NCBI RefSeq assembly: GCF_904846225.1
Contig: NZ_CAJGZJ010000002.1
Span: 124,001-188,000, forward strand
Origin: Psychrobacter immobilis
GTDB lineage: Bacteria > Pseudomonadota > Gammaproteobacteria > Pseudomonadales > Moraxellaceae
Direction: 5' to 3'
Length of the DNA: 64,000 bases
The position numbers and the translations under genes are program-made. This document shows positions 1 through 64,000 of this stretch, piece after piece. Under the pieces are notes generated by a model. It saw only the letters and a program-made list of their open reading frames with translations, did not search any database and was not told where the DNA came from. The number at the start of each line of letters is the position of its first letter. Positions within the stretch are counted from its first letter, which is position 1.

Positions 1-1717
1 CGCCGCCTGCTTCTGCCCAACGAATAATATGACCATTGTCATTACCTGCTGGTTTGCCATTGACTTGATAACTGCGCGGGTTAGATGCTGACAGCGGTTG
101 ATCTTCTTTGACGCCGCGATTACTATTGTTGGTCAAGGTCACATATACCTCGCCTGTCATCGGACTGACTGATACCCATTCAGGTCGATCCATCTTGGTC
201 GCACCAAGTGTATCAGCCGCTGCACGCGCAAAGACCAATACTTCATCTTGTCCATTGAAAGGCAACACGCTATTTGAGGCGTCCAAGCCATTTTGACCAT
301 AAATCAGTGCTTTCCATTCGCCACTACCATCTTCATTGAAGACAGCAGCATAGAGCGTGCCATCATTTAGATACTTGTCACCCGCTTTTAGGCCGCCACC
401 GATATCACTATTCGACCACGTGGCTTTGGAGACAAACTTGTAGATATGTTCACCTTTAGCATCATCACCCATATAAAAAACCACAGGCTTGCCTTGCTCG
501 ACTGGCGCATAAGCACAGTTTTCATGAGCAAAACGTCCCATTGCAGTACGCTTTTGTGACACAGAGTTTTGATCAAAAGGATCGATTTCTGTGATATAGC
601 CAAAGGTATTGAAGTTATTGCGGTAGTCATCAGTAGCATTTGCACCAGCAGCGGTCATATCCCAGCGTGAAAACTCGTCGGTGATTATGGCATCTTTTGC
701 ATCTGGGGTATGCCATAGATATCTAGAGCCTGGGGAGTTTTCTGTCGCGCCGTAACGCACGCGACCATAATTATGACCAGCGCTCAATTGACTGGCATCT
801 TGACCACGGGCAAACACGCCCAAAAAGTTCTCTTCTGTAGTCAGATAAGTGCCCCAAGGTGACAAGCCCGCGCCGCAGTTATTATTGATGCCGCGAGTCT
901 GGTTTCCTGTTGGATCAAACTTAGTCTTTACCAAATCAGAGCCTGCCACAGGACCTGTCAATTGCGCAGTCGTACTGCTGGTGACACGGCGATTGTATTT
1001 TGAGTTTGGCACCATCTCATAGCCTTTGCCATCCGCGCGGCGAGTCATCTCAACCACGGCTACTCCGTGACAGTTGACTTCACGGCGCACATCACTGGCA
1101 AGACGACGACTTTGAAATAAAGGAGAGGCATCTTTATCTTGAATAACGTGGTAGCCAAACGGGCTTAATTCGGCACTATTCACGTATTCATGATTCATAA
1201 CCAGCAGACCATTTTCTGAAGCCTTGGCATCGTACCCATTGCCTTTTTTGCCAAAAAACCACATACCATCGTGGTTGTCGCCCATACGCCATTCAAACGA
1301 CTCTGCCGACTGCTCACGATTGTCTTTCCAGTCCTCAATTCCAGACATAAGCGGTGTGCCTAGCGGTAATATGATTTCTGCTTTATAACCTTCTGCCACC
1401 GTCATTGTTTCGGCTGTTGAATGCGCCACTGCCGTGAATTTTAAAGTCTCAGGACGTTTTAAATCGCCTTGTGCAGGGATAGCCGCATTGTTGTCATTAT
1501 TGCCGATAGGATTGCCACTGCTGTCATCGTCGTCAGTACAACCAACCAAGGGTAACGCTCCAAAAAACGCCGCCGCCGTCAATCCTGTGCCGCCTTTTAA
1601 AATACTACGGCGGTTTAGACGACGACTAATAATGGTTTGAAAATCGATATTATTGGTAGGATTTGAATCTTCAACGATTTCGTGGGCATGTTCTAGCTTG
1701 TTATTTAATAATGTCAT
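1..1717 (-). CDS. phoX: PhoX-family alkaline phosphatase, 3' end outside window
   Basis: PhoX enzymes are calcium/iron phosphatases that release phosphate from organic esters outside the cytoplasmic membrane. About 572 codons are visible; the C-terminus lies beyond base 1. A twin-arginine signal is visible near residues 31-50 (SRRLNRRSILKGG, a hydrophobic stretch, then LVGC and an acidic linker), so export folded by Tat is expected. Downstream text is typical of the DUF839/PhoX family, with LLVMNHEYVN, a GDNHDG stretch, NNCGAGLSPWGTYLTTEEN and GRFAHENCA. The ATG at 1717 is chosen because AAGGTGA lies a few bases upstream. A Pho box precedes it, so phosphate-starvation control is inferred. Confidence 0.93.
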   Translation of the reverse strand, partial: MTLLNNKLEHAHEIVEDSNPTNNIDFQTIISRRLNRRSILKGGTGLTAAAFFGALPLVGCTDDDDSSGNPIGNNDNNAAIPAQGDLKRPETLKFTAVAHSTAETMTVAEGYKAEIILPLGTPLMSGIEDWKDNREQSAESFEWRMGDNHDGMWFFGKKGNGYDAKASENGLLVMNHEYVNSAELSPFGYHVIQDKDASPLFQSRRLASDVRREVNCHGVAVVEMTRRADGKGYEMVPNSKYNRRVTSSTTAQLTGPVAGSDLVKTKFDPTGNQTRGINNNCGAGLSPWGTYLTTEENFLGVFARGQDASQLSAGHNYGRVRYGATENSPGSRYLWHTPDAKDAIITDEFSRWDMTAAGANATDDYRNNFNTFGYITEIDPFDQNSVSQKRTAMGRFAHENCAYAPVEQGKPVVFYMGDDAKGEHIYKFVSKATWSNSDIGGGLKAGDKYLNDGTLYAAVFNEDGSGEWKALIYGQNGLDASNSVLPFNGQDEVLVFARAAADTLGATKMDRPEWVSVSPMTGEVYVTLTNNSNRGVKEDQPLSASNPRSYQVNGKPAGNDNGHIIRWAEAGG

Positions 1718-1795
1718 TATCAGTCACCTTGCTGTTAGGCTGGATTGGCATAAAAAACTTGATTACGGCTTAAAGTTACAGCCACCAAAATACGA

Positions 1796-1874
1796 ATTAT
1801 GCCTAAGTCTACTGAGAGTTTATGACAGTACGTTGAAAAGCAGATGACAGTTTAATGACACGCTGTAATGACAA
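1796..1874 (-). promoter_or_regulatory. Pho box cluster and candidate promoter of phoX
   Basis: On the minus strand 1861-1844 reads GTGTCATTAAACTGTCAT: two TGTCAT cores 11 bp apart, as in the PhoB-binding Pho box (CTGTCAT, four A/T-rich bases, CTGTCAT). A second, weaker direct repeat follows downstream (CTGTCAT at 1828-1822, then CTCTCAG), and about 10 bp beyond it lies CATAAT (1801-1796), a plausible -10 element. A further TGTCAT core lies upstream (about 1873-1868). A Pho box replacing the -35 region about 10 bp before the -10 is the classical PhoB-activated layout. Binding itself is inferred. Confidence 0.75.
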
Positions 1875-1904
1875 ATCTTAATGAAGATCAGATTCTATAA
1901 AACG

Positions 1905-1935
1905 AAAAAATCCCAAGCGATGACTTGGGATTTTT
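1905..1935 (-). terminator. Bidirectional rho-independent terminator
   Basis: The inverted repeat TCCCAAG / CTTGGGA has a 6-base loop and is flanked by A6 on the left and T5 on the right, so it can terminate on either strand. It sits 48 bp past the stop codon of the minus-strand hydrolase gene. Confidence 0.8.
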
Positions 1936-1982
1936 GATATGATTTATTTGATAAATAGTAACGTGTGATGACTATAGCTGGC

Positions 1983-2699
1983 TTAGCGAACCTGTACTTG
2001 CCATTCATGCGCGCCAAGTTTTAATGTTAATAGATCACCTGCTTGTAAGATACCAACGCCACTTGGTGTGCCCGTCATGATTACATCACCTGCTTGCAAG
2101 CTAAAAGCATGGCTAATTTCTGCCAGTAGCTCATAAACCGAAAACAACATTAGGGCGCTATCGCCATCTTGTCTCAGCTCATCATTGATAGTGAGTTGAT
2201 AGCTCACTTGACTAAAGTCACCAAACGCTTGTGGATCAATCCAATCAGCAAGTACGCACGCGCCATCAAAGCATTTGGCACGCTCCCATGGATGACCTTT
2301 TTCTTTGAGCTTACTTTGCAGGTCACGTAGGGTCAGATCAAGTCCTACTGTCACGCCGCCAATCGCTTGTTTGGCTTGTTCAGCAGTAGCCGCCGATAAG
2401 TCCGCTGCCAGCTGAATACAGAGCTCCGCTTCGTAATGAGTATCACCATAGGTCGCTGGATTGGGACGGACGATATCATGGCGCACACTGACGACTGACG
2501 ATGCCGGTTTCATAAACAGGATGGGCGATTTTGGGATTTCATTGCCCAACTCTCGGGCGTGTTCGGCATAATTGCGGCCAACACAGACTACCTTACCGAT
2601 AGATGCACGTATGCTGTCGTTCCCATTGGCGACGCTCATATCATCATTAACGTTAGCAGCAATGGCATTGACCAAAGACATGTGTGGGGATTGACTCAT
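1983..2699 (-). CDS. Fumarylacetoacetate hydrolase family protein (acylpyruvate hydrolase-like)
   Basis: FAH-family enzymes cleave C-C bonds of acylpyruvates or decarboxylate oxaloacetate with a divalent metal in the cytoplasm. The YcgM/FAHD1 pattern is clear: KVVCVGRNYAEHARELG, then SPILFMKPASSVV, YEAELCIQL (metal-binding Glu residues), GLDLTLRDLQ, ERAKCFDGACVL and MTGTPSGVG near the C-terminus. The reading frame runs open to 2759, but the ATG at 2699 (238 aa, GAGAG 8 bases upstream) is preferred because the extra 20 residues match nothing in the family. About 20 non-family residues still precede the core. It follows the ABC genes on the same strand, 92 bp after the permease; a shared transcript is possible. 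Substrate is not determinable. Confidence 0.85.
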   Translation of the reverse strand: MSQSPHMSLVNAIAANVNDDMSVANGNDSIRASIGKVVCVGRNYAEHARELGNEIPKSPILFMKPASSVVSVRHDIVRPNPATYGDTHYEAELCIQLAADLSAATAEQAKQAIGGVTVGLDLTLRDLQSKLKEKGHPWERAKCFDGACVLADWIDPQAFGDFSQVSYQLTINDELRQDGDSALMLFSVYELLAEISHAFSLQAGDVIMTGTPSGVGILQAGDLLTLKLGAHEWQVQVR

Positions 2700-2790
2700 A
2701 TTAGGTGCTCTCAGCAAATTATCGAATATGTTGATGATACATACTGCACTATCTGACACTATTTTTCTAATATAATTTTAGAACCAGCTA

Positions 2791-3516
2791 CTAAGGTATG
2801 GTATGAGTCATCACATCTGGCGGCACATAGTTGGCATGGCGATTCATGCGTTTTTCAAACAACCTAAAACTAAATAAAATCACCCATGACAATAGCAAAT
2901 AAACAATACCAGCGGCAAAAAACAACTCCATCAAGGTATAAGTACGCGCACTAATCGTACGAGCAACGCCTGTAATATCCATTAGAGCGATGGTCGATGC
3001 CAGCGCACTGCCTTTTAGCATAAAAATCACTTCGTTACTGTAGGCGGGAATCACGATACCAAAGGCGCGAGGTAAAGTGATACGTGTGAGCTTTTGCCAC
3101 TTCGACATGCCAATGGCATCCGCCGCCTCGAGCTCACCAACGGGAATCGTTTGAATAGCGCCGCGAATGATTTCTGCTAAGTAAGCGCTGGTGTTTAGGG
3201 TAAAGGCAATAATGGCACACCAATATGCTTGGCTGAGCACAGGTTCCCATAAGAACGAGTTGCGTACGGCCTCAAACTGCCCTAAACCATAATAAATCAA
3301 AAATATCTGTACCAGTAGCGGTGTGCCACGGAAAAAGAAGATATAGGAAAAGGGTAATATCTGTACCAACCAGTTTTTTGACAAGCGCAGTTGCGCTAAA
3401 ATCAAACCAAAAAACAGTCCAATAATACCTGAGACAATAACAAGCTGTACGGTCAGTACTGCCCCGTCGAGTAAGTCAGGAATACTATCAAAAATGACCT
3501 GCCAATTCCAATCCAT
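2791..3516 (-). CDS. Polar amino-acid ABC transporter permease (HisM/ArtM type)
   Basis: Inner-membrane subunit of an ABC importer for polar amino acids. It has 241 aa with about five hydrophobic segments. The permease/ATPase coupling (EAA-type) loop reads GELEAADAIGMSKWQKLTRI, followed by LPRAFGIVIPAYSNEV. An N-terminal FFFRGTPLLVQIFLIYYGLG segment is typical of HisM/ArtM/GlnP proteins. Start ATG at 3516 is preceded by GAGGAG. Only 12 bp separate it from the upstream permease gene, so the two are translated from one mRNA and likely form a heterodimeric channel. Confidence 0.93.
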   Translation of the reverse strand: MDWNWQVIFDSIPDLLDGAVLTVQLVIVSGIIGLFFGLILAQLRLSKNWLVQILPFSYIFFFRGTPLLVQIFLIYYGLGQFEAVRNSFLWEPVLSQAYWCAIIAFTLNTSAYLAEIIRGAIQTIPVGELEAADAIGMSKWQKLTRITLPRAFGIVIPAYSNEVIFMLKGSALASTIALMDITGVARTISARTYTLMELFFAAGIVYLLLSWVILFSFRLFEKRMNRHANYVPPDVMTHTIP

Positions 3517-3528
3517 AGTAGCTCTCCT

Positions 3529-4263
3529 CTATCCTATGGTCGATTGACGGTGAGTGGACTGACGGCTCAGCTTTTTGGCGTAGCGTGCCGCTGGATTGGC
3601 ACGCCATTCAAGCCACATCATAAAACCAGTAATCAGCATGGTCAGACCCAAATAAATAATTGCGGCTGCCATATAAAAAGTAAACGGCTGCTGTGTTGAT
3701 TGGGCGGCACGTGACGACTGATACATAATGTCTTTGAGACCCACAACCGATACTAGAGCGGTATCTTTGAGCAAAACTAAAAATAGATTGCCCAGTCCCG
3801 GCAAAGCGATTTGCCAAACTTGCGGTAAGGTGACACGATAAAACGTCTGAAAAGGACGCATGCCAATCGCTTGCGCCGCTTCACTTTGTCCTATGGGGAT
3901 CTCTTGGATAGACATACGAAAAATTTCAGTCGCATAAGCACCAAACGCAATAGACAATGCCATGACGCCGCCCCAAAAGGCACTAATCTCAACATAGTCG
4001 TTATAGCCGAATTTTTTGAGAATCGTCATGAGCAGTATAGAGCCGCCATAGTAGATAAACAGTACCAGCAGCAATTCTGGAATACCGCGCATAGTCGCCG
4101 TATACACAGTCGCAATCTTACGCAGCAGCCAAATATTAGACAGCTTCGCTGTGGCACCGAGTAGTCCCAAAGCCATGCCGATGACTAAACTGGTCATCGC
4201 AAGCTTGATGGTGACGGTAGCGCCGCTTAGTAATAGCGCGCCAAATCCTTGTAAATCAAACAC
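3529..4263 (-). CDS. Polar amino-acid ABC transporter permease (HisQ/ArtQ type)
   Basis: Second membrane subunit of the importer, 244 aa. It shows TMRGIPELLLVLFIYYGG near residue 60, the coupling loop GQSEAAQAIGMRPFQTFYRV, and LPQVWQIALPGLGN. The start is a GTG at 4263 with GTGGA 5 bases upstream; no ATG is suitably placed. It lies 428 bp after the binding-protein gene and beyond a terminator-like hairpin, so it may be transcribed by read-through or from its own promoter. Substrate class (basic or polar amino acids) is inferred from family resemblance only. Confidence 0.92.
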   Translation of the reverse strand: MFDLQGFGALLLSGATVTIKLAMTSLVIGMALGLLGATAKLSNIWLLRKIATVYTATMRGIPELLLVLFIYYGGSILLMTILKKFGYNDYVEISAFWGGVMALSIAFGAYATEIFRMSIQEIPIGQSEAAQAIGMRPFQTFYRVTLPQVWQIALPGLGNLFLVLLKDTALVSVVGLKDIMYQSSRAAQSTQQPFTFYMAAAIIYLGLTMLITGFMMWLEWRANPAARYAKKLSRQSTHRQSTIG

Positions 4264-4691
4264 AATTATCCACTCAGTCTCTTTATATTAGCAATTTGCA
4301 AAATATGAGTTAAAAGAATCAGCATCAATAGCTGGGTGCTGCTGACAATCGTATTGTAGACCAAGTAGACATTGGCCCTTTGCGTCATAGATTGACGTCA
4401 AATGAGTACGATTATTGCTGCGAAAATTGACACAGTAGAAATGAGCGCTGATTTTATCATATTCGCTACGGGCTATGTTAATACTCAAACATAAAAGCGG
4501 CGCTTAAATCAGCACTTATCTTGCTAAAAGCCTGTTAGATTAGTTAGATTGGCGCAAACCGAGCGGTCAATATTACTAATATCCAGCCATTTTTATAAAA
4601 GCAAAAAAGGATATCACCATTGAGGCAGTATCCTTTTCATTAAAAAACAAGTACGACCACGCTAACGGTTACTTCTAAAAACTTTTGACGC
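4264..4691. other. 428-bp gap between binding-protein gene and permease genes
   Basis: No convincing gene. A 66-codon minus-strand frame (4288-4488) has no family resemblance and no ribosome binding site that stands out. The region contains the terminator-like hairpin at 4603-4637 and would have to hold any internal promoter for the two permeases. Confidence 0.6.
4603..4637 (-). terminator. Intra-operon rho-independent terminator
   Basis: Read on the minus strand, the arms AAAAGGATA and TATCCTTTT pair over 9 bp around a 15-base loop and are followed by a run of U (complement of A at 4603-4608). It lies 55 bp after the third binding-protein gene and before the permeases, which would make the binding proteins more abundant than the membrane subunits. 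Confidence 0.75.
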
Positions 4692-5621
4692 TTACTTCGC
4701 TGGTTTTGCTGTCGTCTCAGCATTTACCGTTGAGACGATCTGTGGAACAGCAAAGTATTTTTGATTGATTTTATCATAAGTGCCATCGGCTTTGATGTTG
4801 GCCAATGCCTGATTCAGCTTAGCTTGCAGCGCATCGCCTGGACGCACCGCAATGGCAAAATTATCATTGATATCGATCTCATCACCTTTGAGCGCGTAAT
4901 TACTGCCTGCGCTTGTACCAAGCCACTCTAATGCTGGCAGTTTGTCAGACACCATGGCATCAACGCGACTCGAACCCAAATCCAAAAACGCATTGCTCAA
5001 CGTATCATAAAGTTTCATATCCGCTTTTGGATACGCCTTTTCGAGCCACTGCGAAGAGATGGTCGAACGCTGAGCAGCAATAGAATGCGAATCAATATCG
5101 CCGCTATTACTAGGGTCAAAATTGCTGTCTTTTTTGGCCAAAAAAACCAAGGTATTGCTAAAATATGGATCCGTAAAGCTCACTTGTTGCTCGCGCTCAG
5201 GCGTGACTGACATAGCTGCCACAATCGCATCATATTTGCCAGCTTTTAGACCGGGGATGATACCGTCCCAATCTTGCGCGGTGATTTCACAAGTGGTTTT
5301 CATATCGGCACAGAGCGCGTTGGCAATATCTATATCAAAACCGCCAAGCGTGCCATCAGCATTGGTATAATTGAAAGGTGCATACGCCCCTTCGGTACCA
5401 ATACGCAATACATCACCCGTCGTCGCGGCTTTTTGGCCATCATTATTGGCATCATCTTGACCATTACTACAACCCGCTAACACTAAAAGCGCAGTCATCG
5501 CGACTAAGGACATCGAAAAACAAGGCACTGACAAACGCAACCCTGAGAAACGTCGTGCTCTTATGTCATTGATAACGGATGCATTCGTCATCGCATTATG
5601 TCGGTCAACATGGTTGTTCAT
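4692..5621 (-). CDS. Amino-acid ABC transporter substrate-binding lipoprotein 1 (HisJ/ArtJ family)
   Basis: Periplasmic, probably lipid-anchored receptor of the importer. After a long N-terminal region there is a hydrophobic segment and lipobox LVLAGC. The mature part follows the type II binding-protein fold: EGAYAPFNYTNADGTLGGFD, DWDGIIPGLKAGKYDAIVA, MSVTPEREQQV (carboxylate-binding Arg), AAQRSTISSQWLE and AMVSDKLPALEWL, whose Asp corresponds to the HisJ ligand Asp. The ATG at 5621 is chosen because AAGGA lies 5 bases upstream; an in-frame ATG at 5636 overlaps that site. It is one of three tandem paralogues. The ligand is not predictable from sequence alone. Confidence 0.92.
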   Translation of the reverse strand: MNNHVDRHNAMTNASVINDIRARRFSGLRLSVPCFSMSLVAMTALLVLAGCSNGQDDANNDGQKAATTGDVLRIGTEGAYAPFNYTNADGTLGGFDIDIANALCADMKTTCEITAQDWDGIIPGLKAGKYDAIVAAMSVTPEREQQVSFTDPYFSNTLVFLAKKDSNFDPSNSGDIDSHSIAAQRSTISSQWLEKAYPKADMKLYDTLSNAFLDLGSSRVDAMVSDKLPALEWLGTSAGSNYALKGDEIDINDNFAIAVRPGDALQAKLNQALANIKADGTYDKINQKYFAVPQIVSTVNAETTAKPAK

Positions 5622-5716
5622 GATCATCCTTGGCATTTGCTTATAAAATATAGCAGTAACTTTTTCTTTTAATCACAAAGAAGATAAGCGATTAATCATA
5701 AAGAAGATCGGCGATA

Positions 5717-6670
5717 TTAGTTAGTCGCGGCGTCAGTTTTTGCTTCTGGCGAGACAGCAGTATCAGCATTAGCGGTATCACCTTCAACCACCGTGTCTGC
5801 TTTTACCTCTGTGGTTGCCACCGCTTTTTGAGCCGCAGCCGTTGAGCTGGTGCCAAAGTAGCTGCCTGTGATTTGATCATAAGTACCATTGTCTTTTAGC
5901 TCAGCCAAAGCTTTATTGAACTTGGCGACCAGTGGATCTCCTTTACGAAACGCGATACCCATCGCATCTTCGTCAGTGCTGATTTCTTGTCCTTTGACTT
6001 CATAGTTTTTACCAGCATCGGTTTTTAACCAATCAATACCAGTGACTTTATCAGACATCATCGCGCGCACACGACCTGAGGTTAGATCTAGATAGGCATT
6101 ATCTTGGGTGTCATAAAGCTTGACATCAGCCTCTGCATGCTCATCTTGCAAATACTGCGAGGCAACGGTTGAGCGCTGTGAGGCAATAGGTTGTCCTTTC
6201 AAATCGGCAACACTAATGTCATCGCCTTTTTTACCAATTAAAATAATACCGGTATGAAAGTACGGGTCAGTAAATTCGACCACTTCTTTACGTTCAGGTG
6301 TGATCGACATGCCAGCGATAATCGCATCAAATTTCTGTGCATTTAGCCCAGGAATCAAGCCATCCCAGTCTTGGGAAATAACGTCACACTTGGCTTTCAT
6401 TTGCGCGCATAACGCATCGACCAGCTCAATTTCATAGCCAATTAATTTGCCATCAGCATCCGTATAGCTGAATGGTTTGTAGCTCGATTCGGTAGCGATT
6501 TTTATGTTCATGGGTGCGTCGGATGTAGTATCTGCCGTTGCAGCGCCATCTGCTGGCGTTGAGCTGTTGTTACAACCAGCCAGCATAAGTACGGCGGCAC
6601 TTAATGGCGCAAGCCAAAACGCTTTGTTTTTTAGGGATTGGTTTTTTGAAGATGTCATAGATATTGTCAT
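5717..6670 (-). CDS. Amino-acid ABC transporter substrate-binding lipoprotein 2
   Basis: Second paralogous receptor, 317 aa from the ATG at 6670 (AAGGA 9 bases upstream; the frame opens at a TTG 24 bp earlier). It has lipobox LMLAGC, the binding-protein motifs ESSYKPFSYTDADGKLIGYE, DWDGLIPGLNAQKFDAIIAG, MSITPERKEVV and AMMSDKVTGIDWL, and a C-terminal Ala/Thr/Val/Asp-rich tail of about 45 residues (AVATTEVKADTVVEGDTANA and on) that the other two lack. It starts 32 bp after the third receptor gene, consistent with co-transcription. Its binding pocket keeps the Asp seen in receptor 1. Confidence 0.92.
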   Translation of the reverse strand: MTISMTSSKNQSLKNKAFWLAPLSAAVLMLAGCNNSSTPADGAATADTTSDAPMNIKIATESSYKPFSYTDADGKLIGYEIELVDALCAQMKAKCDVISQDWDGLIPGLNAQKFDAIIAGMSITPERKEVVEFTDPYFHTGIILIGKKGDDISVADLKGQPIASQRSTVASQYLQDEHAEADVKLYDTQDNAYLDLTSGRVRAMMSDKVTGIDWLKTDAGKNYEVKGQEISTDEDAMGIAFRKGDPLVAKFNKALAELKDNGTYDQITGSYFGTSSTAAAQKAVATTEVKADTVVEGDTANADTAVSPEAKTDAATN

Positions 6671-6702
6671 GTTTGCTATTCCTTCATTTCTCAATTAGAA
6701 GA

Positions 6703-7500
6703 TTATTGACCAAAGTTCGCTTGCTCAAGACGTGCCAGCTCACCGTTACTGCGGATCTCACTCAGCGCTTTATCAAAATCTTTTTTGAGTGCGTCACCTT
6801 TGCGAACAGCAATGGCAATATTATCGTCGTTGTCGATTTCATCACCAACGATACCAAAGCCTTCAGGGTTGTCTTTTAACCATGACTTGGCAGATACTTT
6901 TTCGGCCAATACGGCATCACTACGACCAGATTTTAAATCCAAATAGGCATTGTCATAATTGTCATATAACTGTACGGTATTGCCGTCTTTGCCTTCATAA
7001 TTGTCTTGAAGATAGGCGCCTGGCGTGGTCGAACGCTGTCCACCCAATGTCAGATTTTTGATCGCCATAGGATCAAAACCACTCTTAGGATCAGTCAACC
7101 AAACCATAGTGTTAGCAAAGTAAGGTTCGGTAAAATCGACTTTTTCTTGACGTTCAGGTGTAATCGACATGCCAGCCACAACCGCATCATATTTCTGTGC
7201 CAGTAGACCAGGAATGATACCGTCCCAATCTTGAGCAACGATTTCGCATTTGGCTTGCATCTGCTCACATAGCGCATTAGCGACGTCGATATCATAACCT
7301 GCCAAGCTGCCATCAGCGTTGGTATAGTTAAAAGGAGGGTAAGCGCCCTCGGTCGCGATACGAATGGTCTTGCCAGACGTGTCTGCTGCAGAGGCGTCAG
7401 CGCTAGCATCAGTCGCTTCGTTAGCTGGTTGGCTACAAGCACTTAGCATCAACGCGGCGGTAATGGTCATCGATGACCACAGTAGGCGAGAATTCGACAT
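6703..7500 (-). CDS. Amino-acid ABC transporter substrate-binding lipoprotein 3
   Basis: Third receptor and first in transcription order of the three. The reading frame is open to 7653, but AAGGA lies 7 bases before the ATG at 7500 (another ATG directly precedes it at 7503), giving a short signal peptide with lipobox LMLSAC. Mature-domain motifs are EGAYPPFNYTNADGSLAGYD, DWDGIIPGLLAQKYDAVVAG and MSITPERQEKVDF. Where receptors 1 and 2 have Ser-Asp-Lys it has AVLAEKVSAKSWL, so the ligand-contacting Asp is replaced by Glu; this suggests a different ligand preference. A 309-bp leader separates it from the ATPase gene. Confidence 0.92.
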   Translation of the reverse strand: MSNSRLLWSSMTITAALMLSACSQPANEATDASADASAADTSGKTIRIATEGAYPPFNYTNADGSLAGYDIDVANALCEQMQAKCEIVAQDWDGIIPGLLAQKYDAVVAGMSITPERQEKVDFTEPYFANTMVWLTDPKSGFDPMAIKNLTLGGQRSTTPGAYLQDNYEGKDGNTVQLYDNYDNAYLDLKSGRSDAVLAEKVSAKSWLKDNPEGFGIVGDEIDNDDNIAIAVRKGDALKKDFDKALSEIRSNGELARLEQANFGQ

Positions 7501-7809
7501 CATATATTCCTTAAATTCTGATAGGGTTTTAAGATAGGGTTCTGATATTTTGTTCTCTGACGTCCCTGCCAGACAAGCAATATAGATAAATAGGATATAC
7601 CAGCAGCCGTGATAATCGACCAACTGTAAGCCTTTTGATAATACCTGAGTCAAATATCAAAAACAAACATTTTGCCTACCAACTGTCATTAAACTGTAAT
7701 AAACAGTTAATGTTGATTATTGAATAGTCATTTTTATGTTTTAGACATTTTTTGGACAGCAAATTTAGGATGGTAAACAAGTTACCACCCTAAGTTTTTG
7801 AATACGGGA
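7501..7809. other. 309-bp gap with a Pho-box-like sequence
   Basis: No gene seen. It lies between the ATPase gene and the binding-protein genes, all on the minus strand, and probably carries the promoter of the receptors. On the plus strand 7683-7700 reads CTGTCATTAAACTGTAAT, close to the Pho box consensus but pointing away from the downstream gene. Confidence 0.6.
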
Positions 7810-8607
7810 CTAGTTTTGACGATGCGATGCCATAAAGTCTTTGACACGCTCAGAGGTAGGATTATCAAAAATTTGCTCGGGTGTGCCCATCTCTTCTATG
7901 ACACCTTGATGCAAGAAAACAACTTTACTTGATACTTCTCGAGCAAAGCGCATCTCATGGGTGACAATCAGCATGGTACGACCTTCTGCTGCCAACTCAC
8001 GCATGACTGCGAGCACTTCGTTGACCAATTCAGGATCTAATGCTGAGGTTGGTTCATCAAACAGGAGTACTTGCGGCTGCATAGCAAGTGCGCGGGCGAT
8101 GGCCACACGCTGCCGCTGACCACCTGACAAATTCGCTGGATAAGCATCTTTTTTATCGAGTAGACCAACCTTATCGAGTAATTTCTCAGCATTGCTAATA
8201 GCCTGAGCTTTTTTGATTTTTAAGACTTGGGTTGGCCCTTCGATAATATTTTGCAGAATCGTTTTGTGCGGCCATAAGTTAAAGTTCTGAAAAACAAAAC
8301 CCACGCGAGCACGCAAACTTTCTAATTGCTTGACATTTGCTGCTTGTAATTCACCCGACTTGGTAGGCTTTAGCACAAGCTCGTCGTTACCGATGATGAT
8401 ACGGCCTTGATTGGGATTCTCGAGCAAGTTAATACAGCGCAATAAGGTAGATTTACCGGAGCCTGATGAGCCCAAAATAGAGATCACATCACCATCATAG
8501 GCAGTGAGTGATACCCCTTTTAGCACTGCTAATGAGCCGTAGCTTTTATGGACGTCTTGTAAATCTAAGGCGATAGGCCGAGTCGGTTTTTTTGCAATAT
8601 CAAGCAT
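7810..8607 (-). CDS. Polar amino-acid ABC transporter ATP-binding protein (HisP/ArtP type)
   Basis: Cytoplasmic ATPase that powers the importer. The 265 aa contain Walker [10 protein letters not shown] (about residues 47-55), the Q-loop in [18 protein letters not shown], the signature [15 protein letters not shown], Walker [14 protein letters not shown] and the switch His in [11 protein letters not shown]. An insertion after strand 2 ([20 protein letters not shown]) is common in HisP-like members. It is the first gene of the minus-strand cluster ATPase, three receptors, two permeases. Ribosome binding site is weak (GGAAG about 12 bases upstream). Confidence 0.95.
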
Positions 8608-8975
8608 GGTTTAGCAGACTTCCAATAAATATGAGTGAAAACGTGAGTAAAAAATAGCCGTAGGTACTATTGGCATCAACCACAGCAATTATTGTGATAT
8701 CACTATGGCTCATAAGGCAAAAACGTCATATTGTCTCTTATTACACAGTAAAAAGGCAAATCTTGTGTAAGCCAGTGAGTTACTAAGTTGGCTCAGCATC
8801 TGTGTGTCACTGACATAAAAAAGCTCAGACTGTGTTGACAGCGCTGAGCTTTATTTTATCACTTAAATGTAAGAGACGTGGCTTTATCTGAACACAGTTT
8901 TATCTGAGCATAGTAATGATTAGACAGTCATTAATTAAACGGCCATCCTCATAATAAAACCGTTATCACAATGAA
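8608..8975. other. 368-bp intergenic region upstream of ABC ATPase gene
   Basis: Holds the terminator hairpin at 8820-8852 and, to its left, the presumed promoter of the ABC cluster. No coding frame supported. Confidence 0.55.
8820..8852 (-). terminator. Terminator hairpin
   Basis: AAAGCTCAG / CTGAGCTTT pair over 9 bp around a 15-base loop, with A-run on the left and T-rich sequence on the right; it lies 124 bp past the stop of the acidic lipoprotein gene, which it probably terminates. Confidence 0.65.
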
Positions 8976-9320
8976 TTAGTATGTTGAGACATGCTCTGAA
9001 TCTTCAGTTCCGTCTAACACTTCTGAATCATCGGCAGTCGCCACTGCTACATCGTCATTAGCATCAACGGCCACACCGTCGTCAGCGCTGGCTACAGCAA
9101 CATCGTCACCTGCCGTCGCAACACTGCTATCACCCGCTGTCGCGACACCACTGGCTTCATCTTCTACTGTCGTCTGAGCATCAACAGGCGATTCCGTTTC
9201 CATCGGCGCCTCATCTTTTTTGCCGCAAGCACTTAACGTCAACGCTGCTGCGACCAATCCAACTGTCAGCCAGTGCTTATAACCGCTGTCTTTTTTGATG
9301 TTGCTATTTTTCATAGTCAT
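8976..9320 (-). CDS. Small acidic repeat lipoprotein
   Basis: The function is not recognised. The 114-aa protein has a basic N-terminus, a hydrophobic segment and a lipobox LTLSAC at about residues 27-32, so it should be exported and lipidated. The rest is almost entirely Ala, Val, Asp, Thr, Ser and Glu, with degenerate repeats of the type VATAGDD, VAVASADDG, VAVDANDD, VAVATADD (about residues 59-95). No Cys follows the lipidation site and there is no recognisable fold; an extended, highly acidic surface tail is likely. It stands alone between the ABC cluster and proA. It could bind cations or act as a spacer, but nothing in the sequence proves this. Confidence 0.75.
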   Translation of the reverse strand: MTMKNSNIKKDSGYKHWLTVGLVAAALTLSACGKKDEAPMETESPVDAQTTVEDEASGVATAGDSSVATAGDDVAVASADDGVAVDANDDVAVATADDSEVLDGTEDSEHVSTY

Positions 9321-9790
9321 TTCAATTTCCCATTCTTATTTAACATACTTAATTGATATTTTTTATGAGTAGTCATTTATCTATTAAAGGCTTTCACTTA
9401 TCGTCTTAGCATTCAAAATCTTAGAATTCAAAATCTCAACATTCACAGTCTTGGCATTTACTATACTCATGAATAATCATGGCTACCTTAGTATTTACAA
9501 AGCAGTTCTGTTAAAGCACGTAACGACAAATTTAGCGTTTGTCTGTTATGTCAATGACGGCTACATTATGAGAAGCATAGGATACAATCAAAATGACGGC
9601 TGTATAAAGTAGCCGATAAACGCCTTTTAAAACGAGCGCTGTTCACAAAACCATCTTTACTATCATGCCAATCTCCTCTATGTTAAATAGCATAATGCCG
9701 TATTGGTGTTTAAACCTTCTTTTTGCTAAATTTTCGCCTTTTTTGGCGCTTTTTCTGTTTAAAACATTTATTACATAAGGAAAATAATTG
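9321..9790. other. 470-bp intergenic region before proA
   Basis: Contains the four-unit 15-bp tandem array at 9405-9464 and otherwise AT-rich sequence that must hold the divergent promoters of the acidic lipoprotein and proA. No gene seen. Confidence 0.55.
9405..9464. repeat. Tandem array, 4 x 15 bp
   Basis: Four successive 15-bp units with no spacers: CTTAGCATTCAAAAT, CTTAGAATTCAAAAT, CTCAACATTCACAGT, CTTGGCATTTACTAT. The first two differ at one base; the last two are more diverged. Confidence 0.8.
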
Positions 9791-11092
9791 ATGAGTCAAT
9801 CTAATATCACAGACGTTACCGAATATATGCAATCTGTCGGCAAACAAGCACGAGCCGCCTCACGCGCCCTCGCAGCTGCCAACACTGGCGATAAAAATTC
9901 AGCGTTAATGGCAATTTATGATGTGTTAAAAAATGCCAAGCAAGATATTTTGGCTGCCAACAAAATCGATATGGATAATGGTCAAAATAACGATCTAGAC
10001 GCCGCCTTACTTGATCGTCTCGAACTAAATGACGCGCGCTTCGACGGTATGTTACAGGGTCTAAAAGACGTATCAACACTGCCCGATCCTATCGGTGAAG
10101 TCACTGATATGACCTATCAGCCATCAGGTATTCACTTAGGCAAAATGCGCGTACCACTCGGCGTGGTCGGCATGATTTATGAGTCGCGTCCTAACGTAAC
10201 GTTAGAAGCCGCCTCATTGGCGCTAAAATCAGGCAACGCGATTATATTACGTGGAGGTTCTGAAGCGTTTGAATCCAATCAAGCGATTGCCAAATGTATC
10301 TTGGAAGGTTTACAGAAAGTCGGTCTGTCTGAGCATAGCGTACAAGTATTACAAACGACCGATCGCGCCGCTGTCGGTGAGCTTATTACCATGACTGACT
10401 ATGTTGATGTCATCGTACCACGTGGCGGCAAAGGCCTCATCGCACGTATCAGTCGTGATGCCCGTGTCCCTGTGATTAAGCATTTAGATGGCAATTGTCA
10501 TACGTTTATTGATAGTGATGCTGATCCTGAAATTGCCGTGAAAGTAAGTGTTAACGCAAAAACCCATCGCTATGGCACTTGTAATACCATGGAGACGCTA
10601 TTGGTCGATGAATCAGTCGCAGGCGAGCTATTACCAAAGATTGCTGAAGCGATCATTGCCGCTGATGATGCGATGCAATTACGCCTTGATGACAAGTCTC
10701 AAGCTATCCTAAATGACAACTCAACGCTAAAAGGTCATCTATCTGCCGCGACTGCGGAGGATTGGGATACCGAATATCTAGCGCCTATCTTAGCCGTAAA
10801 AGTGGTGTCAGGTATTGACGAGGCGATTGAACATATCAATACCCACGGTAGCCATCATACCGATGTCATCATTACTGACAACTATACCAAGTCTCAACGC
10901 TTCATTCGCGAAGTAGATTCTGCAAGCGTGATGATTAACGCCTCTAGCCGTTTTGCCGATGGTTTTGAGTATGGACTTGGTGCTGAAATTGGTATCTCCA
11001 CTGACAAAATACATGCCCGTGGCCCTGTTGGACTTGAAGGGTTAACCTCACAAAAATGGATAGTTTATGGTCATGGTGAGACACGCGCTTAA
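9791..11092 (+). CDS. proA: Gamma-glutamyl phosphate reductase
   Basis: Reduces gamma-glutamyl phosphate to glutamate semialdehyde with NADPH, the second step of proline synthesis, in the cytoplasm. The 433-aa product spans the ProA/aldehyde dehydrogenase fold: [47 protein letters not shown], the catalytic Cys region [15 protein letters not shown], and [19 protein letters not shown] at the C-terminus. ATG at 9791 is chosen; AAGGA lies 9 bases upstream, and a TTG one codon earlier is less likely. proB is not adjacent, so the gene is monocistronic, ending at a strong terminator. Confidence 0.97.
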
Positions 11093-11156
11093 CTTACTGC
11101 CGCTAAATTTTGTCTAGCAACCTATCACCTAACGTCTAACTTGACGTATAATCCAC

Positions 11157-11189
11157 AAAAAAACGTCAGCTCAATTGCTGACGTTTTTT
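11157..11189 (+). terminator. Rho-independent terminator of proA
   Basis: AAAAAACGTCAGC, a 6-base loop, GCTGACGTTTTTT: a strong stem with a T-run, 64 bp after the proA stop. Confidence 0.9.
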
Positions 11190-11309
11190 ATTAGCCGTAC
11201 ATATACTATGGTCAAAAACCCTTAACGCCGCTACGATACTGCTGAATATACGTATATTGCGCAAAATCATTTTGCATCATGACAGAAAATTTTATAGGAA
11301 AGTGGGCTC

Positions 11310-12071
11310 ATGCAGAGTGGTGAAATTAAGTATTGGAATCAAGACAAAGGTTACGGCTTTATCAATGTGGATAATCAAAGCGAAGACGTGTTTTTTCATG
11401 TGAGTAAAGTGCGTTTGTCACAGCCTATTACCGTTGGTCAAAAAGTCTACTTCAATAGCGAACGTAACGCTGAAAACCAGTTAAGAGCCACAGAATTGAC
11501 GTCCTCTTCACTCAGTATACAAGATGACATTGCAACAGATGTGCCCAAACGTTCATCCGATAATACTAGCCATAATCACCACTCTCAGAACACTCAAAGC
11601 CATCAACATTCTCAAAACAGTCGCCGCGACGGGCAATCCCAAAAAAGTCCTTTCTCTACCTTATTTATTCTCGTTGCCATTATCGCTGTCGCAGTTTATT
11701 TCTTTGGGGATTTAAAGTCCACTTTTTTTGCTGGTAGTGCTGAATCAGCGACGCTATCGCAATCATCATCTGATAACTTAAGCCCAACCGCTACTGCTGG
11801 CATAACGGGTGATAGGCAAATAGACGATACCATCACCTTGATTCAACAAGGCGGGCCGTATCCTTATCCTAATAAAGATGGCACGACATTTTATAATCGT
11901 GAAGGCACTCTACCAGCGCAGTCACAAGGCTACTACCGCGAATATACCGTTCCGACACCGGGGCTTTCGCATCGCGGCGCGCGGCGTATCGTCACTGGCG
12001 GTAATCCCCCAACTGTCTACTATCTGACGGTTGATCATTACGAGAGCTTTAGTCAATTGCAGGTAAAATAA
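11310..12071 (+). CDS. Cold-shock domain / transmembrane / guanyl-specific RNase (RNase Sa-type) fusion
   Basis: Three parts are visible in 253 aa. Residues 1-65 are a cold-shock domain (GEIKYWNQDKGYGFINV is RNP1-like; DVFFHVS is RNP2-like). Residues 66-114 are a polar His/Gln/Asn/Ser linker. Residues 115-133 are one hydrophobic segment, preceded by RRDGQSQK, so N-in/C-out topology is likely. Residues 165-253 match microbial guanyl-specific RNases such as RNase Sa: GGPYPYPNKDGTTFYNRE, YYREYTVPTPG, RGARRIVTGG and DHYESFS. The RNase Sa catalytic residues have counterparts Glu211, Arg222, Arg226 and His243. No Cys is present, unlike the disulfide-bonded RNase Sa. The next gene, 1 bp away, is a barstar homologue. 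Function as a membrane-anchored, outward-facing RNase effector is inferred. Confidence 0.85.
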   Translation: MQSGEIKYWNQDKGYGFINVDNQSEDVFFHVSKVRLSQPITVGQKVYFNSERNAENQLRATELTSSSLSIQDDIATDVPKRSSDNTSHNHHSQNTQSHQHSQNSRRDGQSQKSPFSTLFILVAIIAVAVYFFGDLKSTFFAGSAESATLSQSSSDNLSPTATAGITGDRQIDDTITLIQQGGPYPYPNKDGTTFYNREGTLPAQSQGYYREYTVPTPGLSHRGARRIVTGGNPPTVYYLTVDHYESFSQLQVK

Positions 12072-12072
12072 A

Positions 12073-12447
12073 ATGAGCCAAGCCATCTATTATCTTGAGC
12101 CGCACGACATCGATCAAAATCACATTAACCAAAACGGTACAGCTCAAAGTGCTAACATTCCTTCACAGGCTGTTAACATACCTGTAGGTGACGTACTAAA
12201 TAAAACCACATTATTGCAAAGTTTAGCAAACGTCTGTGATTTTCCCAGCTACTTCTCAGCTAACTGGGACAGCGCATGGGACTGCTTGACGGACAGCGCA
12301 GTGACTCATTTAACGCTGAATTTAACAGCAGTAAAAGAGATAAATACCGAAGATTTTGATGTCTTTAAACGCATTATTGAAGATGCCTACAGAGATTTTG
12401 GCAAGCCGCAATTGTGGGTTATTATGCCGCCTGCGGATGATGTTTAA
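12073..12447 (+). CDS. Barstar-family ribonuclease inhibitor
   Basis: Barstar proteins bind and block the active site of barnase-type RNases in the cytoplasm. The C-terminal two thirds (about residues 40-121) match the family: LLQSLANVCDFPSYFSANWD, then WDCLTD, a beta strand LTLNL and LWVIMPP at the end. Asp66 and Asp70 correspond to barstar Asp35 and Asp39, the latter being the main contact to the RNase catalytic site. The first 38 residues include a polar Asn/Gln-rich stretch not typical of barstar. Only one base separates its ATG from the stop of the RNase fusion gene, so translation is coupled; cognate inhibition is strongly suggested but not shown. Confidence 0.88.
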   Translation: MSQAIYYLEPHDIDQNHINQNGTAQSANIPSQAVNIPVGDVLNKTTLLQSLANVCDFPSYFSANWDSAWDCLTDSAVTHLTLNLTAVKEINTEDFDVFKRIIEDAYRDFGKPQLWVIMPPADDV

Positions 12448-12517
12448 CCTTATAAATCATGGTTAACTTGAAAACTATTAACCCTATAAACATAGCTTTA
12501 CCGCTAATCATTACATA

Positions 12518-12561
12518 AACCTGAATTCGAGATAAAACCATATTTATCCCGAATTTGGGTT
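12518..12561. repeat. Imperfect inverted repeat in gltS leader
   Basis: Two 19-bp arms (12518-12536 and 12543-12561) pair with three mismatches around a 6-base loop; the core is AATTCG / CGAATT with ATAAA / TTTAT. No T-run follows. It lies 28 bp before the gltS start, so it may be an operator or an mRNA leader hairpin, or a weak end signal for the RNase/barstar transcript. Confidence 0.55.
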
Positions 12562-12589
12562 CAATCATTTGTATAGGAAGGATTCACAT

Positions 12590-13864
12590 ATGGAAATTAC
12601 CTTAAACGGCTATTACACGCTGATATTAGCCACCTTAGTGCTGTTACTTGGGCGCTTTTTGGTTAAAAAGATTAAGTTCTTAGAAGACTTTAACATTCCA
12701 GAGCCCGTGGCTGGTGGTTTGGTTGCCGCCATTATCATTTACTCGCTTAACATAATTTGGGGTTATACTTTTAACTTTCACCAAGGATTGCAGACAGCAA
12801 CCATGCTGATGTTCTTTGCCTCCATTGGGTTAAGTGCTGATTTTGGTAAGCTGAAAGCAGGCGGGACACCCTTGTTAATTTTCACCATTGTGGTGTCCGT
12901 ATTTATTGTATTGCAGGACGCTGTTGGGGTAGGAATGGCAAGCGCATTGGGACTGGATCCGCTGCTCGGCTTGGTCACAGGCTCTATCGCGCTGACTGGT
13001 GGACACGGTACCGCTGGCGCATGGGGCACTGTATTAGAGCAAGAGTATGGTGTGGTTGGCGCAACGACTCTTGGTATCGCAGTGGCAACCTATGGTTTGG
13101 TCGCAGGGGGAATCATCGGTGGGCCTGTTGCTCGTAAATTGATTCAACAGCTTGGTTTAAAACCTACACCTGACAATCCAAATCCAAGCGACGTTGAAAA
13201 ACTTGCCAATCAACAGTCATTATATAGCACCAAACATGACGAAGATGCAGGGCACGAACATGGAGAAATGTTTGAAAAACCGGATAACATTCGTCTGATT
13301 ACTGCCTCTTCTACTATCGAATCATTGGCATTATTCGCCGCCGCGTTGGCTTTTGCAGATGGTATGACCATCCTTGCAGAAGGCACTTGGTTGGAATTGC
13401 CTACCTTCGTTTGGGCACTGGCAGCTGGCGTAATTATCCGCAATTCACTGACTCTTATTTTCAATTTTGATATGTTTGACCGTGCTATTGATGTGATTGG
13501 TAATGCCTCTTTGAGTCTGTTTTTGGCGATGGCATTATTGTCATTGAAGCTATGGGAATTGACGGATTTGGCCGGCCCTGTACTGATTATTTTACTGGTA
13601 CAGACCTTTGTCATGATCCTCTATGTTTACTTTGTCACCTTTAAAGTGATGGGCAAAAACTACGATGCAGCGGTACTGTCAGCAGGTCATTGTGGTTTTG
13701 GTATGGGCGCGACGCCAACGGCGATTGCCAATATGCAGGCAGTCACGGACCGTTATCTGCCATCACCTAAAGCGTTCTTAATTGTGCCGATGGTTGGTGC
13801 TTTCTTTGTCGATATCGTCAATGCGACGGTATTGCAGATATTTACCAAGTTGCCGTTTATGTGA
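12590..13864 (+). CDS. gltS: Sodium/glutamate symporter
   Basis: GltS imports glutamate with Na+ across the inner membrane. The product has about 424 aa with two inverted halves of hydrophobic helices. Recognisable segments are FLEDFNIPEPVAGGLVAA near the N-terminus, the re-entrant loop GLVTGSIALTGGHGTAGAWG, and the matching second-half loop SAGHCGFGMGATPTAIANMQ. A central hydrophilic loop of about 60 residues (His/Glu/Asp-rich) separates the halves. The ATG at 12590 has GGAAGGA a few bases upstream; an in-frame ATG 21 bp earlier has none. The gene stands alone and ends in a strong terminator. Confidence 0.95.
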   Translation: MEITLNGYYTLILATLVLLLGRFLVKKIKFLEDFNIPEPVAGGLVAAIIIYSLNIIWGYTFNFHQGLQTATMLMFFASIGLSADFGKLKAGGTPLLIFTIVVSVFIVLQDAVGVGMASALGLDPLLGLVTGSIALTGGHGTAGAWGTVLEQEYGVVGATTLGIAVATYGLVAGGIIGGPVARKLIQQLGLKPTPDNPNPSDVEKLANQQSLYSTKHDEDAGHEHGEMFEKPDNIRLITASSTIESLALFAAALAFADGMTILAEGTWLELPTFVWALAAGVIIRNSLTLIFNFDMFDRAIDVIGNASLSLFLAMALLSLKLWELTDLAGPVLIILLVQTFVMILYVYFVTFKVMGKNYDAAVLSAGHCGFGMGATPTAIANMQAVTDRYLPSPKAFLIVPMVGAFFVDIVNATVLQIFTKLPFM

Positions 13865-13891
13865 TTGGTTAAATAATAAAGAAAAATCAAT

Positions 13892-13931
13892 AAAAAAGGC
13901 TGGGCTACGTAATCGTAGTCCAGCCTTTTTT
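13892..13931 (+). terminator. Rho-independent terminator of gltS
   Basis: AAAAAAGGCTGG then GCTACG, loop TAAT, CGTAGT then CCAGCCTTTTTT: 18-bp stem with one mismatch and a T-run, 27 bp after the gltS stop. Confidence 0.92.
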
Positions 13932-14184
13932 CTATTCAGACTTCCTATAGTGGTTTGATTGGCACAATTTAAACTGTTATGCGTTAAAGAAGCGCTAGTT
14001 TGCAGTAAAAATTGGCATAAAAAGCCACTTAACTATCAAGCCAAGCGGTTACCTGCCTCTATCCCACTCAGTGAATTACTATTTATTAGCATAAACCAAG
14101 TAAATCAATGGATAAAGATATTTGTATGGACTTGATTTCTTTGTTTATATAAAATCAAACTAATGACGACTATTTTGGATATTT

Positions 14185-16233
14185 ATGTTCTTTAATCCGA
14201 TTTTATCAAAACTGAGCATCAGCATCGCTCTAGCAATAACTGTATTTGCACAAAATGCTTGGGCGGATGATTCATTGACTGAGATATGTAAAAAGCCACC
14301 CGTAGCAAACTACGATAGCATTGATTGTTTGAATGAGGGATTAGCGAGAGTAATGCGCACCACCTTTGAAAGCCCATATACTGGCGAGAAATATGGTTAT
14401 ATCAATGCCTCAGGACAGATCGTTTTACCACTGCAATATGATAAAGCTGAGTCTTTCCAAGAAGGTCTAGCGGCTGTCGCGACATCTCGCCCATTGGCAA
14501 ATATAGTTATGCTACATAAATGGGGCTTTATTGATAAAACCGGAAAAATTATCGCATTATTACAATATGAAAATGTTGATTCTTTTTCTGAAGGCTTAGC
14601 TATGGTTGAGAGAAATGGTAGGCACGGATTTATCAATGAAACTGGAGAGGAAGTCATCTCACTACAATATAGCCAAGCTAGTTCTTTTTCTGAAGGCTTG
14701 GCTGGTGTTGAAAAGGATGACAAATGGGGATTTATTGATAAAACAGGAAAAATTATTATTCCCATGCAATATGAACGTGTCTATGAGTTTTCTGAAGGCT
14801 TAGCTCTTGTCGAAAATGAAGATAAATATGGCTTTATTAATCGACAAGGCGACGAGGTTATCCCTTTAAAATACGGCGATGCAACCTCTTTTAGTGAGGG
14901 ATTAGCCAGTGTATCCATGACTGAACGCTGTCCCTCCTCAGATAATAATTATGGATTTATTGATAAAAAAGGAGATTTTGTCATTCCAAAGCAGTTTGAT
15001 AGCGCTTACTCTTTTGAGCAGGGTATCGCACGGGTAGAAAAAGAGGACAAATGGAGTCTTATTGACTCAAGTGGCAATAAGATTACTCCTATACAGTACA
15101 GTGCTATTGAATTTTTCGATGAAGGTCTAGCCCGCGTTGAGAAAGACTATAAATTCGGTTTTATTAATAGGGCCGGTTACGAAATCATACCCACAAAATA
15201 TGATTCTGTTGAAGACTTTAGTCAGGGATTAGTCATCGTCACTAGAGAAGAAAAAAAGGGCGTTATTAATAGTGCAGGAAAGGTCATTGTGGCTGTAGAA
15301 TTTGACAATATCTCGCACACTGCCGACGGTATTATACATATCTCTCAAGCAGGCAAATCTGGCTTTTTAGATGCGTCAGGCAACGTCATCTCTCCACCAC
15401 AATACGATGAGGCTGGTGTGTTTATTGAGGGTCTAGCGTGGGTTAAAAAGGGCGATAAATATGGTTTCATTGACAAACTAGGTAACGCCGTTATCCCTCT
15501 GCAATATGAAAAAGTTTTAGACTTTAATGAAGGCCTAGCTCCTGTCACTAAAAACGGTAAATCAGGGTTTATAGATACGGCAGGCGCTATCGTAATTCCT
15601 CTACAATATGACTATACTTGGCATTTTGATAAAAGCTTATTGGCAGTTGATATAGAAGATATGATGGGACTAATCAATAAATTTGGCCAAGTGGTCATAC
15701 CTTTAGAATACGATAATATTGGTATGTTTGAAGCGGGCTTGGCGCCCGCTAAAAAAGACGGATTATGGGGCTTTATTGATACTGAAAATAAAACCGTTAT
15801 TCCCTTTAAATACGATAAGGTTGAGCCTTTTATCGATAACATCGCTCTTGTCACCAAAAATGATCAGGTAGGCTTGGTAGATAAATTGGGTAAAGAGATT
15901 GTACCAGTACAGTTCAGTGATCTTAAGTTTTTAGATTTGACGTATATTAATTTTTTGGATGAAGATATAGAAGGTTCTACGACCTTTAAATTAGAAGACG
16001 AGCAAGGTAATACTCTAGCTATAGTAGATAACAAAACGAAATTTTCAGAAGATAGCTTATGGTACTTTGAAGGAGACATCACTGGTGTGAAACAAGACGC
16101 GCAGTTAGGATATCTCGATAATGACATCGCCATTATTCCGCAGAACCAAGACGCTATAAAGCCTTTTAATAAAGGCGTCATACTTGTTAAAAAAGACGGT
16201 CGGAGATTTTACATCAAAGCAGAAATGAACTGA
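14185..16233 (+). CDS. Exported WG-repeat protein
   Basis: A 682-aa protein with an N-terminal signal peptide (ISIALAITVFAQNAWA, about residues 12-27) and then about 15 tandem copies of a roughly 34-residue WG/KWG repeat. A typical unit is WGFIDKTGKIIIPMQYERV followed by an EFSEGLALVENED-type end. The repeats form short beta units and usually mediate binding; no catalytic motif is seen. Repeats 9, 12 and 13 are the most degenerate, and unit 5 carries an insertion with a Cys. The last about 110 residues depart from the pattern (FLDLTYINFLDEDIEG) before a final partial unit. There is no clear Shine-Dalgarno before the ATG. Partner unknown; location is probably periplasm or surface. Confidence 0.85.
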   Translation: MFFNPILSKLSISIALAITVFAQNAWADDSLTEICKKPPVANYDSIDCLNEGLARVMRTTFESPYTGEKYGYINASGQIVLPLQYDKAESFQEGLAAVATSRPLANIVMLHKWGFIDKTGKIIALLQYENVDSFSEGLAMVERNGRHGFINETGEEVISLQYSQASSFSEGLAGVEKDDKWGFIDKTGKIIIPMQYERVYEFSEGLALVENEDKYGFINRQGDEVIPLKYGDATSFSEGLASVSMTERCPSSDNNYGFIDKKGDFVIPKQFDSAYSFEQGIARVEKEDKWSLIDSSGNKITPIQYSAIEFFDEGLARVEKDYKFGFINRAGYEIIPTKYDSVEDFSQGLVIVTREEKKGVINSAGKVIVAVEFDNISHTADGIIHISQAGKSGFLDASGNVISPPQYDEAGVFIEGLAWVKKGDKYGFIDKLGNAVIPLQYEKVLDFNEGLAPVTKNGKSGFIDTAGAIVIPLQYDYTWHFDKSLLAVDIEDMMGLINKFGQVVIPLEYDNIGMFEAGLAPAKKDGLWGFIDTENKTVIPFKYDKVEPFIDNIALVTKNDQVGLVDKLGKEIVPVQFSDLKFLDLTYINFLDEDIEGSTTFKLEDEQGNTLAIVDNKTKFSEDSLWYFEGDITGVKQDAQLGYLDNDIAIIPQNQDAIKPFNKGVILVKKDGRRFYIKAEMN

Positions 16234-16235
16234 CC

Positions 16236-16271
16236 AAAAAAAACCGCCTAGCAACAGCTAAGCGGTTTTTT
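16236..16271 (+). terminator. Bidirectional rho-independent terminator
   Basis: Arms ACCGCCTAGC and GCTAAGCGGT with A- and T-runs; it lies between the convergent WG-repeat gene and the glutamine amidotransferase gene and serves both. Nearly identical to the hairpin at 17056-17091. Confidence 0.88.
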
Positions 16272-16283
16272 ATTGCTTCCGGA

Positions 16284-17033
16284 TTATTGACCAGATTTCA
16301 CCAAGTTATCTAGGATTGTTGAAAGCCATGCGTTGTTATCTTCAATGTAATTATCACCTAACTCTACGATCTCATCAGCCGATTGAACGGAGTCAGGATG
16401 CTCAAGCCTTGCCTCTTTTATATACGTCTGTCCATGCGCTACCATATCTACCATGCTCTTTTTGGTGACTTCAAAATGACATTGCCAACCAAGCACCCAC
16501 GTACCTAACGCTTTATGTTTTGGCGTTTGATAGATAAAACCTTGATTGGCCCAAGCTTGTGACGTTGCAATTGGCGTAGCGCCTTCAGGACACTCAAAAC
16601 CATCGCCATGCCAATGAAATACAGTAAATTCCTCTTTTGGTAGCTCTTTTAGCAGCGGATGCTTTAACCCTTGTTTGGTCAATTGAATGGGCAGCCAGCC
16701 AACCTCTTTTATACCAGATGGCGCAACGTTTGCACCCAAACTATCTGCTATTAACTGTGCACCTAAGCAAACACCAACTACCGTTTTTCCTTCTTCGATA
16801 CTTTGCTGAATGAAAGCCTTTTCATCAGCTAGCCACTGAAAATCTACTTCATCGTGAATGCTCATTGGTCCACCCATAATGATCAACCAATCAAAACTGT
16901 CTTGAGCGGGTAATGGGTTATTTTTATAAAAATGAGTGACAATAATGCTGTGACCTTGCCTATCTGCCCATTGTTTAATATAGCTAAGTTCTTCAAAATC
17001 AACATGGTACAAAGCATGGATTCGTAGCGTCAT
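16284..17033 (-). CDS. Class I glutamine amidotransferase domain protein
   Basis: Stand-alone glutaminase-type GATase; such proteins hydrolyse glutamine or gamma-glutamyl bonds in the cytoplasm. Visible are the oxyanion strand DWLIIMGGPMSIHDE, the nucleophile elbow VVGVCLGAQLIADSLGA (Cys90 counted from one codon before the chosen ATG), and the catalytic His-x-Glu in WQCHFEV (His187, Glu189, same numbering). It resembles the YfeJ/GuaA-N-like group rather than GuaA itself, since no ATP-pyrophosphatase domain follows. The ATG at 17033 has AGGA 7 bases upstream; the frame opens one codon earlier at a TTG. It is flanked by two near-identical terminators. The physiological substrate is unknown. Confidence 0.87.
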   Translation of the reverse strand: MTLRIHALYHVDFEELSYIKQWADRQGHSIIVTHFYKNNPLPAQDSFDWLIIMGGPMSIHDEVDFQWLADEKAFIQQSIEEGKTVVGVCLGAQLIADSLGANVAPSGIKEVGWLPIQLTKQGLKHPLLKELPKEEFTVFHWHGDGFECPEGATPIATSQAWANQGFIYQTPKHKALGTWVLGWQCHFEVTKKSMVDMVAHGQTYIKEARLEHPDSVQSADEIVELGDNYIEDNNAWLSTILDNLVKSGQ

Positions 17034-17055
17034 CAAGTTATCCTTTTATTAAAAA

Positions 17056-17091
17056 ATAAAAACCGCCTAGCAAACGCTAAGCGGTTTTTTT
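17056..17091 (-). terminator. Rho-independent terminator of glyA
   Basis: ACCGCCTAGC, short loop, GCTAAGCGGT with A-run left and T7 right; on the minus strand it lies 47 bp after the glyA stop. Confidence 0.88.
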
Positions 17092-17137
17092 GTTAACCAA
17101 TCCTCACAGAGCGTTGGCTACCATTAAAGCAACTGGC

Positions 17138-18394
17138 TTACTGGTTTTTTTCGTAAACGGGCAATTCTTTGCAGATCGCTTCTACTTTGCCACGTACTTC
17201 AGTGGCAACCGCTTCATCACCGCGACTGTCTAGCACGTCACAGATCCAACCGGCCAAATCACCTGCTTGCGCTTCGTTGAAGCCACGAGTAGTAATCGCT
17301 GGCGTACCGATACGAATGCCAGACGTCACGAATGGTGATTTTGGATCGTTTGGTACGGCGTTTTTATTGACGGTAATGTGCGCATCGCCAAGCCATTTAT
17401 CTGCTTCTTTACCCGTCATTTCTTGCTTAACTAAGCTGATTAGCATGAGATGGTTTTCAGTGCCGCCAGAGATGATTTCATAACCGCGATCTTGGATGAC
17501 CTTTGCCATTGCTTGGGCATTTTTGACCACTTGCTGTTGATACGTTTTAAAGTTGTCTTCTAGCGCTTCTTTAAAGCAAACCGCTTTTGCCGCGATGACA
17601 TGCATCAACGGGCCACCTTGGTTGCCTGGGAATACGGCAGAATTAAGCTTTTTGGCCAGCACTTCATCACGTGCCAAAATCATACCTGAGCGCGGGCCAC
17701 GTAAGGTTTTGTGCGTCGTGGTGGTCACCACATCAGCGAAAGGTACTGGGCTTGGATATACGCCACCAGCAACCAAACCAGCCACGTGTGCCATATCAAC
17801 GAGTAAATACGCACCTACTTCGTCAGCGATGTCACGGAAACGCTTCCAGTCAACCACTTGCGAATACGCTGAAAAGCCAGCGATGATCATTTTTGGCTTG
17901 TGCTCGCGGGCCAGGCTGTCTACTTGGTCATAATCGATATGACCTGTTTCTTCGACCAGCCCATACTGTACCGCGTTGTAGTTGATGCCTGAAAAGTTGA
18001 TATGCGCGCCATGAGTCAAGTGACCACCCGCGTCTAGACTCATACCAAGTACGGTGTCATTGGCTTCAAGTAATGCTAAAAAGACGGCAGAGTTTGCTTG
18101 GCTACCAGAATGCGGCTGGACGTTAACGTACTCAGCACCGAACAATTCTTTTGCACGGTCAATGGCCAATTGTTCAACGACATCAACATGCTCACAACCA
18201 CCATAATAGCGCTTACCAGGATAGCCTTCAGCATATTTATTGGTGAGATCCGTGCCTTGTGCTTCCATGACTGCTTGCGAGCAGTAGTTTTCAGAAGCAA
18301 TCAATTCGATATGGTTTTCTTGACGAACGCTTTCTGCGGCCATCGCTTCAGCAAGTACGGGATCAAACTCTTTGATAGATATATCTTTAAACAT
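17138..18394 (-). CDS. glyA: Serine hydroxymethyltransferase
   Basis: PLP enzyme interconverting serine and glycine while charging tetrahydrofolate with a one-carbon unit, in the cytoplasm. The 418 aa are full family length. The PLP lysine is Lys229 in [16 protein letters not shown]; other signatures are [51 protein letters not shown] and [10 protein letters not shown]. Start ATG at 18394 has TTAGGA upstream. Single gene with its own terminator and a long upstream region. Confidence 0.98.
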
Positions 18395-18484
18395 AGTGAT
18401 GTCCTAAGTAGTGACTGTCGTTAAAAAACGTGATGAAAAAACTGTCATTGAAAAAAAGCTGATAGCTTTCCCACAATAAAACCA

Positions 18485-18661
18485 CTACTGCGTAAATAGC
18501 GCTGAGTACTGTTGCATCTCAGCGTACCGCTCGCTTGTATTGGGAGTATTATGGACAGGCTTTATTAGCAAATAATTAATAGGAGTAAGCGAGGGCAATG
18601 CGTCTGTCAGTGGCTTATCCAATTCGGCAATAAACTCGATCCGTGCTTGCATCGAAAGCAT
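18485..18661 (-). CDS. Candidate small protein (58 aa) or gene remnant
   Basis: ATG at 18661 to TAG at 18485, 58 residues, starting MLSMQARIEFIAELDKPL and containing ALPSLTPINYLLIKPVHN. The composition looks protein-like rather than like a random frame, and the neighbours glyA and ubiC are on the same strand. No Shine-Dalgarno is evident and no family is recognised. It might be the remains of a longer gene. Confidence 0.3.
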   Translation of the reverse strand: MLSMQARIEFIAELDKPLTDALPSLTPINYLLIKPVHNTPNTSERYAEMQQYSALFTQ

Positions 18662-18806
18662 CGCTAAACATTAAGTGTAACATGAAAATTTATGCGGTGA
18701 GCGCAAAAAAGCCGTCCCTTAAGCGAAGCAAATTAAATGGCCATATAACGCAGATAAATAGCCAATAAAATAAATGGTTTACCCATTGTTAGCGCGTGAT
18801 GCCATC

Positions 18807-18920
18807 TATAGTCAATTCAATTTGAAAGTGGTACAAGAACCGAGTGCAGATCTATAGTCGAATATTTCAAACGAGGTTAACGCTGTCGCATTTTATAGTG
18901 GACTGACACTATTTTATAAC
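18807..18920. repeat. Degenerate fragments of the TATAGTC inverted-repeat family
   Basis: 18807 onward begins TATAGTCAATTCAATTTGAA, matching the left end of the MITE-like family, followed by a second TATAGTCGAATATTTC at 18853 and TATAGTGGACTGACAC near 18895. No complete element can be drawn. Confidence 0.45.
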
Positions 18921-18957
18921 GACTGTTTCATAATAATGTCTATCAAACGTATATTTA

Positions 18958-19458
18958 TTAAGCGAGATTGGACAGAAATGCAGGCAAAAATATTTCGCTG
19001 ATCAGTAATTTGCGGCCATACCAATCATAACGCGTTTGCCGTTGCCAGCCCGCGCGACTATGTTGAATAAAGCGTTGATTGGGCAGCGTACGACTGCGTT
19101 TAAACAGCACATAACCGATGGGTGTGCCCTTGAGCTTTTGTAAACGACGCGCCCGACCTGTCAGGCTCGGTAGTGGAAAAACACTCTGCGCCTGCACCCA
19201 CGGTCGCGCGTCATTGCCATAGAGTTGCACCTCACGTACCCACGCCAGCATGGGACGGTTAAGCATCGCACCTTGCACGCCCAGTTGTTTTTTTTGTGCT
19301 AAGGACAACGCTCTATACCCTTCAAAGCGACGTTCTACGCGCAATGGCTGCTGTGCTTTAACCTCAAGCATGGCAGTCAAAGAACCTTTCGCATGAAGCC
19401 ATGGTATTAGCTCAGCGGGCGGTAAAAGATGATTAGAAGAAAAAAAATTGCTGGACAT
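18958..19458 (-). CDS. ubiC: Chorismate--pyruvate lyase
   Basis: Removes pyruvate from chorismate to give 4-hydroxybenzoate, the first step of ubiquinone synthesis. The 166-aa product carries the UbiC pattern: PWLHAKGSLTAML, AWVREVQLYGND with the substrate-binding Arg75, PWVQAQSVFPLPSLTG, LQKLKGTPIGYVLF and a C-terminal RKLLISEIFLPAFL containing the conserved acidic Glu. ubiA is not adjacent. It follows the DUF482 gene by 57 bp on the same strand, so the two may be co-transcribed. Confidence 0.9.
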   Translation of the reverse strand: MSSNFFSSNHLLPPAELIPWLHAKGSLTAMLEVKAQQPLRVERRFEGYRALSLAQKKQLGVQGAMLNRPMLAWVREVQLYGNDARPWVQAQSVFPLPSLTGRARRLQKLKGTPIGYVLFKRSRTLPNQRFIQHSRAGWQRQTRYDWYGRKLLISEIFLPAFLSNLA

Positions 19459-19515
19459 AGTTAACGGCTAATAGTAAGTTTTTGGATAGTAGATAGACAA
19501 GGATGATGGGTTATC

Positions 19516-20847
19516 TTAGGTATCACTATCAAATTCAGGCATATTATCGGCGTTAAATGGTAACGCTTCAAAAGCTTGCTGGCGATACTGCGCCATATAC
19601 AATCGGTCTTTGGTACAGAAATCACTAATCGCTGGCACAAAACGCGAATCATAAATACGGTGAAGAGAGTGCGTCGTCGTTGGAATAAAACCACGAACCA
19701 GCTTATGCTCTCCTTGTGTGCCCGGATCAAAATACGTCAAACGTTGCTCGATGGCAAACTCAAGACCTTGATAATAACACAACTCAAAATGCAAGCTGTC
19801 GTACTCACCCAGCGCCCCCCAATAGCGACCGTATAAAGTCGCCGTATCACTGACACTGTCGCTATTCGGGTCATCGTATAAAAATAAACTACTGGCAATA
19901 ATATCACCATTTACATCTAGCGCTTGTGCCAGCATGAGATTTGCAGACAAGCTGCGTGCCAATGCCATAAAAAAGTCGATGGTTAAATACGGCTGCTGAC
20001 CGCGCACCGCATACGTCATAACATAACAGTGATAAAACGCTTTCCAGTCCTCATCATTAATCTCGTCGCCGCATTTGCGCTGACAAGTGATGCCTTGCTC
20101 GGCGACCTTGCGTCGCTCAGCACGGATGGTTTTGCGCTTTTTGGCTTTGAGTGTCGCCAAAAACGCCTCAAAGTCTATAAAAGGCTGGCTGTCTCTGAGT
20201 AAATCTTTGTTTTGCCACAAAAACTGACACCCTTGCCGCTCCAGTATCGGCATGTCGATAGCTACTGTCTCTAGACCCTTGTCTTGGGCTGCTATCGCAA
20301 GCGCGACGTCAATATCAGTCGGCATGGCGGTAGTCGCGATAGAGGCCAGCTCAGGCGTGACAAACAATCCATGCCAGCTTGAAGCGCCCACTTGCTGAGC
20401 GATATCATCCACGCCCGCGATTGCTGCTTTTATAATTTCCTCATTTAAAGTCTCACCTTTTGCCAACCAAAGGCGCTGACCTGTAATCGGTGTATAAGGT
20501 GCGCTTGTGACCAGCCTAGGATAGTAATCGACGCCGTAACGCGCGTAGGCTTCTGCCCATGCGTGATCGAACACAAACTCACCACGATGATGACCTTTTA
20601 TAAATACTGGCATTACAGCAACGGGCTGCGATACGTCTGCTGCGTCTTTTGCTTTGTCATCGGTGTCCGCGACGCGATGCACCAAAATAAATATCGGCAA
20701 CCAACCTGCCTGCTCGCCAATCGCACCTGTATCGATGAGCGCCTGCCAAAAGGCAAATGACATAAAAGGCGTATCAGGTGTTTGCCAGTCCGTTTGGGTC
20801 TGCCAACTGGTGTCATTAATTAACGCGTACTCTAAACTCATACTCAT
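19516..20847 (-). CDS. DUF482 / FemAB-like acyltransferase family protein
   Basis: Member of the PF04339 family, related to GNAT/FemAB acyltransferases; its substrate is unknown. Visible family segments are VMPVFIKGHHRGEFVFDHAW, YYPRLVTSAPYTPITGQRL, SSWHGLFV, FLATLKAKKRKTIRAERRK, and the C-terminal LYGRYWGALGEYDSLHFELC followed by FDPGTQGEHKLVRGFIPT. The length of about 443 aa is normal and no signal peptide is seen. The frame opens at a GTG (20853); ATG at 20847 or 20841 is more likely, without a strong ribosome binding site. It sits just upstream of ubiC. Confidence 0.82.
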   Translation of the reverse strand: MSMSLEYALINDTSWQTQTDWQTPDTPFMSFAFWQALIDTGAIGEQAGWLPIFILVHRVADTDDKAKDAADVSQPVAVMPVFIKGHHRGEFVFDHAWAEAYARYGVDYYPRLVTSAPYTPITGQRLWLAKGETLNEEIIKAAIAGVDDIAQQVGASSWHGLFVTPELASIATTAMPTDIDVALAIAAQDKGLETVAIDMPILERQGCQFLWQNKDLLRDSQPFIDFEAFLATLKAKKRKTIRAERRKVAEQGITCQRKCGDEINDEDWKAFYHCYVMTYAVRGQQPYLTIDFFMALARSLSANLMLAQALDVNGDIIASSLFLYDDPNSDSVSDTATLYGRYWGALGEYDSLHFELCYYQGLEFAIEQRLTYFDPGTQGEHKLVRGFIPTTTHSLHRIYDSRFVPAISDFCTKDRLYMAQYRQQAFEALPFNADNMPEFDSDT

Positions 20848-21554
20848 GGCCACTATCTATTTATTGATAACCCATTGGTTAATCACCTAGCCTAGCAAAT
20901 TTTGGCCAGTTTGCTGTCACAATTTGCAAAAAATTGCCGTATTTAATGAAAACCACCAATAGGACTATAGGCAGTTTTTTATAATGGTTATTTTTTAGCA
21001 TGATGCAAATGTGTAAGAAAACTTGCTATAAAAACTGATACAAAGACAGGATGCTCGGTCTAAAATAGGATGGCACACCTTTGAAATAGCGCGATGCTGG
21101 TATAAGTCTCGCTTGCTGGCTGCATGCAATATAGTCGCGACATCTCAAAAAATTTTTCTTAGTCATACTGCGTTTTTTTGGCATTAGAAAAACACACCTT
21201 GTATGGAAAAGGTGATATTGCAGCCGATGGCTGGTAGAATAAGGTTGTTATTAGCTTAATATAATTCAAACACATAGGATATGAGCGAAAACAGTATACT
21301 TAGTTCACTATACGAGATTGACATCACCGTTAACTTATAGTGGATTAACGACTTAGCAGTAATTGCATACCGTCTCAAAGCACCGTTAATGACCATTAAA
21401 AAAGAGACGTATTAAGTAATTTCAGAAGATTCTAAGCGGCCAGATATGATGAACGTGATCATATCGTTCAACATTGCATAGTACCAGTTAAATATATTCA
21501 ACGTCATATTTGAGCTTTATTTTTAACTCCAGCCTAAAGGAAGACACTACTAAA
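20848..21554. other. 707-bp intergenic region upstream of icd
   Basis: No gene supported. It holds the divergent promoters of the DUF482 gene and icd. Around 21293-21345 there are weak echoes of the TATAGTC family (TTCACTATACGAG and TTATAGTGGATTAACG). The remainder shows no structure I can name. Confidence 0.45.
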
Positions 21555-23774
21555 ATGTCAAAAATCATTTATACAAAAACGGACGAAGCCCCAGCGCTAG
21601 CCACTTTATCATTTTTGCCTATCGTTAAGGCTTTTACGCAAACAGCGGGTGTTTCTGTTGAAACCACCGATATCTCTGTTGCCGCACGAATACTGGCTGA
21701 ATTCCCTGAGTACTTAAAGGAAGATCAACGCGTTCCTGACAATTTGGCTGAGCTGGGTCGCCTAACGCAAGATCCAAACACCAATATCATTAAACTGCCT
21801 AATATCAGTGCTTCTGTACAGCAGCTAAGAGCCGCGATCAAAGAGCTACAAAGCAAAGGCTATGCCATCCCTGATTTTCCAGATGATCCCAAAACGGATG
21901 AAGAAGAAGCCATTCGTAAGCGCTATGGTAAAAATCTAGGCAGTTCTGTCAATCCCGTTTTGCGTGAAGGTAATTCAGACCGCCGTGCACCAAAAGCGGT
22001 AAAAAACTACGCGCGCAAACATCCGCACTCTATGGGTGAATGGAAGCAGTGGTCAAGCACACATGTATCGCACATGCACAATGGTGACTTTTACGATGGC
22101 GAGCAGTCTATGACTTTAGACAAAGCCCGTACCGTGCGTATGGAGCTGTTGACTGATGCTGGCGAGACAAAGGTACTAAAACCAAAAATCGCTTTGCTAG
22201 ACAAAGAAGTAATCGACCTTATGTTCATGAGCAAAAAATCGCTGCTTGAATTTTATGAGAAAGAAATGGAAGATTGCCGCGAAGCCGGTATTTTATTCTC
22301 CTTGCACGTCAAAGCCACCATGATGAAAGTTTCGCATCCTATCGTGTTTGGACATGCGGTTAGAATTTATTATAAAGACGCCTTCAAAAAACATGGTGCG
22401 TTGTTTGATGAGTTAGGTGTTAACGTCAATAACGGTATGGCAAGCTTGTACGAAAAAATTGCAGAGCTGCCAGCCAGCAAACGTGAAGAGATTGAAAGCG
22501 ATTTGCATGCTTGTCAAGAACATCGCCCACGTCTTGCGATGGTTGATTCAGCAAAAGGAATTACCAACTTTCATTCACCCAGTGACGTGATTGTCGATGC
22601 ATCTATGCCAGCAATGATTCGCGCAGGCGGTAAAATGTGGGGCGCTGATGGCAAAATGTATGATTGTAAAGCGGTCATGCCAGAATCTACCTTTGCTCGT
22701 ATTTATCAAGAAATGATTAACTTCTGCAAATGGCATGGCAATTTTGATCCAACCACGATGGGTACGGTTCCTAACGTTGGCCTAATGGCTCAAAAAGCAG
22801 AAGAGTACGGCTCGCATGACAAGACATTTGAATCTAGCGAAGCAGGTATCGCTCGTATTGTCGATATTGATACGGATGAAGTATTGCTTGAACAGCGTAT
22901 CGAAGAAGGTGATATCTGGCGCATGTGTCAAGTCAAAGATGAGCCTATCCAAGATTGGGTAAAACTTGCTGTCAGCCGCGCACGCGATTCAGATACGCCT
23001 GTCATCTTTTGGTTAGACCCATATAGACCACACGAAAACGAATTGATCAAAAAAGTTAAAATGTACTTAAAAGAGTATGATACCGAAGGTCTGCATATCG
23101 AAATCATGTCACAGGTTCGTGCCATGCGTTATACCTTAGAGCGTGTCGCTCGTGGTCTGGATACGATTTCTGCGACAGGTAACATCTTAAGAGACTATCT
23201 GACTGACTTGTTCCCAATTCTAGAGTTAGGAACGAGTGCTAAAATGCTATCAGTTGTTCCACTGATGAAAGGCGGCGGTTTGTTTGAAACAGGCGCTGGT
23301 GGTTCTGCACCAAAGCATGTTCAGCAGCTGGTCGAAGAGAACCATTTACGCTGGGATTCATTGGGTGAGTTTTTAGCCTTAACGGTGTCTTTGGAGCATT
23401 TGGCCAAAAACGACAATAATACTAAAGCGCAAATATTGGCGGACACGCTTGATAAGGCCACAGAAAAACTGCTGTTAAATGACAAATCACCGTCACGCAA
23501 AACGGGTGAGTTAGATAACCGTGGTAGTCATTTCTATCTGGCTATGTACTGGGCAGAAGAGCTGGCTGCACAAGATCAAGACGCCGATCTAAAAGAGAAG
23601 TTCTCAGCGCTGGCGCAAAATCTTGAAAGCAATGAGGCCGCTATTATCAAAGAGTTGAATGATGCTCAAAACAAATCGGTTGACATCAGAGGCTACTATT
23701 TGGCTGATGAAAAACTGGCTGAACAAGTGATGCGCCCAAGTACTTTGTTTAACGAAGCCCTAGCTTCTTTGTAA
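21555..23774 (+). CDS. icd: NADP-dependent isocitrate dehydrogenase, monomeric type
   Basis: Oxidatively decarboxylates isocitrate to 2-oxoglutarate in the TCA cycle. The 739-aa length and sequence are those of the monomeric class (IDH-II), not the 420-aa dimeric enzyme: the N-terminus [75 protein letters not shown] and [19 protein letters not shown] are diagnostic. ATG at 21555 follows AAAGGAAG; the frame also opens 45 bp earlier at a non-ATG codon without support. Ends before a strong terminator. Confidence 0.97.
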
Positions 23775-23860
23775 GCGCTTTCTTTATAATGTGCTAAAGA
23801 TAGCTTGGCTTAAGCAGATTTTATCCAAAGGCTTTACGCCGGCTTAAGTCAAAGTAAGTA

Positions 23861-23899
23861 AAACACCCCGCAGGTCTTAGATCTTCGGGGTGTTTTTTT
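23861..23899 (+). terminator. Rho-independent terminator of icd
   Basis: AACACCCCG, 15-base loop, CGGGGTGTTTTTTT; 86 bp after the icd stop. Confidence 0.88.
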
Positions 23900-24042
23900 G
23901 GGCGATAAAAAACTATTGAAAAATAGCTTTATCATTAAAATACGGTGAAAACGCTACTCAGCCGCGCTATATCGCTTTTAAAGTAAGTTGACTATATACT
24001 GCAATGATTCATCACCGATTTGAATGTAGGAAATATTATTTT

Positions 24043-24657
24043 ATGTCGACCTCTAGTCTCATTTTATTTAATAAACCTTATGGGGTACAAAGTCAGTTCC
24101 GTAATGACGACAACAATGATCACACCACCCTATCACACTATTTTACGGATAAATCCTTGCGAGTGGTGGGCAGGCTTGATGCGACCTCGGAAGGCTTACT
24201 GATTTTAACGAGTGACGGACGTGTCAATAAAGCCATTACTCATCCACCAAAAGCCAATGCTGGACGTAAACAAGGCAAAACTTACTTGGTGCAAGTTGAA
24301 GGAACAGCAACCACAGCACAGTTAAATGAGCTGGCCTCAGGCGTTCAACTAAAGGATGGCAAAACACTGCCAGCGACGGCACTGATGGTAGAAGAAGTTG
24401 ATTTACCCGTTGATTTATGGCAACGTGAGCCACCTATTCGTGAGCGTAAAAATGTACCAACGTCATGGTTGCTGCTGACGATTTACGAAGGTAAAAACCG
24501 CCAAGTGAGACGTATGACCGCTCATGTTGGATTGCCTTGCTTACGCTTGATTCGCTGGTCGGTTGCAGGGTTCGAATTGGGTGACTTGGCTGTTGGTGAG
24601 TTTGTGCGCGTTCATTTAAACAAGGAACATTATCAGCAGTTAGGAATTACTCAGTAG
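24043..24657 (+). CDS. rluE: rRNA large-subunit pseudouridine synthase, RluE type
   Basis: RsuA/RluB/E/F-family enzyme converting a uridine in 23S rRNA to pseudouridine (RluE modifies U2457 in E. coli). The catalytic-Asp motif is GRLDATSEGLLILTSDG; other family segments are LILFNKPYGVQSQF at the N-terminus, GKTYLVQVEG, and the C-terminal LTIYEGKNRQVRRMTAHVG and PCLRLIRWSVAGFELGDL. No S4 domain is present, as in RluE. The ATG at 24043 (204 aa) is preferred over the in-frame ATG at 24004 because the protein core begins at once; AGGA lies 12 bases upstream. Confidence 0.9.
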   Translation: MSTSSLILFNKPYGVQSQFRNDDNNDHTTLSHYFTDKSLRVVGRLDATSEGLLILTSDGRVNKAITHPPKANAGRKQGKTYLVQVEGTATTAQLNELASGVQLKDGKTLPATALMVEEVDLPVDLWQREPPIRERKNVPTSWLLLTIYEGKNRQVRRMTAHVGLPCLRLIRWSVAGFELGDLAVGEFVRVHLNKEHYQQLGITQ

Positions 24658-24724
24658 CTGGTTCGCTAAATTGATGGTTAAAGCATTATATATAAAAAGG
24701 TTTCAACACTGAGGTTCCAATATT

Positions 24725-24940
24725 ATGGAAAAGGTTGATTGGCATAAAAATCATATTGATGACAAGACATTGATCACAGATAGCTATAAAACAACCCAGA
24801 ATGTTCGTCGATATTTTGAATCTAAGTTTGGTGCACCGTGTAAGTTTGACCGTGACTTTATGCATTGGATGAAAACTGCAACGGGTTTGACCATGGGCGA
24901 CGCGTCACAAGAATGGATTAACCGTCAAAAACAAAAGTAA
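24725..24940 (+). CDS. DUF6434-like small protein
   Basis: A 71-aa protein that resembles the small DUF6434 domain from memory: DWHKNHIDDKTLITDSYKTT, then QNVRRYFESKFG, FDRDFMHWMKTATG and MGDASQEWINR. The aromatic and charged pattern is characteristic and the frame is protein-like. No signal or membrane segment. Function unknown. It lies 67 bp after rluE on the same strand, with a GAGG about 10 bases before the ATG. Confidence 0.7.
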   Translation: MEKVDWHKNHIDDKTLITDSYKTTQNVRRYFESKFGAPCKFDRDFMHWMKTATGLTMGDASQEWINRQKQK

Positions 24941-25037
24941 ATCACTCAATTCAAATAACCTGTAATAGGGATATTATGATTGATGGGCGCATTATAGGAT
25001 TTTATATAGTAAAACGTTAAATGATAAGAAGCGTTTT

Positions 25038-25235
25038 ATGGAAGTAAATGAAATAAGTACAACCTCAGGTCTAGTCGAGCAATTACATTGTTTGCTAATT
25101 GGCTGTGTCGAGAGTGGCGCATCTGTGGATTTGTTAACGCCAGTCGATGAGCAAGAAATACGATCATATTAGTCATCTGTAGAAGAAGATTTTGAATCAA
25201 TCACAGCTGGACTAAATGGAGCTGGTTGTATGTGA
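25038..25235 (+). pseudogene. GNAT N-acetyltransferase remnant
   Basis: Starting at the ATG at 25038 the frame reads like the N-terminus of a GNAT acetyltransferase (LVEQLHCLLIGCVESGASVD, LLTPVDEQEIRSY), then meets TAG at 25170. In-frame translation resumes in the same style (SSVEEDFESITAGLNGAG) before a TGA at 25233. A Trp is usual at the TAG position in such proteins, so a TGG-to-TAG change is likely. Nothing resembling the acetyl-CoA binding region follows; downstream sequence to about 25450 is frameless debris. Confidence 0.6.
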
Positions 25236-25475
25236 AGGATTATGAGTTATGCGACCTTTCGATTAGAAGGAATACGAATGCGTGATATTCTAGATGGCAA
25301 CGATGGTATTCTTTAAAGCCATCAAGCATTAAAAGATAGAATGCGCCCCCTTTACGAATTTTCAAACACTGCGTCTCGAATGAGTAAGGTTTATCTGCTA
25401 AGATTTAGCACTTAATTGGTTATGTGTAGTAAATTTCAGCCAATTATCATTTAATTTTTATAATAGGGATATGTC

Positions 25476-26285
25476 ATGATTGCTCCTCGTCGTGTTGTTT
25501 TGTTGGTTACCAGTATTTCTGCGGCGCTTATACTGAGTGCTTGTCAGCCGACAAAAAACAACAGTGAAGCAGCATCTGAAAATGACATCACGCCACCAGT
25601 CACGGACATAGCTGACACTCAAAACAACATCGAAGATGATGGGCTTATAGAAAATGAAGACGACGTGAATGACACACAAATGACCGACATACTCAGAGAC
25701 TATACGAGGTCGATGACAAAAATGCATGATGAGATGATGGTTGGTATGAGTTATAACGACCCTGATACTGCTTTTGCTAAAGCGATGCTTGGTCACCATC
25801 ACGGCGCGATAGACATGGCAAAAATTCAACTGAAATATGGTACGGATGATACCATGCGTCAGCTTGCCCAAGACATTATCGATGCCCAGCAGGCTGAAGT
25901 CGATATTGTAAATAAATGGCTCGCCAGCCATCCTGATGCGTCCAAACCTAAGCCAAATACTGAGACGATGCAGCAGGCCTATGCTAGGAGCATGGACGTC
26001 TTAAATGGCGAAATGGTATTGGGTATCGCCGATCCGGTGCCTGACATGGCGTTTGCCCGCGGTATGCTACCCCATCATATTGGCGCAGTAGAGATGGCAA
26101 AAATCCAGCTAAAATATGGTACCAATGAAGAGATGCGGCAATTGGCTCAAGATATCATCGATACCCAGCAAGCCGAGATTACAGTGATGCAAGATTGGAT
26201 TGCAAACTTTGAAAAGAATGAAAATATTAACGATGAGCTTAGTGAAACAGAAGATGAGAATAACATTAAGCCGCCTGTGACCTAA
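25476..26285 (+). CDS. Lipoprotein with two DUF305 domains
   Basis: A 269-aa exported protein: basic start, hydrophobic stretch and lipobox LILSAC (residues 18-23), an acidic linker, then two tandem DUF305 units. Unit 1 has LGHHHGAIDMAKIQLKYG; unit 2 has LPHHIGAVEMAKIQLKYG; each is followed by RQLAQDII and QQAE. DUF305 is a four-helix ferritin-like domain with conserved His/Met residues often linked to copper. Linker (ITPPVTD) and C-terminus (NNIKPPVT) share a PPVT motif. ATG at 25476 follows AGGGAT. No copper gene is adjacent; metal binding is inferred. Confidence 0.86.
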   Translation: MIAPRRVVLLVTSISAALILSACQPTKNNSEAASENDITPPVTDIADTQNNIEDDGLIENEDDVNDTQMTDILRDYTRSMTKMHDEMMVGMSYNDPDTAFAKAMLGHHHGAIDMAKIQLKYGTDDTMRQLAQDIIDAQQAEVDIVNKWLASHPDASKPKPNTETMQQAYARSMDVLNGEMVLGIADPVPDMAFARGMLPHHIGAVEMAKIQLKYGTNEEMRQLAQDIIDTQQAEITVMQDWIANFEKNENINDELSETEDENNIKPPVT

Positions 26286-26342
26286 ACGCTCATTTATTTT
26301 AACTTCTCTATAAAATATCAAAAATCTCGAAGCTAATGACAG

Positions 26343-26380
26343 AAAACCCCTGCTAATTATTATTTTTAGCAGGGGTTTTT
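26343..26380 (+). terminator. Bidirectional rho-independent terminator
   Basis: AAAACCCCTGCTAA, 8-base loop, TTAGCAGGGGTTTTT; it lies between the convergent DUF305 and M61 peptidase genes. Confidence 0.9.
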
Positions 26381-26422
26381 ATGTTTAATGAGCGTAATTA
26401 AGAGTCACGGAAATCAATGTAC

Positions 26423-28501
26423 TTAAACCTGATAGCGATTCATGGCATCAAGCCATGGTTGCCAGCTCGCTTTTGCTTGTAGACCATCCTCGTGATTTTC
26501 TGAGAAGCTATCCCCTTCTAGCAAATGCAGACTTACTTTATGCGGAAAGCCTTCCTTAGTAAGATTATTAATATCACTGTCTTGCTGATCGATATTCAAC
26601 ATAGTCTGCGGCTGTACATTGACACGCATCAACTCATCACGGCGAAAAACATAACACTCAACATCGCGCTCTGCGGTACTCAGTGACGCCAGCTGTTTAT
26701 TGTCCGCTTTGATACCGTCAATCGCGATAATGATATCATTCGCTGAGAGTCCAGCTTTAGCAGCCGCACTATTACGTTGTACGCGACTAATCTTGAGTCC
26801 AGCAGGCGTGTCCGTACAGCGCATGCCCCAAGGCACATGCTTATCAGCCGTCTCTTTGGTGTTGGTACGAATCTTGATACCATTGGCTCTTAGCATGGAT
26901 TCAAGAGGTAGCTCCTCAACGCCATTGACATAACGCTGCTCAAAATCTTCCCAATCCGCTATTGGCATAAACTGCCCAATGACGACGCCCATATCGGCAC
27001 TACTGATACCAATACGTTTGTTATCGTTTTGCTTGGCTTGCGCATAAAAAGCTTTGACCACATCAAATAAGCGATAGCGACCCGCACTCTTTTGTAGCAA
27101 CGTTAGATCCAAACATAACGCCACCAGCGCCCCTTTGTTATAGTAGCTGATACCAGCATTGCCTGTATTTTCATCACTGCGGTACAGCTTGATCCACGCA
27201 TCAAAACTCGACTCGGCGATGCTTTGGTGTGCGCGGCCTGGAGTTTGATAATAGCGGTTGATTTGTTCGGCCAGTAATTTGAGATAGCTTGGTTTATCAA
27301 TCACGCTGGACGCTTGCAACATAAAGTCATCGATATAAGAGGTAAAACCTTCAAACACCCAGAGCAATGGCGTATAAGCTTCACGGCGCAAATCCACTTT
27401 TAACATGACATCTGGACGTACAGTTTTGACCCACCATGAGTGAAAATACTCATGGCTACATAAGCCCAAAAAGCGCTGATAATCGGTGCTTGGTACTTTT
27501 GGTTCATGGATACTCGGTAAATCGCGGCGCGGCGTAATGAGGCTGGTCGAATTGATGTGTTCAAGACCGCCATAATCTTGACCACTGGCGAACGTCATAA
27601 AAGTATAATCGTTAAAGGACGCATCACCCAGCCAATCTAGATAAGTCTGGCAAATCTGGGTCACATCTTGCTGTAGCCTGCCCATATTGGCGCTGTGCTT
27701 CCCTGACAGATAAAACCTGTGAGATAACGTTTGATGCGCATTGTCTTGGATAATAAAATCAAACGTATCTTGTTCTGCGATTTCAAAAGGATAGTCAATA
27801 AGCTCGTGATAGCTATCTGCTTGTAACGTATAACTGTGTTTAACATTGTCGTGCTTAACATTGTCGCGTTGGGCATTGCCGCGTTTAATATTATCGTGTT
27901 GATCCTCGTCGTATTGAGCATCACTGGGCTGCTCATCAAGGCGCAAATGAGTATACGGCAGACCACACGCCAGCATCACACGACTGCCCTCTTTGTCTGC
28001 CAAGAACGCAGCGGGGACGATTAAACTTGCCTTTACTGGCATGAGTTCTTGACCGTCAATTGCCAATGCCAAGGAAGTAAAGTTACCATACAAACGCTGC
28101 TGATCGACATAAGCCGTTCGCACAGATAAATCATAACAGTAGACTTCATAATCCACGAGGATCGTCTGCCCTACTTTGGCGTTGGGAAGCTGCCAAGTGT
28201 TCTTATCTGTTTTTTGTGCTCGATAAGTCTCAGACTGTTTTTCATCATCAATGATACGATATTGCACCGCCGTAATGTTTCGAGCAAACTCACGCATCAA
28301 ATAACTGCCGGGAATCCACGCTGGCAGCCAAAGCTGGGGCGTGTCAGTCGTTGCCGTAAAGTTAATTGATACATCAACCAAATGCTCAAAAAAACGCGCG
28401 AAATCGAATCGATAGCTAATATCAGCTTTTATTTTGGTATGAGTATTCAGTGTACTAGTATCGGTTGACTGAGTATGAGAAGTATTGGCAGTTGAATTCA
28501 T
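26423..28501 (-). CDS. M61-family metallopeptidase with PDZ domain
   Basis: Glycyl-aminopeptidase-like zinc protease, 692 aa. The N-terminal beta domain (PQLWLPAWIPGSYLMREFAR) is followed by the catalytic domain: GGLEHINS near 311, zinc motif HEYFH at 350-354 and the third ligand Glu384 in WVFEGFTSYIDD. A PDZ domain follows at about 560-635 (GLKISRVQRNSAAAKAGLSA and IIAIDGIKADN). No signal peptide is seen, so it is probably cytoplasmic. Residues 193-222 are an odd insertion of five-residue repeats (DNIKR, GNAQR, DNVKH, DNVKH) encoded by a 15-bp tandem array. ATG at 28501 follows AAGGA. Confidence 0.9.
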   Translation of the reverse strand: MNSTANTSHTQSTDTSTLNTHTKIKADISYRFDFARFFEHLVDVSINFTATTDTPQLWLPAWIPGSYLMREFARNITAVQYRIIDDEKQSETYRAQKTDKNTWQLPNAKVGQTILVDYEVYCYDLSVRTAYVDQQRLYGNFTSLALAIDGQELMPVKASLIVPAAFLADKEGSRVMLACGLPYTHLRLDEQPSDAQYDEDQHDNIKRGNAQRDNVKHDNVKHSYTLQADSYHELIDYPFEIAEQDTFDFIIQDNAHQTLSHRFYLSGKHSANMGRLQQDVTQICQTYLDWLGDASFNDYTFMTFASGQDYGGLEHINSTSLITPRRDLPSIHEPKVPSTDYQRFLGLCSHEYFHSWWVKTVRPDVMLKVDLRREAYTPLLWVFEGFTSYIDDFMLQASSVIDKPSYLKLLAEQINRYYQTPGRAHQSIAESSFDAWIKLYRSDENTGNAGISYYNKGALVALCLDLTLLQKSAGRYRLFDVVKAFYAQAKQNDNKRIGISSADMGVVIGQFMPIADWEDFEQRYVNGVEELPLESMLRANGIKIRTNTKETADKHVPWGMRCTDTPAGLKISRVQRNSAAAKAGLSANDIIIAIDGIKADNKQLASLSTAERDVECYVFRRDELMRVNVQPQTMLNIDQQDSDINNLTKEGFPHKVSLHLLEGDSFSENHEDGLQAKASWQPWLDAMNRYQV
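27836..27925. repeat. Tandem array inside M61 gene, 6 x 15 bp
   Basis: Successive 15-bp units on the plus strand: GTGTTTAACATTGTC, GTGCTTAACATTGTC, GCGTTGGGCATTGCC, GCGTTTAATATTATC, GTGTTGATCCTCGTC, GTATTGAGCATCACT. Being a multiple of three, each unit adds exactly five residues to the encoded peptidase (30 residues in all). Confidence 0.8.
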
Positions 28502-28830
28502 GTTTTTTTATCCTTGTTTTATTGTTATGGTAAAAGTCTTGGCGCAAAAACGCAACGGACAAACCGTGAATACGTAATAGTCACTACTAAAACACAGAAA
28601 ACAGCGTTTTTTTTATAAAATATGCCATTTATTAGTATTAAATGGCATTTTTTATTGTTTTCACCTTGAAAGTTATATAACCCATCTCAATTAAAGACGC
28701 TAACTGCTAAAGTTACTTTAATAAACTGATGATAATTGACTAATGACGCGCCTATTTGGCTTGCCAATTGGATTTTTTAGGTTTATTGCAACGTATTTAA
28801 TTTTTTACATAGATATATTTAGGATAACTT
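28502..28830. other. 329-bp divergent intergenic region (M61 / slyD)
   Basis: Contains an orphan hairpin at 28622-28648 (ATGCCATTTA / TAAATGGCAT) followed by T6, terminator-like on the plus strand although no plus gene lies directly upstream. Otherwise it holds the two divergent promoters. Confidence 0.5.
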
Positions 28831-29316
28831 ATGACTACTATCGCAAAAGACACAGCCGTCACATTCAATTACACACTAAAAGACGACGAAGGCAACATTC
28901 TTGACCAATCACCAGAAGGTCAACCACTTGCTTATTTGCATGGCCATAGCAATATCATTCCAGGCCTAGAGCAACAGTTAGAAGGCAAATCTGCTGGCGA
29001 AAAAGTCAACGCAGTTGTAGAGCCTGCTGACGGTTACGGCGAATACCAAGAGCAAGCGGTACAACATGTGCCACGTGATAACTTCCAAGGTGTTGATGAT
29101 ATCCAGCCTGGTATGCAATTTCAGTCAGAAGCTGGCGGCCAAGTAATGCTGGTTACTGTTACTGATGTAAATGATGATGAAGTGATTGTTGATGCAAACC
29201 ATCCATTAGCTGGTAAGCGTCTAACATTTGATGTTGAGATTCAAGAAGTACGTGCAGCCACTGAAGACGAACTCAACCATGGCCACGTACATGGTGCTGG
29301 TGGCGTTGAGCACTAA
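28831..29316 (+). CDS. slyD: FKBP-type peptidyl-prolyl isomerase, SlyD-like
   Basis: Cytoplasmic proline isomerase and chaperone, 161 aa. The FKBP half-domain (VTFNYTLKDDEGNILDQSPE, then LAYLHGHSNIIPGLEQQLEG) is interrupted by the IF chaperone insertion (YGEYQEQAVQHVPRDNFQG to about residue 127) and resumes in HPLAGKRLTFDVEIQEVR. The C-terminal tail is short but still His-rich (NHGHVHGAGGVEH), a reduced form of the nickel-binding tail of E. coli SlyD. ATG at 28831 follows AGGATAACTT. Single gene with tandem hairpins downstream. Confidence 0.92.
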   Translation: MTTIAKDTAVTFNYTLKDDEGNILDQSPEGQPLAYLHGHSNIIPGLEQQLEGKSAGEKVNAVVEPADGYGEYQEQAVQHVPRDNFQGVDDIQPGMQFQSEAGGQVMLVTVTDVNDDEVIVDANHPLAGKRLTFDVEIQEVRAATEDELNHGHVHGAGGVEH

Positions 29317-29341
29317 TCTCTTTTAGAGCTCAATGAGAAAG

Positions 29342-29381
29342 GTTTAGACGATACGTTGATGATTGAGCGTATCGTTTAAAC
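29342..29381 (+). other. Long hairpin downstream of slyD
   Basis: GTTTAGACGATACG and CGTATCGTTTAAAC pair over 14 bp with one mismatch. It has no T-run and directly precedes the true terminator; it could block 3' exonucleases. Confidence 0.6.
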
Positions 29382-29382
29382 T

Positions 29383-29418
29383 AAAAAGGTCAGTGGCTTT
29401 GTCTACTGACCTTTTTTT
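29383..29418 (+). terminator. Rho-independent terminator of slyD
   Basis: AAAAAGGTCAGT, loop, ACTGACCTTTTTTT; 67 bp after the slyD stop and immediately after the preceding hairpin. Confidence 0.88.
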
Positions 29419-29480
29419 GTGATTATCATTTATAAATTCTTTAAAAAATTACGATGTGCAATTTCTATCGATCACGCTGC

Positions 29481-29543
29481 TATAGTCAGTGAAAAGTAAT
29501 GTCGATACATCACGCACTGCTGCTATCAATAACGCTTCTATAG
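29481..29543. repeat. Truncated copy of the TATAGTC MITE-like family
   Basis: Left end TATAGTCAGTGAAAAGTAAT then GTCGATACATCACGCACTGC, closest to the copy at 50032; the right end is missing or reduced to TCTATAGA. Confidence 0.55.
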
Positions 29544-29550
29544 ACGTAAC

Positions 29551-29584
29551 AAAGCCGCACAACGACAAGCGTTATGCGGCTTTT
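29551..29584. terminator. Terminator-like hairpin
   Basis: AAAGCCGCACAACG / GCGTTATGCGGCTTT pair with one mismatch and are followed by TTATT on the plus strand. No plus gene lies between it and the slyD terminator; it may be carried by the neighbouring repeat. Confidence 0.5.
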
Positions 29585-29867
29585 ATTACCAACCATCCAT
29601 GTTAACGTTATATGATACCTAATCCCGAGATATCTTATAACTGACAGGCATCCAGCCTTATTATCCTTAATTTCGTAAACCATCTATCCCTGATGCGACC
29701 TTTAAGATACCAATCCCTAGTATCATGAACCTTTTCGTTCAATCGTGCCGTGCATTTATAATCGCAGATTGACGCTTAGTTAGTAAGAGGTTTAAGCGTC
29801 AATTGATGTAAGCATATGCTTACACGCACTTTACAAAATATATTTTTTGATTTACAGCGTTCATTTT

Positions 29868-32081
29868 TTAGAGCTTTTCTTTTGGACTGAGCAAAACCTC
29901 AGGCTCAGCGCTAAGCATGATGTAAGCTGCTTCATTGATGAAAGCTTCGTCTTCAGGTAACTCTGTACGCTCAGCAGCTTTCATGCGACTACGCTCTTCA
30001 AACTTTGCATCCATCGCGGCTTGATAAGTATTCCAGTTCGAATATGGGCTCTCACCAGTGGCGATGAGACGTCTGTTTTCAGCTTCCAATGAACGCTTTT
30101 CAATCAATTGCATCTTGGCACGACGACTATTGATATCGAGAGGGATAGCTTTTTTCTCATCATCCATATCACGAATATCATTTAGCGCTGATAAATAAGT
30201 AAACTGTGGATTTTGCTCTTGACGAATTTTGGACTGCTGATTAAGTGTCGCTAGCGTATTGGCACTAAACTTCCCTTCAGGCTTATAGGGTGCGGTTTTG
30301 ATAGTGTCCCACGGTAAGGCATTTTTCTGCGCGCGCTCACCAAAGGTTGCGTCATCATAGATATTAACCAATTCTACATCAGGTACGACCCCTTTATTCT
30401 GCGTACTACCACCAGTGATACGGTAGAATTTACGCTGAGTCAATGTGGCAGAACCCAAAGCCAAATTATCCAGCTGAATCTGTGCAGAACCTTTACCAGT
30501 TGTCGTACTACCCACCACTACTCCACGTCCATAATCTTGGATAGCGGCTGCAAATATCTCACTCGCTGAGGCAGAGGCTAAGTTGGTGATGACCGATAAT
30601 TTGCCACTATAAAGTTGCTCACCGCCATCGTCATCACGGTAGACTTGGATATTACCGCGATTGTCACGGATTTGTACCATTGGTCCACTCTTAATGAAGA
30701 ATCCGAGCATTTTGGCAACTTCATCTAGCGAGCCACCAGGATTATTACGTAGATCAACCACTAAACCATCGATATTTTCTTTATTCAATTCTTTTAACGC
30801 TTTTTCGGTATCGATGCTCACGCTGCGATAATCTTCTCCATTGCGGCGTGCACGGTAGTTCAAATAAAAGCTTGGTATTTCAAGAACACCAATACGTTTT
30901 GGTGTTTTATCAATATTGGGTCGCTGTATTTCTACGACGCGATGGGTGACACCCGACTCTTCTTGTTGAATAATATCACGCACCACTGTCACGTTACGGG
31001 CGCTGGCGTCCGGTGCATTAGGCTGACGCACTTTAATCGTCACCGATGTGCCGCGTTTACCGCGAATCAAACTGACAATCTCACGCGTTGACCAACCGAC
31101 CACATCGGTCATGTTTTCACCATCTTTTGCGATACCAATAATCAAATCATTGGGCTTAATCTGCCCAGATTTCGCAGCTGGACCACCATCCACTAAGGTA
31201 ACGATTCGGGTATAATCTGGATTTTTACGATCAGGACGAATAGAAACGCCAATGCCTTCTAATTGTAAGCTGGACTGGATTTGTAACTCATTGGCTTGCA
31301 CTGGCGCGTAATAATTACTGTGCGGATCATAAGTCAGCATCGCCGTATTTAAGATAGTTTCCATGATCTCATCATTGGTGAGACGCTTAAACTGCTCTTG
31401 CTGCCGTGATAAACGATTTTGTAAAATCTGACTTGGCGTGCGCTGATCATTACGAACCAAATCCTGCCCACGAGTGATGTCTGGGTTGCTTAAAAATACT
31501 TTTTCTTTGGCTTTCTCGTCTTCTTGACCCAAGGTAATACTCATCAACTGAAATTTCAGCTGACGTGCCCAATAATCACGCTGCTCTTTTTGGGTTTTAA
31601 AATGGCTGAGTTTTTCACGGTCGAGCACGATGGTATCTTTACTGGTCAAATCGAGCTTCGTTTTTAGCATTTTACTCGCCATAATAAAGTACTCATTTGA
31701 ACGTTTGCGATAACGCTCAAAAACGTCTACCCCTGCAGACAAGTCACCACGCTTCAATCGAGCACCGAATTCATCAGCGTATTTTTTCTTAAACTCATCG
31801 ACATCAGACTGCAAAAATAAGGTATGGTTTGGATCAAGGCTATCAATATACATAGACAGAATCTCGCCACCCGTTTTACTGTCTAACGGTTGATTGAGAT
31901 AGTGGCTACGATCCAGCAAGGCTGCTACTTGACGCGTGGTGACTTTTTGTTCAGGTGTCTGTACAAAGCCTTCGGTATTGGTTTCGGCTACGGCGGTGCC
32001 ATAGCTTTGGGTGAGAATAATACCGGCGATGCCCACTGACGCTGCACTGAGTAACCACTGTGCTGGTTGTTTTTTCATCAT
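29868..32081 (-). CDS. prc: Carboxy-terminal processing (tail-specific) protease, S41A
   Basis: Periplasmic serine protease that trims or degrades proteins from their C-termini, in E. coli acting on PBP3 and MepS. The 737-aa protein has an N-terminal signal (AQWLLSAASVGIAGIILTQS), a PDZ domain at about 268-352 (LEGIGVSIRP, DGGPAAKSGQIKPNDLIIGI) and a catalytic domain with Ser507 (LASASASEIF) and Lys530 (STTTGKGSAQ). VVDLRNNPGGSLDE precedes the catalytic serine. The C-terminal Prc-specific helical region is present. ATG at 32081 follows AGGTATAT. Confidence 0.95.
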   Translation of the reverse strand: MMKKQPAQWLLSAASVGIAGIILTQSYGTAVAETNTEGFVQTPEQKVTTRQVAALLDRSHYLNQPLDSKTGGEILSMYIDSLDPNHTLFLQSDVDEFKKKYADEFGARLKRGDLSAGVDVFERYRKRSNEYFIMASKMLKTKLDLTSKDTIVLDREKLSHFKTQKEQRDYWARQLKFQLMSITLGQEDEKAKEKVFLSNPDITRGQDLVRNDQRTPSQILQNRLSRQQEQFKRLTNDEIMETILNTAMLTYDPHSNYYAPVQANELQIQSSLQLEGIGVSIRPDRKNPDYTRIVTLVDGGPAAKSGQIKPNDLIIGIAKDGENMTDVVGWSTREIVSLIRGKRGTSVTIKVRQPNAPDASARNVTVVRDIIQQEESGVTHRVVEIQRPNIDKTPKRIGVLEIPSFYLNYRARRNGEDYRSVSIDTEKALKELNKENIDGLVVDLRNNPGGSLDEVAKMLGFFIKSGPMVQIRDNRGNIQVYRDDDGGEQLYSGKLSVITNLASASASEIFAAAIQDYGRGVVVGSTTTGKGSAQIQLDNLALGSATLTQRKFYRITGGSTQNKGVVPDVELVNIYDDATFGERAQKNALPWDTIKTAPYKPEGKFSANTLATLNQQSKIRQEQNPQFTYLSALNDIRDMDDEKKAIPLDINSRRAKMQLIEKRSLEAENRRLIATGESPYSNWNTYQAAMDAKFEERSRMKAAERTELPEDEAFINEAAYIMLSAEPEVLLSPKEKL

Positions 32082-32655
32082 ATATACCTAGTTATATTGA
32101 AGTTAATAATATTATTTGTGTTATCAGAATTAAAAATTATTGAGTCAGTTTTTGCCGATAAATCTTATTTTTTCTATTATTCGAGCACTTTGTTATTGAT
32201 CATTATCTACTAAATATTTATTTAAATATTTAATTAATTACAGCCTCTAAATCTTGTCGTTGACTGCTAGTATATCGCTAAAAATCAATCGATATTATCA
32301 TGGGTATAAACAGTGAACTGTCTCAAACTGTATAAACAATCTTACACCCAACGCCTGCACATACCAAACTTTCTATTATATTTATTGCACCCAGCTATCG
32401 GAATCGATTGTTGATGTTTTAATGCATCGCCGCGAATTGATTTGCACCCATTAATCTGCCACATTATACGCCATTAACAATACCTGTCATAATAAGGCTG
32501 TTTTGATAATAGGTCAGCGATGTCATTTATTATCTTCTATTTTTAAGCACCTCTATAACTTAGTATTTCTATAACTAAGTATACCTATAAATAAGTATTC
32601 TTATAACTCAGTATTTCCATAATATGACAATGTATCACATCACAAGGATTATCCT
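32082..32655. other. 574-bp divergent region between prc and nagZ
   Basis: Very AT-rich, no coding frame. The last 100 bp before nagZ hold a four-unit 16-bp tandem array (32554-32617). The divergent promoters must lie here. Confidence 0.5.
32554..32617. repeat. Tandem array, 4 x 16 bp, upstream of nagZ
   Basis: Units TATAACTTAGTATTTC, TATAACTAAGTATACC, TATAAATAAGTATTCT, TATAACTCAGTATTTC without spacers; ends 38 bp before the nagZ ATG. Each unit contains a TATAA-like segment. Confidence 0.85.
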
Positions 32656-33738
32656 ATGTACGGCGTTTTAATGATTGATATCGACAGTACCACACTGACG
32701 GCTGAAGATATTGGCTTAATCAAACAAGCACAAATTGGTGGCGTGATATTGTTTGCACGTAACGTCGCCGATGCCGCGCAAGTACGAGCATTGTGTGATG
32801 AGATACGCTACCACAATCCTGATATATTAATCGGAGTCGATCAAGAAGGTGGCCGCGTCGCACGACTACGCAAAGGCTTTACGCCGTTACCTGCGATGGG
32901 CCGGCTCGGTGATTTATTCAACCAAGAACCAAACCGTGCGCTCAATTGTGCTTATGACTGTGGTTATCTGATGGCAGCAGAAGTACTGGCGGTGGGTATT
33001 GATTTGAGCTTTGCGCCCGTGCTCGATAGAGACGGCATCAGCCAAGTCATCGGTGATCGCAGCTTTCATCATGAGACGCAAACTATCACCGCTTTAGCAA
33101 CCCAGTTTATGCGCGGTATGAAAGCGGCTGGCATGGCGACCACTGGCAAACACTTCCCTGGTCACGGAGCTATCGCGCCTGATTCACATGTGTCAGAAGC
33201 CATCGATACACGCAGCTTAGATGAAATCATCAATAGCGACATGCAGCCATTTGCACAAACACTACCATGGTTAGATGCCCTCATGCCCGCGCACGTGATT
33301 TTTTCGCAAGTAGATAACAAGCCAGCAGGGTTCTCCAAAATTTGGCTAAAAGATATCATTCGTGATCAGCTTAAGTTTGATGGCGTCCTCTTCTCTGATG
33401 ACTTATCGATGGCAGGAGCAGAAGCGGCAGGCGATATCAGCGCTCGCGTGAAAGCTGCTATTAAAGCTGGTTGTGATATTGCGCTGGTCTGTAATGATCG
33501 AGTTTCGGCTCATGAAGCGGCAGAGGCGGCACAGGATTTGCCTTATCCCAATCAAAAACGTATTAAAACGATGTGTGGCGATATTCCTATTTGGCAAGGC
33601 GATCTTGAGTCTACTTGCCAGCAGTTTGACTATTGGCAGCAAGCCAAACAAAACGTCACGCAGACTTTCTTTAATACGCCATTAGAGAACTCCTCTGGAG
33701 ATGCTACTGCTTTAAAAGATCCTACTATTTATAAATAA
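32656..33738 (+). CDS. nagZ: Beta-N-acetylhexosaminidase
   Basis: Family 3 glycosidase that removes N-acetylglucosamine from anhydro-muropeptides during cytoplasmic cell-wall recycling. The 360 aa show the (beta/alpha)8 barrel with GVDQEGGRVARLR near 60-72, the substrate loop KHFPGHG (165-171), the acid/base His178 in DSHVSEA, and the nucleophile Asp248 in FSDDLSMAGA. Single-domain form as in Gram-negatives; no signal peptide. ATG at 32656 follows AAGGATTATCCT. Monocistronic; a TATAGTC-family repeat and a terminator follow. Confidence 0.96.
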   Translation: MYGVLMIDIDSTTLTAEDIGLIKQAQIGGVILFARNVADAAQVRALCDEIRYHNPDILIGVDQEGGRVARLRKGFTPLPAMGRLGDLFNQEPNRALNCAYDCGYLMAAEVLAVGIDLSFAPVLDRDGISQVIGDRSFHHETQTITALATQFMRGMKAAGMATTGKHFPGHGAIAPDSHVSEAIDTRSLDEIINSDMQPFAQTLPWLDALMPAHVIFSQVDNKPAGFSKIWLKDIIRDQLKFDGVLFSDDLSMAGAEAAGDISARVKAAIKAGCDIALVCNDRVSAHEAAEAAQDLPYPNQKRIKTMCGDIPIWQGDLESTCQQFDYWQQAKQNVTQTFFNTPLENSSGDATALKDPTIYK

Positions 33739-33753
33739 ATAATGAATGCAAAA

Positions 33754-33914
33754 TATAGTCAATTCTAAATAAAGTAAGGTCAAATATTATTGAGTATAAA
33801 TATTACCACACGCTACTGGTATAAATTTTACTTGCTTGCTGTGCCTGCGCAGACAGAGGCGGCGCAAAACCTATCCCAGTAGCATTGTGCTTGTTTTACA
33901 GTGAATCGACTATA
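33754..33914. repeat. MITE-like TATAGTC element (161 bp)
   Basis: Left end TATAGTCAATTCTAAATAAA; right end, read inward, TATAGTCGATTCACTGTAAA. The interior contains GCTACTGGTATAAATTTTAC and the variable core GCTTGCTGTGCCTGCGCAGA with CAGAGGC. It starts 16 bp after the nagZ stop. Confidence 0.75.
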
Positions 33915-34012
33915 CAAGGATTACGCAAAAAAGTATTCTGCTGGTATCTGCTTTTAAATTGAATCAATCATATCTATAAAATCCAGCTCATCACATATCG
34001 TTTTACCAAAAT

Positions 34013-34045
34013 AAAAACCGCTCCTTTATAAGAAGCGGTTTTTTT
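34013..34045. terminator. Bidirectional rho-independent terminator
   Basis: AAAAACCGCTTC-type arms (AAAAACCGCT and AGCGGTTTTTTT) lie between convergent nagZ and the OmpA-domain gene; usable on both strands. Confidence 0.85.
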
Positions 34046-34104
34046 AGTCATTGATAATCATCTGCTCATTTTGAATAAGCGAGAACTAGACAAGCGATAA
34101 AATA

Positions 34105-35739
34105 TTATTTCGCTGGATCTAACGCAGTACCTTGAGTGGCATCATCACCATCTGGCAATAAGTCATCATTATCGCTGTCTAATGGGTTTAGATCTGGATT
34201 AAGCGCATCATTACTGATTGCCATGCCATCATTTGCTGCATTAGGTTCAACATTTACCACCGTCGATCCACCATTACCCATTGTCGCTTCCTCATAGACC
34301 ACAAACTCAATACGGCGGTTGCGGAAGCGACCTTGTTCAGTAGAGTTATCAGCGATAGGATCGGTCTCACCCATGCCTTTGGTGACCAGTTTACTGGCAT
34401 CAGCGCCTTTTGACACCATGTAATCCTTCATCGCCTGAGCACGCTCTTGTGACAGCTTCATATTATATGGGTTGCTTGCGGTATTATCAGTGTGACCGAT
34501 TATGCTTAGCGTCATATCTGGTACTTGTTTCATGATCTCAACGGCACGGTCTAAGATCGCTTTATTGGCATCAGGAATAATGTCTTCATCCACGGCAAAG
34601 TTCACTACTTGCAGATTCAACGCACGGGCAACATCACGAGGATTTGGGTTTTCGCCAAGGTTGTTCATTGCCATGTCAGCGGCGGCCAAGCTATCATCAA
34701 TTTCACTTTGCTCGTCTAATGGCCCTTCAGCTGTTACCGTCATCGCGGGTGCAGCGGCTTGTAGGTCAGCCACTAACTTATCGAGCGCGGCCGCATCTGG
34801 CGCATTGACAGTAATGTTATTGCCTTCGATGACCATGCTGGCGTTTGGTACGTTTTTGATAATAGGTAAAATAGTCGCAAGTTGGGCAGCGGCTGGCATA
34901 TCTACGGCAAAATTATCATCGACATCCGCACGGCATTTATTGGCCTCATCACCGAACGCACTGGTCAGCGCATTCATAACGGTGGTCTGTAGCGTCTCGT
35001 CACCAACGCTCATACGGCAGGCGTACAATTCATTGTTTTCACCAGTAGCGATAGTTAACGAGGCAGGCTGAATATCCGCTGCCACTGCTTGCTCACCACC
35101 TTCATTCGCTTGCTGCTCAGTTGCCATTGGCGTAGCGACAGGCTCAGGATTTTCTTGACAACCACGAAGCAGTGCCCATGCCAATGCACCTAAGATAATC
35201 AAACCAATGATAGGCAACAGTGCTTTCAGAAAGCTACCCGACTTTTCTTCTTCGCGTTGTAGAGGCGCTGTGCTAACGGTATCAGATATGCGTTCACCAG
35301 CAACAGGCGTTGCCGCGAGCATGCCAGCTGGTAAGACCGTACTGGCCCACACTGGAATATGATGCTGATAACTAGCAAGGTTGTCATTCAAGAATTGTGG
35401 TACGGGAGTCGCCCCTGCCAAGCTCTTGATTTCATGAAAAGCAAGCGGCGCTGCCATCGCGATTAAACCGCGAGCGGCTGTTTGATCAACATTATGCGTG
35501 CTGGCCAATTCACGTGCGATTTGATCACGATGCGAATCATCTGTCCAAACACGGTCATAAAACCCTTGATCATCACGAGCGATATTTTCGCTGGCGAAGC
35601 GACTATAAGTTTCTTGGTCAGCAAGACGAGCAGCAAAAACAGCGTAAAACTGCTCAAGCAAGTTCTGCTTCGCTGGGCTATGGTCATCGCCTAATACCGC
35701 AGGACTCACGGTGCGTGTCAAATGATTGATAATATCCAT
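34105..35739 (-). CDS. Membrane-anchored OmpA-family protein with BON-like domain
   Basis: A 544-aa protein with four parts. Residues 1-150 form a helical cytoplasmic-type domain shared with the next gene (LTRTVSPAVLGDD, LLEQFYAVFAARLA). One transmembrane segment lies at about 174-194 (ALLPIIGLIILGALAWALL). A BON-like repeat region follows (YACRMSVGDETLQTTVMNAL, IEGNNITVNAPDAAALDKLV). The C-terminal OmpA peptidoglycan-binding domain is at about 385-495 (LSIIGHTDNTASNPYNMKLS, RAQAMKDYMVSKGADASKL, RFRNRRIEFVVYE). The acidic tail is unstructured. The plan resembles mycobacterial ArfA (membrane anchor, BON, OmpA). SD GGAGGAAA precedes the ATG. A role tethering inner membrane to peptidoglycan is inferred. 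Confidence 0.87.
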   Translation of the reverse strand: MDIINHLTRTVSPAVLGDDHSPAKQNLLEQFYAVFAARLADQETYSRFASENIARDDQGFYDRVWTDDSHRDQIARELASTHNVDQTAARGLIAMAAPLAFHEIKSLAGATPVPQFLNDNLASYQHHIPVWASTVLPAGMLAATPVAGERISDTVSTAPLQREEEKSGSFLKALLPIIGLIILGALAWALLRGCQENPEPVATPMATEQQANEGGEQAVAADIQPASLTIATGENNELYACRMSVGDETLQTTVMNALTSAFGDEANKCRADVDDNFAVDMPAAAQLATILPIIKNVPNASMVIEGNNITVNAPDAAALDKLVADLQAAAPAMTVTAEGPLDEQSEIDDSLAAADMAMNNLGENPNPRDVARALNLQVVNFAVDEDIIPDANKAILDRAVEIMKQVPDMTLSIIGHTDNTASNPYNMKLSQERAQAMKDYMVSKGADASKLVTKGMGETDPIADNSTEQGRFRNRRIEFVVYEEATMGNGGSTVVNVEPNAANDGMAISNDALNPDLNPLDSDNDDLLPDGDDATQGTALDPAK

Positions 35740-36123
35740 AATATGTTTCCTCCATTACTTATTAATATAATTTGAATGATAAAAAATAAAATCACAGTGT
35801 GAAATTTCGATGTAGAAATTTTTGATACAAAATAAGAGCAAAAATCCTGACAGCTAAAATGATCGAGAGCGATATTCAGTCTTTGTTATTATAAAAATAT
35901 TGTGTCTATTTTCACAATGAAGGCGCTGTTGTACAAATGATACGTTAAGTAATGTTTCAGCCGCTACTCGTAACTATAAATACGTCGGCATACAAACCAA
36001 TAACATATAGTCAAGCCTAAATAAAATAAGACCAAAGACTATCACGCGCTACTGGTATCGATTTTATATTGAACTGACTGTCGTAATTAATAATGACGGT
36101 AATCGTATATATAAAAACAGCCG
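35740..36123. other. 384-bp region between the OmpA-domain gene and its paralogue
   Basis: AT-rich; includes a shortened TATAGTC-family element (36006-36083) and the promoter region of the OmpA-domain gene. No gene seen. Confidence 0.5.
36006..36083. repeat. Internally deleted TATAGTC element (78 bp)
   Basis: Left end TATAGTCAAGCCTAAATAAA; the right end is the reverse complement of ACAGTCAGTTCAATATAAAA followed by TCGATAC. The central part of the family is missing, leaving little beyond the two ends. Confidence 0.7.
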
Positions 36124-37788
36124 TTATCTTACTTGCGCTGGCTCAGCAACGATGACACTACTCGCCATATCGTCTACTTCTGATTGTGAGATAGGACCCG
36201 ACGGCCTGTTGTTTGTAGGGCCATTGCTACTTGAATTACGAGGTATATTAGTGAGATTGCCGTTATTACTGCGCACCGGATTATTGCGTGCTGGTGCAGG
36301 CATCACACTATCGCCCGTATTGTCATCTCCTGCTTGGTACTCTCCAGCACCCGCACCATTATTGCTTACATTACCATCAGAACTATTCGCATTATTGCTA
36401 TAACCGTCGTTGTTATAAGCGTTGTCTACCACGTTAGCATTGGAATCAAACTGATTGTTGACCCCGTTCATGCCTGACATATTATTTGCAGTATCACCAT
36501 TAGTATTCGGCAATGGTAAAGGCGCAACACTATCTATGGTCATGGTTGGTGCCAACGTACGTATATCTGTAGCCAGTCGTTGCAATAACAAATTATCTGG
36601 CGCTTCTAAAATGAGACGGTCATTTTGCAAATGCAGACGGGCAAACGGTATCGGTCTGAGCAAAGTCAGGATATTGGACAACGCCTCGGTAGGTATATTC
36701 GCTATGCTGTTTGCGATGCCCGCTTGTACGGTCAATTCACAAATACTCGCTTGCTCACCAAAACTGGTATTGAGCGCCTGTTGCAACGTGCTTTGTAGTG
36801 CTTCATCGCCAATTGTGCCGCTACAAGTGTATAGACTACCGCTGTTGTCCACCCCAACGATTAGCTCAACGGGTGTCATGACTTGTGCTGGCGGCGCTAG
36901 TGGCGCTACCACAACGGGCTCTGTTACCACTGGTTCTACCAGTGGTACGCTATTAGGTCTGGTTAATATTGCCCAAGCAGCAAGCCCTAGCGCTGCAATG
37001 GCGACTATCAATAAAAACACCCTTATCAGTAGATCATTGCGCTGATTGCGGGTACGCACTTTTTCGTGCTTCATACTGCTGTTTTCTGCCCAATGATGTG
37101 CCGATGGATTGACATGAATAGCATCGGTATTGTCACCAAAATGGGTCTCAGTATTTTCTAGATGACGGCTTTCTACATTGCGACTTTCTATATCGTTATT
37201 TGCGATATCGGCACTTTTTATATTGGTATTTACTATATCAATATTTTCTACATAGGACGCTGTAGATGCAGCGATTGCGCTGGTGCTTGGAATAGACTGA
37301 TGCATACCACCCAAAACAGTATCGACCATTGGCACAGTATTAGCGTCTGTAACGATGATAATAGGTGCTGACCATATCGGTAGATACGGACGCAATGCTG
37401 CCTGCTCTGCCTGCAAAAACGCTGGCAAAAACTGTCCATTGGCCAATATTTTGAGCTCACGATAAGCCAGTGGCGCGGCATTGATGAGCAGCTGTAAGGT
37501 AGTAGACGTATCAATATGATGAGTGGTTGCCAGTTCTTGGACGATAACTTGCCGTGTCTGTTGATCTTGCCACAGCTGTTCAAACAATGAGATTTCTGTT
37601 GCTCTGCTCGCAGCAATCACCTCATCAGTACGAATTAATTGTGAGTAAACCTGAGGCACTGCCAATCGCGCTGCTAAAATGGCATAAAACTGCTCAAGCA
37701 AACTAACATAAGCCACGTTATCCTTGATGTCGCTGTCGCCTAACACCGCTGGTGTAACGGTTTTTTCTAATTGGTCGATCATACTCAT
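36124..37788 (-). CDS. Paralogue of the OmpA-family protein lacking the OmpA domain
   Basis: A 554-aa protein sharing the N-terminal domain (LEKTVTPAVLGDSD, SLLEQFYAILAARLAVPQ), one transmembrane segment at about 254-273 (FLLIVAIAALGLAAWAI) and the BON-like region (LYTCSGTIGDEALQSTLQQA, LQNDRLILEAPDNLLLQRLA) with the OmpA-domain protein downstream. Instead of the OmpA domain it ends in about 130 residues rich in Asn, Gly and Ser (NNDGYSNNANSSDGNVSNNG). Before the membrane segment it has an array of five-residue repeats (DIVNT, NIKSA, DIANN, DIESR, NVESR, HLENT). ATG at 37788 follows GAGGC. Function unknown; perhaps a partner of its paralogue. Confidence 0.82.
   Translation of the reverse strand: MSMIDQLEKTVTPAVLGDSDIKDNVAYVSLLEQFYAILAARLAVPQVYSQLIRTDEVIAASRATEISLFEQLWQDQQTRQVIVQELATTHHIDTSTTLQLLINAAPLAYRELKILANGQFLPAFLQAEQAALRPYLPIWSAPIIIVTDANTVPMVDTVLGGMHQSIPSTSAIAASTASYVENIDIVNTNIKSADIANNDIESRNVESRHLENTETHFGDNTDAIHVNPSAHHWAENSSMKHEKVRTRNQRNDLLIRVFLLIVAIAALGLAAWAILTRPNSVPLVEPVVTEPVVVAPLAPPAQVMTPVELIVGVDNSGSLYTCSGTIGDEALQSTLQQALNTSFGEQASICELTVQAGIANSIANIPTEALSNILTLLRPIPFARLHLQNDRLILEAPDNLLLQRLATDIRTLAPTMTIDSVAPLPLPNTNGDTANNMSGMNGVNNQFDSNANVVDNAYNNDGYSNNANSSDGNVSNNGAGAGEYQAGDDNTGDSVMPAPARNNPVRSNNGNLTNIPRNSSSNGPTNNRPSGPISQSEVDDMASSVIVAEPAQVR
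37151..37255. repeat. Tandem array inside paralogue gene, 7 x 15 bp
   Basis: Plus-strand units: GTATTTTCTAGATGA, CGGCTTTCTACATTG, CGACTTTCTATATCG, TTATTTGCGATATCG, GCACTTTTTATATTG, GTATTTACTATATCA, ATATTTTCTACATAG. On the coding (minus) strand each unit encodes five residues, giving the pentapeptide series YVENI, DIVNT, NIKSA, DIANN, DIESR, NVESR, HLENT. Confidence 0.82.
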
Positions 37789-37904
37789 AGATTATTGCCT
37801 CTTTCGGCCTTCACTTTAAATCTACAAAAAAATGAGGTGTTTATTTTATTTATAACCATCTTACTTTAGGATATTTCTATTATTTTTCACCATTGTCATC
37901 AAGA

Positions 37905-38010
37905 TATAGTCGATACTGAATAAAATGGATACACGATACTACCCTGCGTGACTGGGGTAAATTTTTCTTGCTTGCTGTGCCTGCGCAGACAGAGGCAACT
38001 TACAAACGTA
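37905..38010. repeat. Half TATAGTC element
   Basis: Left end TATAGTCGATACTGAATAAA and interior TGACTGGGGTAAATTTTTCT with the CTTGCTGTGCCTGCGCAGAC core are present; no right terminal repeat is found. Confidence 0.6.
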
Positions 38011-38165
38011 TGGTTTTTTGATTTTTGCTCACAGAGTTACAAGCGTAAACGAACAACTTATACGAGAGTTCTACTAAAACATCCTAAAAACGCATCGTTT
38101 TGTCACATAATAGTTTTTTGTATTAGGCTAACTACTGTTAGTATAACTTTATTATTAATAGCTAT

Positions 38166-38225
38166 ACCTAATAAAGTGACTAATAATAAAGTGCCTAGCA
38201 ATAAAGCGCTTAGCAATAAAGTCAT
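38166..38225. repeat. Tandem array, 4 x 15 bp
   Basis: Units ACCTAATAAAGTGAC, TAATAATAAAGTGCC, TAGCAATAAAGCGCT, TAGCAATAAAGTCAT; ends about 100 bp before the rhomboid start. Confidence 0.8.
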
Positions 38226-38270
38226 CGGTTATGTTTAGTCATTACCCAGCCGTACGCTTAGGCTTAGGCT

Positions 38271-38300
38271 TTGAACATTGTCATTTATAACATTGTCATA
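38271..38300. repeat. Direct repeat, 2 x 15 bp
   Basis: TTGAACATTGTCATT and TATAACATTGTCATA share the core AACATTGTCAT, which also occurs as AACATTGTC in the array inside the M61 gene. Confidence 0.65.
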
Positions 38301-38327
38301 TATCAGGCACGTCCTAAGGATTTTCCT

Positions 38328-38936
38328 TTGTTTAACCACACGACTCTTATCATTATTATTACTGTTATTGTCAGCTTATTGGCATGGCAAAACAAGGCGT
38401 TATTTAATCGACTGATTTTTTATCCACCAGCGGTAAACAATGGCCAGTGGGATCGTTTTGTCACTCATGGTTTTATCCATGCCGATAGTATGCACCTACT
38501 CTTTAATATGTTTACTTTATACTTTTTTGGTCGTGCTATCGAAGGCCTGTATCAACCTTTCTTATTTGGTTATGGTTTTGTGGTTTTTTATGTATTGGCC
38601 ATTATCGTTGCGATGATTCCAAGCTATATTAAAAATAAAAATAGTGCCAGTTATTTAAGCCTTGGTGCCTCAGGCGGTGTATCAGCCGTCTTGTTTGCTT
38701 TTATTTTGCTAGCACCGTGGGAAAAAATCTATCTCTTTGCCGTTGTTCCTATTCCTGCGATACTTTTTGCGGTGGCTTATATCGCTTATAGCATCTATGC
38801 TGATAAACGCGGCGGCTCAAATATCAATCATATGGCACACTTATGGGGCGGGGCGTTTGGTGTTATCGCCACGATTATTTTAGAACCAAAAGTGCTGTTA
38901 CACTTTATCAATGCCTTATTGTCGCCTGGTTTTTAG
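38328..38936 (+). CDS. Rhomboid-family intramembrane serine protease
   Basis: Inner-membrane protease cleaving transmembrane segments. The translated product (about 202 aa) has six hydrophobic segments. The catalytic Ser lies in SLGASGGVSAVLFAF and the catalytic His in NHMAHLWGGAFG; FVTHGFIHADSMHLLFNMFT carries the usual His/Asn region of helix 2. The start is most likely the TTG at 38328, since AAGGA lies 7 bases upstream and translation then begins FNHTTLIIIITVIV; the open frame extends to 38271 without another signal. No partner gene is adjacent; substrates unknown. Confidence 0.92.
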   Translation: MFNHTTLIIIITVIVSLLAWQNKALFNRLIFYPPAVNNGQWDRFVTHGFIHADSMHLLFNMFTLYFFGRAIEGLYQPFLFGYGFVVFYVLAIIVAMIPSYIKNKNSASYLSLGASGGVSAVLFAFILLAPWEKIYLFAVVPIPAILFAVAYIAYSIYADKRGGSNINHMAHLWGGAFGVIATIILEPKVLLHFINALLSPGF

Positions 38937-38940
38937 ATAT

Positions 38941-38980
38941 AGTATCTCTGAATAAAATACAGTATCTCTGAATAAAATTA
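38941..38980. repeat. Direct repeat, 2 x 20 bp
   Basis: AGTATCTCTGAATAAAATAC is followed immediately by AGTATCTCTGAATAAAATTA, just after the rhomboid stop codon; its TATAGTATCTCTGAATAAAA start echoes the TATAGTC family end. Confidence 0.7.
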
Positions 38981-39138
38981 GCAGAAATAACTATTGGCAA
39001 AAGTAATTGATTGTAGAACTGGCAATCGTCATGAAATTAAATATGACAACTGCTTAAAGTCCGTTTGAATGGCTATTTGCCTTATAGTATTATCTTACGT
39101 TTTGCACCCTTTTACACACTAAGATTTGATAGTTAATT

Positions 39139-40104
39139 ATGATTATAGATGTTATTGGTGACATTCACGGCTACGCAGACAAGCTTGTTGGTTTGCTCAC
39201 TCAGTTAGGTTACCGCCATAACGGTCAGTACTTCATGCCACCAGTCGGCCATCGAGCGTTATTTATTGGTGATTTGATTGACCGTGGACCACAGCAAGTC
39301 GCTACCTTGGAGATTGTATTTGCCATGTTGGATGCCGATGTGGCTGATGCGGTGATGGGCAATCATGAATATAATGCATTGGCCTTTGCCACGCTTGACC
39401 CTCAAGACTCCACCCAATATTTACGCTCACACAACGACACACATTTACGCCAGCATGAAGCATTTTTGGCCGAAGTCCCGTTTGGCTCAGACAGCCATCA
39501 GTATTGGCTACAGCGCTTTTATGAGCTTCCTTTGTGGTTTGAGAATGACTCTGCCTGCTTTGTGCATGCCTGCTGGGATGTCGATAGCATGGCTGCATTA
39601 AAGCCGTTATTGACAGAGGATAATCGCTTAACGCAGCACGCACTCATTCTAACCTCCAAAGAAAACACTGTGCCGTTTGACGCGCTAGAGCGGGTATTAA
39701 AAGGCGTAGAAACGGCGCTACCTGATGGCATGGTAATGGTCGATAAAGAAGGCACTAAGCGCACTAGAGTAAGAGTTCGCTGGTGGCTTGATAAGCTAAA
39801 TACCCGCACGCTTATTGAGGTGGCACGTGCACCTTTGTCCGCATTGGCACAAATTCCAAATGATGCCTTGGCCGAAAATATCGACTTTGCGCTTAAAACT
39901 GATAAACCTGTGTTTGTCGGACATTATTGGCTGACAGGGACGCCTGAACCGCTGAGTCCGCAAGTTGCCTGCACCGATTATTCGGCAGCGGTAGATAGTG
40001 GTTATCTCACTTGTTATCAGATTGATACTGAACAACCTTTGCCATTGAACGCCAGTCATTTTGTACAATACCAGCATGATGATTATGCCAGTACAAACCA
40101 ATAA
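39139..40104 (+). CDS. Metallophosphoesterase (PPP/Ap4A-hydrolase-like)
   Basis: Calcineurin-like phosphoesterase of 321 aa with the full metal-site signature: GDIHGYADKL (residues 7-16), FIGDLIDRGPQQ (about 42-53), MGNHEYN, CFVHACWD and GHYWLTG. This order is that of PPP-type protein phosphatases and diadenosine tetraphosphatases; the length is above that of PrpA/B (about 220) and ApaH (about 280). A two-metal (Mn or Fe/Zn) hydrolase in the cytoplasm is certain at family level; whether it acts on phosphoproteins, nucleotides or other phosphates cannot be read from the sequence. It precedes purE by 99 bp. Confidence 0.88.
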   Translation: MIIDVIGDIHGYADKLVGLLTQLGYRHNGQYFMPPVGHRALFIGDLIDRGPQQVATLEIVFAMLDADVADAVMGNHEYNALAFATLDPQDSTQYLRSHNDTHLRQHEAFLAEVPFGSDSHQYWLQRFYELPLWFENDSACFVHACWDVDSMAALKPLLTEDNRLTQHALILTSKENTVPFDALERVLKGVETALPDGMVMVDKEGTKRTRVRVRWWLDKLNTRTLIEVARAPLSALAQIPNDALAENIDFALKTDKPVFVGHYWLTGTPEPLSPQVACTDYSAAVDSGYLTCYQIDTEQPLPLNASHFVQYQHDDYASTNQ

Positions 40105-40203
40105 AATCAGCGCTATTGCTGCCGCTTCGCTATTAAACATTAAACTTGGCTTTACGAAGACGGCAAAACTTTTGTATGATGGTCGTTTTAAGGATATCAA
40201 AGC

Positions 40204-40776
40204 ATGAGCACTACATCGGCTATCATGTCAGCTACCACCGATACTGTTGAGCAAAACGCACCTATCACCTCTCCTGCTGGTCAGCCAAAAGTTGGCATCA
40301 TTATGGGATCGCAATCTGATTGGGCAACCATGAGCGCCGCTGCACAGTTGCTAGCAGACTTCGATATCGCCTTTGATTGTGAAGTGGTTTCGGCACACCG
40401 TACGCCTGATAGATTATTTGATTATGCCAAAAGCGCGAAAGGCAACGGCTTACAAGTTATCATCGCTGGTGCGGGCGGTGCCGCCCATCTGCCGGGTATG
40501 TGTGCCAGCCAGACGTCACTGCCTGTCTTTGGTGTTCCTGTAAAGTCCTCTATGCTGAGCGGTTGGGACAGCTTACTGTCTATCGTACAAATGCCTAAAG
40601 GTGTCGCTGTTGGCACGTTAGCGATTGGTGCAGCAGGCGCTTATAATGCCGCGCTTCTTACGATTCAAGTACTGGCCTTGCATGATGAATCGATTGCTAC
40701 TAAGCTAGACCATCTGCGTGCCACGCAAACCGACACCATTCTTGCCAGCCCAACGCCTGGTATTATCAACAATTAA
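40204..40776 (+). CDS. purE: N5-carboxyaminoimidazole ribonucleotide mutase
   Basis: Moves the carboxylate of N5-CAIR to C4 to give CAIR in purine synthesis. The 190 aa begin with about 28 extra polar residues, then the family core: [14 protein letters not shown] (phosphate loop), [13 protein letters not shown] with the catalytic His, [15 protein letters not shown], and [20 protein letters not shown] with [16 protein letters not shown] at 40204 follows AAGGATATCAAAGC. It is class I PurE, paired with purK 200 bp downstream, which supplies its substrate. Confidence 0.97.
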
Positions 40777-40880
40777 TCTCGTTGACTGTTAATAATTTAT
40801 AGCAAGCACTGCTGATACCAATGACCCAGCTATAAAAGGTTTTTACTTGATACTTTTTTTAGATGGTCTTTACTTAATAC

Positions 40881-40904
40881 AAGGTGCATACAATGCACCT
40901 TTTC
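40881..40904 (+). terminator. Terminator-like hairpin between purE and purK
   Basis: AAGGTGCAT, loop ACA, ATGCACCTTTTCC: a 9-bp stem with a short T-run. It suggests partial termination after purE and a separate or read-through supply for purK. Confidence 0.6.
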
Positions 40905-40977
40905 CTATTTTGATAGATTAATTTTCAGATTTTAATACACCAAAAACATTATTCATTTTTAACTTAAAGAGCCTGCC

Positions 40978-42342
40978 ATGACTACAGCAAACGCTTACCC
41001 TGTTACCCAAACCATTCGTACCATCGGTATTTTAGGCGGTGGTCAGCTTGGTATGATGCTTGCCGAAGCCGCCTTACCATTAGGCTATCAGTGTGTGTTT
41101 TTAGAAGACAATGCTGATTGCCCCGCCAGTTTATATGGACGCGTCTTTCATAGCGAGCAACTAGAAGCATTCATTGCAGCGGCAGATGTTTTTACGCTGG
41201 AGTTCGAAAACACGCCAACGTCGACGGTCAAGCAACTGACTGATTTATCAAAATCAGGTAGTAAACACGGCATGTTTCCACCGCTGATTGCCCTTGATAT
41301 CGCACAAGACCGCTTAAAAGAAAAGCAGATGTTTAATGTGCTTGATATCGCAACCGTTCCCTTTAAATCCGTCAATTCTGAAGCTGAATTACAGCAAGCG
41401 TGTGATGCATTGGGACTGCCAATTGTGCTGAAAACCAGCCGCGGCGGTTATGATGGTAAAGGTCAGTTTGTCATCAAGCAAGATAGTGATATCAAAGCGG
41501 CTTGGCAAGAGCTCAAAGACGCTGTTAATGGCAAAGGCTCACTGACGCCAACGCCCGCCCCCTTGATTGCAGAAGGCTTTATTAACTTTAGCCGTGAAGT
41601 TTCTATTATCGCAGCACGAGGACAAGATGGTCAGGTACGCTGTTATGACTTGGTCGAAAATCATCATCATCATGGTATTTTGGCCAAGACTCAAGCGCCT
41701 GCCGTTGGTACCAGCCATTTGCTCAAGCAAGCAACCGATGCCATTACCACGGTTATGGATCATTTAGACTATGTTGGGGTTATGGCACTTGAGCTGTTCG
41801 TCACCAAAGACGCGCGCGGTCATGACTCTGTACTCGCTAATGAGATTGCGCCGCGTGTGCACAATTCTGGGCACTGGAGTATTGAGGGTGCGGTCACCAG
41901 CCAATTTGAGAACCATATTCGCGCGGTGGTCAATTTGCCATTGGGCGATACAGACAATGTACATCCTGCGATTATGCTCAACGTGTTGGGACAATATCCC
42001 GATATCAGCGCGGTGCTAAATATTGATGGCGTGCACTATCATAGCTATCACAAGGCTGAGCGTGACGACCGTAAAATTGCTCACATTACCTTGATGCCTA
42101 ATGACGTGGCTAATTTAGAGACTGCTTTAGCCAAGCTCGTTACGATACTGCCCAATAAAATGGGTCTTGATAATAAATCGATGGCTGCTGTTGATCTGCC
42201 AAAAATGGTAAATAATCCAACTATTACCGACACTGATGACGCCTTAGAAAATACCAGTTTCACCATTACCAATGTCACCACTAAGAGCAATCAAACAGAC
42301 AGCGTAGATGCTAAGGCCACAGTGAAGAAGGCTAAGAAATAA
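40978..42342 (+). CDS. purK: N5-carboxyaminoimidazole ribonucleotide synthase
   Basis: ATP-grasp enzyme that carboxylates AIR with bicarbonate, feeding PurE. In 454 aa: IGILGGGQLGMMLAEAALPL at the N-terminus, ATP-grasp segments LPIVLKTSRGGYDGKGQFV and EGFINFSREVSIIAARG, the metal and ATP site LANEIAPRVHNSGHWSIEG, and HYHSYHKAERDDRKIAHITL at the end. A tail of about 55 residues rich in Thr, Asn and Asp, ending in AKATVKKAKK, extends beyond the usual length. Its stop codon shares one base with the start of the next gene, so these two are translationally coupled. Confidence 0.96.
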   Translation: MTTANAYPVTQTIRTIGILGGGQLGMMLAEAALPLGYQCVFLEDNADCPASLYGRVFHSEQLEAFIAAADVFTLEFENTPTSTVKQLTDLSKSGSKHGMFPPLIALDIAQDRLKEKQMFNVLDIATVPFKSVNSEAELQQACDALGLPIVLKTSRGGYDGKGQFVIKQDSDIKAAWQELKDAVNGKGSLTPTPAPLIAEGFINFSREVSIIAARGQDGQVRCYDLVENHHHHGILAKTQAPAVGTSHLLKQATDAITTVMDHLDYVGVMALELFVTKDARGHDSVLANEIAPRVHNSGHWSIEGAVTSQFENHIRAVVNLPLGDTDNVHPAIMLNVLGQYPDISAVLNIDGVHYHSYHKAERDDRKIAHITLMPNDVANLETALAKLVTILPNKMGLDNKSMAAVDLPKMVNNPTITDTDDALENTSFTITNVTTKSNQTDSVDAKATVKKAKK

Positions 42343-42791
42343 TGCAGATTTGGGTGGATGCCGATTCAGTGCCACTGATCGCCAAAGATTTGATCATAAA
42401 AACCGCTGAGCGTACGCAAACGATGGCGATATTTGTCGCCAATCAGCCAATTAAGCTGCGTAAGTCACCGCTACTTGTCATGACAGTGGTGCCATCAGGG
42501 TTTGATAAAGCCGATGATTATATCGTGGAGCAAATACAACCCGGTGATCTCGCTATCACCAGCGATATTCCTTTGGCCAATGACATTTTGGACAAAGGCG
42601 GTATGGTATTGACGACGCGCGGTATGGTTTACGATAAAAACAACATCAAGCAAAAACTCAACATGCGCGACTTTATGGACACGATGCGCGGCACTGGTGT
42701 GCTAGAGCTACAAGAAATGAGCGGACAAAAGCCTTACGGCGACCGTGACAAAAAAGCGTTTGCTGATGGTCTCAATCGTTTGGTACGTTAG
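42342..42791 (+). CDS. YaiI/YqxD family (UPF0178) protein
   Basis: Conserved family of unknown function with a NYN/PIN-like nuclease fold. The 149-aa product is full length: IWVDADSVPLIAKDLI (N-terminal acidic site), FVANQPIKL, ADDYIVEQIQPGDLAITSDI, PLANDILDKGGMVLTTRG and NMRDFMDTMRG. The conserved Asp residues at the N-terminus and in the AITSDIPLA segment fit a metal-binding nuclease site, which is inferred. The ATG overlaps the purK TAA by one base. The family role is not established, so no function is claimed. Confidence 0.9.
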   Translation: MQIWVDADSVPLIAKDLIIKTAERTQTMAIFVANQPIKLRKSPLLVMTVVPSGFDKADDYIVEQIQPGDLAITSDIPLANDILDKGGMVLTTRGMVYDKNNIKQKLNMRDFMDTMRGTGVLELQEMSGQKPYGDRDKKAFADGLNRLVR

Positions 42792-43126
42792 TACTTCTCA
42801 TCATTGCCATGTGATATCCATTTTTTCTAAACTATCTTTTTTCACTTATCTACTCTTACCTTTCTTATCAATCCTTTGCTCTTACTTCCTTGCAAACGGT
42901 ATACACTCTATAACCAAACACTATGCAATCAGCACGCTTCATAACGAAGTGTGACGCCTATTCTTGTTACGCTATGCTCAGTTTTAATCCAATCCCAAAA
43001 GACGTGATTAGCCATTTCGAACTCGTTTAGCCTACTAGATGTAGTGCTTTTACTCGTTTTTTGCTACTCAAATTTTTGGAAATGGTATTACTATCAATAA
43101 GCATATAAATAAAAATAGGAATGATT
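42792..43126. other. 335-bp intergenic region, no structure seen
   Basis: Pyrimidine-rich stretch after the YaiI/YqxD gene, then AT-rich sequence leading to the NAD(P)-binding gene. A short possible frame is a shadow only. No hairpin or repeat of note. Confidence 0.45.
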
Positions 43127-43765
43127 ATGAAGATTTTAGTAATTGGCGCTAGTGGTCGAGTGGGAACTGATTTAGTTAAGCAGCTATTAGCAGAGAATCA
43201 TCAAGTTATCGGCACCACACGTCAAGAAAAGATATTATTTGATGCCGACAATTATAGCCAAATTGACTTAGATATCACCGCTGAAAAAGACGCCATTCAA
43301 GATCAAATGGACAAAGACATCGACGCGATTTATTTCGTGGCAGGTTCTGGTGGTAAAGATGTCTTAGAAGTCGATTTGCATGGTGCCGTTAAGACCATGC
43401 AGGCCGCGCAAGACAAAGGTATCAAACGCTATATCATGCTTAGCGCCACATTTTCACTAGATACTAGTAAATGGGACAGCCCTGCCATTATGAACTTGAA
43501 AGGCTACTACATTAGTAAGCATTATTCAGATCATTGGTTAGTGAATGACAGTACGCTTGACTACACCATCGTACAGGCTGGTGCATTAAAAGAGAAAGCA
43601 GGCACTGGTAAAATCACCATCAACGATAGTGAAGCTGGTGAAAATACAATTGAAGATGTCGCCACTACATTAGCGGCAGTGTTGACCGCTGACAATACCA
43701 TCAAGCAAGTTTTTGGGCTTCGTAACGGTGACACGCCAATTAAAGAAGCGATTGCCAGCTTATAA
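43127..43765 (+). CDS. NAD(P)-binding Rossmann protein (atypical SDR, YwnB-like)
   Basis: A 212-aa single-domain protein. The nucleotide site is ILVIGASGRVGTDLVKQLL at the very N-terminus; IDAIYFVAGSGGKD and GIKRYIMLSATFSLD follow, then YYISKHYSDHWLVNDSTLDY, which replaces the classical YxxxK, and YTIVQAGALKEKAGTG. This matches atypical short-chain dehydrogenases / NAD(P)H-binding proteins such as YwnB. ATG at 43127 is chosen because AGGA lies 6 bases upstream; the ATG at 43121 abuts it. Substrate unknown. Single gene. Confidence 0.88.
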   Translation: MKILVIGASGRVGTDLVKQLLAENHQVIGTTRQEKILFDADNYSQIDLDITAEKDAIQDQMDKDIDAIYFVAGSGGKDVLEVDLHGAVKTMQAAQDKGIKRYIMLSATFSLDTSKWDSPAIMNLKGYYISKHYSDHWLVNDSTLDYTIVQAGALKEKAGTGKITINDSEAGENTIEDVATTLAAVLTADNTIKQVFGLRNGDTPIKEAIASL

Positions 43766-43796
43766 CCACTCTATTCGCAAGTTAAAAACTTATCAA

Positions 43797-43833
43797 AAAA
43801 ATGCGCCCTAGTTTAGATACTAGGGCGCATTTT
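43797..43833. terminator. Bidirectional rho-independent terminator
   Basis: AAAATGCGCCCTAGT, loop TTAGAT, ACTAGGGCGCATTTT between the convergent NAD(P)-binding gene and epmA. Confidence 0.92.
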
Positions 43834-43867
43834 CGTTTTATTAACTCTAAACCTTAAATGTGTAATG

Positions 43868-44896
43868 CTAAGCCAAACCGCTAGGAAAAGAAATAACGTC
43901 TTCTAAGCTACTCGCTCCCGTTATCACCATAAGCAATCTGTCTAGTCCAACCGCAATACCGCTACAAGGTATGAGATCATCAGAGGCTCTAATCAAATGC
44001 TCATCAATTGGCATGGATGGTAGATTATGACGCTGACGCAATTGATTGTCTTGTTCAAAGCGTTTTTTTAATGCTTGTCCATCTGCCAGCTCATCATAAG
44101 CATTGGCAATCTCAACCCCATTGATATACAGCTCAAAACGCTTCGCCACGTTGTTCCCTTCTTTATCGAGGGCAGTTTTTGCTAATGCCGCTGTAGCAGG
44201 TGGATATTCTATAATCAATGTCGGTAAATCATGCCCCAGATTTGGCTCGACCGCGTGGCTGAATAATAGATCAAGCCAGCTTTGACGACGGTCTTGTTCG
44301 CTATCTGTGCCACAGCTTGCTTCACTATTAAAATCAAACCCCGTCAGACCTTTGTCTTCTGCCACTGCTTGTAGAGCAGACAGACTGGCGGTCAGCGGGT
44401 GTATGCCAACGAAGTCCATAAAAGCATCAACATAGCGATAGTGATTCATCACAATGGGATAGCCATAGAGCATTTCTAATAATTCGCCAACCTCAAATGC
44501 CATATCTGCCAAGCTATAATTTGGCTGATACCATTCCAGCATGGTAAATTCAATATTGTGCCTTACGCCTATCTCATTGTCTCGAAATACCGGACAAATC
44601 TGATAGATAGGCACTTGCCAAGTGGCCAATAAACGCTTCATGGCAAATTCAGGTGAAGTATGCAGATAATAAGTACAGGGTTTATCTTGGTAAGTGACTT
44701 GCGCCGCAACTGATTGTAAAAAAGTATCAGTATTGCCTGCTTGCGATAGTAGCGGCGTCTGTACTTCTAGCACTTGTCGTTTAATAAAAAACTGACGAAT
44801 GCAATTCATGAATTGTGCACGCTGCTGCGCCATAGCAAGTGACATGGTGGGCGCGTAGCTGGGCTTGTGATCAGACGAATTACTGGCTTGGTTCAT
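43868..44896 (-). CDS. epmA: Elongation factor P--(R)-beta-lysine ligase
   Basis: Class II lysyl-tRNA-synthetase paralogue that attaches beta-lysine to elongation factor P. The 342 aa lack the anticodon-binding domain. Motif 1 region VLEVQTPLLSQAGNTDTFLQ, motif 2 PEFAMKRLLATWQVPIYQIC with FRDNEIGVRHNIEFTMLEWY, and motif 3 CSGIAVGLDRLLMVITGA are present. ELYINGVEIANAYDELADG marks the substrate site. EpmB and EF-P genes are not in the window. Ends at a strong bidirectional terminator. Confidence 0.95.
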   Translation of the reverse strand: MNQASNSSDHKPSYAPTMSLAMAQQRAQFMNCIRQFFIKRQVLEVQTPLLSQAGNTDTFLQSVAAQVTYQDKPCTYYLHTSPEFAMKRLLATWQVPIYQICPVFRDNEIGVRHNIEFTMLEWYQPNYSLADMAFEVGELLEMLYGYPIVMNHYRYVDAFMDFVGIHPLTASLSALQAVAEDKGLTGFDFNSEASCGTDSEQDRRQSWLDLLFSHAVEPNLGHDLPTLIIEYPPATAALAKTALDKEGNNVAKRFELYINGVEIANAYDELADGQALKKRFEQDNQLRQRHNLPSMPIDEHLIRASDDLIPCSGIAVGLDRLLMVITGASSLEDVISFPSGLA

Positions 44897-44972
44897 TATT
44901 ATCTACTGCGACTGACGAATAATAGGTTTTAAAGGGTATTTTTAAACCAGATTTATAAAGGGTTTTTAGCTA

Positions 44973-46118
44973 TTAACATTGCCATTCACGGCGTAAATGA
45001 TAATCGTGTCTTAGCCGATCAAAGTCAGCGCCACTTACTTGACCATCAACGGCCTCTTTTCTTAATGCCGCATCATCTTGCCTGATGTCATAAAACTTGA
45101 CTAGCTTATCTGGATGCGCTTTTAATTCTGACCATAAAAACATATTGAGTGGCAATAGTGCCTGCATAGATTGGGCGGGTATCACTGCCAATTTTTCACA
45201 TAGGGCATCATAGATGATTTGTGTACCGCGCAGCTTGCCTTCTACCGTGTAGCCGGCGATATGCGGTGTGGCGATGGCAAGCTTGGATAATAAATGCTCG
45301 GCAATTTGCGGTTCATGCTCAAACACATCAAGCACGACTTGTCGCGCAGTACGTTCGATATCTGCTTCAAGATCGCTTGCATCAATAACAGGCCCACGCG
45401 CGCTATTAATCAGCATCGTCTGAGCTGGCATCATTGCCAACGTCTCTGCATTGATTAGATGACGCGTTGGATAGTCAAGATCGCGGTTAGCGCGGTTAGT
45501 ACGCTCAGTATTTTCGTCTTTTTTATCCGTACTTTTTTTGTCCGTAAGTGGCACATGTAAGCTGACAACATCACTTTGGCTAAGTAATTGCGCGAGACTA
45601 GCATTGTTGATAGTTGAGGGCGGTAGCAATGGGTCGTAACCCAATACCTGCCAGCCCAAATCATTTGCGTAGCCTGCAAGCGTATTGCCAATATTACCCA
45701 GTCCAATAATACCAAGCGTCATTGATTGCTGCCAATACTGCGGACGCAAGGTCAAAATAGCCGTCAAAACATATTGCGCGACAGAATGCTTACTACAACC
45801 AGCAGCATTGGCGAACGTAATATGACGCATCGTCAAATAGTCCTGATCGACATGATCTGTACCGATAGTCGCAGAACCAATAAATTGCACACTCTCATTA
45901 TCAGCCAATAACGCCTCGCCCACTGGCGTCACAGAACGTATTAATAAAACATCAGGTTGCAGATCTGCGAGTAATTGCGCATTGATATCACGTCCAGCAA
46001 CGGTGACAATATTCACGGTCTGCATCGATGCTTGCCCAAGCGTTGACGCATTAAAAAAATCGTCCAAGTTGGCGATATTGCTATCAGCGATAATAGTGAT
46101 ATTTTTCGTGGTATCCAT
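44973..46118 (-). CDS. pdxB: 4-phosphoerythronate dehydrogenase
   Basis: NAD-dependent 2-hydroxyacid dehydrogenase oxidising 4-phosphoerythronate in pyridoxal-phosphate synthesis. The frame is open to 46340, but the ATG at 46118 (381 aa, AAGGG just upstream) fits the family length. Visible: TIIADSNIANLDDFF, LLIRSVTPVGEALL, FIGSATIGTDHVDQDYL, FANAAGCSKHSVAQYVLTAI, the NAD loop LGIIGLGNIGNTLAGYANDL, NSARGPVID and the active His in ATPHIAGYTVEGKLRG. A short polar insertion (KKSTDKKDENTERTNRAN) is unusual. The C-terminal PdxB dimerisation part is present. Confidence 0.93.
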   Translation of the reverse strand: MDTTKNITIIADSNIANLDDFFNASTLGQASMQTVNIVTVAGRDINAQLLADLQPDVLLIRSVTPVGEALLADNESVQFIGSATIGTDHVDQDYLTMRHITFANAAGCSKHSVAQYVLTAILTLRPQYWQQSMTLGIIGLGNIGNTLAGYANDLGWQVLGYDPLLPPSTINNASLAQLLSQSDVVSLHVPLTDKKSTDKKDENTERTNRANRDLDYPTRHLINAETLAMMPAQTMLINSARGPVIDASDLEADIERTARQVVLDVFEHEPQIAEHLLSKLAIATPHIAGYTVEGKLRGTQIIYDALCEKLAVIPAQSMQALLPLNMFLWSELKAHPDKLVKFYDIRQDDAALRKEAVDGQVSGADFDRLRHDYHLRREWQC

Positions 46119-46182
46119 TCTGCCCTTCATCATATTTGCAACATTATTAATGGTGACTTTGTCTATAAAAGTATCTGAATAT

Positions 46183-47310
46183 TTACTCTGCTTTATCAAT
46201 GGGTGGCAGCGCTTGGCTATCTGATAACACCACTTCTTGTGGCGCAAATAGCTCATTTTTATGATTTGAAATCCATTCGCGCCATACCGCCAATCCGATA
46301 GCCAGTACCACAGGGCCAATAAACAAACCGACAAAGCCAAAGGCTGTCAGACCACCCAATACGCCAATAAAAATGATGATAAAAGGAATTTTGGTCGCGC
46401 CACTAATCACAATGGGACGAATTAAATTGTCCACCCAGCTAATCACTAAAGTGCCCCACAGCGCCAAACCGATTCCTTCTACGGTATGACCTTGGCTCAA
46501 CAACCAAATTGATACCCCGCCCCAAACGAATGGCGTACCAAATGGAATCAATGCGATGATAAAAGTGACAATGGTCAATAAAATAGGACTTGGTGCGCCA
46601 GCGAAATAATAACCAACACCCGCAAGGAGCGCCTGTGCCAATGCCGTCAGCCCGATGCCATATACGACAGCGCGCGTCGTCGTGCCTACAGAGTCAATAT
46701 ATCCATCAATACGATTGCCAATGATATTGCGGAGCGCTTGACGAATCTGGCGAACCAAACTGGTGCCGTCACGGTAAAAAAAGAACAATGTCATTAGTGC
46801 CATGCCAAGTTTGGCCAAAACACTGAACACCACATCAAATGCTACTTTGCCATAATACAGATGCGACTGAACCCACATACGAAAAGCTTCAAGCGTTCCC
46901 TCGGGATTTTTATTGATTCTCCACAGCACATCTTTGACTTGCTGACCAACGATAGGCAGGTCTTTAATGGAACTAGGAACGTCTAAATAGCCAACTTTTA
47001 TACGATAAACCAAGTTGGTGATTAAGCTCAAAGCCTCTTGCTGTAAGATAAAAACACCAATAACCAGCGGCACACCTATCATTAACGATATGCTAACGGT
47101 CATGATAGCCGCGCTAAAATTCGGACTCAGCTTAACTTTTTCATAAAAAAAGTTATAAATTGGAAAGGTAACATACGCTAAAATTGCCGCCCAAAGTGCC
47201 GGTACAATAAAAAACTGTATCACCTGAAAACACAATACGAATAACGCCACCAATAAAGTAATGGCCAGCAAGCGCTGAATAATAAATTCTTTTGTCCAAT
47301 TTTCAATCAT
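46183..47310 (-). CDS. AI-2E family transporter (YdiK-like)
   Basis: Multi-pass inner-membrane protein of the PF01594 family, members of which export small molecules or act as Na+/H+ antiporters; the AI-2 link is historical. 375 aa with about eight hydrophobic segments. Family landmarks: FFIVPALWAAILAYVTFPIY, VPLVIGVFILQQEA, FFFYRDGTSLVRQIRQAL, ALIPFGTPFVWGGVSIWLL and GTLVISWVDNLIRPIVISG with TAFGFVGLFIGPVVLAIGLA. The frame opens at a TTG at 47337, but ATG 47310 is likelier, although its ribosome site is weak. It lies 64 bp upstream of pdxB and may share a transcript. Confidence 0.88.
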   Translation of the reverse strand: MIENWTKEFIIQRLLAITLLVALFVLCFQVIQFFIVPALWAAILAYVTFPIYNFFYEKVKLSPNFSAAIMTVSISLMIGVPLVIGVFILQQEALSLITNLVYRIKVGYLDVPSSIKDLPIVGQQVKDVLWRINKNPEGTLEAFRMWVQSHLYYGKVAFDVVFSVLAKLGMALMTLFFFYRDGTSLVRQIRQALRNIIGNRIDGYIDSVGTTTRAVVYGIGLTALAQALLAGVGYYFAGAPSPILLTIVTFIIALIPFGTPFVWGGVSIWLLSQGHTVEGIGLALWGTLVISWVDNLIRPIVISGATKIPFIIIFIGVLGGLTAFGFVGLFIGPVVLAIGLAVWREWISNHKNELFAPQEVVLSDSQALPPIDKAE

Positions 47311-48135
47311 AGCGTATAAACCAAAAGCAGACAGCAAGGATTTATCGTGACCTTGCTGGCAAGTTTATAAATGTGTGATGAACATCAACTTATAGACCAT
47401 GTCCATAAACTGTATTCATTAGCGAGGGTCGTAAATCATCTATATACAGACAAAAAATATAAGTAAAATCCACTTTATGAGTGTCAAACCATAAAACACT
47501 TTACCATGCTTACGGTCTATAAATCCTATTAAAACAGGTAAGATTCAAGCAATGGTGACCGCTCATTATGCAATAAAATATGATAATTTTATAAGGCTAT
47601 GTTGTAATTTTTACTTACAATTTTATCTGTCTAAACTTACTATACAATTACAATAATGAATAGAACCTCATACATGCGTTTAGTAGGTAAAAGTCATATA
47701 TTTGAAGCCTGTTTTGTATTGCGCGCTAAACTGACATCTCACAAGGTAATTCACTGGCGCGTTCTATCTGCGGCGACAATTAATGTTATACTAAAGCAAT
47801 TATTTTAAAGTTTTCAACGTAGTTAAGTCGGTTTTGCTTTATTTTTGTGATGCTGATACAGACAGATCATTTTTCAAACTGTAAATTAAAACCCGCTGTT
47901 ATCGTCCTTCTCTAAACTATTATAAGATCTAACTTTTAGAGTGGCGCCATAATTTTGGATATTGTGCGTAAACGTTATATAAAGGTTTGCGCAATTTTTA
48001 AGCTCATCATATGGGTTCAACATTCGCGCTCAATATGAAAGCGTACTATTTTTTAGTTAATTTCGGATTTTATTTCATTTTAAATCAATATTGATCCACC
48101 AAATTTTAAATACTATATCGATAGGAACAATAACA
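47311..48135. other. 825-bp divergent region between the AI-2E gene and nadE
   Basis: The largest gene-free stretch in the window. It holds a small hairpin at 47332-47358 and long AT-rich sequence with no coding frame. GGTTTGCGCAATTTTTAAG near 47980 could end a small RNA, but the pairing stem is poor, so no RNA gene is called. Confidence 0.4.
47332..47358 (-). promoter_or_regulatory. Leader hairpin before AI-2E gene
   Basis: CAGCAAGG and CCTTGCTG pair over 8 bp around an 11-base loop, about 20 bp upstream of the ATG at 47310. It could form in the mRNA leader and affect translation or mRNA stability. Confidence 0.4.
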
Positions 48136-49821
48136 ATGTCAAAAGACACTGATAATATCAAACCCTCAAATGAGGCCAATAATACCAACAAACCACAAGA
48201 TACTGTTACTTTTGCCTTAGCGCAGTCCCATTTCTTAGTAGGTGATATCACAGCCAATACCGAAAAAATGCGCGCACTAGCATTACAGGCCCGCGAACAA
48301 GGCGCAGATGTCATTATTTTCCCAGAGCTAGCCCTTTTAGGCTACCCTCCTCAGGATTTATTACTACGCCCAAGCTTATCAGGCCGTGTCAAAAACGCGT
48401 TGTCGACCTTGAGTGATATCAATGATATCGTCATGATTGTCGGCTACCCACATGTCGATCATCACGGTACTTTTAACTCTGCTGCTATCTTGCATAATGG
48501 TCATCAAAAAGGCTTTTATCATAAGCAAATTTTGCCAAACTATGGCGTATTTGATGAGCGCCGTTACTTTGACAAAGGTCGCAACCAAGTTTTGTTTGAT
48601 TATAAAGGCATTACTATTGGCCTACTCATCTGTGAAGACTTATGGGAAAAAAGCCCTATTTCTGAGCTTAAAAAGCAAGGCGCTGACCTCATTGTTAGTT
48701 TAAATGCGTCACCTTTTGAGATCGAAAAGCAAGCCAATCGCAAAACGATGCTGGCCAAACGTAGCAGTGAAAATAATTTGCCTATCCTCTATGTCAATGC
48801 AGTCGGCGGTCAAGATGACTTAGTGTTTGACGGTGGCTCTATGGCAGTACAAGCTGATGGTAGCATCGCACACGAAGCGCCGCGCTTTATGAATCAATTA
48901 TTATTGGCTACCTTAGATGTCAAGACGGCCAAATTTAACAGCCAGTCTAAAGCGCCATTGACGCTGAGCCTTGAGTCAGAGATGTATCAGGCATTGGTTG
49001 TCGGCCTACGTGACTATGTCAATCACTCAGGATTCACGGGGATTATTCTTGGATTATCAGGTGGTATTGATTCGGCTTTAACGCTATGTATCGCCGTTGA
49101 TGCCTTGGGCGCTGATAAAGTATATGCGGTGATGATGCCTTATGAATATACCTCTCAAATCAGTTTAGAAGATGCGCAAGCACAAGCTCGTCGCTTGAAT
49201 GTCTCTTATACGGTTTGCCCTATTTTTGATGCAGTTGAAGGCATCCGTCATACCCTCGCTCCGTTATTTAATAAGTCGCCAGCAGACACCACGGAAGAAA
49301 ACATCCAAGCGCGTGCTCGCGGTGTTGTTTTGATGGCACTGTCCAATAAATTCGGTCATTTGGTCATCACCACGGGTAATAAGTCAGAGTTGGCCGTTGG
49401 TTACTCAACATTATATGGCGATATGGCAGGTGGCTTCGATGTGCTAAAAGACGTTTATAAATCACAGGTTTATAAGCTCGCTAGTTATCGCAATCGCTTA
49501 GAAGACACGCCAGTTATCCCTGAGCGCGTCATTACTCGTCCGCCGTCAGCAGAGCTACGCCCAGATCAAAAAGATCAAGACAGCTTACCTGATTACGATG
49601 TATTAGATGGCATCCTGATGTTATATGTTGATGGAGATATGGGCTATCAAGATATTATCGATAAAGGTTTTGATGCCGATATGGTCGCAAAAGTCATCAA
49701 GATGGTCGACAATAGCGAATACAAACGTTTGCAATCACCCATTGGCACTAAGATTAGCCACAAAGCTTTCGGACGTGAGCGCCGCTATCCATTGGTCAAT
49801 AAATGGTCAATCAAAGGATAA
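48136..49821 (+). CDS. nadE: Glutamine-dependent NAD+ synthetase
   Basis: Last step of NAD synthesis: amidates nicotinic acid adenine dinucleotide using ATP and glutamine-derived ammonia. The 561-aa product fuses an N-terminal nitrilase-type glutaminase (Glu in IIFPELALLGYPPQDLLLRP, Lys in YHKQILPNYGVFDERRYF, Cys in GLLICEDLWE) with a C-terminal synthetase (ATP loop GLSGGIDSALTLCIAVDA; TTGNKSELAVGYSTLYGD). ATG at 48136 follows AGGAACAATAACA; an upstream ATG at 48091 in frame has no support. Single gene with long leader. Confidence 0.95.
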   Translation: MSKDTDNIKPSNEANNTNKPQDTVTFALAQSHFLVGDITANTEKMRALALQAREQGADVIIFPELALLGYPPQDLLLRPSLSGRVKNALSTLSDINDIVMIVGYPHVDHHGTFNSAAILHNGHQKGFYHKQILPNYGVFDERRYFDKGRNQVLFDYKGITIGLLICEDLWEKSPISELKKQGADLIVSLNASPFEIEKQANRKTMLAKRSSENNLPILYVNAVGGQDDLVFDGGSMAVQADGSIAHEAPRFMNQLLLATLDVKTAKFNSQSKAPLTLSLESEMYQALVVGLRDYVNHSGFTGIILGLSGGIDSALTLCIAVDALGADKVYAVMMPYEYTSQISLEDAQAQARRLNVSYTVCPIFDAVEGIRHTLAPLFNKSPADTTEENIQARARGVVLMALSNKFGHLVITTGNKSELAVGYSTLYGDMAGGFDVLKDVYKSQVYKLASYRNRLEDTPVIPERVITRPPSAELRPDQKDQDSLPDYDVLDGILMLYVDGDMGYQDIIDKGFDADMVAKVIKMVDNSEYKRLQSPIGTKISHKAFGRERRYPLVNKWSIKG

Positions 49822-49918
49822 ATCTGATTAAGTAGTACAGCTTCTCCGACTTCTATTATTTAGAAGTTGGGAGGACGCCAATACTCTCATTTTTTAAAGA
49901 AAATTATTTTTTCTGATG

Positions 49919-49943
49919 AGCTGGGTACTTGCCCAGCTTTTTT
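49919..49943 (+). terminator. Rho-independent terminator of nadE
   Basis: AGCTGGG, loop TACTTG, CCCAGCTTTTTT; about 100 bp after the nadE stop. A second imperfect hairpin (CCGACTTCT / AGAAGTTGG) lies just before it. Confidence 0.8.
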
Positions 49944-50000
49944 AGTGGCTGTTTTTTAGTATCTATTTCTTTAGTGGCTATTTTTTTAGTATCTATCTTT
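49942..50000. repeat. Direct repeat, 2 x about 29 bp
   Basis: Two adjacent copies start TTAGTGGCTGTTTTTTAGTA and TTAGTGGCTATTTTTTTAGT and each ends TATCTAT(C/T); the first overlaps the T-run of the nadE terminator. Confidence 0.7.
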
Positions 50001-50031
50001 TATTACCTATAAAACCCAAAATTTTTATAGA

Positions 50032-50165
50032 TATAGTCAGTGGAAATTAATATCGATACATCACGTCCTGCTGATATCAATTTTTTGTGGCCTCTGCCTG
50101 CGCAGGCACAGCAAGCAAAATCGATATCAGCAGTACCGTAGCGTTTTTAGGGTAATTTGACTGTA
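50032..50165. repeat. TATAGTC MITE-like element, variant core (134 bp)
   Basis: Left end TATAGTCAGTGGAAATTAAT then ATCGATAC; right end, read inward, TACAGTCAAATTACCCTAAA. The core CTCTGCCTGCGCAGGCACAG is inverted relative to the copies at 33754 and 37905 and is strongly palindromic. Lies 83 bp before the CNNM gene. Confidence 0.72.
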
Positions 50166-50248
50166 GCACCTTCCCTGTGGTTCTAAACAATCCTTTTTAA
50201 ATTCTCTCACCTTTATTTTAACCTCTCTATTTTTTTACCGAGTCTGTC

Positions 50249-51523
50249 ATGAGTTTGCTAACCGCTAGTGTTTTCCTCTTGTTACTGCTTGCCCTAAGCG
50301 CTTTTGTTTCTGCTGCCGAGATTGCTATCGCAGCGGGTCGCAAAATTAAGCTGCAAATTATGGCAAAAGAAGGAGAAGTCCGTGCACTTGATGTCCTCAA
50401 AATGCAAGAGCACCCCGGCAGCTTCATCACTGTCGTGCAAGTGGTTTTAAATGCAGTCGCTATTTCGGCAGGTGCGGTAGGAGAATCTGCTATCAGCCCT
50501 TATCTACAGCTGTTGGTGAATAATGAAGCGGTGTCATCCGTTATATCATTCGTAGTGATTACCAGTTTGTTTTCTTTACTCGCTGATTTGATGCCCAGAC
50601 GTTTGGCCATGTCAAACACTGAAGTTATCGCTGTGCGGCTTGTACGACCCATGATGCTACTAATTTTTATATTTAAACCCGTGATTTGGATATTTGATGG
50701 TGCGGCAAATCTCATTTTTCAGCTACTAGGTATCTCAACCATACGCCAAGACGATATGACGCCAGAGGATATTTATGCCGTCATGGATGCAGGTGCCGAA
50801 GCGGGTGTACTCAAAAAGCAAGAACATCATCTGATAGAAAATATCTTCGATATGCAAGAGCGTACGGTGACTTCGGTGATGAACCCACGCGAAAATATCG
50901 TTTATTTCGATACCAAGACCACAACAGAAGATGTCGTTGAGGTCATGATTGAACAACCACATAACAAATTCTTGGTGTGTCATGACGATGATTTGGAGCA
51001 TATCATCGGTTACGTAGAGTCACGCAGCTTTTTAGCATTAGTCTTGAACCAGCAAGAAGTCAGCTTGACAGACAAAGCCCTGCTCAAGCCAGCACTTTTC
51101 GTGCCTGATACTTTGTCTTTGTTTGAAGTGTTAGAGATGTTTAAATCTACTGGTGCTGACTTTGCTGTTATTGTTAATGAATACGGCTTAGTAGTCGGAG
51201 TCATCACACTCAAGGATGTGATGAGTATCGTCATGGGTGAGCTTGTGACAATGGAGGAGCAGCCGATTGTCCAGCGTACTGATAATTCTTGGTTAATCGA
51301 CGGCATGACGCCCATCGAAGATGTGGTGCGCGCTTTAGATATTGTCACTCTACCTCGCAGTGAAAACTATGAAACTATTAGTGGTTTTATGATGTATATG
51401 CTACGCAAAATTCCAAAGAAAACAGATACGATTGAGTATGCCAATTATCGATTTGAAATTATCGCAACCGATAATCTCAAAATCACTCAGTTGTTGGTCA
51501 CCAAGTTTGAAGACATTATATAA
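50249..51523 (+). CDS. CNNM-type membrane protein with CBS pair (hemolysin/CorC family)
   Basis: A 424-aa inner-membrane protein: DUF21/CNNM region with four hydrophobic segments (residues about 1-155; AFVSAAEIAIAAGRKIKLQI, LNAVAISAGAVGESAISPYL), a linker (DMTPEDIYAVMDAGAEAGVL, ENIFDMQERTVTSVMNPREN), two CBS motifs (about 195-320; ADFAVIVNEYGLVVGVITLK) and a C-terminal CorC_HlyC domain (SWLIDGMTPIEDVVRALDIV). The family is linked to Mg2+/Co2+ efflux and resistance; true haemolysin activity is not implied. Start ATG at 50249 has only a weak ribosome site. Single gene after a MITE-like repeat. Confidence 0.9.
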   Translation: MSLLTASVFLLLLLALSAFVSAAEIAIAAGRKIKLQIMAKEGEVRALDVLKMQEHPGSFITVVQVVLNAVAISAGAVGESAISPYLQLLVNNEAVSSVISFVVITSLFSLLADLMPRRLAMSNTEVIAVRLVRPMMLLIFIFKPVIWIFDGAANLIFQLLGISTIRQDDMTPEDIYAVMDAGAEAGVLKKQEHHLIENIFDMQERTVTSVMNPRENIVYFDTKTTTEDVVEVMIEQPHNKFLVCHDDDLEHIIGYVESRSFLALVLNQQEVSLTDKALLKPALFVPDTLSLFEVLEMFKSTGADFAVIVNEYGLVVGVITLKDVMSIVMGELVTMEEQPIVQRTDNSWLIDGMTPIEDVVRALDIVTLPRSENYETISGFMMYMLRKIPKKTDTIEYANYRFEIIATDNLKITQLLVTKFEDII

Positions 51524-51699
51524 AAATACACTTTTTATAAGTGCTTGACCGCTGATAAAAGTGGATTAAATGGCTGTAAAAGCTTGATATCAATTTATCA
51601 AAGTAAGGCTATCCGGTATCGATACTTGAAGAGCGTTAATGTACGTTTTTTACGCACTCATTTTAATGATGATAGGTTTATTCAAAAGGTCAGCGCATT

Positions 51700-52425
51700 A
51701 TGGAAGCAGAAAATAAGAAAGCGAGCTTTCTGGCTATCATTTTGATAGTCGGCTTGGGAATAGCGAGTATTTTTATTTGGCTTTTTTTGGAGCTGGCAGA
51801 AGAGGTTTTTGAAAATGAATTGAGACGTTTTGACAATAGTGTCATTGCTTCTTTCAACGCTATAAAAACGCCTACGCTTAACGCTATTTATACTTTGATC
51901 ACCGAACTGGGCTCTGTCTGGTTTCTGACCAGTTTATCGGTTCTAATGATTTTATTACTGTGGTTTAAAGCCAAAGATAAATGGGGGGCGCTTTTCTTTG
52001 TCATCGCGATAGGCGGCAATGGTGCGCTAACTTGGTTGTTAAAACAGGTTTATCACAGAGGACGTCCTTCCATCAATCAAGCCATCGATGCGATTGGTTT
52101 TAGCTTTCCGAGTGGACATTCAATGGGATCAGTTGTTTTTTATGGTTTTCTCATCTATTTGATCGTACGTAGCGACCATAGAAGGGTATTCAAAATAGTA
52201 TCGTCCATAATTTTAGTCACTTTTATTGTCTTAATTGGAACCAGCCGAATTTACTTAGGCGCTCATTTTCCAAGTGATGTGGTTGCAGGTTTTTTGGCAG
52301 GAACGATCTGGCTAATCCTCTGTTTATTAGCGCTCGAATGGATACAATGGCAAAGCAATAGCCAAGTGAACCCTGTCCATGCTTTGCAAGAATTTTTAAT
52401 CTCCAGCTACAAATTACTGAAGTAG
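51700..52425 (+). CDS. PAP2-family membrane phosphatase
   Basis: 241-aa inner-membrane lipid phosphatase with six hydrophobic segments and the three PAP2 motifs on the outer face: KQVYHRGRP, then FPSGHSMGS (His acid/base), and SRIYLGAHFPSDVVAG (His nucleophile). Members dephosphorylate phosphatidic acid, phosphatidylglycerol phosphate or undecaprenyl pyrophosphate; the sequence does not separate these. ATG at 51700 with AAGGT about 10 bases upstream. Its hydrophilic C-terminal tail is short. Not clearly in an operon. Confidence 0.92.
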   Translation: MEAENKKASFLAIILIVGLGIASIFIWLFLELAEEVFENELRRFDNSVIASFNAIKTPTLNAIYTLITELGSVWFLTSLSVLMILLLWFKAKDKWGALFFVIAIGGNGALTWLLKQVYHRGRPSINQAIDAIGFSFPSGHSMGSVVFYGFLIYLIVRSDHRRVFKIVSSIILVTFIVLIGTSRIYLGAHFPSDVVAGFLAGTIWLILCLLALEWIQWQSNSQVNPVHALQEFLISSYKLLK

Positions 52426-52478
52426 AAACGCGAATGCTGATGAGTCATTTATAAAATAGTGACTTCATTTAAGTTCAA

Positions 52479-53195
52479 TCAATCACGTTCACCAAAAATT
52501 GCCGTTCCAACACGCACCATGGTAGAGCCGCTAGCGATTGCCTCTGTCATATCGCCACTCATGCCCATACTTAATGTATCCCAGCCACTCAGCTCTGGGT
52601 AACGTTGTTTAATTTCTTCGAATAACTGCTTGGTTCGAGCAAATGCATTGGTGTCTGCCTGAGCAGGAATAATCATCAAACCACGCAACTGGAGTCGCTC
52701 GTAGCCTTTAATCGTCGCTATCAACTCAGGCAATTGGTCTGGCAAACAACCTGATTTGCTTTCTTCGTTATCAATATTTAATTGAATCAGCACGTTTAAT
52801 GGAGACATCTCAGCGGGACGTTGATCATTGAGACGCTTGGCAATAATGTCTCTCTCGACCGTTTGTACCCAATCGAAATGTTCGGCAATATCTCGAGTCT
52901 TATTGCGCTGAATACTGCCAATATAATGCCAAAAAATCCCATCACATTCAGGCTGTTCTTTTAGCATAGTGATTTTTTCGATGGCTTCTTGCAGATAGTT
53001 TTCACCAAAATGACTTTGCCCTTGCTTGGCCAACGTAGCAATCATATCAGCAGGTTTGGTCTTAGAAACTGCCAGCAGGACAACACTCTCACTCTTTCTT
53101 CCCACATGATTACAAGCATCGGTCAGCTGTTTGCTAACTTGTTGCCAATTATTAACCAAATTTTGGTTATCAATGTTTTGTTCAATATTACTCAT
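52479..53195 (-). CDS. YggS/PLPBP family pyridoxal-phosphate-binding protein
   Basis: Binds PLP and helps PLP and amino-acid homeostasis; no enzyme activity is established for the family. The 238 aa (ATG at 53195, GGTGAG 6 bases upstream) contain the PLP lysine in VVLLAVSKTKPADMIATL, FGENYLQEAIEK, WHYIGSIQRNKTRDIAEHFD, LIQLNIDNEESKSGC, LRGLMIIPAQ and LSMGMSGDMTEAIASGSTMV with RVGTAIFG at the end. It is transcribed away from pilT, the arrangement common in gamma-proteobacteria. Confidence 0.95.
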   Translation of the reverse strand: MSNIEQNIDNQNLVNNWQQVSKQLTDACNHVGRKSESVVLLAVSKTKPADMIATLAKQGQSHFGENYLQEAIEKITMLKEQPECDGIFWHYIGSIQRNKTRDIAEHFDWVQTVERDIIAKRLNDQRPAEMSPLNVLIQLNIDNEESKSGCLPDQLPELIATIKGYERLQLRGLMIIPAQADTNAFARTKQLFEEIKQRYPELSGWDTLSMGMSGDMTEAIASGSTMVRVGTAIFGERD

Positions 53196-53739
53196 ATACA
53201 ACTCACCAGGATGATTTAATCAGACATTTTTGATATTCGTTAACAGTAGCTTTCAACAAGAATTATGATTTTGTTATAAAACGCTTCATTAAGAAAATTC
53301 GGTATTTACTAGAGCGTGTTCTCATTTTGAGAGTAATCATAAAAATGAGATAAATGACAGTTAAATGAGTAAAGTAGCGCAGATAGCATAAATAATATTA
53401 GGATATTAATCAGCCATTTAATGATATTTGGTGAAATTTAGCGACTTTCAGCTCATTTAGATACTTTCTCTTGAACTAAGGATACGCTCCAATATATTTG
53501 CTACTTATCAGCATAACTAATTCTACATCTTATTGGTGTGATGGATGGTTAATTACCAGCATTCTTGTTATTGTATTGTTACAGATATTAACATATGCTA
53601 CTAAATATAGTAATAATGGTAAATAATTTCACCTATCCTTTACTGAAGTAATTGGCTCAATACGGGTATCTATCGAATGCAAACATACCCTTTTACCATC
53701 CTTTATCTTACCCTTATTGATTGATAGGAATATCCGATT
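53196..53739. other. 544-bp divergent region between yggS and pilT
   Basis: Mostly AT-rich and non-coding. It includes a palindromic block (53311-53490) with ends AGAGCGTGTTCT and AGGATACGCTCC that resembles a small mobile element. The pilT promoter must lie to its right. Confidence 0.5.
53311..53490. repeat. Possible MITE-like palindromic element (180 bp)
   Basis: Ends AGAGCGTGTTCTC and, read inward from the right, GGAGCGTATCCTT match at about 9 of 13 positions. Inside, AAATGAGTAAAGTAGCG pairs with a sequence near 53439-53459 (CGACTTTCAGCTCATTT), so much of the block can fold on itself. Only one copy in the window. Confidence 0.35.
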
Positions 53740-54795
53740 ATGGCTGAAAAAAGCAGTTTAAGCATTGAAGACTTACTTCGCTTTACCGTCAAACACAAAG
53801 CGTCAGATTTACATATTTCAGCCGGCATGCCGGCCATGATTCGTTCAGATGGTGAAATGACACGAATCAATATGCCTTCGATGACTCATCAAGTGGTACA
53901 TCAACTTATCTATGACATTATGAATGATAGGCAACGCGCTGACTTTGAGGAGTTCTTTGAAACAGATTTTTCTTTTGAGATACCCAATTTAGCACGCTTT
54001 CGAGTAAATGCTTTTAATCAAAACCGTGGCGCGGGCGCTGTCTTCCGTACTATTCCCTCCAAAGTTTTGACTATGGAAGACTTGGACATGGGAGCAGTAT
54101 TCAAACGCATCTCAGACTTCAAACGTGGCGTAGTACTAGTCACCGGACCCACAGGTTCAGGTAAATCAACCACGCTGGCGGCTATGATTGACTATATTAA
54201 TGAAACCCGTAAAGAGCATATTTTAACCATTGAAGATCCGATTGAATTTGTCCATGAGTCTAAGAAAAGCCTGATTAACCAGCGTGAAGTTCACCGAGAC
54301 ACCTTGGGTTTCGAGCCAGCGCTGCGCTCTGCACTACGTGAAGATCCAGATGTGATTTTGGTTGGTGAGTTACGTGACCTTGAGACCATTCGCTTGGCAT
54401 TAACGGCAGCAGAGACTGGTCACTTAGTATTTGGCACTTTACACACCAGCTCAGCAGCGAAAACGATTGACCGTGTTATTGATGTGTTTCCCGCAGCAGA
54501 AAAAGATATGATTCGTGCGATGCTGTCAGAATCGCTGCAAGCCGTTGTCTCACAAACACTTCTTCGTCGTCAAACCGGTGGACGTGTTGCAGCACATGAG
54601 ATTATGCTGGGCACACCCGCCATCCGTAACTTGATACGTGAGAATAAAATTGCCCAAATGTACTCTGCTATCCAAACTGGTGCAAGCGATGGCATGATTA
54701 CGCTTGATCAAACGCTTAAAAACCTAGTGGCAAAAGGCACTATCAGTAAAGACGTTGCCCGCCCTTATGCTAAGCAACCTGAAGCATTTTTGTAG
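53740..54795 (+). CDS. pilT: Type IV pilus retraction ATPase PilT
   Basis: Hexameric cytoplasmic ATPase that disassembles type IV pili for twitching motility and DNA uptake. In 351 aa: the N-terminal PAS-like domain, Walker A GPTGSGKSTT (136-145), Asp box LTIEDPIEFVHE, Walker B ALREDPDVILVGELRD, His box ETGHLVFGTLHTSSA, and the PilT-specific AIRNLIRENK near the C-terminus required for retraction in other species. ATG at 53740 follows GGAATATCCG. pilU follows on the same strand after 168 bp. Confidence 0.97.
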   Translation: MAEKSSLSIEDLLRFTVKHKASDLHISAGMPAMIRSDGEMTRINMPSMTHQVVHQLIYDIMNDRQRADFEEFFETDFSFEIPNLARFRVNAFNQNRGAGAVFRTIPSKVLTMEDLDMGAVFKRISDFKRGVVLVTGPTGSGKSTTLAAMIDYINETRKEHILTIEDPIEFVHESKKSLINQREVHRDTLGFEPALRSALREDPDVILVGELRDLETIRLALTAAETGHLVFGTLHTSSAAKTIDRVIDVFPAAEKDMIRAMLSESLQAVVSQTLLRRQTGGRVAAHEIMLGTPAIRNLIRENKIAQMYSAIQTGASDGMITLDQTLKNLVAKGTISKDVARPYAKQPEAFL

Positions 54796-54963
54796 TATTA
54801 CCAATCGTGTGTCGCTATTTCTCTTGTCGATATAGAATTTGTCGTTATCGATATAAGGCAGAGTGTCACACGACACACTTTATTTCTACTGGTCATCATT
54901 AGCAACGCTTAAACTATGATGTCAGATATTTTTTAACTGATTTACATCAAGTGCAGATACGAT

Positions 54964-56085
54964 ATGGACATTGATAAACTATTGCAATTAATGATCAATA
55001 AAAACGGTTCCGACCTTTTTATTACCGCTGACGTCGCCCCTTCCATGAAAATAAATGGCAAAATTCTGCCAGTGGGTAAAACGCCGTTAAGTGCTGAGCA
55101 AACCATGAGATTGGTTAAAGGTGTGATGACACCAAACCAGCAAAAAGAGTTCGAAGAAACGAATGAGTGTCAATTTGCCATTGCTGACGAGGCGCAACAA
55201 GCACGTTTTAGGGTCAGTGCTTTCATACAGCGTGATATGGCTGGGATGGTTTTACGAAAAATTGAGAATAAAATTCCGACTGTTGAAGAGCTACGTTTAC
55301 CACCAGCGCTAAAAGAGCTGGCAATGAAAAAACGAGGCATCATTTTATTGGTGGGTTCGACAGGCACGGGCAAATCCACCACGCTTGCGTCTTTGATAGG
55401 ACATCGCAATCAAAACTCTCATGGTCATATTATTACTATTGAAGATCCCATTGAATTTGTCCATCAACATCGCGGTTGTATTATTACCCAGCGTGAAGTC
55501 GGTATCGACACACACTCGTTTGAGACAGGTCTAAAAAACACCTTACGCCAAGCACCTGATGTCATTTTAATTGGTGAGATTCGTAACCGCGAGGTCATGA
55601 GCTATGCCATTCAATATGCCGAAACAGGGCATCTGGTTTTTGCAACCTTGCATGCCAACAATGCTAACCAAGCGATTGACCGTATTATTCACTTTTTTGA
55701 AACCAGTCGTCACAATCAATTACTGATGGATTTGTCCCTTAACTTGCAGGCCATTGTCGCTCAACAACTTATTCCCACCCCTGACGGTAAAGGACGACGT
55801 GCCGCTATTGAGATTTTATTAAACTCACAGCTGATTAGTGATTATATTCGTAAAGGTGAGGTTCACGAAATCAAAGATGTCATGACGCGCTCACGGGACA
55901 GCGGTATGCAGACCTTTGACCAAGCTCTCTTTGATCTATATGAACAAGGGGAAATCACTTATAAAGAAGCGATTCTTCATGCTGACTCTCCTAACGATTT
56001 ACGCTTAAAAATCAAGCTTAGTAGCAAAAACGGTAAAGGTAATTTGGATGAAGGCGCTGATAGTTTATCATTAGATATCAGCTAG
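54964..56085 (+). CDS. pilU: Type IV pilus retraction ATPase PilU
   Basis: PilT paralogue that assists retraction, acting together with PilT. The 373 aa contain MINKNGSDLFITADVAPSMK at the N-terminus, Walker A GSTGTGKSTT, the Asp box ITIEDPIEFVHQ, Walker B LRQAPDVILIGEIRN and the His box ETGHLVFATLHANNANQA. The C-terminal tail (NGKGNLDEGADSLSLDIS) is longer than in PilT, as usual for PilU. No strong ribosome binding site. Likely co-transcribed with pilT and ended by a terminator. Confidence 0.96.
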   Translation: MDIDKLLQLMINKNGSDLFITADVAPSMKINGKILPVGKTPLSAEQTMRLVKGVMTPNQQKEFEETNECQFAIADEAQQARFRVSAFIQRDMAGMVLRKIENKIPTVEELRLPPALKELAMKKRGIILLVGSTGTGKSTTLASLIGHRNQNSHGHIITIEDPIEFVHQHRGCIITQREVGIDTHSFETGLKNTLRQAPDVILIGEIRNREVMSYAIQYAETGHLVFATLHANNANQAIDRIIHFFETSRHNQLLMDLSLNLQAIVAQQLIPTPDGKGRRAAIEILLNSQLISDYIRKGEVHEIKDVMTRSRDSGMQTFDQALFDLYEQGEITYKEAILHADSPNDLRLKIKLSSKNGKGNLDEGADSLSLDIS

Positions 56086-56144
56086 ATATTTTGATCTGGC
56101 AATGTTCGCTCTCAATCTTTGCAAAAAATGTAAAGTCTTTTATG

Positions 56145-56179
56145 AAAAAGCCCTCGTCATCAATAACGAGGGCTTTTTT
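56145..56179 (+). terminator. Rho-independent terminator of pilU
   Basis: AAAAAGCCCTCGT, 8-base loop, ACGAGGGCTTTTTT; 60 bp after the pilU stop. Confidence 0.92.
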
Positions 56180-56220
56180 GGCTTGAACACAACAAGAGGC
56201 AAAAACTCTGTTTAGCTTAC

Positions 56221-56366
56221 TAGAGTCTGTTCAAAATAAAACCGATACGTTAGTAGCTACGTGCTACTGGGATAAATTTTCCTGGCGTGCTGTTCGCAAG
56301 CATGACAGAGGTTGCAAAAAATCTACCCCAGCAGCACTGTATCGGATTTAAAGTAAATCGACTGTA
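56221..56366. repeat. MITE-like TATAGTC element, full copy (146 bp)
   Basis: Left end TAGAGTCTGTTC then AAAATAAAACCGATAC; right end, read inward, TACAGTCGATTT then ACTTTAAATCCGATAC. The interior matches the copy at 59217 nearly base for base (GCGTGCTGTTCGCAAGC, GACAGAGG, CTACCCCAGCAGCACTGTAT). Confidence 0.82.
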
Positions 56367-56414
56367 CTATAAATTTAACTATTCTAAATTCAACTGCTGT
56401 AAATCCAACCGCAA

Positions 56415-56849
56415 CTACTTTATGGTGTCTCTACATTCTTGGTCAGCACAAATACCATAGAGCACTAGTGAATGACCTGATAGTTTAAAGCCATGATCCT
56501 TCGCCACTTTGAGCTGCTCCTCTTCGATCACCTCATTATGAAACTCTATAATCTTTCCACAAACATCACAAACCAAATGATCATGATGTCCTTCTTGGGT
56601 AATCTCAAACACTGATAAATTGTTTTCGAAGTTATGGCGCTCAACAATGCCCGCTTGCTCAAACTGTGTCAGCACTCGGTAAACAGTCGCTAAACCCACA
56701 TCTTCACCTTGTTCAATAAGCGCCTTATAAATCTCTTCTGCACTCATATGGTGTAGCTCGGCGCTCTCAAGCAGCTCTAAAATCTTGATGCGAGGTAACG
56801 TAACCTTTAATCCGGCTTTACGTAAATCTTGATTGGTAAAAGAAGCCAT
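56415..56849 (-). CDS. fur: Ferric uptake regulator
   Basis: Fe(II)-dependent DNA-binding repressor of iron-acquisition genes. The 144 aa match Fur: N-terminal winged helix (LKVTLPRIKILELL, EDVGLATVYRVLTQFEQAGI), the metal-binding dimer domain (EGHHDHLVCDVCGKIIEFHN with Cys94 and Cys97) and a second Cys pair (Cys134, Cys139) near the C-terminus. ATG at 56849 follows AAAGGAA. It is divergent from bamE, the usual order in gamma-proteobacteria. No clear Fur box was recognised upstream. Confidence 0.97.
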   Translation of the reverse strand: MASFTNQDLRKAGLKVTLPRIKILELLESAELHHMSAEEIYKALIEQGEDVGLATVYRVLTQFEQAGIVERHNFENNLSVFEITQEGHHDHLVCDVCGKIIEFHNEVIEEEQLKVAKDHGFKLSGHSLVLYGICADQECRDTIK

Positions 56850-57175
56850 AATATTCCTTTTGACTGTGACAGTCTTAATAAATAAAGAATCGAAAATATA
56901 AGATAAAGAATCGTGATGATTATTTTTTATTGAAGATAAAACATTTTATTAACAGCAAACCGACTTATAGCAACTAAACCTTTGCTCTATTATTTTTTGA
57001 GGTAATCCCAACGCAAGTCTATGAATTTAAAATATAAACAATAAAATCATTCAGGTATCATTTGGTAAATAATGTCGTAAGTGGTAGGAAATTGCAAGTA
57101 AATGACGTATCATTTGTCCAAGATTATCGGTCAGACGAGCACCAAACAGCTCTGGCCGTGCCTAATTCATTTCTT
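56850..57175. other. 326-bp divergent region between fur and bamE
   Basis: AT-rich; holds both promoters. The bamE frame is open back to 57062, but its first 38 codons have no ribosome binding site and no family match. No Fur-box-like inverted repeat was seen. Confidence 0.5.
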
Positions 57176-57595
57176 ATGAGTCATCTTACCATGATAAAGA
57201 CATTAACTTTTCGTCCGTTAAGCTGTACCAGTGCATTACGCAAGCTTGTTATCACCAGTATGCTTAGCGCTGCTGTCGCTATGTCTGGCTGCTCATTACT
57301 GAGTGTTTATAAGATTGATTTGCCACAAGGCACGCCTATTACCCAAACGCAGGCGCAAAAATTGCAAGTGGGTATGAATCAAAACCAAGTACTTTATATC
57401 CTTGGTAGTCCAGCGATTAAGGACACTCTTGAGCCTAAGCGCTGGGATTATATTTATGACTATCAAGCTGGCACAGATGGCAGCCGCAAAGGTATCGCCG
57501 ATGTCAAAAATGCCAGCCAGCATTTGGTTATCTACTTTGATGATCAAGGTTTAGTCACTCGCATCGAAGGCATAGAAAGCCTTCCCGCTGCCTAA
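57176..57595 (+). CDS. bamE: Outer membrane assembly lipoprotein BamE
   Basis: Small lipoprotein of the BAM complex that inserts beta-barrel proteins into the outer membrane. After a signal (LRKLVITSMLSAAVAMSGCS, lipid-anchored Cys) the mature domain shows the SmpA/OmlA pattern: LPQGTPITQTQAQKLQVGMN, VLYILGSPAIKD, PKRWDYIYDYQ and LVIYFDDQGLVTRIEG. Starts at 57176 (ATG, 139 aa) or 57191 are both possible; neither has a clear Shine-Dalgarno. Divergent from fur. Confidence 0.93.
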   Translation: MSHLTMIKTLTFRPLSCTSALRKLVITSMLSAAVAMSGCSLLSVYKIDLPQGTPITQTQAQKLQVGMNQNQVLYILGSPAIKDTLEPKRWDYIYDYQAGTDGSRKGIADVKNASQHLVIYFDDQGLVTRIEGIESLPAA

Positions 57596-57642
57596 CTAAA
57601 ATGCTTAGCCAAGACGCTTAACAGCCTTTAACCGTTAATCAC

Positions 57643-57951
57643 TCAACCTCGAGATTTGCTTTTGCGCTGAGACATTGGATCAGCGCTTAAGCTGCGATAT
57701 ACCTCAATACGGTCAAAAGGCTGTAACTGATAATTAAGCGGCTGCTTTTGTGCATAAATCCCTACATGCCAGCGCTTAGCCGTCGGCGTAGTAATATCGA
57801 CCACCTCCTTACACCATCTTGCTAGCTCTGGAAACTTCGTTAACCAGCCCGCTGTCCTTAGCGCCTCATACAAACTGGTACCGTCACTGACTTGTAATGC
57901 TAAATAGTGCTGACGCTGTGCATCCTCGGCATATGCCAAATATACTGTCAT
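57643..57951 (-). CDS. rnfH: RnfH family ubiquitin-like protein
   Basis: Small beta-grasp protein often encoded near RNF or BAM/SmpB genes; its role is unclear. From the ATG at 57951 it has 102 aa, the usual family size: VYLAYAEDAQRQHYLALQVS, GTSLYEALRTAGWLTKFPEL, WHVGIYAQKQPLNYQLQPFD with RIEVYRSLSADPMSQRK. The frame is open to an ATG at 58095, which would overlap the upstream membrane-protein gene by 82 bp and add 48 residues of unlike composition; that longer form cannot be excluded. Convergent with bamE. Confidence 0.85.
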   Translation of the reverse strand: MTVYLAYAEDAQRQHYLALQVSDGTSLYEALRTAGWLTKFPELARWCKEVVDITTPTAKRWHVGIYAQKQPLNYQLQPFDRIEVYRSLSADPMSQRKSKSRG

Positions 57952-58013
57952 GAGCAAAGCCTGTTCGGACTGCCTCGCTGCATCATTACTAATAGTTTTA
58001 CTCTCATCCGCTA

Positions 58014-59156
58014 TTAGCTCAACCACTGCATCACCCAACCTATCAAGGCTAACAATAGGGCCAATGGCACGACCAGACGCATCGCTATCCGCCATAAGTT
58101 ATAAAAAGCTTCATTACCAAAGTTCAATGACTTGCGCAAATGACTGATTTTCATCTTCCAGCCCACAAATAGCGATAACAATAATACCGCCACGCTACTA
58201 ATAATGACCAAAAGACCTACCAGCCAAGTACTCGGAATGGCAATGACCAATACTAACGCTAACACAAAAGTCACTACCAAACTGATCAATAGCCCAAACT
58301 TATGCGCTAATTGCTGGGTACTATAATGTAACAAGTAACTGACGACAAACAGCACGCCTACCCAATATAGCAGCTGTCCAATCGGTGATAATGATAGCCC
58401 GCTCATAAATAGAGCGATGACCCCAACGACTAATTGCAATAGCCAAATGGGTAAGACCAATTTGGTCGCGCGGTATTCAGTTGTAGTACGATTGCGAGCG
58501 GAATTTTGCGTGTTAAGATTGCTGGCATCTACCGCTGTTAGCGCTTGTTTAGCCAATAAGTTTTGGCCAAACCAATATAATCCTGTGCCTGCACCAACAC
58601 TGACCAACGCTAGCGCCACTGCGCGTGCCCATTCACCCAAGCTGATATCAGTCATGGCAAAATCAATATGAGGTAAGCCATTGGCCACACCCAGCAATAA
58701 CCCTAGCACCATGAGACCCAACCCAATCGGTAAGGGCGCTACGCCAAGCAAACTTAATAAAATGGCAATAACCATCAACCCTGCAGCAATTGCAAAGCTT
58801 GGTACAGTGGGTGCACTATTGAGCTCGGTCAATGCCGCTAATATACCTGTGCTGGCGCCAGATATCACTAATGCAGCAATAATAATAGATACTAGCGCTG
58901 CCAACCAACCAAAGCTGCGCCATACTGGACTGGCATCGGCTTCCCGAGTGAGCTTTTGCATACCTGCCAATGGCGCATCGACGCTACGATAGGCCAATGC
59001 AATCTCAGCATAAACCACTGGCAGTGATACCACGACCATGGCTAATAGCCACAGTAACCAAAAATCAATCTCACCAATGGATGCCGGTACAAACCAGCGA
59101 AACAGTAGTAACGGTAGCAGTGCTGCAATAAAATAAGAAGCATAACGGATCATCAT
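58014..59156 (-). CDS. Multi-pass membrane protein, possibly NSS/SNF-like
   Basis: 380 residues with about ten or eleven hydrophobic segments. The N-terminus (FWLLWLLAMVVVSLPVVYAE) and C-terminus (GWKMKISHLRKSLNFGNEAF, YNLWRIAMRLVVPLALLLAL) vaguely resemble sodium:neurotransmitter symporter-like (SNF) proteins, where such a sequence precedes the last helices. The typical N-terminal Na+/substrate-site motif of that family is not seen. ATG codons at 59156 and 59153 are both possible. It lies upstream of rnfH on the same strand. Transport is plausible; the substrate is unknown. Confidence 0.7.
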   Translation of the reverse strand: MMIRYASYFIAALLPLLLFRWFVPASIGEIDFWLLWLLAMVVVSLPVVYAEIALAYRSVDAPLAGMQKLTREADASPVWRSFGWLAALVSIIIAALVISGASTGILAALTELNSAPTVPSFAIAAGLMVIAILLSLLGVAPLPIGLGLMVLGLLLGVANGLPHIDFAMTDISLGEWARAVALALVSVGAGTGLYWFGQNLLAKQALTAVDASNLNTQNSARNRTTTEYRATKLVLPIWLLQLVVGVIALFMSGLSLSPIGQLLYWVGVLFVVSYLLHYSTQQLAHKFGLLISLVVTFVLALVLVIAIPSTWLVGLLVIISSVAVLLLSLFVGWKMKISHLRKSLNFGNEAFYNLWRIAMRLVVPLALLLALIGWVMQWLS

Positions 59157-59216
59157 AATCTAAATCCAAACGACCTAAAGTGAATAATAATAATTTATAA
59201 TCATACAGAGCGATGA

Positions 59217-59362
59217 TATAGTCAGTTCAAAATAAAATCGATACGTTAGTAGCTAAGTGCTACTGGGATAATTTTTTCTGGCGTGCTGTTCGCAAGCGTG
59301 ACAGAGGCTGCAAAAAATCTACCCCAGCAGCACTGTATCGAATTTAAAGTGAATCAACTATA
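59217..59362. repeat. MITE-like TATAGTC element, full copy (146 bp)
   Basis: Left end TATAGTCAGTTC then AAAATAAAATCGATAC; right end, read inward, TATAGTTGATTC then ACTTTAAATTCGATAC: terminal inverted repeats of about 28 bp. Same length as the copy at 56221 and nearly identical inside. Confidence 0.85.
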
Positions 59363-59423
59363 AGAATCTGTCAGTGATTTTATCTTTATATTGTCTCTAT
59401 AATATGAGGGACAAACAGTTATA

Positions 59424-59446
59424 AAAAAACCCCGAAATCGGGGTTT
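59424..59446 (-). terminator. Terminator of the cytochrome c4 gene
   Basis: AAACCCCGA / TCGGGGTTT with a run of A on the left, giving a U-run on the minus-strand transcript; about 180 bp beyond the c4 stop. Confidence 0.78.
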
Positions 59447-59462
59447 AATAGTTCAGTGATTT

Positions 59463-59564
59463 TAATAACTTAACAACTCTAAAAATTCGGTAATTCTAAA
59501 AACTTAATAACTCTAAAAGCTCAATAATTTCAATAACTCGGTAATTCTAAAAACTTAGCAATAA
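59463..59564. repeat. Tandem array, 6 x 17 bp
   Basis: Units TAATAACTTAACAACTC, TAAAAATTCGGTAATTC, TAAAAACTTAATAACTC, TAAAAGCTCAATAATTT, CAATAACTCGGTAATTC, TAAAAACTTAGCAATAA. Units 2-3 and 5-6 are alike, so a 51-bp (3 x 17) higher-order repeat also exists. Lies between the c4 gene and its terminator. Confidence 0.85.
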
Positions 59565-59629
59565 CGAATAGACGGTTAAGCGCTCAGAAACTTTATTTAA
59601 AAAAACAGAGCAAGTAATCGTGCATAGTA

Positions 59630-60298
59630 TTAATGAATAGCGCTGATGTAATCTGACAACATACGAATATCACTATCCGATAGCTTCGATGCTACTGTCT
59701 GCATCATACCCATCTCGCCTTCTTTCGCTGCGTCATTGACACGCTTCTGATCATCGCTATCAATATCATCAACGCGGCCAGCGGCACGGAATAGTTTTAG
59801 CTGAGTAGAGATGTATTGTGCATGCTGACCACCTAAACGTGGGAAAGCCGCCCAAACATTACCAGCAGCATCTGGACCATGACAGCCTGCACAGCCGATT
59901 ACGCCACGTGACTTATCACCGCCCAAGAAAAGTTTGGTTGCCTTTTGGTTGGTCGCAGGATTACCAAAACCGACGCCCCAAGGTGCTTGACTTGCATAAT
60001 AACCCGCCACATTGGCCAAGTCTTGCTGAGATAGGTTTGCAACTTGTGATTGCATGATACCGTTTTTGCGGTAGCCTGCTTTGAAGTTAACCAGTTGTTT
60101 GTAGAGATACTTTACGTTTTGACCACCTAAATTAGGCTGTGCTGGAACCACGCTAACACCATCAACGCCATGACAAGCGGCACAAACAGTTTCTGCAATT
60201 TGTTTACCAGCATTAATGTCATACTCAGGAACGACAATAGCAGCTTGTACGCTGAAACTTGCAACGCATAAGCTGGCAGCAGCGATTAACTTTTTCAT
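59630..60298 (-). CDS. Cytochrome c4 (dihaem)
   Basis: Periplasmic dihaem electron carrier between the bc1 complex and terminal oxidases. From the ATG at 60298 (AGGA 9 bases upstream) the product is 222 aa: signal peptide MKKLIAAASLCVASFSVQAA, then two class I cytochrome domains with haem sites CAACH and CAGCH. Axial-Met regions are NGIMQSQV and the GMMQTVA region; NLGGQNVKYLYKQLVNFKAG and RLGGQHAQYISTQLKLFRAG-type repeats show the internal duplication. The open frame reaches 60418 but the extra part is not a signal peptide. Confidence 0.93.
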   Translation of the reverse strand: MKKLIAAASLCVASFSVQAAIVVPEYDINAGKQIAETVCAACHGVDGVSVVPAQPNLGGQNVKYLYKQLVNFKAGYRKNGIMQSQVANLSQQDLANVAGYYASQAPWGVGFGNPATNQKATKLFLGGDKSRGVIGCAGCHGPDAAGNVWAAFPRLGGQHAQYISTQLKLFRAAGRVDDIDSDDQKRVNDAAKEGEMGMMQTVASKLSDSDIRMLSDYISAIH

Positions 60299-60614
60299 TG
60301 ATACAAATCCTACTAGCTCGGCGTAAGCATTATTTAGAGTGATTGCACTGATTAGATACCCAATATGAGCTGCCCTACTATTGGCAAGGCAGATACAAAC
60401 TTTAAGGTCTTGACACAAACAATCTGGAAGTACTTACTAACATCAGGGTTTATTTTCAATTATTATAGCAAGACTTTGTAGTATTTGCTTACTTAATCAT
60501 CACATTAGCCAGTTTTTCTAACGATGCACTAAAGTGCTCACTCAAAATAAAAAACGCTAACGTTTATGAACCCAGCGCTTTATTTTAAACCGCTCAATTT
60601 TATTTATATCCTAA
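60299..60614. other. 316-bp gap between cytochromes c4 and c5
   Basis: No gene. Near 60549-60592 a weak stem (AACGCT / AGCGCT) with a U-run on the minus strand may terminate the c5 transcript. The rest is the c4 promoter region. Confidence 0.4.
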
Positions 60615-60950
60615 CTATTTACTCATATATTCAATCAGCTTGCGATAGTCATCATCGCTACAGTTATTACAAAGCCCGCCCGCTGGCATTTGAGTCATCC
60701 CATTTTTAACTGACTTGATTAGCGTTGGCATGCTTTTCTGATTTATAAGCTGCTGCCATTTAGCACTGTCGCCTTTTTTGATGGCATTTAGCGCGCCACT
60801 ATCGTGACAGGCGGCACATGAGTTATCATAGGTGGTTGCAATATCGGCAGCAGTAGCACTGGTCATCATGACACTAGTTAATAATACGGCAGCACTGCTC
60901 CCCAATAAGATGCGATAAGTTTGGCTAAAAAGCGTGGTGATTGACAACAT
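60615..60950 (-). CDS. Cytochrome c5-like monohaem cytochrome
   Basis: Small periplasmic class I cytochrome of 111 aa. A near-perfect AGGAGG lies 6 bases before the ATG at 60950, which fixes the start inside a longer open frame (to 60974). A signal peptide (ILLGSSAAVLLTSVMMTSATAA) precedes haem motif CAACH; the axial Met lies in GMTQMPAGG, directly followed by the Cys pair LCNNC that is typical of cytochrome c5. An electron-transfer role is inferred; a soluble location is likely. Confidence 0.9.
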   Translation of the reverse strand: MLSITTLFSQTYRILLGSSAAVLLTSVMMTSATAADIATTYDNSCAACHDSGALNAIKKGDSAKWQQLINQKSMPTLIKSVKNGMTQMPAGGLCNNCSDDDYRKLIEYMSK

Positions 60951-61624
60951 AGAACACCTCCTTTGATGTTTCACTCATTTGATCAACCATTCTATTAAAT
61001 GGTGTTCATTTAACCTATCTGATTAAATATTGTAACAATTTATGTCATATACAGATAGATAAATATAGTTTGGTTTTAGTAACGCGTTTGACGACCGTCA
61101 TAACTTTGCTAATGACGGATTAATTTTAGTGTTATGCTGTCATTTATATGACGTTAATCATCGTTATTTCAATAAGTAAAACAGATAATAGTATAGAATG
61201 GTCAGTAATTTTGAACAGCTGTTTTTATGACTAATACGCCTTTAAAATGAGTGCGAATAGATTCTCACCATGTTTTATCCAATGCATTGCCTTAGGGCGT
61301 GTTTGATCCTTCAACCATGGCACTGACAGGAATTATTTTTTAGGCGATTCGACGTTAAAAATCGTAAGTTTAGTCATTCTAAGCGTCTTTTTTTAACAAT
61401 GAAGCGGCAAAAAAGAGTTCTGTCCCTATGGGCTGATGCTAAAATTACCCCATACTGCGTTGCAATTCTAGCTAAGGTATTAACATTATCGTCGACTTGC
61501 TCCTTGTCTGGCGCTATTTGAGCCATCAGCAGTGCCTATTTGTGAATACTCAAACACGCCCTAATATCCAGTAAATTAAAATTTTATACCCGTATCCAAT
61601 TTCTTGAAGATTAATGAGCCATTT
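60951..61624. other. 674-bp divergent region between cytochrome c5 and engB
   Basis: Nearly half is a 273-bp element with perfect 15-bp inverted ends (61292-61564). To the left lies AT-rich promoter sequence of the c5 gene; to the right about 60 bp leads to engB. No gene supported. Confidence 0.5.
61292..61564. mobile_element. 273-bp inverted-repeat element (MITE-like)
   Basis: Ends TTAGGGCGTGTTTGA (61292-61306) and TCAAACACGCCCTAA (61550-61564) are perfect inverted copies. The inside has no open frame long enough for a transposase, so it is a non-autonomous element or the remnant of an insertion sequence. Flanking target duplication is not clear. It inserts 60 bp upstream of engB. Confidence 0.7.
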
Positions 61625-62395
61625 ATGAATACCCCGTTTACAGATGTTGCCGCCGAACATGCGCTGTTCAACACCAAGTCTCGTCAAAAAATTCAACAAA
61701 CTGAATTTATGACATCAGCGCCGACTTTTCGCCTTTGTCCACCTGATATGGGTCTAGAAGTCGCCTTTGCAGGACGCTCAAACGCGGGCAAATCCTCGGC
61801 TATCAATGCTTTAACCAATCAGCGCCAACTGGCACGCTCGTCCAAAACCCCTGGTCGTACGCAGATGATTAACTTTTTTAGTATTGGTAATACTGAGAGG
61901 CGTTTGGTAGATTTGCCAGGTTATGGCTATGCGGCTGTACCGCTTGAGATGAAAAAAGAATGGCAGATTGAGCTAGAAGAGTACTTAGTGTCACGCTCAA
62001 GCCTTGCCGGATTAGTACTTATGACTGACATTCGTCATCCATTAAAATTCTTTGATGAGCAAATGTTACGTTGGGCAAATGATGGTGATCTGCCAGTACA
62101 TATCTTATTGACCAAAGCAGATAAGCTTAAGTATGGCGCTTCTAAAAACGCCCTACTCAATACTCGCAAAAAACTCAAAAAACTCGGATTAAACTGCACC
62201 ATTCAGTTATTTTCAGCCTTGAGAAAAGAAGGTCTTGATGAGCTGGCTGGCGTAATGGGCAACTGGTATGAGTATCAGCTCGATGCCGATAAAATTATTG
62301 AATCCTCTTTTGCGTTGCTAGAAGGCGCTGAGTTGGAAGATGCTATTGAAAAAGAAAACGTTCAAAAAGAAGATGCTCAAGAAGAAAACAAATAA
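61625..62395 (+). CDS. engB: Ribosome biogenesis GTPase EngB (YihA/YsxC)
   Basis: GTPase needed for assembly of the large ribosomal subunit. 256 aa from the ATG at 61625; the frame opens 21 bp earlier at a TTG. G1 [19 protein letters not shown]2 [13 protein letters not shown]3 [12 protein letters not shown]4 ILLTKADKL and G5 [11 protein letters not shown] are all present. The tail of about 30 residues is acidic and lysine-rich ([16 protein letters not shown]) and goes beyond most homologues. The GAG-type ribosome site is weak. Ends in a strong terminator. Confidence 0.96.
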
Positions 62396-62413
62396 ATATC
62401 ATAGTCCTAAATC

Positions 62414-62452
62414 AAAAAGGGTTTATCGTTATTATCGATAAACCCTTTTTTT
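62414..62452 (+). terminator. Rho-independent terminator of engB
   Basis: AAAAAGGGTTTATCG, short loop, CGATAAACCCTTTTTTT; 19 bp after the engB stop. Confidence 0.92.
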
Positions 62453-62473
62453 ATTATTTAAAATGATTTCTAT

Positions 62474-62544
62474 CTAGGGCATGTCGTCAATTAGATTATG
62501 AGCATTAAAATGCATCAATGTGCTAGTTGATGACACGTCCTAAG
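62474..62544. mobile_element. 71-bp palindromic MITE-like element
   Basis: Left arm CTAGGGCATGTCGTCAATTA and right arm, read inward, CTTAGGACGTGTCATCAACT match at most positions; the middle itself contains GCATTAAAATGC. Its right end reaches 62544 and so overlaps the stop codon (62540-62542) of the HAD gene. Confidence 0.6.
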
Positions 62545-63253
62545 CACACAATAGCTCTGCCAACACTTGCGGCGTGTCAACCTGATACGTAGGCTGCTGC
62601 GCTGCGAGCTCCTCCTTAGTTGCCGCACCATAGTTGACCGCGATACTGGTCATACCAAGCTTGTTAGCCATTTGAATATCATAAATACTATCACCGATAA
62701 AAACCGCATCAGAGATCTGCTTCTGCGTATAAGTCAAAATATCGGTCAGCATCTGCGGATCGGGTTTTGATCCGGCCTCATCAGCGCAGCGTGTCATGAC
62801 AAAATATTCCTGACTTTTAGAGGCCTCTAGTACACGATCTAGCCCTTTTCTTTTTTTGCCCGTGGCGACTGCCAGTCTTTTACCGTCATCTTGTAAAGTC
62901 TGCAACATATCTTCTATCGAAGCAAAAAATGGGGTGCAATGACTGTTAGCAATATAGTAATCAGCATAACTTTGCTGAATAGCAAGCTTTTGCGTGCCAT
63001 CTGCTTGAGGGTATAAAATATCAATACCATTCATTAAGCTCAATCCGATAATGTCTTGTACTTCTTTATCGGTCGTCTGAAATCCGTGCGCTTCTCCTGC
63101 GATATGCATGGATTCAACGATTAAGCCAATTGAGTCCATCAGCGTGCCATCCCAATCAAAAATAATCAGCGTCTTATCTGCTAAGAGATGATTGGCTGAT
63201 AATGGCGTTCTTTTGGCAGCGGTAGAGATATTGGTGACATATTTTTCACTCAT
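62540..63253 (-). CDS. HAD-family hydrolase (phosphoglycolate phosphatase-like)
   Basis: Cytoplasmic phosphatase of the haloacid dehalogenase superfamily, 237 aa. Motif I is LIIFDWDGTLMDSI (nucleophile and acid Asp), motif II LAVATGKKRKG, motif III KPDPQML and motif IV FIGDSIYDIQMANKLGMTSI. The alpha-helical cap between motifs I and II is of the Gph/PGP kind. Substrate not fixed; a phosphoglycolate or nucleotide phosphatase role is possible. ATG at 63253 follows AAGGTCTATTT. The stop codon TAG lies within the inverted repeat of the neighbouring palindromic element, so the C-terminus may have been altered by its insertion. Confidence 0.9.
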   Translation of the reverse strand: MSEKYVTNISTAAKRTPLSANHLLADKTLIIFDWDGTLMDSIGLIVESMHIAGEAHGFQTTDKEVQDIIGLSLMNGIDILYPQADGTQKLAIQQSYADYYIANSHCTPFFASIEDMLQTLQDDGKRLAVATGKKRKGLDRVLEASKSQEYFVMTRCADEAGSKPDPQMLTDILTYTQKQISDAVFIGDSIYDIQMANKLGMTSIAVNYGAATKEELAAQQPTYQVDTPQVLAELLCA

Positions 63254-63310
63254 AAATAGACCTTAGCGAAGAGCAATAATAAATGGTAGATAGGGAGACA
63301 GATACGAAAA

Positions 63311-63350
63311 CGTCACGGCGGCTTATTCATAGAAATAAGATATCGTGACG
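63311..63350 (-). terminator. Nested hairpin terminator of rluC
   Basis: Outer stem CGTCACG / CGTGACG and inner stem CTTATT / AATAAG, followed on the minus strand by four U. It lies 35 bp past the rluC stop. Confidence 0.65.
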
Positions 63351-63385
63351 CTTAACGTTAACACTTAAAAATTCTATTTGGCTAC

Positions 63386-64000
63386 TTATTCGGGCAACGT
63401 GATCGTCTCTGGCAACCAGTCTGCCATATCGTCTGGCAGTGGTGCAGTGATGGTCTCATAGCCTGGAATGTCTAAACGCCACGCATGCAGACACAGACGA
63501 TGGACGCCTGATTTGTCATGTACGTTGTATTTATCGTCGCCCAAGATCGCATGACCGATATGAGCCAAATGCACACGGATTTGATGGGTGCGGCCCGTCA
63601 GTGGTTTGGCTTCAATTAAGCTCACTGGCTGATTGGCAATCATAAAACGACCATGTACGACAATGTCGGTCTGGCTTTCTTTTGCTTGCGAGTCTTGCGC
63701 ATCTACTTTGACGCGGCGCTCACCACTAGCGAGCGTGTAGCGTAGCAATGACGCATCGATACGTTGCTCATTTAATGCAGGCTGACCTTTGGCGATGCAT
63801 AGATAGTGTTTTTGGATGGTTTTGTCGACCAAATGCTGCTGCAAGGTTTTTAACGCTGAGCGCTTTTTAGAAATCATCAACAAACCTGAGGTGTCTTTAT
63901 CGATGCGATGTACCAGCTCTAGGTATTTTTTACCTGTCACTTCACGCATGGCTTCGATAACACCAAAGTCCAAACCACTACCGCCATGAACAGCAATACC
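63386..64000 (-). CDS. rluC: rRNA pseudouridine synthase RluC type, 5' end outside window
   Basis: RluA-family enzyme; RluC makes pseudouridines 955, 2504 and 2580 in 23S rRNA. Only the C-terminal 204 codons are visible and the frame runs open past 64000. The first residues are GIAVHGGSG; the catalytic-Asp motif HRIDKDTSGLLMISK follows, then HYLCIAKGQ, SLIEAKPLTGRTHQIRVHLA (RNA-binding and fold signature) and HAILGDDKYN with HRLCLHAWRLDIP. RluC rather than RluD is favoured by this C-terminal half, but the N-terminal S4 domain cannot be checked. Confidence 0.88.
   Translation of the reverse strand, partial: GIAVHGGSGLDFGVIEAMREVTGKKYLELVHRIDKDTSGLLMISKKRSALKTLQQHLVDKTIQKHYLCIAKGQPALNEQRIDASLLRYTLASGERRVKVDAQDSQAKESQTDIVVHGRFMIANQPVSLIEAKPLTGRTHQIRVHLAHIGHAILGDDKYNVHDKSGVHRLCLHAWRLDIPGYETITAPLPDDMADWLPETITLPE

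What the first reader, a model, noticed from the sequence alone, without database searches (positions are those of the whole stretch)
11310..12447. Cold-shock domain fused to a membrane-anchored RNase Sa-type domain, with an adjacent barstar-like inhibitor
The sequence shows an N-terminal cold-shock domain, a polar His/Gln-rich linker, one transmembrane segment and a C-terminal guanyl-specific RNase domain that keeps the counterparts of the RNase Sa catalytic residues (Glu211, Arg222, Arg226, His243). The next gene, one base downstream, is a barstar homologue with both key Asp residues. Known barnase/barstar and RNase Sa/Sai pairs use a simple signal peptide, not a cold-shock domain. Positive residues before the membrane segment suggest the RNase faces outward while the cold-shock domain binds nucleic acid inside. 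It could be an antibacterial effector with immunity, or a temperature- or RNA-linked regulator. I do not know of a described system of this architecture.
Basis: partly seen in the sequence, partly recalled or inferred. Interest (0 to 1): 0.85.

Follow-up and report, generated by a model that had tools for sequence, protein, structure and literature searches.

The report
Cold-shock domain fused to membrane-anchored RNase
In bacteria of the genus Psychrobacter, one gene joins a cold-shock-type nucleic-acid-binding domain to an RNA-cutting-type domain through a predicted membrane segment, and the next gene, one base later, encodes a barstar-type RNase-inhibitor homologue; the RNA-cutting half likely sits outside the inner membrane while the inhibitor would protect the inside, an arrangement for which my literature searches found no description.

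Summary
ORF 11310-12071 has a cold-shock domain (CSD), a linker, one hydrophobic segment and an RNase Sa-type domain, with the counterparts of RNase Sa E54, R65, R69 and H85 at 211, 222, 226 and 243. ORF 12073-12447 is a barstar. In 82 of 105 genomes of the genus the RNase domain has barstar sequence beside it (proA found upstream in 74 of 82, gltS downstream in 69 of 82). The full-length fusion is open in 76 of 82; all 76 keep the catalytic residues and more positive charge before the membrane segment. CSD and RNase are equally constrained (dN/dS 0.057 and 0.049). It is a fixed chromosomal pair, not a polymorphic toxin. The CSD fusion also occurs in two genomes of another family (one matches a Cardiobacteriaceae protein); one of these lacks any detectable barstar. 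Relatives elsewhere are RNases behind one N-terminal hydrophobic segment, without CSD, mostly beside a barstar. Best reading: an inner-membrane RNase with its active domain outside, a cytosolic CSD, and barstar guarding the cytosol. Topology, activity, inhibition and the CSD's role are untested. Databases already list both domains; I found no paper on the system.

The parts
11310..12071 (+). CSD - linker - membrane segment - RNase Sa-type fusion ORF (253 aa)
   Evidence: ORF; Pfam PF00313 + PF00545
11310..11507 (+). cold-shock domain, residues 1-66, with KGYGFI (13-18) and VFFH (27-30) motifs
   Evidence: Pfam 3-64; block-mean pLDDT 92-96 for 1-60; Foldseek to cold-shock proteins
11508..11648 (+). 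polar His/Gln/Ser/Asn-rich linker, residues 67-113, predicted disordered
   Evidence: pLDDT under 50 for 71-114; median dN/dS 0.335
11649..11711 (+). predicted single membrane segment, residues 114-134
   Evidence: mean hydropathy 2.48 over 19 residues; K+R 3 before, 1 after in this protein; low model confidence
11712..11804 (+). Ser/Thr-rich linker, residues 135-165
   Evidence: pLDDT under 50 for 132-161; median dN/dS 0.388
11805..12068 (+). RNase Sa-type domain, residues 166-253; E211, R222, R226, H243
   Evidence: PF00545; RNase Sa3 E 4.3e-23; Foldseek RNase Sa rmsd 0.9
12073..12447 (+). barstar homologue (124 aa), D66 and D70 = barstar D35 and D39
   Evidence: PF01337; alignment to barstar; Foldseek to barstars E 5.3e-4
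11162..11189 (+). inverted repeat (11162-11185) followed by a T run, a likely terminator of proA separating it from the pair (read by eye)
   Evidence: sequence; not reported by the scan
9788..11092 (+). proA, upstream neighbour
   Evidence: NCBIfam proA; found upstream of the pair in 74 of 82 loci
12569..13864 (+). gltS, downstream neighbour
   Evidence: NCBIfam gltS; found downstream of the pair in 69 of 82 loci

Best explanation
The gene pair encodes a protein with an N-terminal cold-shock domain and a C-terminal RNase Sa-type domain joined through one predicted membrane segment, plus a barstar homologue whose start codon lies one base after the RNase stop codon; the fusion likely spans the inner membrane with the cold-shock domain in the cytosol and the RNase in the periplasm, where it would cut RNA, while the barstar would likely neutralise any RNase copy not yet exported. 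Shown by sequence: the domains, the catalytic and inhibitor residues, the adjacency, the fixed locus and the purifying selection. Inferred: orientation, RNase activity, binding by barstar, and coupled translation. Inferred and least certain: the cold-shock domain would bind single-stranded RNA or DNA at the inner face (perhaps its own message), tethering the RNase or tuning how much of it is made. It would not present substrate to the RNase, because the two ends would lie in different compartments.
For: Domains over curated cut-offs. Catalytic E, R, R, H in 76 of 76 full-length fusions. More K+R in the 20 residues before than after the membrane segment in 76 of 76, means 5.3 and 0.4. Median dN/dS CSD 0.057, RNase 0.049, linkers 0.335 and 0.388. 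RNase stop to barstar start exactly 1 nt in 74 of 82 by script; two more have an ATG at +1 although the script took an upstream TTG. NWDxx[WY]D in 81 of 82 barstar sequences. Unfused relatives have one N-terminal hydrophobic segment before the RNase (by eye), and a barstar lies within 1000 nt downstream in 16 of 17 unfused family, order and class loci and in 77 of 80 genome-contig loci. G007 lost the CSD in frame and kept membrane segment, RNase and barstar. G1088 keeps an intact fusion without a detectable barstar, which fits an RNase normally outside the cytosol.
Against: No activity, binding or topology data. The membrane segment has low AlphaFold confidence. G1088 shows that barstar can be missing beside an intact fusion, which weakens the idea that it must guard the cytosol. 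No promoter, stress or cold-response evidence was obtained; the promoter scan gave no more sites (4) than shuffles (mean 3.9). The CSD's function is a guess: five of 76 fusions carry one substitution in its binding motifs, and three loci (G045, G098, G075) have the N-terminal part broken while the RNase domain stays open.
Confidence: 0.55

Rival explanations
1. Both ends stay in the cytosol (segment not inserted N-in/C-out), and the pair works as an RNA-targeted toxin-antitoxin or regulator: the cold-shock domain brings RNA to the RNase, and barstar gates it.
For: The only inhibitor is predicted cytosolic and barstar sequence lies beside the RNase domain in 82 of 82 genus loci. CSD and RNase are equally constrained. 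Of 20 emptied sites read, four hold barstar-like remnants and only one of these also an RNase remnant, as if the RNase decays first.
Against: Strong positive-inside signal in 76 of 76 and a clear hydrophobic segment. G1088 has the fusion and no detectable barstar. Unfused relatives have N-terminal export-type segments (by eye).
Confidence: 0.15
2. An antibacterial effector with immunity: the RNase domain is released or delivered to neighbours, and barstar protects the producer.
For: Barnase-type domains with barstar immunity are described in polymorphic toxins (PMC3482391, passages seen). PF00545 lies in very large open frames in G072 (1469 aa) and G148 (2144 aa) of the same family.
Against: Fixed locus beside proA and gltS, a conserved rather than polymorphic RNase domain, no phage match, and no plasmid record covering more than 37% of the protein.
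Confidence: 0.1
3. A membrane-held scavenging RNase in which the cold-shock domain is only a passive cytosolic tail.
For: Natural loss of the CSD in G007, and broken N-terminal parts in G045, G098 and G075, with the RNase domain kept.
Against: CSD dN/dS 0.057, as low as the RNase domain, and binding motifs intact in 71 of 76.
Confidence: 0.15
4. Prediction artefact: two neighbouring genes read as one frame.
For: None found.
Against: 76 of 82 genus loci have the uninterrupted fused frame, and the same fusion is seen in two genomes of another family.
Confidence: 0.01

Closest known systems
Barnase-barstar and RNase Sa with barstar-family inhibitors (simple RNase-inhibitor gene pairs)
   Same: RNase Sa-type domain with the same catalytic residues; barstar with both Asp; RNase-then-inhibitor gene order. 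PMC3482391 (passages) calls simple barnase-barstar pairs widely distributed.
   Different: Barnase is secreted (abstract of PMC8625414, listing); here a 113-residue part with a cold-shock domain precedes a membrane segment.
Unfused RNase + barstar pairs of beta- and gammaproteobacteria (e.g. L064, L098, L108, L110)
   Same: N-terminal hydrophobic segment, RNase, then barstar: 16 of 17 family, order and class loci and 77 of 80 genome-contig loci have a barstar within 1000 nt.
   Different: No cold-shock domain: 0 of 80 genome-contig loci have the CSD motif in the frame, and 13 of 14 class-sample hits other than G000 lack it (one of the 13, L106, is cut at a contig end).
CSD-DUF1294 membrane proteins (one in this genome, L002)
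   Same: N-terminal cold-shock domain followed by hydrophobic segments.
   Different: C-terminal part is DUF1294, not a nuclease. The search for CSD with DUF1294 found no paper.
CoCoNuT (McrBC-type) CSD-bearing systems predicted to target RNA
   Same: Cold-shock domain in a system with RNases (PMC11090510, passages).
   Different: There the CSD is on a GTPase; different architecture.

Membership tests
RNase Sa / PF00545 ribonuclease family | Profile match over the curated cut-off | tested here: met
   75.6 bits against 24
RNase Sa / PF00545 ribonuclease family | Catalytic Glu, Arg, Arg, His | tested here: met
   E211, R222, R226, H243 align with 54, 65, 69, 85; conserved in 76 of 76. That these are the catalytic residues is recalled.
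RNase Sa / PF00545 ribonuclease family | Guanyl-specific RNase activity | not testable with these tools
   needs an assay
Barstar (PF01337) | Profile match and barstar fold | tested here: met
   43.6 bits against 23.4; Foldseek to barstars E 5.3e-4
Barstar (PF01337) | DxxxD interface motif | tested here: met
   D66/D70; motif in 81 of 82
Barstar (PF01337) | Binds and inhibits the cognate RNase | not testable with these tools
   needs a binding assay
Simple RNase-barstar gene pair | Inhibitor gene directly beside the RNase gene | tested here: met
   82 of 82 genus loci and L099; not met in L235/G1088
Simple RNase-barstar gene pair | Nothing but an export segment N-terminal of the RNase | tested here: not met
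   CSD plus linker before the membrane segment
Cold-shock domain (PF00313) | Profile match and KGYGFI / VFFH binding motifs | tested here: met
   47.8 bits against 27; motifs intact in 71 of 76
Stand-alone cold-shock proteins | Single-domain protein meeting a CspA/CspD-type equivalog cut-off | tested here: not met
   best NCBIfam 43.3 bits against 115.4; 253 aa
Polymorphic toxin / contact-dependent effector | Variable C-terminal toxin on a delivery part; delivery machinery | tested here: not met
   conserved RNase domain, fixed locus, four ordinary neighbours
Type II toxin-antitoxin | Cytosolic toxin with antitoxin | tested here: inconclusive
   membrane segment and charge bias argue against a cytosolic toxin; no experiment

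The most novel reading that the evidence does not exclude
A transmembrane RNA device: a cytosolic cold-shock domain senses or grips RNA on one side of the inner membrane, and its occupancy sets how much of a barstar-guarded RNase is deployed on the other side, coupling the cell's own RNA or cold state to RNA destruction outside the cytosol.
Probability: 0.15. Interest if true: 0.8.

Novelty: new variant of a known kind. Interest (0 to 1): 0.5.

Why it matters
Barnase-barstar is a textbook RNase-inhibitor pair, but what such RNases do for Gram-negative cells is, as far as I know, little studied. Here the pair is a fixed chromosomal gene pair in most species of a genus, with a nucleic-acid-binding domain, predicted cytosolic, under the same constraint as the RNase itself. 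If the predicted orientation is right, one protein handles nucleic acid on both sides of the inner membrane. The natural variants (CSD lost in G007, barstar absent in G1088) point to direct genetic tests of what each part is for.

Tried and rejected
Effector/immunity reading: rejected as the main reading because of the fixed locus, low RNase-domain dN/dS and lack of matching mobile carriers. Defence-system reading: the PADLOC scan gave only a CSD model (CSD_V, 33.9 bits) for the fusion and nothing for the barstar. Gene-fusion artefact: rejected. Single origin of the CSD fusion: of 76 RNase domains assembled, 10 (all unfused) were dropped because my motif missed them; the tree of the other 66 (23 fused, 43 not) needs three changes of the label, and a single clade is not rejected (AU p 0.312). 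Its 88 columns are few, and two unfused rows on a long branch (L138, a Halomonas record, and L108) fall inside the Psychrobacter group. The barstar motif used was too strict; one search replaced it with a profile built from alignment A2 (which itself contains eight of the unfused loci and L099). Regulation: promoter scan no better than shuffles. Papers: the searches returned none. Searches returned lists (20 of 26 shown, 15 of 37, 8 of 190), and no title or abstract start shown describes this architecture. I saw passages of PMC3482391 and PMC11090510 and only listings of the rest.

Full report
What is in the sequence. The ORF at 11310-12071 encodes 253 residues with a cold-shock domain (PF00313, 47.8 bits) and a C-terminal ribonuclease domain (PF00545, 75.6 bits); the ORF at 12073-12447 encodes a barstar (PF01337, 43.6 bits), all over Pfam's cut-offs. 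The RNase domain aligns with RNase Sa3 at E 4.3e-23; counting along the printed RNase Sa alignment, E211, R222, R226 and H243 fall on positions 54, 65, 69 and 85. The barstar aligns weakly with solved barstars (E 0.028), with D66 and D70 on D35 and D39. AlphaFold2 on a 40-sequence alignment gives block-mean pLDDT 92-96 for residues 1-60 and 88-95 for 171-250, and under 50 for the linkers and part of the membrane segment (71-114, 116-121, 132-161). Foldseek finds RNase Sa structures (best E 1.7e-8, rmsd 0.9) and cold-shock proteins (best E 1.7e-5) in that one model, and barstars for the second ORF (best E 5.3e-4).

Distribution. The named close protein relatives are Psychrobacter; the 120 best of 1375 all carry both Pfam domains. 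Of 105 genomes held for the genus, 82 carry the RNase domain with barstar sequence beside it. In the family as a whole, PF00545 was found in 85 of 348 genomes: 83 of the genus (those 82 plus G072, a 1469-aa open frame), one unfused RNase with barstar (G337, L064) and one 2144-aa open frame (G148). A class sample gave 15 of 369 genomes with PF00545, the window's own included; of the 14 others, only L099 (G495) has a CSD (L106 is cut at a contig end). An order sample gave 14 of 390, eleven of them of the genus and the other three without CSD. In the order of G495, 3 of 32 genomes match, two of them CSD fusions, G495 and G1088, of one genus. Protein-database relatives with both domains outside the named Psychrobacter include P0122, named Cardiobacteriaceae bacterium TAE3-ERU3, and unnamed proteins P0121, P0123, P0133, P0135 and P0139. 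Of 80 genome-contig loci found with the L099 protein, 0 have the CSD motif in the same frame; that scan uses a few exact peptides and returned none of the known fusions, so its zero is no measure of absence. JGI already names relatives 'guanyl-specific ribonuclease Sa/cold shock CspA family protein', so the domain pair is visible in databases.

A fixed chromosomal pair. proA was found upstream on the same strand in 74 of 82 loci and gltS downstream in 69 of 82 (both in 67), as far as the sequence held allows (identities by NCBIfam). No phage record matches, and 15 plasmid records match the RNase part only, at most 37% of the protein. Among the 23 genomes without the pair, 20 sites beside proA were fetched: barstar-like remnants are found in 4 (G029, G064, G102, G103) and an RNase remnant in one of these, G103; the other 16 gave no match. 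Some remnants are short, and the E-values are for a small database.

Intactness and selection. The full-length fused frame is open in 76 of 82. The other six are G095 (contig end), G087 (run of N), G007 (in-frame loss of the CSD), and G045, G098 and G075 (stops or frameshifts in the N-terminal part). The C-terminal RNase part and barstar sequence remain in all six, although in G087 the N run reaches into the RNase domain and the G075 barstar is itself frameshifted. All 76 keep the four catalytic residues. CSD binding motifs are intact in 71 of 76 (70 by strict pattern plus one with an extra first Met); five have one substitution. Median dN/dS, by my own Nei-Gojobori script on pairs of moderate divergence, is 0.057 for the CSD (166 pairs), 0.049 for the RNase (173), 0.335 and 0.388 for the linkers (167 and 148), 0.091 for the barstar core (295) and 0.414 for its N-terminus (291). 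Pairs share ancestry, so these are descriptive.

Barstar coupling. The RNase stop and the barstar start are exactly 1 nt apart in 74 of 82 by script. Of the other eight, two have an ATG at +1 although the script took an upstream TTG, two have a gap of 0, one overlaps by 4, one is at +16, and two (G048, G075) are frameshifted in assemblies 84-85% complete. Coupled translation is an inference from this spacing. Among unfused relatives a barstar lies within 1000 nt downstream in 16 of 17 family, order and class loci (not L107) and in 77 of 80 genome-contig loci; of the three without, L177 and L179 hold only 709 and 98 nt downstream. For the CSD fusion outside the genus the link is not absolute: L099 has a barstar 2 nt downstream, but L235 (G1088), whose protein reads as identical to P0122 by eye, has a tRNA-like stretch downstream (by eye), no barstar beside it, and no PF01337 match at E 0.1 or better in a genome rated 100% complete. 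A very divergent inhibitor could be missed.

Orientation. In 76 of 76 fusions the 20 residues before the membrane segment hold more Lys and Arg than the 20 after it (means 5.3 and 0.4), and the segment's mean hydropathy is 1.85 or more. With no signal before the CSD, N-in/C-out is the natural prediction. I could not test it, nor exclude proteolytic release of the RNase.

How it most likely works. The common form of this RNase in beta- and gammaproteobacteria is one N-terminal hydrophobic segment and the RNase, beside a barstar. G007 shows that the Psychrobacter protein can revert to that form. So I read the system as an exported, membrane-held RNase whose inhibitor would protect the cytosol, to which a cytosolic nucleic-acid-binding domain was added. 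What that domain does is open; tethering to, or regulation by, RNA at the inner face is my guess. The cytosolic toxin-antitoxin, passive-tail and effector readings are kept as rivals at lower probability.

Novelty. PMC3482391 (passages) describes simple barnase-barstar pairs as widely distributed, so the pair itself is known. I found no paper on the CSD-membrane-RNase form in the open-access library by the searches (some lists capped); most subscription papers are not held. I rate it a new variant of a known kind.

Noticed in passing
window 12073-12180 and relatives (loci): The barstar N-terminus carries imperfect pentapeptide units such as IDQNH-INQNG; between species the alignment start shifts mostly in steps of 15 nt (2, 17, 32, 47, 62, 77) and the barstar length varies, under relaxed selection (median dN/dS 0.414).
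   Followed up: partly
G080 C110:20710-25042 (part in L205): A broken barstar remnant lies between proA and gltS, while an RNase-barstar pair lies after gltS in the same genome.
   Followed up: no
G072 C1:3105058-3105330 and G148 C2:42117-42365: PF00545 matches inside very large open frames (1469 and 2144 aa) in the same family, perhaps polymorphic toxins.
   Followed up: no
L002:1114-1776 (own genome, C2): A second CSD membrane-type fusion, CSD-DUF1294, in the same genome.
   Followed up: partly
L116, L117, L118, L119, L122 (Thauera and relatives): Unfused RNases whose N-terminal hydrophobic segment ends in a lipobox-like Cys (such as LVAC, LTAC), by eye; they may be lipoproteins.
   Followed up: no
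window 14185-16233: 682-aa protein with 13 WG-repeat stretches.
   Followed up: no
window 8976-9320 (- strand): 114-aa lipoprotein-like small protein with Asp/Ala-rich repeated units and no Pfam match at E 0.001.
   Followed up: no
P0124, P0126, P0130, P0137, P0140, P0144: Proteins with two or three RNase Sa-type domains in tandem, by eye.
   Followed up: no
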